DNA of 24,223 bases, from the IMG/VR virus record IMGVR_UViG_3300042184_000002, positions 1 to 24,223 of that record; one strand, given 5' to 3'. The stretch is from a virus. The translations under genes and the position numbers were made by a program. Below the pieces are notes generated by a model, which was given only the letters and a program-made list of their open reading frames with translations, was not told where the DNA came from and did not search any database. This document shows, piece by piece, positions 1-24,223 of the stretch. Each line of letters opens with the position of its first letter. Position 1 is the stretch's first letter.

Positions 1-342
1 CTTCGTGCAGAAGTCACCGTAGCTCGTTGGGGAGCCCTTATAGATCTTGCTCTTGGACGATGAGAAGACGAGACGGATGTCGATCTCCGGGTACTGCTCA
101 CGGATCAGCAAGTGCTTCTTGCGGTCCTCGACTTCCCAGATACCTTTGGTCTCGACGATGATCCCGTTCTTCAACACGAAGTCCGGGGTGTACTTGGCCT
201 CACGGGCCGGAACGACATACTTGATGTAGAACTGCTCGAAGTCGAAAGGGACTCCAAGCTTGTCCATATGAGCAGCGTTGCGATCCTCAAGGCCGGAACG
301 GAAGGCCCCTACTCGGGCACCTTTGGGACCGGCATAAGCCAC
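1..342 (-). CDS. 3: Endonuclease I (gp3), 3' part outside window
   Basis: Holliday-junction resolving and host-DNA-degrading nuclease of the T7 endonuclease I family. The 114 codons present align with T7 gp3 from the N-terminus: a VGAFRSGLED block, then YTPDF, VETKG, RKKHLLIREQ and YKGSPTSYG. By alignment the catalytic residues are E19, D54, E64 and K66, and all are present. The gene continues past base 1, so the C-terminus is missing. The start is a GTG at 342, two bases after the TGA of gp2.5; no good Shine-Dalgarno is seen, so translation is probably coupled to gp2.5. Known role in T7: breaking host DNA to supply nucleotides and resolving branched DNA before packaging. Identity is very secure; the GTG start is likely, from the match of the following residues to the T7 N-terminus. 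Confidence 0.95.
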   Translation of the reverse strand, partial: MAYAGPKGARVGAFRSGLEDRNAAHMDKLGVPFDFEQFYIKYVVPAREAKYTPDFVLKNGIIVETKGIWEVEDRKKHLLIREQYPEIDIRLVFSSSKSKIYKGSPTSYGDFCTK

Positions 343-344
343 GA

Positions 345-1055
345 TCAGAAGTCCGAAGCGTCGTCAGGAATCGACTCGCCTGCATGGCCTTGGTCTTCGT
401 CCTGCTCGCCCTGCCAACCTTGTTCACGGTCGTCAGCGGCTTCGTAGCCAGCTTCTTCTTCACCAGCCCAGTCATCGGAGCCAGCAGCGAATTCACGCAG
501 AGTGATCAGCATCACCGAGTCCAGTTGCAGCTTGACGCTTGCACCGACCACAGCACCGAAGGTGTACGGGAACATCGAGTAGCGAACCTTCAGCTCGGAA
601 CCGCCAGAGATGGCAGGTACGGCATTGATGCGCTTGCCCTTGGCATCCACGACCTTCAGCAGGATCTCTTTGGACTCCTTGGTCACCTTGTCTTGGTACG
701 AGGCATAGCCAGCGAACTTGAAGGTCACGGTGCCATCGTCGTTCTCGAAGTAAGGCAGTTGGCCCTCATAAGGAACCAGCAGGGTCTTGCCGCGTTGCAG
801 CTTGGACTTGGCAGCAGCTTCGCCACCGTTCTTCCAGTCCTCTTGGATCTGCGCCCAGTTGGCCTCGTGGCACTTGACGATACGGTCGATGTGCGGTTGG
901 GCTTCTTTACGGCTCACGGTCAGGTTGACCTTGTAGACACCACGAGGATTGCCGAAGCCTTTCTCTGGGTTGCCGTAGTCGGGCTTCTGGATCGAGCAGT
1001 ACGGTTCAGCGATACCTTTAGGGGTGAAGAAGAACTCTTTTTTCAGTGCAGCCAT
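345..1055 (-). CDS. 2.5: Single-stranded DNA-binding protein gp2.5
   Basis: T7-type ssDNA-binding protein that coats replication intermediates and contacts the phage polymerase and helicase-primase through its acidic tail. The 236 residues compare with 232 in T7. The N-terminal two thirds is the OB-fold part; the last 40 or so residues are strongly acidic and end in DDASDF, keeping the C-terminal Phe known to be essential in T7. The ATG at 1055 is preceded by TAGGAGA at good spacing. It is the first gene behind the promoter at 1090-1113 and is followed directly by endonuclease gp3. A highly expressed class II gene by analogy. Confidence 0.95.
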   Translation of the reverse strand: MAALKKEFFFTPKGIAEPYCSIQKPDYGNPEKGFGNPRGVYKVNLTVSRKEAQPHIDRIVKCHEANWAQIQEDWKNGGEAAAKSKLQRGKTLLVPYEGQLPYFENDDGTVTFKFAGYASYQDKVTKESKEILLKVVDAKGKRINAVPAISGGSELKVRYSMFPYTFGAVVGASVKLQLDSVMLITLREFAAGSDDWAGEEEAGYEAADDREQGWQGEQDEDQGHAGESIPDDASDF

Positions 1056-1089
1056 GGGAAAATCTCCTATGCAAATGGGAAGTCAATGT

Positions 1090-1113
1090 GTGTAGCCACA
1101 GTGAGGGTTTTTA
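1090..1113 (-). promoter_or_regulatory. Phage RNA polymerase promoter before gene 2.5
   Basis: On the minus strand this reads TAAAAACCCTCACTGTGGC followed by TACAC. It has the T3/gh-1-like core ACCCTCACT and the same sequence as the promoters at 2493-2516 and, nearly, 7043-7066. The TAA stop codon of the upstream gene (1111-1113) forms the first bases of the promoter. Initiation is expected at the second G of TGG, giving a short leader into gp2.5. Confidence 0.92.
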
Positions 1114-1476
1114 ATACGTGAGGGACTCGCGCTCGGCGAACAGACCAGTCTTGAAGGTCTCAATGACAGGGATCAGAGTCGCCTTGGTCATCGCGTGGAC
1201 GACCTCCTTGAAGTTGGCCTTCAGGAAGTCTTTACGGAACCGCCACACACCATGTTTGAAGTGGTGCAGGTTGGTCTCGGTGTTGTCGTCAGTTCCACAA
1301 ACAGCCAACGAGATGGCGCGCTCAATGAGCAGGCCCTCAACGAGGCTCTTTTGGTGGTTGTCCAGCAAGTGGATGTAGACGACCCCAGCGAAGCCAGAGT
1401 TCTTGGTCACGGTGAAGTTCTGGATGTGCAGGAAGCCATCCGGGTTCGAGCGCGTGTTGCCTTGGGCCAGGTTCAT
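1111..1476 (-). CDS. Hypothetical protein between gp2 and gp2.5
   Basis: A 121-residue protein I do not recognise. It sits where T7 has no gene, between the gp2 inhibitor and gp2.5. Its ATG overlaps the TGA of gp2 in an ATGA-type junction, so it is probably translated by coupling; the upstream GGTGG is only a weak ribosome site. It is soluble-looking with a mixed alpha/beta composition, several His residues (LHHFKHG near residue 72) and a basic middle (WRFRKDFLKANFK). There is no membrane segment and no signal peptide. The stop TAA lies inside the next phage promoter. Coding is supported by tight packing in the operon; function is unknown. Confidence 0.8.
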   Translation of the reverse strand: MNLAQGNTRSNPDGFLHIQNFTVTKNSGFAGVVYIHLLDNHQKSLVEGLLIERAISLAVCGTDDNTETNLHHFKHGVWRFRKDFLKANFKEVVHAMTKATLIPVIETFKTGLFAERESLTY

Positions 1477-1643
1477 TGTGTGACCACCGGGCGAATGCGC
1501 TGTACGTTGTCTTCACCGTATTCGAGGTCAGCGGCCTCAAGGGCCTCCTCAATGGTGCGTGCCCAGACTGGGACTTCGACTGCCTCATCACGTAGGTTCA
1601 CGGTGACCTTGAATGGCAGCATCTTTTGGGATTCTTTAGGCAT
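1473..1643 (-). CDS. 2: Inhibitor of host RNA polymerase gp2
   Basis: A 56-residue protein matching T7 gp2, which binds the beta' jaw of bacterial RNA polymerase and blocks open-complex formation. The T7 segment [20 protein letters not shown] aligns with EVPVWARTIEEALEAADLEY here, and the T7 C-terminal VTRVRPCV with VQRIRPVV. This version is 8 residues shorter, mostly at the N-terminus. Start ATG 1643 has AAGGAG upstream at about 10 bases and overlaps the end of the kinase-like gene by 8 bases; the stop overlaps the next start. A role in shutting off early host-polymerase transcription is inferred from the family. Confidence 0.9.
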   Translation of the reverse strand: MPKESQKMLPFKVTVNLRDEAVEVPVWARTIEEALEAADLEYGEDNVQRIRPVVTQ

Positions 1644-2289
1644 GAGTAATGACTCCTTGTTCGCGTAGTTGGTCGATCATCTCCGAGGCGTGGCCCCACT
1701 TGTTCACCACATGGGCGTCCATCTGGTAGTCACGCAGTTCAATGTCGGTGGCGTGCAGCGGTACATCGTCCACAGCAGGGATCGCCCAGTCTCGTGAGAG
1801 ACGGACAAGGTGTGCTTGGCGGATGGACAGGGCAGCGTATTCGTTGGCTTGGCGCATGTCGGTGACGACCACGAGGGAACCCTTGGGTGCCTTCTTGATC
1901 TCCTTGAGACCCTCCAGCAGCCACACGTCAGGGTTCGCCTTATAGTTGCGGCGGAAGCCTGTACCGTATTGCTGAAGGTGCCAGCGAGGCGTCCTTGGGA
2001 TGGTCAAGTCGAGGAACCCCGAGTCCATCAGCCAGTCCCGGTACTCGGACTCTGGGATCTGGTCAATCGCCAGCTCCTCGAACTGAGCGTCCTTAAGGTC
2101 GGTGTGGCAGTGGCTCTCCATGACGATCCGCTCGCACTCGTCGAGGGCCAGCATGTGGGAGCATTTGCGCTTGAGGACATCCCCAAAGGCGACTCGATGA
2201 ACCTTGTAGCCTTCCAACACGAGCAGGTCACACAAGGTGTCCTTGCCACTGCGACCACGCTCTGAGGTCAGGGCGATGATGTCAGTCAT
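1636..2289 (-). CDS. Deoxynucleoside monophosphate kinase-like protein
   Basis: 217 residues beginning MTDIIALTSE. A P-loop of the dNMP-kinase type lies at residues 8-18 (TSERGRSGKDT), with the GKD variant of Walker A seen in T4/T5-like phage nucleotide kinases. An AFGDVLKRKC segment follows near residue 37 and a VVVTDMRQANE strand near residue 140, as expected for an adenylate-kinase-like fold. It occupies the position of T7 1.7, also a nucleotide kinase but a different family, so this looks like functional replacement. The ATG at 2289 has AAGGAGA at good spacing and is preferred to upstream in-frame starts that run into the preceding gene. Likely role: raising dNDP supply. Substrate range cannot be read from sequence. 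Confidence 0.8.
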   Translation of the reverse strand: MTDIIALTSERGRSGKDTLCDLLVLEGYKVHRVAFGDVLKRKCSHMLALDECERIVMESHCHTDLKDAQFEELAIDQIPESEYRDWLMDSGFLDLTIPRTPRWHLQQYGTGFRRNYKANPDVWLLEGLKEIKKAPKGSLVVVTDMRQANEYAALSIRQAHLVRLSRDWAIPAVDDVPLHATDIELRDYQMDAHVVNKWGHASEMIDQLREQGVITHA

Positions 2290-2467
2290 TAACGATCTCC
2301 TTGATCTTGGTCCAGAGACCCTTGAAGAAGGTCTTGGTGCGCGTCCAGAAGTCGGAACGAGGCGCTGGTGGTTGGGGAGCAACTGGGCGTGCCATGAAGT
2401 AGGCAGCGTTGCGTTGGCGGTCGATGTTGCTTTGGTGAATCCGATGAGCGTAGGAACGGTCTTTCAT
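2282..2467 (-). CDS. Small basic hypothetical protein
   Basis: 61 residues, rich in Arg/Lys, with a central Pro stretch (ARPVAPQPPAPRSD) and a C-terminal amphipathic segment with aromatics (WTRTKTFFKGLWTKIKEIVND). AAGGAGTACCGA precedes the ATG at 2467. It is the first gene behind the promoter at 2493-2516 and overlaps the kinase-like gene by 8 bases. No family is recognised. The amphipathic, Trp/Phe-containing tail could bind membrane or a protein partner; this is a guess only. Confidence 0.75.
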   Translation of the reverse strand: MKDRSYAHRIHQSNIDRQRNAAYFMARPVAPQPPAPRSDFWTRTKTFFKGLWTKIKEIVND

Positions 2468-2492
2468 TCGGTACTCCTTGGTGGTGGATGGT

Positions 2493-2516
2493 GTGTAGCC
2501 ACAGTGAGGGTTTTTA
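2493..2516 (-). promoter_or_regulatory. Phage RNA polymerase promoter, first class II promoter after the TE-like terminator
   Basis: The minus strand reads TAAAAACCCTCACTGTGGC then TACAC, identical to the promoter before gene 2.5. It starts 2 bases after the TGA of the 28-residue membrane ORF and drives the block of small ORF, kinase, gp2 and the 121-residue hypothetical. Confidence 0.92.
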
Positions 2517-2518
2517 AA

Positions 2519-2605
2519 TCAGGGTCTGGTGGCGCCCCAGTAGGCAGCTATAAACAGCAGCACTGAGACGGTCGCAAAGGTGGCTATCAGGCCAGCGAAG
2601 TCCAT
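2519..2605 (-). CDS. 28-residue single-span membrane peptide
   Basis: A very short ORF, MDFAGLIATFATVSVLLFIA then AYWGATRP, almost entirely one hydrophobic helix with a short polar C-terminus. TAGGAG lies 5-10 bases before the ATG at 2605, which is strong support for translation. It sits between the TE-like terminator (2631-2661) and the next phage promoter, the position of the tiny T7 genes 1.4-1.5. Function unknown; inner-membrane insertion is expected. An overlapping ORF in another frame has no ribosome site and is not preferred. Confidence 0.7.
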   Translation of the reverse strand: MDFAGLIATFATVSVLLFIAAYWGATRP

Positions 2606-2630
2606 AGATTTCTCCTATCGTTGAAGGCAT

Positions 2631-2661
2631 AAAAAAACCCCACCGACCGAAGTCGATGAGG
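2631..2661 (-). terminator. Rho-independent terminator after ligase (TE-like)
   Basis: The minus-strand RNA forms a 10-base-pair stem (CCUCAUCGAC / GUCGGUGGGG, including G-U pairs) closed by a UUCG tetraloop and followed by seven U. It lies 9 bases past the ligase stop, exactly where T7 has its early terminator TE, so it should end host-polymerase early transcription. Confidence 0.9.
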
Positions 2662-2670
2662 CTCTTGAAG

Positions 2671-3705
2671 TTACTCTTTGATGAACGGGTCGCTGATCCC
2701 TCGGAAGGAATCGAAGCTTGGGTGGCGCATGGACCCATCTGGGTAGCGCTCCATGAAGGTCACCTTGCAGGTGTGGCCATGGAACGGGTTATAGCGAACC
2801 GAGTGGGCCGAGTCCTGAGCGTACTTCCAGTCAGCAGAGACCTTGCAGAACTTGGCGACTGCCGCTGTGAACTTCTCCATCAGTTCCTTGCTGATCTTGC
2901 AGGCGTTGACCACATGGCCGGACTCAAGGAGGACCTCGAAGCCGATCACCTTGCCCTCGTTGGCCTTGCCGGGTGTGCCCCAGACCAGACCGCAGACGGT
3001 GCCATCCTCGTTGTCATCGGGAACCATTTTCCACCAGCCCGTCACCTTGGAGCGACGATAGATGGCCAGAGGGTCCTTCAGCACCAGACCTTCTTCCTTG
3101 TTGGCACGGACCCGCTCGAAGTGAGCGTCCAGCTCATTCATGTTGAACACGTCGAACGACTCACAGACGTTCCAGTTGATCTCTGGGAAGCGCTCCTTGA
3201 GCTGGGCCACTTGGTACTGGGTGTGGTACTGCATGGCCGCGTTCGTCACATCGTATTCCTGGCCCGACATGATCACATCCAGCGGGATCACCGCAAAGAC
3301 ATGGATGTTCAGGCGGCTCACTGGAAGCGGGCCATCCTTGAAGCGTCTCAGGGTCCCCGAAGTGTCCTTGCAGGGCAGCTCGTCGATGATCAGCTCAGCG
3401 TCCAGCATGAAGCCAGTGTCAGGGAACAGCGCCTCATCGCCGCAAGGGTTGAAGAAGCGGTCCCACCGAACGTCACCTTCCAGTGGTTGACCGTGCTTCT
3501 CGAAGACTGGGAAGTCCTTGCCTTCACGGCTCAGCCAGCGGGCCGAGTTGGTGCCACGAGGACCCACCACGAGGTTGAGTCGAACTCCATCCTTCTTGGT
3601 GTCAGCGATGATGTAGGACTCAGCCAGAACCTTCTCAACGGCGCTCGCCGAGAAGTCAACTGGACGGTGTGGGTTGGTTGCGAGGATCACTTCTTGAACG
3701 GCCAT
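2671..3705 (-). CDS. 1.3: ATP-dependent DNA ligase gp1.3
   Basis: 344 residues (T7 359). It seals nicks during phage replication. Nucleotidyltransferase motifs are in order: motif I KKDG at 37-40 with K37 as the expected AMP-accepting lysine, R60 in the next conserved block (RWLSREG), motif III FMLDAELI at 99-106, motif IV EGLVLK at 205-210, and motif V WWKMVP with K226. An OB-fold-sized C-terminal part follows. The ATG at 3705 has AAGGAG upstream; an in-frame upstream extension is rejected because it runs into the preceding gene. It is the last early gene before the terminator. Confidence 0.96.
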   Translation of the reverse strand: MAVQEVILATNPHRPVDFSASAVEKVLAESYIIADTKKDGVRLNLVVGPRGTNSARWLSREGKDFPVFEKHGQPLEGDVRWDRFFNPCGDEALFPDTGFMLDAELIIDELPCKDTSGTLRRFKDGPLPVSRLNIHVFAVIPLDVIMSGQEYDVTNAAMQYHTQYQVAQLKERFPEINWNVCESFDVFNMNELDAHFERVRANKEEGLVLKDPLAIYRRSKVTGWWKMVPDDNEDGTVCGLVWGTPGKANEGKVIGFEVLLESGHVVNACKISKELMEKFTAAVAKFCKVSADWKYAQDSAHSVRYNPFHGHTCKVTFMERYPDGSMRHPSFDSFRGISDPFIKE

Positions 3706-3718
3706 CAGGTACTTCTCC

Positions 3719-4087
3719 TTAAACGGTGGTTTTGGCTTTACGAGGGGCGCGAGGTTTCTTCGCAGGGGTGGCCACAGCGGCCTCAAGGAGGCTCTCACGG
3801 AGACCTTCAGTCACAGCATCTTGAACCTCAAAGACCTTCGGCTCAGCGGCCTTTGCGAGGCGCTCGAAGTGTTGCTTGACGGTCTTCTCAGTGACGTTCT
3901 GAGCGGACAGGCGCAGGGCCTCCACGCGCTCCTCAAGGGTGCCGGACATGAAGCGGTTGTCCATCAGCATCTGGGCGTCATAAGCCTCTTGGCTGGTGGT
4001 TCGCTGGTCACCGATCTCGACAGTGGTCTGGATCAGGTAGGTGTACTTGGCGATCTTGGAGCTGGTGGACTTGATTACGACTTGCAT
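3719..4087 (-). CDS. Hypothetical protein with basic Pro/Ala/Lys tail
   Basis: 122 residues, unrecognised. The first 40 residues look beta-rich (MQVVIKSTSSKIAKYTYLIQ), followed by a helical, charged middle and a C-terminal tail, ATPAKKPRAPRKAKTTV, like a histone-type or nucleic-acid-binding tail. The ATG at 4087 has AGGAG upstream. It lies between the 1.1-like gene and ligase, where T7 has gene 1.2 (dGTPase inhibitor), but I see no similarity to gp1.2. Nucleic-acid binding by the tail is inference. Confidence 0.8.
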   Translation of the reverse strand: MQVVIKSTSSKIAKYTYLIQTTVEIGDQRTTSQEAYDAQMLMDNRFMSGTLEERVEALRLSAQNVTEKTVKQHFERLAKAAEPKVFEVQDAVTEGLRESLLEAAVATPAKKPRAPRKAKTTV

Positions 4088-4109
4088 TCGATTGGTCTCC
4101 TGAAGGGAA

Positions 4110-4268
4110 TTAGTAGGCTTGGTTGCCAGTGCAGATAGGAACCCACTCTTGACGAGTGCCACGGACAGGCTTGTTCAGCTTGCCTTTCTTGGTGCGGATG
4201 GCGTCCATCTCGGAGTCATCACGCAGGGCTTTCTTGACGGTCTTAACGAAGTTGGTGGAAGCGTTCAT
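4110..4268 (-). CDS. 1.1: gp1.1-like small basic protein
   Basis: 52 residues, basic, directly after the RNA polymerase gene as T7 1.1 is. The middle (RTKKGKLNKPVRGTRQEW) resembles the KGRKLNKTKRD...SW end of T7 gp1.1 as I recall it. AAGGA lies about 12 bases before the ATG at 4268. Only 13 bases separate it from the polymerase stop, so the T7 origin region between 1 and 1.1 is absent. Role unknown in T7 as well. Confidence 0.7.
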   Translation of the reverse strand: MNASTNFVKTVKKALRDDSEMDAIRTKKGKLNKPVRGTRQEWVPICTGNQAY

Positions 4269-4281
4269 TCGGGTAGATTCC

Positions 4282-6936
4282 TTATGCAAAAGCAAATTCA
4301 GATTTGAGGATTTCACGGATGTCCAGAGTTCCTTTCTCAGGAAGCTCAGGCATCTTGTCGAGTTGGGTTTCGTGCAACTGCTCCATGAACTGGTCACGGA
4401 AGTCAGCGAGTACATCGTTGTTCTCATACGTCTCAACCATCGTTTCCCGTACCGCTCGGAACATCGCACCGGCTTTCGCAGGGATGGTCCCGAAGGAGTC
4501 ATGGATGAGGCAGAAGAAGTCGATCCCGTAGTTCTCGGCAGCGTGGACCACCGTCTTGCGGAGGTGGCTACCGTCTTGGGAGTGAACGAAGTTTGGCGAG
4601 ATGCCCGACTCTTGTTTGCGGGCGTCGATCTTGTCGCTATCTCGCACAGTCACGGTGGACTGCAAGCGGATGTCCCCGAGGAACATCAGGTCGATACGGC
4701 GGGTCTCTGGGACCATGTATTCCTGCCACACCGGGAAGCCATCAGGCGTACACCAGTAGACAGGCATTGCAGGCTTGAGCAGGTCCTTCGTCTTCTTGCA
4801 CTTGACCTCAGAGGACAGCAGCTTCGCAGCCTTCTGGAGCCAGTTCATTGCCTCTACAGCAGCGACCACAACGACACTCACTGAGTCCCAGATGAGGCCA
4901 GCCATGAAGCGGCTCGCTTGACCCGGATCGGTGAACATATGGCCTTCGTCGTTATCAATCGCTTTCTTCACGATGTCTTCACGAACCTGATCGGCGAACC
5001 CGTAGGCTTTCGATCCGTAGGCGAGGGTCATCACGGAGCGCTTGGTTACCTTTCGGGACATTCCGTAGGCAAGCCAAGCCATAGCGAGGGTTTTTGTTCC
5101 AAGGACCACTCGTTCCTTAATTTCTCCCGTCTTTTCATCGACGAGAGTCTCGGTGCTGTTATCAGTTCCGGTGGCAGCAAGTACGAGTAGGGCAGCTTCA
5201 ACTTCGTCTGAGACCAGCTTGTAGATGTCTTGAACGGTTTCGCTGGGAAGCAGATTGACCGCCCGACCGCCTCGTTCATCGCGAAGCATTGCAGAGAAGT
5301 GTTGGATGCCAGAACACGATCCATCGAATGCAATCGGAATAGCTGATACATGGTTGGGTCCGTCACGCTTAACTCCTTCCCACTCGAAGCAGAATGCTAA
5401 GAAACAGAACGGCGAGTCCAGGCTCATCCATTCGATATTGGTTAGTGGATCTCGGGCAGTCGCAAGGATCATCCCTTCGTTGTCCAGAACCCACTGCTTG
5501 CGTTCCTCAAAGGTGACCTTATCGACCCCAGCAGTGTTGGCACCGTGAATCATCAGCCACTGAATCCCTTCCTCACCGACTGGCTCACCCTTAGCTGCCT
5601 GCAAGACACCTTTGGTCATGTCATTGGACTGAGGGTTGAACGCAGGGATCGCATAGACCCGGCCACGCCAGTCGAGGTTGTAAGGGAAGTAGATGGCCTC
5701 GAAGTCCTTGAACTTGTTGGCCTGCTCCAGCGAGAACTCGTAGGAGAGACGACGAGAGACCCTTGCGGCATCCTTGCGGTAGATCGCAGAGGCTGCCTTC
5801 TTCCACACCTTGAGAGCTTCCTCGTTGGTGTCGATGTCGAATGGCTTGGTCGGCAGTTCCTCACGTTCCGTTGTCGGGAACTCTTTGATCGGGACGTTCT
5901 TCCATTCCATCACCGCGTTGGCCACATCGAGGACTCGACGGTTGATCGACCATGCGGTGTTCTGAGCGAGGTTCACAGCCTTGTAGACCTCAGGCATGTG
6001 GACATCCTTGTAACGCTTCAAGGCCCGCTTAGAGGGGACCCGGATGAACGTCACAGGCTTGCGACCTTTGGCCCAGTAGCCACCACCTTGAGTCGAGACC
6101 CACGGCTTCGGCTGTACGACCATCGGCTGGTAGCGCGGGAAGATCCCCGAGAGGATGTAGGCCCGAGACTGAAGCTTCTCAGCCCATTCCTGCTTGAGGT
6201 AGACGTACTCGCCGTCCAGCTTCTTGTTGCCCTTGTGTTCCCGGACGACCTCAATCAACTGGGTCGATTCGATCAGCAGCTCCAACATGCGAATGCCCAT
6301 GTGGTACTTCACATCGGCTTCCATGGCATCCCATTGCTGCCACTCGTGGGTCAGCTTGCCATCGTCGATCATTTGCTGCTCGATCCGCGCCATGTACTCC
6401 ACCTTGTAGGTGTTGCCATTGCGTTGAGCGAGGGCCTTCTTGAGGTGGCGCTGGTAGTAGGCTTGCTCGGCTTGCCGAACTCGGCCATAACGAGCTTCCT
6501 CCTCCAGTGCCCCACCGATGCTCACAGCCATCTCAGTGATGGTCGGAGCGCCGTTACGTTGAGCGATGCGGTTGATCGTCCAGCGAATGGTCACCGAGGC
6601 AATAACGTCTGGGTTCATTTGCTGGAAGGCAGCGAGGGCTACGTGCTTGCGGCGAACCTTCGTGGTCTGGTGTTCGATCCACTCAGCGATAGCCGTTGAG
6701 AGGAGTGGTACGAGGGTTCCGAGGAGAGGCTTGGCGACTGAGTTCATGGAGAACTCGCCACGGTCCTGAGACTTCTCAAGGGCCTTGAGGAACTTCTCCT
6801 CGCCCAGTGTGTACGCCTCATGTTCCAAGTGCAGTTGCTCAGCGGCGAGTGCTTCACCGTAGATGGCTGCAAGGGAGTCGAAGGCGTGAGTTGCGGTGAT
6901 GTCGCTGAAGTCGTGACGCGCAGATGCTTCAAACAT
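4282..6936 (-). CDS. 1: Single-subunit RNA polymerase gp1
   Basis: 884 residues, T7/T3-type DNA-directed RNA polymerase that transcribes class II and III genes. Key segments are intact: FDGSCSGIQHFSAMLRDE (catalytic Asp of motif A), VTKRSVMTLAYGSKAYGF (O-helix Lys and Tyr), HDSFGT (second catalytic Asp) and the C-terminal FAFA. In the specificity loop, T7 TRLNLMFLGQFRLQ aligns with RRIDLMFLGDIRLQ, so the residue matching T7 Asn748 is Asp749, the T3 residue known to switch promoter choice. This fits the ACCCTCACT promoters in the window. The start ATG at 6936 follows immediately after a long hairpin, and no clear Shine-Dalgarno is free of that stem. A phage promoter lies upstream, so the gene can be read by its own product. 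Confidence 0.98.
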   Translation of the reverse strand: MFEASARHDFSDITATHAFDSLAAIYGEALAAEQLHLEHEAYTLGEEKFLKALEKSQDRGEFSMNSVAKPLLGTLVPLLSTAIAEWIEHQTTKVRRKHVALAAFQQMNPDVIASVTIRWTINRIAQRNGAPTITEMAVSIGGALEEEARYGRVRQAEQAYYQRHLKKALAQRNGNTYKVEYMARIEQQMIDDGKLTHEWQQWDAMEADVKYHMGIRMLELLIESTQLIEVVREHKGNKKLDGEYVYLKQEWAEKLQSRAYILSGIFPRYQPMVVQPKPWVSTQGGGYWAKGRKPVTFIRVPSKRALKRYKDVHMPEVYKAVNLAQNTAWSINRRVLDVANAVMEWKNVPIKEFPTTEREELPTKPFDIDTNEEALKVWKKAASAIYRKDAARVSRRLSYEFSLEQANKFKDFEAIYFPYNLDWRGRVYAIPAFNPQSNDMTKGVLQAAKGEPVGEEGIQWLMIHGANTAGVDKVTFEERKQWVLDNEGMILATARDPLTNIEWMSLDSPFCFLAFCFEWEGVKRDGPNHVSAIPIAFDGSCSGIQHFSAMLRDERGGRAVNLLPSETVQDIYKLVSDEVEAALLVLAATGTDNSTETLVDEKTGEIKERVVLGTKTLAMAWLAYGMSRKVTKRSVMTLAYGSKAYGFADQVREDIVKKAIDNDEGHMFTDPGQASRFMAGLIWDSVSVVVVAAVEAMNWLQKAAKLLSSEVKCKKTKDLLKPAMPVYWCTPDGFPVWQEYMVPETRRIDLMFLGDIRLQSTVTVRDSDKIDARKQESGISPNFVHSQDGSHLRKTVVHAAENYGIDFFCLIHDSFGTIPAKAGAMFRAVRETMVETYENNDVLADFRDQFMEQLHETQLDKMPELPEKGTLDIREILKSEFAFA
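5074..5096 (-). promoter_or_regulatory. Cryptic promoter-like sequence inside gene 1
   Basis: The minus strand reads CAAAAACCCTCGCTATGGCT, one core mismatch (A to G at about -6) from the phage promoter TAAAAACCCTCACTATGGC. It lies in codons for TKTLAMAW of the polymerase. The mismatch is at a position conserved in T7 and T3, so activity may be weak or absent. Confidence 0.35.
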
Positions 6937-7011
6937 TCTTAAAGATGCTCTATGAGATTGAGTTATCTAATAGTTTTGATCTATTAGAGGATCTCAGAGA
7001 GGTCTTTAAGA
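6937..7011 (-). other. Long hairpin abutting the RNA polymerase start (RNase III-type site)
   Basis: Three stacked inverted repeats: TCTTAAAGA (6937-6945) with TCTTTAAGA (7003-7011); a 12-base arm (6947-6958) with 6991-7002, 10 of 12 paired; and CTAATAG (6967-6973) with CTATTAG (6981-6987) around a 7-base loop. The base of the stem touches the ATG of gene 1. T7 has RNase III processing sites between early genes, including one before gene 1. Because the stem includes the ribosome-binding area, cleavage could also control polymerase translation (inference). Confidence 0.75.
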
Positions 7012-7020
7012 TTTGATCTT

Positions 7021-7078
7021 TAAGTAGGAACCCCTCTGAGGTGTGTAGCCACAGTGAGGGGTTTTAAATTCCTACTTA
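7021..7078. repeat. Inverted repeat enclosing a phage promoter
   Basis: TAAGTAGGAA (7021-7030) is perfectly repeated in inverse at 7069-7078, with an inner pair CCCCTC (7031-7036) / GAGGGG (7056-7061). The phage promoter 7043-7066 lies inside, and the stop codon of the upstream gene is in the outer arm. TCTTTAAG also occurs twice as a direct repeat (7003-7010, 7017-7024). Confidence 0.75.
7043..7066 (-). promoter_or_regulatory. Phage RNA polymerase promoter upstream of gene 1
   Basis: The minus strand reads TAAAACCCCTCACTGTGGC then TACAC: core CCCTCACTGTGG, with one A replaced by C compared with the other class II copies. It drives toward gene 1, about 107 bases before its start codon, and is followed by an AT-rich stretch. 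Confidence 0.88.
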
Positions 7079-7474
7079 GCGGAGTGCTTCGATCCTGCCG
7101 TGAACGTCGGAGAGCTTGTAGACAAACTCTTTGATCTCGACGGTATCTCGCCATGCCTTGATGGCCGTTCGGATGGTCTCGTAGACCCTCATGTTGTAGT
7201 CGTAGCCAATGCCACTCCCCACGAGGCCGAACCAGCGAGGTTTGCACGCTTGGGCCATCTCAAAGGCGTCATTACCGGCAAACGGTGGATATGGTCGCTT
7301 GGTCAAGTGCGACGTTTGAGTCACCACCAGCAGACCATCAGTCACACGAAAGGCCAGGGTCTCAACGAAGCGGCCACAAGGCCCCTCGCCAAGCTTGAAC
7401 TCGACCTCCTTGACCTTGGCGAGTCCGTAGGTCTCAGGCTGGATGAACGAGGCGCGGAACTTGATGGATTGCAT
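7076..7474 (-). CDS. Hypothetical early protein, last before gene 1
   Basis: 132 residues, unrecognised. Beta-strand-like alternation in the first half (ETLAFRVTDGLLVVTQTSHL), a Gly-rich turn (GLVGSGIGYDYN near residue 86), and a helical C-terminus (IRTAIKAWRDTVEIKEFVYK). No membrane segment. The ATG at 7474 shares one base with the TGA of the preceding gene (TGATG), with GGGGAGG upstream, so it is coupled to the cassette containing the oxygenase. The stop lies in the inverted repeat holding the gene 1 promoter. Confidence 0.8.
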   Translation of the reverse strand: MQSIKFRASFIQPETYGLAKVKEVEFKLGEGPCGRFVETLAFRVTDGLLVVTQTSHLTKRPYPPFAGNDAFEMAQACKPRWFGLVGSGIGYDYNMRVYETIRTAIKAWRDTVEIKEFVYKLSDVHGRIEALR

Positions 7475-7695
7475 CAGAAGCCTCCCCGGTAGCAGCGAGT
7501 GAAGTCCCCGGTGTCGCTGTAGCGCAGGCCACGCCGTTGGCGCAGCATCCCCAAGCGAGCCTCAGACCATTCGGTATGCTCGACCATGGCCTCAGGGTTG
7601 GAGCGGTTGTTAGCGTGCAGCCGGATGGAGCGGTCAGCTCGGATCTTGGCGTCTGTCATGCCAGTGCGGGCCGGTTGGAAATTGCTATGGATCAC
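7474..7695 (-). CDS. Small Arg-rich hypothetical protein
   Basis: 73 residues from a GTG at 7695 that overlaps the TGA of the oxygenase gene (GTGA) and has GGAG 4 bases upstream. An internal ATG at 7659 (MTDAK...) lacks a ribosome site, so the GTG is preferred. The protein is strongly basic with many Arg and Asn residues (IRADRSIRLHANNRSN; RLGMLRQRRGLRYSD) and no hydrophobic segment. No family is recognised; nucleic-acid binding is possible from composition only. Confidence 0.65.
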   Translation of the reverse strand: MIHSNFQPARTGMTDAKIRADRSIRLHANNRSNPEAMVEHTEWSEARLGMLRQRRGLRYSDTGDFTRCYRGGF

Positions 7696-8396
7696 TTCAC
7701 TTCACTCCAATGAACAAGTAGGTGCCGCTCGCCAGAGGTGACGGGCAGTCCGTAATGCAGGGTCGTTTTGCCTTTGAAGAACATCGCCCAGCCCGGTAGG
7801 TTCTGAGGGACCTTCACGTCAGGGAAGAACGGGCCTTGTGCGACCATCGTTCCACCACCTTCGTGGTCATCGTTGAGCGCCACCACCAGCGTGACATCCG
7901 AGTCCCTGTCAGTGTGCCAATGGCCCCTGTCAGTCTCTGAGGGCTCGTACACGGCGCTTTGCACGCTGGTCAGTACGTCAGGCTCAAGATTGAACAGAAC
8001 CTTCGCCAGTGGCACCGCAGCGTCTGCCCAGAAGCTATGGAAGACCTCGTAGAACACTGGGTGTTGGTCTTGCAGGGTCACCTCAGGGATCTGGGCCTCA
8101 GTGGGCTCCTCAAGGTTGGGCTCATGCTCAAACTTGCTGACCTCGTGGATGATGTCCTTGCAGTACTCAGGGTGCAGATAGGCCACGCTGTAGACGCCCG
8201 GTGCATGGCACACCACGCAATCGTCGAGGAACTTTTGCCACTCAGAGTCCTCAGAGAAGTCCTCAGGGTTGATCCCACCGTTGTCCTCAGCGTACTTAGC
8301 CATCTCCTTGATGGTCTCAAGGTGCGCCTTAAGGAGTGGGTGGTACTTGTCCCATGAGGCAATGCCCGTTGTGGCTTTCGTGAAGACCCGGCTCAT
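7692..8396 (-). CDS. 2-oxoglutarate/Fe(II)-dependent oxygenase (prolyl-4-hydroxylase-like)
   Basis: 234 residues with the double-stranded beta-helix signature of 2OG-Fe(II) oxygenases in the C-terminal half: metal-binding HTD (H161, D163) in GHWHTDRDSDVTLVVALN, then EGGGT, and the distal H214 followed ten residues later by R224 in LHYGLPVTSGERHLLVHW. The H-x(10)-R spacing is the classic prolyl hydroxylase/PKHD arrangement, the Arg binding the 2OG 5-carboxylate. The N-terminal 110 residues are helical and unrecognised. It overlaps both neighbours (ATGA at 8396, GTGA at 7692). Such enzymes hydroxylate protein side chains or nucleobases; the substrate here is unknown. Early position suggests a host takeover or defence-evasion role (inference). 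Confidence 0.85.
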   Translation of the reverse strand: MSRVFTKATTGIASWDKYHPLLKAHLETIKEMAKYAEDNGGINPEDFSEDSEWQKFLDDCVVCHAPGVYSVAYLHPEYCKDIIHEVSKFEHEPNLEEPTEAQIPEVTLQDQHPVFYEVFHSFWADAAVPLAKVLFNLEPDVLTSVQSAVYEPSETDRGHWHTDRDSDVTLVVALNDDHEGGGTMVAQGPFFPDVKVPQNLPGWAMFFKGKTTLHYGLPVTSGERHLLVHWSEVK

Positions 8397-8881
8397 GGCA
8401 GCAGCCCCATCGGAAGAACCTCACGAGCCACGGAGTAGAGCGCCCCGCCAGTGATACCGAACGCGGCCACTGTCAAGTACTCAACGATGGATTTAGTTAC
8501 TGATTTAGAAGGTTTATTTGGCTTCCACCACTTGCTTTCCCGTTCCAGTTCTGCCTCACGGCGACGAACGGTTACCAGTGGATGCTCCTTTCTGGTGTAT
8601 AGTTCGTTCACAAGCCCAGTGAATAGGCGTTCTGCCTCAACACTCCAGTTGAACAGGGCTTGCAGGATCAGGTGTCCGACCTCTTGCCCGTTGTTGGCGA
8701 GAAACTGGAAGGAGTAGCCGTTATTTCCTTCGAGGGATACCACGTTCACACGGAGCCAGCGCTGTCCATGCCTGTTTTCGACATAGTGAGCGTAACCATC
8801 ATTCATCGCCCCCTGCATTGCAGCGATGAGACGGAAGGCAAAGCCGGCTGACACAAAGTTAGTACGGTTGAAGCGTTGCAT
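8393..8881 (-). CDS. Hypothetical protein with C-terminal membrane segment
   Basis: 162 residues, unrecognised. The N-terminal half is mixed; a charged linker (TVRRREAELERESKWWKPNK) leads to one likely membrane helix near residues 133-157 (VEYLTVAAFGITGGALYSVA), suggesting a cytoplasmic domain tethered by its C-terminus. The ATG at 8881 has AAGG some 14 bases upstream, a weak site. The stop overlaps the start of the oxygenase gene (ATGA), so the two are coupled and may work together. Confidence 0.75.
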   Translation of the reverse strand: MQRFNRTNFVSAGFAFRLIAAMQGAMNDGYAHYVENRHGQRWLRVNVVSLEGNNGYSFQFLANNGQEVGHLILQALFNWSVEAERLFTGLVNELYTRKEHPLVTVRRREAELERESKWWKPNKPSKSVTKSIVEYLTVAAFGITGGALYSVAREVLPMGLLP

Positions 8882-8977
8882 AAATAAACCAGACCTTAGG
8901 ATGTTGTAGAGCAGTACATGGTAAGACCAGAGCTATCGCCCGGCTTACGGTTGATGGAGCGGCAAGTGCGCCCAGCG

Positions 8978-8998
8978 GAGAGCCTGATACAGGCCCTC
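8978..8998 (-). other. Strong hairpin in the 8882-9010 gap
   Basis: In minus-strand RNA, GAGGGCCUG pairs with CAGGCUCUC (9 pairs, one G-U) around a UAU loop. No U-run follows, so it is not a standard terminator; a processing or stability element between early genes is possible. The rest of the 129-base gap shows nothing else I can support. Confidence 0.5.
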
Positions 8999-9010
8999 GA
9001 CTTGTAGCAC

Positions 9011-9097
9011 TTATGGAACGAAGAACAGCGCGATCATGACCACGAAGCAGCCTATCAGGAGCCCGCCCAGCATCCCTGTGACGATTGCGTCTTTCAT
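9011..9097 (-). CDS. 28-residue single-span membrane peptide
   Basis: MKDAIVTGMLGGLLIGCFVV then MIALFFVP: one hydrophobic helix with small-residue (GxxGGxxxG) packing. The ATG at 9097 overlaps the TGA of the acidic protein (ATGA), indicating translational coupling. No ribosome site of its own is obvious. Function unknown; inner-membrane location expected. Too short to judge homology by eye. Confidence 0.6.
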   Translation of the reverse strand: MKDAIVTGMLGGLLIGCFVVMIALFFVP

Positions 9098-9417
9098 TGG
9101 TCGTCGTCCTCATCCTCGTCCAGCTCCTCCTCAAACTCGATGTCGGAGTAGTCCTCGTTCTCCAGTTGGGCCTCAAGCTCAGCTTGCAGCTCGGACTCGT
9201 AGTCACCTTGAGCGCACCGGAAGGCCACCGGATCGACACTTGAGAGGACAGAGCCCACGTTGTAGGTCATACCGCAGATTACGACCGGCTCGTAGATCTC
9301 ATCCAGCACGTCCTCATACTCGGACTCGGAGAGGTCAACTTCGCCATTGGTGACATCGTAGCCCTTGTACTTGGTCACGTTGTCGATGTTCCAGAATGAT
9401 GCCTTGGAGAGTGCCAT
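9094..9417 (-). CDS. Highly acidic early protein (possible DNA mimic)
   Basis: 107 residues from ATG 9417 (MALSKASFWN), two bases after the upstream TGA. An ATG at 9432 would add five residues but has no ribosome site. By my count there are about 32 Asp/Glu and 4 Lys/Arg, a net charge near -28; the last 37 residues are the most acidic and end in EELDEDEDDDQ. The first 70 residues look folded (NVTKYKGYDVTNGEVDL; VVICGMTYNVGSVLSSVDP). T7 Ocr (gp0.3) is a similarly small, similarly charged early DNA mimic, but I see no sequence similarity. A DNA-mimic or basic-partner-binding role is inference. Confidence 0.8.
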   Translation of the reverse strand: MALSKASFWNIDNVTKYKGYDVTNGEVDLSESEYEDVLDEIYEPVVICGMTYNVGSVLSSVDPVAFRCAQGDYESELQAELEAQLENEDYSDIEFEEELDEDEDDDQ

Positions 9418-9418
9418 A

Positions 9419-9712
9419 TCAGTTAGTCCCATGTGGATTGTAGTGAGCTTCAGAGCAGAGCTTGATCATGTCGCGGAGTTCACGCACTGAGGTAGTGCGG
9501 AAGATGATGCCTGTACGGTCCTCAACGACCCAGTAGGAGCCCTGCCAGTCGCCCCAGTGGCCTACGGTGTAGACCAGCTCGCGGTGGTACACCTTGACGA
9601 ACTCAGCGGGCACCTTGAGGCTCAGCGTGAACTTCGAGAGTTCGACAGCCCGTGCTACGTCGTTGATCACAGGCATGGCCAGGATTGCGGCGGTCAAGTC
9701 ATGGATACGCAT
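9419..9712 (-). CDS. Hypothetical early protein
   Basis: 97 residues, unrecognised. The N-terminal helix (MRIHDLTAAILAMPVINDVA) is followed by strand-like segments (FTLSLKVPAEFVKVYH, GSYWVVEDRTGIIFRTT) and a short C-terminal helix (VRELRDMIKLCSE). GAGGG lies 9 bases before the ATG at 9712. Soluble; it lies between two other small early genes with short gaps. Confidence 0.8.
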   Translation of the reverse strand: MRIHDLTAAILAMPVINDVARAVELSKFTLSLKVPAEFVKVYHRELVYTVGHWGDWQGSYWVVEDRTGIIFRTTSVRELRDMIKLCSEAHYNPHGTN

Positions 9713-9722
9713 GGTGCAGCCC

Positions 9723-10037
9723 TCAGATCAGGTTGATGGTGGTCCACGAGCCGTTCCAGCGCTCACCGTTGAGGAACCACTCATAGTTCTTCTGGTTCAC
9801 GGTGACACTCGGCAGGCCGTTGAGGCGCTCTTTGGTGGTGTTACTGGTCCAGCCACCATCGCAGATCTCAAAGGACTTGAGAGGGCCTACATCACGCCGT
9901 GCTATTGCGTTACCGTGCAGCTTGAGTACCAGAACCGCGCCGAGTGGGCTAAGCTCTACAGTGGTGTTGCCACCGAATGTCCCAGTGCGACCCGATGTGA
10001 AGGCGTTAACAGCTTGTTGCGTGACTTGACGTGCCAT
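9723..10037 (-). CDS. Hypothetical early protein, beta-rich
   Basis: 104 residues, unrecognised. It opens MARQVTQQAVNAFTSGRTGT, then Gly/Thr-rich strands (NTTVELSPLGAVLVLKLHGN) and an aromatic C-terminus (YEWFLNGERWNGSWTTINLI) suggesting a small beta-sandwich or barrel. The ribosome site AAGGAGCAACACC is nearly identical to that of the upstream gene. I have the impression this N-terminal pattern recurs in early regions of other T7-like phages, but I cannot verify it. Confidence 0.8.
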   Translation of the reverse strand: MARQVTQQAVNAFTSGRTGTFGGNTTVELSPLGAVLVLKLHGNAIARRDVGPLKSFEICDGGWTSNTTKERLNGLPSVTVNQKNYEWFLNGERWNGSWTTINLI

Positions 10038-10048
10038 GGTGTTGCTCC

Positions 10049-10300
10049 TTATGAGGACTTTTCGATGTTGAGACGGTCCAGAAGGTCCGCCTTAGTGCGA
10101 TGCCAGTGGGCCTGTAAGACCCGTGAGTGTGTCAGTGTGTCATCCACCTCTTGGCGTAGCTTCTCCCACATCGGAGAGCTTGCAGAGCCCTCGTAGCGGC
10201 TGAAGGTGGACTTTGCGGCTTGATGGGCGTTCTCAGCCAACTTGATGCGGTGGTCGAGGTCATCCAGTGCCGCCTTGAGGTCGTCTAAACGCTTACTCAT
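10049..10300 (-). CDS. First early gene: small coiled-coil protein
   Basis: 83 residues, unrecognised. Heptad-like leucines and charges over most of the length (RLDDLKAALDDLDHRIKLAE; LRQEVDDTL...LLDRLNIEK) predict two helices forming a coiled coil. AAGGAGCAACACACC precedes the ATG at 10300. It is the first gene after the genome left end, behind two sigma70-type promoters and two leader hairpins, in the place T7 uses for gene 0.3 (Ocr), though it is not Ocr-like in charge or sequence. Confidence 0.8.
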   Translation of the reverse strand: MSKRLDDLKAALDDLDHRIKLAENAHQAAKSTFSRYEGSASSPMWEKLRQEVDDTLTHSRVLQAHWHRTKADLLDRLNIEKSS

Positions 10301-10338
10301 GGTGTGTTGCTCCTTGCCGTGCTAAGAACCAAAGTCGC

Positions 10339-10382
10339 AGACTCTCACATCCTCGTGCTAATGCTTGAATACACGAGAGTCT
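10339..10382 (-). other. Leader hairpin 1 upstream of first early gene
   Basis: AGACTCTC (10339-10346) is inversely repeated at 10375-10382, enclosing a 28-base loop with further short pairing. No U-run follows, so processing or protection of the early mRNA leader is more likely than termination. T7 has an RNase III site at the equivalent place. Confidence 0.55.
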
Positions 10383-10404
10383 ACTGCTTTATTTCCTTTC
10401 ACTG

Positions 10405-10457
10405 CTACGCACCGGCCTTCAAGACTCTTCCCAGAGGAAGGCTGTTTCAGTGCGTAG
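10405..10457 (-). other. Leader hairpin 2 upstream of first early gene
   Basis: Nested arms: CTACGCAC (10405-10412) with GTGCGTAG (10450-10457), GCCTTC (10415-10420) with GAAGGC (10437-10442), and CTCT with AGAG around a TCCC loop. A stable multi-helix stem lying just after the boxA-like element; candidate RNase III site. Confidence 0.65.
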
Positions 10458-10470
10458 TGTTTCAACCGTG

Positions 10471-10482
10471 TTTTTAAAGAGC
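10471..10482 (-). promoter_or_regulatory. boxA-like antitermination element
   Basis: The minus strand reads GCTCTTTAAAAA, differing at one base from the bacterial rRNA boxA GCTCTTTAACAA. As I recall the T7 leader, it has GCTCTTTAACAA at the same place, after the early promoters and before the first RNase III hairpin. This suggests recruitment of host Nus factors (inference). Confidence 0.55.
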
Positions 10483-10582
10483 GAGTGGGTGCCCGGTAGG
10501 CCGTGTCTATCAGCCAATTCGTTGCCCTTGTAGCGGTTCAGCTTGTGACTCAGTGTTGCCGTGTTGCCTTGTTGATGGAGCT

Positions 10583-10611
10583 ATTTGACCATGTTGCGTT
10601 GTTGCTGTCAA
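10583..10611 (-). promoter_or_regulatory. Early sigma70-type promoter, proximal
   Basis: On the minus strand a perfect TTGACA (10611-10606) is followed after 17 bases by TCAAAT (10588-10583), with TGG just before the -10 element. Position and direction fit an A-type early promoter for host RNA polymerase. Confidence 0.65.
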
Positions 10612-10755
10612 TCGTTTTGTTTGCCCTTGTGTTGCATCCCATCTGCCTTGGTGACCCTTAATGACTCTTGGCAGCCGTAGCATCGCAAGTCAGGCCCTAC
10701 TAACATCTGGGCAACTCCGGTAGACCCTTGAGCCATTCCGTTGTTGATGTGGCCA

Positions 10756-10784
10756 ATCTTATAGACCACCTTAGAGGCTGTCAA
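10756..10784 (-). promoter_or_regulatory. Early sigma70-type promoter, distal
   Basis: On the minus strand a perfect TTGACA (10784-10779) is followed by TATAAGAT: either TATAAG after 15 bases or TAAGAT after 17. This resembles T7 A1 (TTGACT...TATAGGAT as I recall it). It directs transcription to the early genes. Confidence 0.65.
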
Positions 10785-10877
10785 CCACTAATTTACAATA
10801 ATCATCATCCTTGTATTCCCTCTATATAGGCACGATGGGACATAGCCTATAGGGCGGCCTGTAACAGCGTATAGGCA

Positions 10878-10967
10878 TCATTAGGGCCTACTCGATGGCA
10901 TCATTAAGGCGTCATTAGGTAGCGCCCTCTCAGGGTCTCATGGTGTCCTTATAGGGTCCTCATTGAT
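10878..10967. repeat. Short-repeat array on the early side of the terminal repeat (SRL-like)
   Basis: Plus-strand copies TCATTAGGG (10878), TCATTAAGG (10901), TCATTAGGT (10912) and TCATTGAT (10960). On the minus strand they read CCTAATGA or CCTTAATGA, comparable in style and position to the CCTAAAG heptamers next to the T7 terminal repeat. Confidence 0.6.
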
Positions 10968-10979
10968 CCCCTTTAGGGA

Positions 10980-10994
10980 TAACAGATAGGGACA
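10980..10994 (-). promoter_or_regulatory. Concatemer-junction pause motif and predicted terminal-repeat edge
   Basis: The minus strand reads TGTCCCTATCTGTTA. As I recall T7, the terminal repeat ends in TGTCCCT and continues ATCTGTTA, where ATCTGTT is the class II pause signal used in packaging. The match would place the repeat edge between 10988 and 10987. Confidence 0.65.
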
Positions 10995-11203
10995 GATGGA
11001 CGCATAGGCTAACACTATGGCCCCTTGAGGTTCCCATTGAGATAATCAATTGGTCACCATCCTTGATAACCCATATGATGAACCCAACGAAGCCCATTAG
11101 GATCATCACCATGTAGCCATCATCACGAGTCACCTCACCGTATCCCTCAGACGATCATTGAGATGCCCATGGGGAGTAGAGGCCCTTTGGATGCCCTGAG
11201 AGA
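10988..11203. repeat. Predicted direct terminal repeat (single copy in this record)
   Basis: The early-side edge is set by the T7-identical junction motif. The other edge is uncertain: T7 and T3 ends begin TCTCA, and the minus strand has TCTCTCAGGG starting at 11203 and TCTCAGTACA starting at 11240. The first gives 216 bases, the figure I remember for gh-1 (unverified); the second gives 253. The interval contains no credible gene. Confidence 0.5.
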
Positions 11204-11270
11204 GGGGCCACGGGGGTAACCGCTGGTGTCTGTACTGAGAGGTGCCCTAAGAGATTTTTCTATCAGATTC

Positions 11271-11393
11271 TCATTAAGGCCCCTTGAGGATCATTATCAG
11301 CCAGTCATTAAGGTTCGTCCAGTACCACCTATCGGTTGCCTCAGAGAAGACCTAACGATAACCACGAGGGGACCATTAGGAGCTTCATTGAGT
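11271..11393. repeat. Short-repeat array on the late side of the terminal repeat (SRR-like)
   Basis: Plus-strand copies TCATTAAGG (11271, 11305), CCATTAGGA (11373) and TTCATTGAGT (11384), the same unit as at 10878-10967. Scattered relatives (CCATTGAG 11034, CCCATTAGG 11093, TCATTGAGA 11155) lie inside the predicted terminal repeat. No gene is seen from here to the 19.5-like stop at 11463. Confidence 0.55.
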
Positions 11394-11462
11394 CTTGCTT
11401 GTACTGCTCAAGGAGGTAGAGTGAAACGATACCGAACTTGAGCGTGTTGGCAACGACTGGGC

Positions 11463-11633
11463 CTACTCGCCACAGCCTCCTACAGCTACGCACAGCAAGG
11501 TCGAGACCCAGCCCATGGCGTCAGTACCTGAGGTGAACCCTAAGGTCACCAGCAGGATGCCAACGAGCTTGTAGGTGGAACGTGAGAGAGCCAGTCGCTT
11601 CAGTACCAGCAGGACGGTTGCCTTGGTGGTCAT
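11463..11633 (-). CDS. 19.5: gp19.5-like small membrane protein
   Basis: 56 residues from ATG 11633, preceded by AAGGAG. The arrangement matches T7 gp19.5 as I recall it: a basic start (LKRLALSRSTYK), a hydrophobic helix ending LGFTSGTD, and a second hydrophobic stretch WVSTLLCVAVGG. It is the last gene before the genome right end, behind the promoter at 11777-11799, again as in T7. Upstream in-frame starts lack a ribosome site. The function of gp19.5 is unclear; a membrane role is expected from the two helices. Confidence 0.75.
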   Translation of the reverse strand: MTTKATVLLVLKRLALSRSTYKLVGILLVTLGFTSGTDAMGWVSTLLCVAVGGCGE

Positions 11634-11776
11634 AGCGGTGGTCTCCTTGAGAGATGATAGTTGAAGGTGATGGCTATTGCCATTACTCACCATCGGTGAT
11701 GTGGTCCTTAGACTGGTCCTCATCCTGAGGAATCCTAAGGTTAGCTCTATGAGGGAATCATATAGGACCCCCCTAA

Positions 11777-11799
11777 GGTAGCCATAGTGAGGGTTTTTA
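11777..11799 (-). promoter_or_regulatory. Phage RNA polymerase promoter (phi-OR position)
   Basis: The minus strand reads TAAAAACCCTCACTATGGC then TACC, identical to the gh-1 consensus as I recall it. It lies after the large terminase gene and before the 19.5-like gene, as T7 phi-OR does, and points to the right genome end; in T7 this promoter is a secondary origin and primes end processing. Confidence 0.93.
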
Positions 11800-11815
11800 A
11801 ATTAGTGCTGATAAT

Positions 11816-11837
11816 GACCAGACATCCCTGTCCAGTC
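11816..11837 (-). other. Stem-loop after large terminase stop
   Basis: RNA of the minus strand pairs GACUGGACA with UGUCUGGUC (9 pairs, two G-U) around GGGA, 6 bases after the stop codon. It has no U-run, so it is a weak terminator at best and may protect the 3' end of the late mRNA. Confidence 0.4.
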
Positions 11838-11842
11838 ACACT

Positions 11843-13585
11843 TTACCAGCCCATGTAGTTGCTCATCTGGCCATCATCCTCGTAGTAGATGTCCACCGAG
11901 TCACTGATCGAGACCTTGCGGATGTCCTCAAAGCCCATCAGTTGGTTCTCCATTTGAGCCTCAAGGAACTCCTGCATCATCTCCGACTCGCCAACCTTGC
12001 TGTCCTTCTCCATGGAGTCCACGAAGAATTGCACACCAATGGCCAGGGCATCCAAGCGGTCATCATGTGCCAGTGAGCCACGTTCACGAGTGATCCGGGT
12101 CAGTTGGTACAAGGCGCTGTACTTGGTATCAGTGGTCCCATCAGCGTTGAGGGCAGTGCGGTAGTCCTTGTCGATCAGAGCTTCCTGAATGACCAGCTTG
12201 TGGCTGCCCAGTACAGGCTCCAGAACGTCACAGATACGCATCTCCTTCTGACCCTTGGACTTAACCTCAGTGACAGCGCAGGGGAACGTAGCGGCGATCA
12301 CAGGGGCGATCAGCTTCACATACATGCCGTCACCGAAGTTACCCTCGATCACGACCTCATTGACCTTGTAGATCTTGGCGATGTTGGCCAGAGCTTGAAG
12401 GGTTGTGTCCTCGTAGCCACCACGGAACCCACCGATGTCCATCACGAAGATGTAGCCGTTGAGTTGGTACAGCACTGCATAGCCAGTCTCATCCTTGCCA
12501 CGCCCAGAGGGGTCGATCACGAGGATCTTTTGCTGGTACATAGCGGTGGACTGTCCGACTGATTCATAGCGGTGGAAGCGGTCACCTTTAAGGCCCACCA
12601 GAGGAACGCCCTTGACCTCGTTAGGGGTGTTTGGCATCCACGTCAGGGTGGTTGGACCCTTCATCAGGTCGAACGTCCCCACGATGAAGTCACGCAGCTT
12701 CAGAGGGTACTTCTCAGCGTCACTCAGGTTCGGGTTGAGCATGAACTGTAGAGCGAAGCCACCTTTGCCGTAGGACAACTCACGTTCCCGAAGGTCAGCG
12801 TCATCGAATCGGATAGGGTCAGTTGGTGCCCAGAACAGCCTTGGGTCACCTTCAAGTTCCTTCTGGAGCATAGGGGCCAGTCGAGGACCATACGACTCCC
12901 AGTCCTTCTGATCGAGCGGGTAGCGGGCAGGCCAGATGGTGGTCACGTAGCCACGACCTTCAAGTTCCCTGTAGAGGGTCATCTCGGTCTGAGGGGTGCC
13001 CAGATAGATGATCGTTCCACCGGGCTTCAGGATCGCGTCGAACTCCTTAACGAGTTCTCCGAGGTGATCACGAGCGGCCTGAGTGCCAGAGTTGTTTGGA
13101 ACCTCCACGTCGTCCGCAATGAGGATGTCAGCACGGGAACCAGTCAACTGACCAGTGATACCCACCGACTTAACGGAGGGCGAGTGGTCGGGCTTAGCGG
13201 GTCCCACGTCGAACGCCAATGCGGAGTCCCGTTGCCCAGCCCGAGGTTTCAATTCGTGCAGGAAAGGGAGCAGCTCAATGATGCGCTTGATGAAGATGGA
13301 GTTGGCATCTGCCCGTTCCTTGGAAGCGGACACAATGAGGAACTTGAGGTCCGGGTTGCCCCACAGCTTCCACACCACGAAGGCGCAGGTGATGAAGGAC
13401 TTGCCGATACCTCGGAATGCTTGAAGGATGAAGCGACGATCAGTGCCGTTGGCAATAGCCATCGACATATCAATCTGGCACTTGGTCGGTTTGGGAAGGT
13501 TGAGCGCACGCCATAAAACGAATAGGAACATGATGAAGCTTTTCTTCATCTTTGCGAGGTCATCGTCCTTGTGTTGTTGGGTCAT
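11843..13585 (-). CDS. 19: Terminase large subunit gp19 (DNA packaging ATPase/nuclease)
   Basis: 580 residues (T7 586). Packages concatemeric DNA into proheads and cuts it. The ATPase domain has a Walker A-like FRGIGKS at 57-63, Walker B ILIADDVE at 154-161 and a coupling motif YLGTPQ at 194-199. The RNase H-like nuclease domain has D358 ([10 protein letters not shown]), E414 with D419 (IEGNFGD) and D508/D509/D512 (DDRLDAL). The C-terminus ends MGW like T7. ATG 13585 has AAGGAGG, and the gene overlaps the end of Rz by 26 bases. It works with gp18 and the portal, which is outside the window. Confidence 0.97.
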
Positions 13586-14036
13586 TAGGTCCTCCTTGTA
13601 AAGTCTGTACTACTCCTTGCAGGTAGCGCACTTGGGCGTCTGCTCGTTGGGCTTCTCCGATAAGAAATTGACTAACGTCTTCTCGTAGTTCGGCGCGACC
13701 ATTGCCGAGGGGTCTACCGTCACTCGTGACGCAACGGACGGTTGCATCAGAGAGGGCGACTGACAGCCGGATACCATTGCCACGAAGGTCATTAATAGTC
13801 CGATCAGCAGATGCCTTGCTCGTTGTGATATAGGCTTGCCAGTTCTTTGAGAGGTCAGCGAGGGTTCTTTGGGTTGTTTCACGTTCTACCTCCAGTTGTC
13901 GTGCAGCGGCGAGTTGTTCGGTTTGGTACTTCAATGTGAGGCTGTCCGTCGCATCCGAGTGGCCCTTGGTGTAAACCAAGCCCAGCCCGATACAAACGAA
14001 AAGACCCCACATGAAGAACTCTTTAAGGTTCAACAT
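13560..14036 (-). CDS. 18.5: Rz-like i-spanin (gp18.5)
   Basis: 158 residues. One N-terminal membrane helix (residues about 8-24, [17 protein letters not shown]) followed by a long charged periplasmic coiled-coil region, the i-spanin layout. It is encoded between small and large terminase as T7 18.5 is, starts with ATG 14036 behind AAGGAGG, and contains the entire Rz1 gene in another frame. It forms a complex with the outer-membrane lipoprotein to fuse inner and outer membranes at the last lysis step. Confidence 0.92.
13610..13882 (-). CDS. 18.7: Rz1-like o-spanin lipoprotein (gp18.7), nested in Rz
   Basis: 90 residues from GTG 13882, preceded by GGAGG at good spacing. A basic start, a hydrophobic signal ([16 protein letters not shown]) and a lipobox ending in Cys40 define a lipoprotein. 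The part after Cys aligns with T7 gp18.7 ([12 protein letters not shown] here against VSVDSSLMVEPN). The mature chain has a Pro-containing segment and three further Cys (CATCKE at the end), unusual for such a short o-spanin. The gene lies wholly inside 18.5 in another frame, as is common for spanin pairs. Confidence 0.9.
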   Translation of the reverse strand: MKQPKEPSLTSQRTGKPISQRARHLLIGLLMTFVAMVSGCQSPSLMQPSVASRVTVDPSAMVAPNYEKTLVNFLSEKPNEQTPKCATCKE

Positions 14037-14048
14037 ATGGGGCCTCCT

Positions 14049-14303
14049 TTAGTGGGTAGCGTTGGAGCCGTACAGCTCAGCATCGGTCATCGTTGGGACC
14101 TCATCGAGAGCAGAAGCCAGGTCACCGAGAAGCGAAGCGTTAGGCTTCAACTTGGCGATGGTGAACTTGTGTCTCTCAAGGAGCTTCTCGATGGCGTTGT
14201 ACAGTTGCGGTGTGCGCTTCTCAGCATCACGGAGGTCGGCCAGCATGTACTGAGCCTTCTCGGTGTCGATAGCCTCCAGCAGTTGTTCCAGCAGGTTATC
14301 CAT
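14049..14303 (-). CDS. 18: Terminase small subunit gp18
   Basis: 84 residues (T7 89). The core YMLADLRDAEKRTPQLYNAI with RHKFTIAKLKP matches T7 gp18 (RMLADLSDHERRSPQLYNAI with RHKFQIGKLQP). It recognises concatemer DNA and stimulates gp19. ATG 14303 has AAGGGAGGA upstream; the longer in-frame start is rejected for lack of a ribosome site. It overlaps the end of the holin gene by 8 bases and precedes Rz by 12. Confidence 0.95.
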   Translation of the reverse strand: MDNLLEQLLEAIDTEKAQYMLADLRDAEKRTPQLYNAIEKLLERHKFTIAKLKPNASLLGDLASALDEVPTMTDAELYGSNATH

Positions 14304-14514
14304 TGGGTTTGTCCTCCCTTGATTTGCGCTTCTCATCCATGACGGTCTTGAAGACCAGCAGGACGGTTTGCACGATGGTGTAGACGATCACGGTGGCGTA
14401 GAACCACTCGCTCAGAGTCAGGCCAGCGAAGTGGCTTGCGACATCCGCACCAGCCCCTACAGCGATAGGAGCGGCGCGAACCACTCCATTGGTGAAGTCG
14501 ATCTCAAGACTCAT
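14296..14514 (-). CDS. 17.5: Holin gp17.5
   Basis: 72 residues (T7 67). The segment FTNGVVRAAPIAVGAGADVA and LSEWFYATVIVYTIVQ align with T7 gp17.5 (NELIKAAPIVGTGVADVS; LNEWFYVAAIAYTVVQ). One clear membrane helix at about residues 36-56 and a basic C-terminal tail. It makes inner-membrane lesions that time lysis. The ribosome site is weak (GGGT), and the start overlaps the end of the preceding gene, so output may depend on coupling. Confidence 0.93.
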   Translation of the reverse strand: MSLEIDFTNGVVRAAPIAVGAGADVASHFAGLTLSEWFYATVIVYTIVQTVLLVFKTVMDEKRKSREDKPNG

Positions 14515-14956
14515 GGTCGTGACCCACGCAATTGAGGTAGCAGAAGGTCAGGTCGTAGGTGTTCTTGTGGAATGCTTCGATGTCGCGGATTCGGTGAAAC
14601 AACCACTTACCGCGTTCCAAGGTTTCCGCCGAAGCGAGGCCCAGTTGGACCTCAGGCAGGATCTTGTCGAGTTCGGCCTTGTAGGCAGACTTCTCGTTCA
14701 TGCAGAGATTCCACGCTTCAATCATCGAGTGATCTGGGCCAGCATAAGGAGGGATCTCCCCGGCCAACCCACGGTCGATGATCTGGAACAACTCGTTGCC
14801 GTGAGCGACCTCATCGCCTCTCACAGCGGTGTACTCAAGGTACTTGTCGATGTCACTAAACTTCACGAGGCAGTAGGCCGCGTTCATATCAGGACAGCTC
14901 CATTGGACGTTCTTTACGTCAACGATTGCCCGGTTAGCAGGTTTAACAGTTTCCAT
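14504..14956 (-). CDS. Hypothetical protein, possibly tail-fibre assembly chaperone-like
   Basis: 150 residues directly after the tail fibre gene, with AAGGAGGA before ATG 14956; T7 has no gene here. The stretch YLEYTAVRGDEVAHGNELFQ and GLAGEIPPYAG recalls the pattern Y-x-x-x-T-A ... HG-x-x-L/I-F ... G-x-x-G-x-I-x-PY seen in small tail-fibre assembly proteins of tailed phages. The N-terminal part and the helical C-terminal 70 residues are unrecognised. Its position and this motif suggest a fibre chaperone or fibre-tip partner; moderate to low certainty. Confidence 0.5.
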   Translation of the reverse strand: METVKPANRAIVDVKNVQWSCPDMNAAYCLVKFSDIDKYLEYTAVRGDEVAHGNELFQIIDRGLAGEIPPYAGPDHSMIEAWNLCMNEKSAYKAELDKILPEVQLGLASAETLERGKWLFHRIRDIEAFHKNTYDLTFCYLNCVGHDHES

Positions 14957-14965
14957 TTGTCCTCC

Positions 14966-16999
14966 TTATGCGTAGCGGTGGTAGCAGGTCACGGAGTTCG
15001 TGCCAGAGCCGTTAGCGTCTGATAGTTTCCCCATGCGAACGTAGTTGCCCGCAAAGGTGTAGCCAGCGAAGTAGGCGCCCTCAGCGGAACTCCCGGTAAG
15101 GTTGCTACCGGCAATGTCTTGGTTCCATTCGGTGCCAGCGTTGTTGTGAGCGAGACCCATAACGGTTGCGCCCATCGAGTTGATACGGAAGGCACCGCAC
15201 GCGGCACCAATACGGCCAGTGTCACCAGCCCACGCCCAGCCACGGTCATTCGCTACGTTGTAGATGTAGTTGGTGATCCAGCCACCGTAGACGGAACTGT
15301 TAATGTTCCCGTCAGCAGCCATTGCGAAGTAGGTTCCAGCAGGGTTGCCCCAGCACAATTGGCCAGAGCTGTTCATCATCAGTCGCTGTACCTGCATAGC
15401 GCCCCAGTGGAACGGGATACCCGGTGCGTTGTAGATGTGACCCGGCGATGGACCACCAGCGCCCACCAGTCCGTTCTCACGGATCTCAATACCGCCGAGG
15501 TACACTTGGTTGCCAGCGGAGTAGGAGTTGTATTGACCGCCGTAGACTGCCGAGTAACCACCGTTGGTGGTCGTCGCACCATGAGTGGTCAGCTTGAGGT
15601 TCGGATCAAAGTCAGCGCGGGACCAAGTTTTGGAGCCGTTGTTGTAGCAGCCACCGGGTGCGTTGACCGTAGTGGTGACCTCAAGGGAACCCGAGAGGAC
15701 CGCCTGAGTACCGTCACGTCTCATCTTGAGAAGTTGGCCACCTACACCACCAGTACCGCCCCAGTGAAGGACAGCATTCTGGGTGCCGTTGACCTCTGAG
15801 AGGACCCCAAGGGACAGCGACTCGTCGATCCCAGCGACCTTCAAGTTGGACTTGATGATCGGCACGTATTCGCTCGCCGAGTTCAACACTTGGTTCTTCA
15901 CGAAGAAGGGAGCCTCAGTGGTGTGTTGCTGCGCATACGATTTGCCATCGGAGTAGGCAGACGCCTCGAACTTCAGACCGAAGACCTTGCCGATGGCCTT
16001 GAAGATTCCCTTGAGGGTGACCGACCAGAGACCTTCACCAGTTACAGTCGAGTCCACGTTCTCAGCGAGTCCGTTCATACCGCCCAAAGCGTCAGCTTCA
16101 GCAGCAGCACGATCCGCTTCAGTGGTCGCCCGGTTGGCCTCAGTGGCAGCGAGGGACACTTGGGATTGCGCATCGACCACCTTCTGGGCAGCTTCTACAG
16201 CCGAAGCGGCAGAGGCAGTTGCAGAGGCAGCGGACTTACGGGAATAGTGCCAGCTCGAATAGAGGCCGGGAGTTACCGCGACATCCTCAGTCTTCGAGGC
16301 CCACTCTTGCGAGCGGACGTTGGAAGCTTCGGAGTTGGTCGCAGAGGTCCCAGCAGTATTCTTGTGGGTGATCGTTGTGGCCAGAGCAGTCTCAGCGCCA
16401 GTCCTTGCGACCACAGCAGCAGCACGGGCAGTATCACTCGCCACATTGGAAGCCTGAGAGGCCACAGCGGACGACTGAGAGGCAGCCGCAGAGGCAGCCG
16501 AGAGGGTCGCTTGGTTCAAGGCAGAGCCCGCCCATTGCTGGTTCAGGCGCAGGTTCACAGCGTCACCGGGATCAATGGCATCAGCCAAGTTCACGATTCG
16601 CTTAGCACGAGCATCGAGTTGCCCTTCGTTGTTCACGCCGATGGTGTCAGCGGTCAAGTCACGGGCTTCCTCAGCGATGTGCAGGGATTGCACTTGCGAG
16701 GTGTTGAGGTCGAAAGCACGGAGGATCGAACCATCCGCGAAGTCCACCAGACGCTCAGAGGCCGAGGTGTTGCGACGGATCTCAATGAGGTCGAAGTTCT
16801 GACCCGGACCCCACGCCAGAGTGGTCGTGATGGTGGTCGGAGTCGAGAAGCGGAAGTCGGTGTTTAGTACGAGGTCTTGCCGGGTAGCACCGATCAAGGT
16901 GACTGCCACGAACTTACGAGCGAGATACTCAAAGGGGATCGTAAAATCCTTGAGAGTCCCGTTCAGGTCATAAGTCCTGATCGTCTTTGGGATGGCCAT
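14966..16999 (-). CDS. 17: Tail fibre protein gp17
   Basis: 677 residues (T7 553). Residues 1-150 are the T7-type fibre N-terminal domain that attaches to the tail (IRTYDLNGTLKDFTIPFEYL; RRNTSASERLVDFADGSILR). Residues about 160-310 are an Ala/Ser-rich coiled-coil shaft with repeated AASAAAS and EADRAAAEAD patterns. The remaining 360 or so residues form the distal receptor-binding part, Gly/Asn/aromatic rich and unlike T7, ending VTCYHRYA. The host range determinant is therefore phage specific. ATG 16999 has AAGGAG and lies behind its own promoter at 17049-17071. Confidence 0.93.
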   Translation of the reverse strand: MAIPKTIRTYDLNGTLKDFTIPFEYLARKFVAVTLIGATRQDLVLNTDFRFSTPTTITTTLAWGPGQNFDLIEIRRNTSASERLVDFADGSILRAFDLNTSQVQSLHIAEEARDLTADTIGVNNEGQLDARAKRIVNLADAIDPGDAVNLRLNQQWAGSALNQATLSAASAAASQSSAVASQASNVASDTARAAAVVARTGAETALATTITHKNTAGTSATNSEASNVRSQEWASKTEDVAVTPGLYSSWHYSRKSAASATASAASAVEAAQKVVDAQSQVSLAATEANRATTEADRAAAEADALGGMNGLAENVDSTVTGEGLWSVTLKGIFKAIGKVFGLKFEASAYSDGKSYAQQHTTEAPFFVKNQVLNSASEYVPIIKSNLKVAGIDESLSLGVLSEVNGTQNAVLHWGGTGGVGGQLLKMRRDGTQAVLSGSLEVTTTVNAPGGCYNNGSKTWSRADFDPNLKLTTHGATTTNGGYSAVYGGQYNSYSAGNQVYLGGIEIRENGLVGAGGPSPGHIYNAPGIPFHWGAMQVQRLMMNSSGQLCWGNPAGTYFAMAADGNINSSVYGGWITNYIYNVANDRGWAWAGDTGRIGAACGAFRINSMGATVMGLAHNNAGTEWNQDIAGSNLTGSSAEGAYFAGYTFAGNYVRMGKLSDANGSGTNSVTCYHRYA

Positions 17000-17020
17000 G
17001 AGGTCTCCTTTTGGTTGACA

Positions 17021-17044
17021 AAGAAAAGGCCCCGTGAGGAGCCT
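17021..17044 (-). other. 5' hairpin of the gene 17 transcript
   Basis: In RNA, AGGCUCC pairs with GGGGCCU around UCAC, followed by UUUUCUUU. It begins about 10 bases after the expected start of transcription from the promoter at 17049-17071. It resembles a terminator but lies in a leader, so 5'-end stabilisation or partial attenuation is more likely. CCTTTT next to it can also pair with AAAAGG at the gene 17 ribosome site. Confidence 0.5.
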
Positions 17045-17048
17045 GTTA

Positions 17049-17071
17049 GGTAGCCATAGTGAGGGGTTTTA
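17049..17071 (-). promoter_or_regulatory. Phage RNA polymerase promoter before gene 17
   Basis: The minus strand reads TAAAACCCCTCACTATGGC then TACC. The TAA is the stop codon of gene 16 (17069-17071). It has the CACTATGG ending shared with the promoter at 11777-11799, unlike the CACTGTGG of the three class II copies. Confidence 0.92.
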
Positions 17072-20000
17072 GCGGGCCGGTTGACCACGCTTGCCGTATT
17101 CCATACCGGCTTCCTGCATGATGGCGTTGAGAGCCCTTTGCGACACTGGGTCGTTCGGGATGAGGCCACGGAGGCCGTTGTACAGCGAGGACTTGTATTG
17201 CTGATCCATGGAGCGACCTTCTTCACGGAAGACACCGGCAGTGCCAGAGCCAACCTGATAGATCGACCCGAGGACACCGACACCGGGAATCTGCTCAAGC
17301 ACCTTCGAGATAGGGTCTTGGATACCAGAGGTGCGCAGTGGCGAGTACTTCACGGCCTTGTTGCGCTCGGTGTACTGAGGGCCACGAGGAAGCACGGAGG
17401 TACGCACAGCAGCCGCAGCGTCGAACCCGAGAGGGGCCAGGGCGAAGTTGGCGATACCCAGAGGTGAACCAACATGGGAGCTACGGGATGCAGCAGCGTA
17501 GGCAATCATGTTCGGATCGAGGGCACGAGCGAGGAAGTCTCGACGTTCCTCTTTAGGCATCCCTTGAGCTTGGACGTAGCGTTGCGCAATGTAGAACGCA
17601 GAGGCCAGTCCCAGCGAGATGCCAACTTGGTACGCTTGGTCAATCGCTTGGCCATTCTTGGTTGAGTCATAGATGCCCCGGATGAGGCGACCATTGACTG
17701 ACCGGAAGACGAAGTTCTTGAACTGCATGGCCAGCTTCACGTATGCGTTCTGGGCGATGGAGTCTTGGTTGCTCAGCTTGTGAGGACGGAGGACCGTCTC
17801 ATCAGCCACCTTGTCACCGAGACGCCAGATGTCCATCACTCGTGGGTCCGCTTGGAACTTCGAGCGGTCACGGATCTTGAAGCCACCTTTAGGGTCCTTC
17901 ACGAGATGCTCTTTGAGGGCATTCGTCATGTCACCGAACTGGGTGTCAGTGATCGACATCGCGTGCAGCTTGTCCTTGTGGAACAGCTTCGAGGGCTTCC
18001 CAGAGAGCGCATGGTTAACGAGGTCCATGAGGGCACCTTGGCGACCAGCGTCCATGATGTAGTTCGAGGTTTCCGTGAGGAGCTTGGTGAACGGCGAGCG
18101 TGCAGCAGCTTCCCCAGTGAGGAACTTGAAGGTGCCTACGGACTGAGCCACAGCAGCGCCATTGCCTTGCGCACGGAGGCGCTCAACGATGTCATTGCGG
18201 CGAGGTCTGATCAGGTCATCCAGCTCACGACCGAAGATCATCCCGTGCATCTCATCCAGTTGGTGTGGCTTGATCTTGGAGCCCCATGTGGTCATCTCAC
18301 GAAGGAAAGGAACTCCCTTCATCAGCATCCGGGTGTGGCCCTTAGCGATCAACCCAGCGACCTCAGTGAGGTTCTGGACGCCCATGTAGGCGTTCTTTGT
18401 GGCGAACGAGATGTCCGTCAGGCCACGAGTGAACGTAGCAAGGGCAGAGTCAGGGTCTCGGCGAGAGCGACCCGTGAGGAGCTTGATGGACTCTTGGAGA
18501 GCCTCCACTTCCATACGGTTCTTCGCGGTGGCCTTGACCTTGAGGATCTCATCCTTGAGCGCCTTGGTGTCCTTCCCAGTGGCAGCCATGATACCGATGT
18601 CACCATTCACACGACGGTTGTAGCTCGACGTGATCTGAGGGATGTCAAAGGTGCGCAGGTCGTTCACAGAGAAGGTGGTGCCATCGCTCAAGTGGACAGC
18701 TACGTCCGAGTCGAACAGGTGACGGCCTTCGAGGAAGTTGTTGGCATCCTGCCCCACCAGACCTTCGAGGTTATCGTCGATCAGAGAGGAGCGGTGGAAC
18801 TCACTGGTGTGGCTGATACCGTATGCCTTGTCATGGGCGTACTTGATCACCGCCTGCTTGAGGTCCTCAGGTGTCGCCACCTTGCCATTCTTCTCCAGCG
18901 ACTCCTTGATCATCTTGTCGATGCGAGTACGCACCACAGCGCGCCCAAGGTAGGACGCCATCCAGCTCTCAGTGATTGCCTTCTGGAGACCCTCAGGGCC
19001 ACCGAAGCGTTGGAGTTGGAGCAGCTTCGCGCCATCGTCATAGATGTTCGGGATGTACCGACCAGAGTGACGGGTCTGAGGCATGATGCTTACAGCGTCG
19101 ATGTTGCCGAACTGAGCTGGGTTCTCCAGCACGTCTTCTTTACGGACGTAGTGCGCCTCAACGATCTTGGCGTACTTCTTCTCGGCCTCAGTCAGCTTGG
19201 CCAGCTTGGCACCGGATTGGTCCTCAATGGCTTCAGCGATGCGACGGTCCACGGTCTCACGGTGCGCTTGACGGCCACCGGGCAAGGACTTCACAGCGAT
19301 GTCGCGCATGGCTTCTTGTTGGGCCTCAACGATGTCATTGAGAGCCACGTTGTCCTGCCCACGTTCACGCTCGATCACGTCAGAAGCGACGACACCAAAC
19401 TTACCATTGGAGCCGGACTCACCACCTACCGGGGAGCGGAACAGTTGCCCACCGATGGCACGGATACCTTCGTCGTCGGAGCGGTTCAGCGTCAGGCCGA
19501 TCTCAGTGAGACCACCAAACTTGAAGCCAGCAGCCGAACGCTCAGGTTCCAGCTCAGCGATAGCCTTCTGCATCTTGGGATTGAGTGGGTTGGCAGCACC
19601 TACAATGGAGCCGTCACGCAGACGCACCGCACCGGGTTCCGATGGGTGATCCACATACTCCACTCCAAAGCCTTCCTTAGGCTCCTCATCGGTTCTCCAA
19701 GGCATCACGGTAGGGTCATCAGCACCTTGCTGGCGAGCCTGCTCACGCGCTTGCAGACGGATCGAGGGACCCATGAACTCGTTGGGCTCAGAGGCTTCTT
19801 GGTGGCGTGCAAGGATGCCTTCAACGGTTTCGTCGGAGACTTCCATGCGGCCTTCTTGACGGTGCGATCTCTCACCGTGCATCCCAAGGATTTTCTCAAG
19901 GTACTCATCGTCCATCTCATCGTCAGCCTGCTTGGCCTGAGGCAGCATGTCGTCCTCAAGTTCCACTCGCTGGTTTGGAAGAGCGGAGTCACCGTGCATC

Positions 20001-21262
20001 GCAAGGACCTTCTCAAGGTCAGCATCGGCCATGTCTTGACGACCCGGCTTAGGGATGGACTTAGCGATCCACTTGTCGAGGACAGCAGCCATGGTCCCAC
20101 CGATTGCAGCACCACCTACAGCAGCGCCGAGGTAGTGACCCTCGATACCAGTGGTGGCCTCCTTGATGCCCTCACCGGCCACAGCGAACCCACCAGAGGC
20201 GAGCGCTTGGGTGCCGATACGAGCGCCCTTGGAGAGCAAGGCAGTGCCGGGGATTGGAACGTAGGTCAGTGGGTCCACAGCAGCAGAAACGCCACCAGCG
20301 GCCAACTGGCCAGCCCAGCCAGCACTACGCATGTCCTGATCGGCCTTCATGTTCTCCTTGGCCAGAGCGATTGCCTCAGGCAGCTTCGACTTGTCATAGC
20401 GGGTGTAGTCGCCAATGAAGCCGAAGAACTGAGGGTCCACACCTTCAGCACGAATCTTGTCGTAAGTGTCACGGCTCCACTCCTGGCTATCGGTGTGATC
20501 ATTCATCCACTCGCTCGGGTCATGGTCTTCTACGGTGATGTTCCGATAGATCTGACCCGGCAGGGATGTGGATAAGGCAGCCTTCATGGCCTCGGAGGAG
20601 TTGTACCAAGCTTCCTTCTCAGGGTTCTGGCGCAGCTCCATCTCACGGAATCCTTCCTTGACGGAGGTGTCCACTTGGGTGCCCCCGATTGCCATCGAAG
20701 CACGATCACCGACAGCGCCTCGTTCTACAGTTGATTCCGCTGTGATCCCCTTGTGGCTCTCAAAGAACTCAGCGGTTTGCTTTGGGGCGTTAGGACCCTC
20801 GAACCATTTACGACTCGGAGAATCCCCAGCGACCTCCAGAAGGTTGGCCATGTACTGGCGACCCTCAGGGGCGATCTTGGAGAAGTCACCGGAATCCAGA
20901 GCGGCCAGTTGAGGAGCGCCCAGTCGGCCATTCCCTTGGTTGTACGCAAGGGCAGCCTTTAGGTAGTCCCCTTTGTAGGTCCTCAGGAGGTCAGCAGTGT
21001 GCTTGGTTGCAGCAGCGATGGACTTGGCAGGGTCGAAGAAGTCTTCGTCTGTAACGAGCCCGTAGGCCCGCCCAGTTGCCTTGGTGAACTGACCCAGACC
21101 ACGAGGTCCCGTTGGGGACTTCGCGTTGGGATTGAAGCTGGACTCGTTGAAGATTTTCTTGTGCATGTAGTCGTAGCTAACCCCGTTGGCATCAGCCGCT
21201 TCACGGATCAATCCGTCATACGGTGTGCCTTGGGATTTAACGTCAGCGTAAGTCTTGGACAT
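17069..21262 (-). CDS. 16: Internal virion protein gp16 with transglycosylase domain
   Basis: 1397 residues (T7 1318). Ejected with the genome to form the DNA-transfer channel. Residues about 10-150 are a soluble lytic transglycosylase (SLT) domain: catalytic E40 in IFNESSFNP, followed by GPRGLGQFTKAT and AALAYNQGNGR, for local cell-wall opening. Residues about 390-490 contain three degenerate copies of a 13-residue unit. The long remainder is helical and matches the T7 core protein in layout; hydrophobic stretches near 310-400 (AAVDPLTYVPIPGTALLSKG) may insert in membrane. ATG 21262 has AGGAGGA. It acts with gp14 and gp15. Confidence 0.95.
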   Translation of the reverse strand: MSKTYADVKSQGTPYDGLIREAADANGVSYDYMHKKIFNESSFNPNAKSPTGPRGLGQFTKATGRAYGLVTDEDFFDPAKSIAAATKHTADLLRTYKGDYLKAALAYNQGNGRLGAPQLAALDSGDFSKIAPEGRQYMANLLEVAGDSPSRKWFEGPNAPKQTAEFFESHKGITAESTVERGAVGDRASMAIGGTQVDTSVKEGFREMELRQNPEKEAWYNSSEAMKAALSTSLPGQIYRNITVEDHDPSEWMNDHTDSQEWSRDTYDKIRAEGVDPQFFGFIGDYTRYDKSKLPEAIALAKENMKADQDMRSAGWAGQLAAGGVSAAVDPLTYVPIPGTALLSKGARIGTQALASGGFAVAGEGIKEATTGIEGHYLGAAVGGAAIGGTMAAVLDKWIAKSIPKPGRQDMADADLEKVLAMHGDSALPNQRVELEDDMLPQAKQADDEMDDEYLEKILGMHGERSHRQEGRMEVSDETVEGILARHQEASEPNEFMGPSIRLQAREQARQQGADDPTVMPWRTDEEPKEGFGVEYVDHPSEPGAVRLRDGSIVGAANPLNPKMQKAIAELEPERSAAGFKFGGLTEIGLTLNRSDDEGIRAIGGQLFRSPVGGESGSNGKFGVVASDVIERERGQDNVALNDIVEAQQEAMRDIAVKSLPGGRQAHRETVDRRIAEAIEDQSGAKLAKLTEAEKKYAKIVEAHYVRKEDVLENPAQFGNIDAVSIMPQTRHSGRYIPNIYDDGAKLLQLQRFGGPEGLQKAITESWMASYLGRAVVRTRIDKMIKESLEKNGKVATPEDLKQAVIKYAHDKAYGISHTSEFHRSSLIDDNLEGLVGQDANNFLEGRHLFDSDVAVHLSDGTTFSVNDLRTFDIPQITSSYNRRVNGDIGIMAATGKDTKALKDEILKVKATAKNRMEVEALQESIKLLTGRSRRDPDSALATFTRGLTDISFATKNAYMGVQNLTEVAGLIAKGHTRMLMKGVPFLREMTTWGSKIKPHQLDEMHGMIFGRELDDLIRPRRNDIVERLRAQGNGAAVAQSVGTFKFLTGEAAARSPFTKLLTETSNYIMDAGRQGALMDLVNHALSGKPSKLFHKDKLHAMSITDTQFGDMTNALKEHLVKDPKGGFKIRDRSKFQADPRVMDIWRLGDKVADETVLRPHKLSNQDSIAQNAYVKLAMQFKNFVFRSVNGRLIRGIYDSTKNGQAIDQAYQVGISLGLASAFYIAQRYVQAQGMPKEERRDFLARALDPNMIAYAAASRSSHVGSPLGIANFALAPLGFDAAAAVRTSVLPRGPQYTERNKAVKYSPLRTSGIQDPISKVLEQIPGVGVLGSIYQVGSGTAGVFREEGRSMDQQYKSSLYNGLRGLIPNDPVSQRALNAIMQEAGMEYGKRGQPAR
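19797..20040 (-). repeat. Three degenerate intragenic repeats in gp16
   Basis: The gp16 chain contains ADLEKVLAMHGDS, EYLEKILGMHGERS and ETVEGILARHQEAS within about 80 residues. The DNA of copies 1 and 2 (about 19992-20040 and 19875-19923) is closely similar, which points to a fairly recent internal duplication. The spacers are acidic. Confidence 0.8.
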
Positions 21263-21279
21263 TGGTTCCTCCTAAATGA

Positions 21280-23487
21280 TTAAAGAGGGCCTTTGCCCCC
21301 TTGGATGAAGTCTTTGTAGAGCCCTTGGTTGATCTGGGCTTTGTTCACCGTATCCGTCATGGACTTCTCCATGGCAGCTTGGCGTTCGGCCTTGTAGATC
21401 AGTTGCAGGGATTGCTGGGTCAGCTTGATGCGCTGGCCAGTCAGACTTGTGATGGTGATGTCACCGGCCTTGGTCTTCTCGATCTTGACCGGGGCTTCTG
21501 CCCAGTACGGGCTTGCAGCCTTGATGCCCTTGACGGTTTCATCGACGATCCGCTTTCCGGCTTCCCACGAGTTCGCATCGTTAGGGTCGGCCATCAGGTC
21601 CTTCTTGTTGAGCATCCCCCGGTAACCCGGTTGGGCCTCATCGTCATCGTCTTGGAAGGACACGGTGTTCTTCTCCAGCCACACCGAGAGGCGCTTCGAG
21701 GCATCCGAGGCGTCACCAGTACCAGCCAAGAAGCCGTCATAAAGGGAGCGCGCCATGGTCTCCATGTCGTTCGGGATTGCCGACAACTGAGGGTTCGCAG
21801 CGTCACGCTTCAAGGCATCCCATTGGATGTCCCGATTCTTACGTTCTTCAGGGGACAGAGTGGCGTTCTTACGGTCGGCCTCAATGAGGACCGAAGGGTC
21901 AATACCCGAGGACGACATCTGGTTCATCTTTTCAATGAAGCCAGCCTTGTCTGGGTACAGCGCAGCGATCATTCCCGGTTGCTGGGCGTAGACCCGTTGC
22001 AACTGAGTGATAGCCTTGAACTCACCTTGTTCGCCCGAGGAGACCGCGCCAGTCCACTCGTTGGTGGCATCGTCAATCAGGGTCTTGAAGGCTGCCCTGA
22101 AAGGACCACCATCGAAGTCCGCAGAGATGAGCTTGCCACGTAGAGCGTCCTTCTGGTCCTCAGGGATGCCCATGGCGCTGATCTGATTGAGCTTCATGTT
22201 GGCGAAGGTTGCCCAGTCGCTCTCCTTGAACTCACCAGTGTTGGCGTCTACAGGCATCCCCTTCTTGCTCAGGTCGAGGTACTCACCGTTCATACGCTTG
22301 GTGTAGGACTCGTCGAGGCGGAACAAACGGTTGTCCGTCTGCATGGCCTCTTGGGTGCCCTTGAGGGTTCTCGCCGAGTCGGCCTTGAGGCGCGTCTGCA
22401 AGTTAATGCGAGCGTTGATCAGGGCCTGCTTTTGAGGGGTCATGTCAGGGGTGTCTTGCAGCCACTGGTTCGCAGCGTCGATCTTGTCCAGCATGTTGGA
22501 TGCCATGACGGGATCTGTCTGGTTCTCAGCGGTAGCGAGGTCCACTTGGAACTTCTCGAAGCGTGGGCGGTTGCGCTGGTAGGCAGCACCGGAAGCCTTG
22601 ACGATGAGGTTGTCATACTTGTCTTGGCCCACGATGTCCTTGACCTTCTGCTTGACGCCCAGAACGGTGACCTCTTGTTCCCCGAAGGAGGACAGGAAGG
22701 CCGGACCATGTTCCTTGTTGACAGCATCAGAGACGGTCAGGTTGAGCGCTTCGACCAGAGAGCTATCCGTAGGGAAGCCCATCTTGGATGACTTGTCCTC
22801 GAAGTAGCTGGCCATCTGAGCGCCTGAGTCCAGCGAGCGCATGAAGGCTGGATCATCGAGAAGCCCACCGATGTCGCCACGGGTGTTAATGACCGACTGA
22901 GCGATGAACCGTTTGGATCGGCGCTGCTCGTGAAGGTCAAAGATCCCCGCGTTCCGTTGCACGATGTCAGCGTTAAAGCCACGCTGGTACTCAGGGTCGG
23001 ATGGATCAATCCCAGCCTCCTTGGCGTAGGACTCAGCGACCATGTTCAATCGGGTTTGGCGGTACTCCTCAAGGTCCTTGCGGTCCTTTTGGTCGAACTC
23101 ACCAGACGCGATCTTGGTCTGCATCTCGTTCTCGATCTCGAAGGCAGCAGAGCGGCCAGTGTCGTGACGGAGAATGTTCATCACATCCGGGTCATCCTGA
23201 GCGAGCAGGGTCCCATTGGCGATGGCAGCAGCCCGTTGATCACGGGTCATGGTGCGGATGATCTTGTCGGACTTCGCTTGGGCGTCCTTAGCGTTGTTCT
23301 CAGCGTAGGTCCCATAGGCATTCGTACCGGCCTTGACGAAGCTCGCCATGGCATCAGAGAACCCATTGGACCCTACGTCAGCTCGTTGAGCCGAGGCTTG
23401 GAAGTTGACGGTCGCAGTGGAACCCTTGAGGCGCTCCTTGCCGCCCATCTGGGCCTGATCAAGCGCCCGTGCAATATCGTTAGCCAT
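21280..23487 (-). CDS. 15: Internal virion protein gp15
   Basis: 735 residues (T7 747), the middle ring of the internal core, ejected into the cell envelope at infection to line the periplasmic channel with gp16. It is largely helical, charged, and lacks long hydrophobic stretches, as expected. ATG 23487 has GGAGGT upstream and overlaps the end of gp14 by 8 bases; gp16 begins 17 bases after its stop. Assigned by length, order between gp14 and gp16, and overall character rather than a catalytic motif. Confidence 0.92.
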   Translation of the reverse strand: MANDIARALDQAQMGGKERLKGSTATVNFQASAQRADVGSNGFSDAMASFVKAGTNAYGTYAENNAKDAQAKSDKIIRTMTRDQRAAAIANGTLLAQDDPDVMNILRHDTGRSAAFEIENEMQTKIASGEFDQKDRKDLEEYRQTRLNMVAESYAKEAGIDPSDPEYQRGFNADIVQRNAGIFDLHEQRRSKRFIAQSVINTRGDIGGLLDDPAFMRSLDSGAQMASYFEDKSSKMGFPTDSSLVEALNLTVSDAVNKEHGPAFLSSFGEQEVTVLGVKQKVKDIVGQDKYDNLIVKASGAAYQRNRPRFEKFQVDLATAENQTDPVMASNMLDKIDAANQWLQDTPDMTPQKQALINARINLQTRLKADSARTLKGTQEAMQTDNRLFRLDESYTKRMNGEYLDLSKKGMPVDANTGEFKESDWATFANMKLNQISAMGIPEDQKDALRGKLISADFDGGPFRAAFKTLIDDATNEWTGAVSSGEQGEFKAITQLQRVYAQQPGMIAALYPDKAGFIEKMNQMSSSGIDPSVLIEADRKNATLSPEERKNRDIQWDALKRDAANPQLSAIPNDMETMARSLYDGFLAGTGDASDASKRLSVWLEKNTVSFQDDDDEAQPGYRGMLNKKDLMADPNDANSWEAGKRIVDETVKGIKAASPYWAEAPVKIEKTKAGDITITSLTGQRIKLTQQSLQLIYKAERQAAMEKSMTDTVNKAQINQGLYKDFIQGGKGPL

Positions 23488-24064
23488 TCTTTTGACCTCC
23501 TTGCGCTGTGCCAGTGGACTCGCCAGTGGACTTGGTGGATGAACCTTTCATTGCGGAACCTTGGGCGTACCCATTGGCCCCCGCAGAGACGATCCCCAGA
23601 GCGTGACTCAGGCCGCTGGTCTTGATCACTTGAGCTTGGCCACGAAGGGCAGACTTGGTGTTCTCGACGTTGGCGATCTGGTTCGCAAAGATGGACTGAT
23701 AGTCCCGCTTGTAGTTGTCGGTGATCGACATCCGTTGTTGGGAAGCTTCGTTGTCCACCGAGTTGGCGACACGCTTCATTGAGTTACCGGACATACCCGA
23801 CTCACCGATGGCGGTACGGATGGTGCCCTTGTTCTTCAGGGCCTGCATGTTGACCTCAGCGAGTTGCGCACGGGCCTCCTCTTGGCGGTCCATGGCAGTC
23901 AGTTGCAGGTTGGCGTTGGCCATGTTGGTCTGCTTGACTTGCTCACGCGCAGTGCGCCGTGTTGAGTCCTCAGCGTTGCCTTCACCTTTGGCCTTGTCCT
24001 TGGCAGCCATTACCCCACCGACGACTGCCACAGCAGCCATAGCGATGCTTACTGGTTCACACAT
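23480..24064 (-). CDS. 14: Internal virion protein gp14
   Basis: 194 residues (T7 196). Starts MCEPVSIAMAAVAVVGGVMA, a hydrophobic N-terminus followed by a long helical chain. The segments IRTAIGESGMSGNSMKRV and DNYKRDYQSIFANQ align with T7 gp14 (IRAAIGESMLEGSSMDRI; ENYRRDYQAIFAQQ). It is ejected first and forms the outer-membrane pore for DNA entry. ATG 24064 has TAGGAGGT, whose TAG is also the stop codon of the upstream gene. Confidence 0.95.
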   Translation of the reverse strand: MCEPVSIAMAAVAVVGGVMAAKDKAKGEGNAEDSTRRTAREQVKQTNMANANLQLTAMDRQEEARAQLAEVNMQALKNKGTIRTAIGESGMSGNSMKRVANSVDNEASQQRMSITDNYKRDYQSIFANQIANVENTKSALRGQAQVIKTSGLSHALGIVSAGANGYAQGSAMKGSSTKSTGESTGTAQGGQKNG

Positions 24065-24074
24065 GGTGGACCTC

Positions 24075-24223
24075 CTATAGCCAGAATTGACGGAACCTAC
24101 ATCCAGCCGGACTCATCACATGCTCACGGGCGAAGGTCGCACCGAGGGAGTTGAGGAGACGGATGTGGGAGTGATTGTCCACCGACACGAAGTTGGTCAA
24201 TGGATGGTTGAATGCGACACGAT
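24075..24223 (-). CDS. 13: gp13 (internal virion/assembly protein), 5' part outside window
   Basis: The last 48 residues of a protein entering from the right edge. NFVSVDNHSHIRLLNSLGAT with F-A-R-E-H aligns with the C-terminal part of T7 gp13 (YVWVGNTSHIRFLKTIGAVF with H-E-E-Y), and the gene lies just before gp14 as in T7. The family looks GNAT-acetyltransferase-like. In T7 it is needed for correct particle assembly. The TAG stop (24075-24077) is part of the gp14 ribosome site. Confidence 0.88.
   Translation of the reverse strand, partial: RVAFNHPLTNFVSVDNHSHIRLLNSLGATFAREHVMSPAGCRFRQFWL

Follow-up and report, generated by a model that had tools for sequence, protein, structure and literature searches.

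An open reading frame among the early genes of a T7-like phage is predicted to encode a 2OG-Fe(II) oxygenase, which raises the question of what such an enzyme would do there. The stretch of DNA analysed, here called the window, comes from a phage akin to Ghunavirus and is a viral fragment of 24 kb (24,223 nucleotides). In the aligned parts, its DNA is 77–79% identical to the Pseudomonas phages Henninger, Kompost-2, Lepni01 and others. A close relative is the 41 kb IMG/VR contig 3300034349_000001, in which the oxygenase is 96% and the RNA polymerase 99% identical. The T7-like source given in the preliminary description is supported. The coordinates given there for the oxygenase gene were also exact, and the strand is minus: the frame runs from an ATG at 8396 to a TGA ending at 7692 and encodes 234 aa, and several stops interrupt the plus-strand frame there. 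All features are listed in Table 1. At 10300-13585 of the window, the early region comes directly after the terminase gene, so that the contig spans the genome ends, either by circular permutation or by an end repeat joined in assembly.

Table 1. Positions in the window of the oxygenase gene, its putative catalytic residues, the neighbouring genes and the predicted promoters.
Feature	Position	Strand	Basis or remark
Host-type promoter TTGACA-N17-TAAGAT	10756..10784	-	precedes the early genes
Upstream early gene, 162 aa, phrog_8679	8393..8881	-	stop overlaps the oxygenase start (ATGA)
2OG-Fe(II) oxygenase ORF (predicted)	7692..8396, stop codon included	-	ORF, PHROG/Pfam profiles, conservation, model, fold matches
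Y150, counterpart of the 2OG-binding Y814 of L230	7947..7949	-	invariant; HxD histidine 11 residues away, as in L230
H161-T162-D163, HxD iron-ligand motif	7908..7916	-	H161/D163 invariant in 46 relatives; aligned with L230 H825/D827
H214 (third iron ligand) to R224 (2OG carboxylate)	7725..7757	-	invariant; aligned with L230 H877/R887
Downstream early gene, 73 aa, phrog_19243	7474..7695	-	GTGA shared by its GTG start and the oxygenase stop
Early gene with T3 gene 1.05 domain	7076..7474	-	Pfam PF25755, E=8.7e-20
First phage-type promoter core along transcription, ACCCCTCACTGTGGC	7048..7062	-	between the oxygenase and the RNA polymerase gene
Single-subunit T7-like RNA polymerase gene, after the early genes	4282..6936	-	ORF and homology

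The protein matches the PHROG 61 profile "2OG-Fe(II) oxygenase" over its full length (E=3.3e-53, residues 1-232). Among phages in GenBank, E<0.01 is reached by 224 records, of which 188 cover at least 80% of the protein. The full-length matches come nearly all from Pseudomonas autographiviruses (T7-like), and their names vary between "hypothetical protein", "hydroxylase" and "2OG-Fe(II) oxygenase", many being the latter two. The gene and its family are thus already known, contrary to the earlier suggestion of an undescribed find. Members of PHROG 61 are found in Ghunavirus, Pijolavirus, Pifdecavirus and other Pseudomonas autographiviruses, for example in Kallioja, in FMS (as "hydroxylase") and in phiPsa17, where the homologue VO98_035 is listed as "hypothetical" with Pfam13640 (PMC4517105). 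In Studiervirinae, their position ahead of the RNA polymerase gene is the same, with 68–96% identity in the closest group. The protein in the window shows no essential difference from these annotated members and is one more of them. The activity, on the other hand, can still be called undescribed, as our literature search found no paper on the function, and no biochemistry, of PHROG 61-type phage oxygenases.

In Pfam, two families match below their curated cut-offs: OGFOD2-like in the middle part of the protein (E=3.6e-5) and 2OG-FeII_Oxy_3 in the C-terminal, catalytic half (E=1.8e-4). Each is detected in 12–13 of 20 relatives. The 2OG-Fe(II) oxygenases of cyanophages and pelagiphages belong to the same superfamily. 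However, they are only ~30% identical over the catalytic half alone, and occur in other phages with other gene neighbours.

The active site was described earlier as H161, D163, H214 and R224, and these residues are indeed present. All four are invariant, first in 20 and then in 46 relatives, the latter in an alignment that reaches down to ~30% identity and in which Y150 is invariant as well. The iron triad HxD...H is therefore found in the entire set, and the basic residue for the C5 carboxylate of 2OG is R224. In the mimivirus lysyl hydroxylase L230, the iron ligands are H825, D827 and H877, Y814 and R887 are positioned for 2OG, and activity is abolished without the Fe- and 2OG-binding residues (PMC5802723). 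All five of these residues have invariant counterparts in the 46 phage relatives, and the spacing is identical, 11 positions from Y to H and 10 from H to R. This corresponds to H-x(9)-R and not to the H-x(10)-R of the preliminary description. Other positions invariant among the 46 sequences include N94, E97, E105, Q146, W160 and GGGT at 180-183. From the match to L230, we infer that the Fe and 2OG ligands cluster in the model. The motif alone is weak evidence: when the protein is shuffled at constant composition, 30% of the random sequences contain a loose form of it (matching was greedy and ran on as far as K234). Motif spacing was accordingly dropped as evidence.

Structurally, the AlphaFold2 model (pLDDT 94.7, pTM 0.91) is predicted to have a double-stranded beta-helix fold, and Foldseek matches it to oxygenases of this fold at probability 1.00. 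The structure prediction called for earlier thus agrees with the profile match and the invariant active site, and together they bear out the assignment as a 2OG-Fe(II) oxygenase. The best 15 Foldseek matches are all L230 or human LH3 (PLOD3), with E-values from 7.6e-11 to 1e-8, and L230 comes at the top (TM 0.66/0.79). PolD, PHD2, HalA and a chlorella-virus prolyl hydroxylase follow at ~1e-6, several orders weaker. Among viral models, the first match is a Megavirus procollagen-lysine dioxygenase. A search of PDB sequences with a profile of the 46 sequences gives a consistent picture: it finds the lysyl hydroxylase domain of LH3 (E=2.2e-16, residues 53-229) and L230 (3.2e-10) and no other match under 0.1, prolyl hydroxylases included, and with a smaller profile the best prolyl hydroxylase reaches just E=0.45. 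As lysyl hydroxylases are nearest both by profile and by fold, the earlier label "prolyl-4-hydroxylase-like" should become "lysyl-hydroxylase-like".

The phage protein nevertheless differs from these enzymes in several respects. The lysyl hydroxylase domain of L230 (PDB 6ax6, 6ax7, 9nev) is only ~21% identical, and identity to any solved enzyme is about 20% only. The leucine of the tail-to-tail dimer of lysyl hydroxylases, L873 in L230, is T211 in the phage protein and varied among its relatives. The fused glycosyltransferase domains are absent, and the 234-aa protein has no room for them. In comparison with LH3, it stands alone, has its own N-terminal helical extension and comes without collagen: within the minus-strand ORFs of the window, to which the search was confined, runs of G-x-y reach at most 3 units. 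By the dimer leucine and the glycosyltransferase domains, the phage oxygenase is not a collagen lysyl hydroxylase.

The oxygenase gene has a host-type promoter upstream and the first phage-type promoter downstream, and is therefore probably read early by the host polymerase. Seven phage-type promoter sites were found, against 1.27 expected, with the consensus taken from PMC4517105, and a host-type site of similar form, TTGACA-N16-TAAGA, is reported for phiPsa17 in the same paper. Promoters (10784-10756 and 7062-7048), synteny and the analogy to T7 all support the early, host-polymerase-read position proposed in the preliminary description. The overlaps with both neighbours suggest translational coupling. 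The phrog_8679 gene encodes a conserved N-terminal domain of ~110 residues and a fast-changing C-terminus, and no fold in the PDB significantly matches the model of its product (pLDDT 80). Further upstream, at 9723-10037 on the minus strand, is a small early protein with a Kyanoviridae Gp96 domain (PF23790, E=1.5e-14), common to cyanophages and Pseudomonas T7-like phages. An association of the oxygenase with defence was considered and rejected: PADLOC matched it only to a generic CRISPR-associated "2OG" profile (5.7e-8) and found nothing for five neighbours.

In T7, the early gene 0.7, shortly before gene 1, encodes a protein kinase that could modify host proteins. The oxygenase gene is likewise early and placed before the polymerase gene, but its chemistry and fold differ from those of the kinase. 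Phage Illi-1 has both an annotated kinase and an oxygenase, so the latter is not simply a replacement of the kinase.

Comparison of related phages shows how the gene has been kept and lost. The identities of oxygenase and RNA polymerase are correlated (Spearman 0.77 over 42 genomes, the pairs being non-independent), which argues that the oxygenase is mostly inherited with the phage. Against eight relatives dN/dS is 0.15–0.25, i.e., the gene is under purifying selection. However, it is absent in several relatives. In gh-1 it is missing together with the other genes before the polymerase, as noted in PMC4517105, and in phiPstEGF nearly all of it is missing within a larger block. A relative of the latter, phiPst2111, has 164-nt direct repeats that flank the gene and overlap its start, which suggests that the loss in phiPstEGF occurred by recombination or deletion. 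In phiPst2111 (L011 2735-4236), these 164-nt copies hold the 5' end of the oxygenase gene and are repeated around it, whereas phiPstEGF (L012) lacks the gene. A cleaner case is L084, a 41 kb contig whose RNA polymerase is 76% identical: the same upstream and downstream genes (5496-6289) are joined directly at ATGA, so that exactly the oxygenase ORF is absent. L084 keeps ATGAGCC, like the oxygenase start, and a deletion fits better than a gene that was never present, although this is no proof. The gene is absent from L085 and L091, too. Given the losses and the purifying selection where it is present, the oxygenase gene is, on sequence grounds, an accessory gene that is selected but dispensable for the phage lineage.

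Outside free phages, 3 of 400 Pseudomonas genomes match the oxygenase. In G267 (a 6.48 Mb contig) and in P. rubra (L080), it is found in a T7-like prophage next to an integrase gene. A chromosomal, non-phage homologue was not seen, and an origin as a bacterial chromosomal gene was rejected, the matches examined adjoining T7-like RNA polymerase genes. In two Pseudomonas sequences, L080 and L102, an integrase gene (1136-2641 and 8847-10313, respectively) adjoins the early region of the T7-like prophage. The prophage in L102 lies next to a gene that may be earP, the EF-P modification gene. An open frame in L077 (160-849) combines a start resembling an integrase N-terminus with the last 33 residues of the oxygenase, and is probably a prophage remnant.

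We suggest that the ORF encodes an Fe(II)/2OG oxygenase of the lysyl-hydroxylase-like branch (PLOD LH domain/OGFOD2-like), which would be made early by the host RNA polymerase, ahead of the takeover by the phage polymerase. Iron would be held by H161, D163 and H214 and 2OG by R224 and Y150, and the activation of O2 would release succinate and CO2. An aliphatic side chain would thereby be hydroxylated, most likely in a host protein, and this may favour infection in some hosts or conditions. The parts of this proposal are not equally strong. From the invariant residues and the predicted fold, it is highly probable that the protein is catalytically active as a 2OG oxygenase. That the reaction is hydroxylation of a protein or peptide is reasonably likely, by analogy to the lysyl hydroxylases. 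A host protein as the substrate is a weaker inference, tenable at somewhat less than even chances; it draws on the early timing and on the absence of VO98_035 from the 11 virion proteins of phiPsa17 found by mass spectrometry (PMC4517105). The host targets named in the preliminary description, a ribosomal, translation or RNA polymerase component, would be conceivable substrates within this reading. Hydroxylation of lysine specifically would be rather unlikely. Taken as a whole, the reading of an early accessory, lysyl-hydroxylase-like hydroxylase of a host-protein side chain is, in our judgement, evenly balanced between right and wrong.

In the 2OG superfamily the substrate changes freely, and sequence alone cannot separate a protein from a small-molecule substrate. 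The enzyme might instead hydroxylate free lysine or a different amino acid, or a metabolite of host signalling or defence. Streptomyces PolD and the free-lysine enzyme HalA do stand beside PHD2 in the Foldseek results, after the lysyl hydroxylases, and towards the N-terminus three conserved residues of polar or acidic nature, N94, E97 and E105, could hold a small charged substrate. However, the polypeptide-acting lysyl hydroxylases are clearly closer by sequence and fold, and no biosynthetic genes were noticed beside the oxygenase, so we regard a small molecule as fairly unlikely. A phage protein as the target, be it the polymerase, a virion protein or another early protein such as the phrog_8679 product, appears more improbable still. 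It is true that the phrog_8679 gene overlaps the oxygenase gene and co-occurs with it in nearly all Studiervirinae loci examined. However, it is kept without the oxygenase in L084, L085, L091 and phiPstEGF, other groups keep the oxygenase without it, and gh-1 lacks both. As each gene occurs without the other, an obligate pair was rejected despite the overlap and the co-occurrence. The scarcity of G-x-y units among the window proteins also speaks against a collagen-like phage substrate.

Oxidation of a nucleobase, which the preliminary description had offered as an option, or a role in DNA or RNA repair is suggested by what has been proposed for other phage 2OG-Fe(II) proteins, in cyanophages and roseophages (PMC3037559, PMC11288001), and by a match to phrog_2297 (8e-8), which is labelled DNA endonuclease. 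No AlkB or TET/JBP family was matched in searches of Pfam, NCBIfam and PDB sequences, which makes this option less likely; the closest relatives hydroxylate proteins, and no hypermodification genes were noticed nearby. We consider it very unlikely. Finally, the losses in several relatives, and the C-terminal end kept behind an unrelated start in L077, could indicate a decaying or non-catalytic relic. The full active site, the high-confidence fold, the low dN/dS and the coverage in the 188 records argue against this, and a relic seems the least probable of these alternatives.

The novelty is limited: beyond one more member of a phage family already known by sequence, it lies in the kinship to lysyl hydroxylases and in the clean, cassette-like loss. 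It can be speculated, though we think it improbable, that this phage-only family acts within the first minutes of infection on a conserved Pseudomonas protein and hydroxylates one of its side chains, lysine or another, as a post-translational takeover or counter-defence function carried on a removable single-gene cassette. If true, this would be a post-translational chemistry not described for phages in the literature we found. Proteins for host takeover and counter-defence are found among phage early genes, and phages without exactly this ORF (L084) or without a larger block (gh-1, phiPstEGF) offer natural comparisons. With an early oxygenase near the protein-lysine hydroxylases, the oxidative modification of host proteins would become a phage strategy open to testing.
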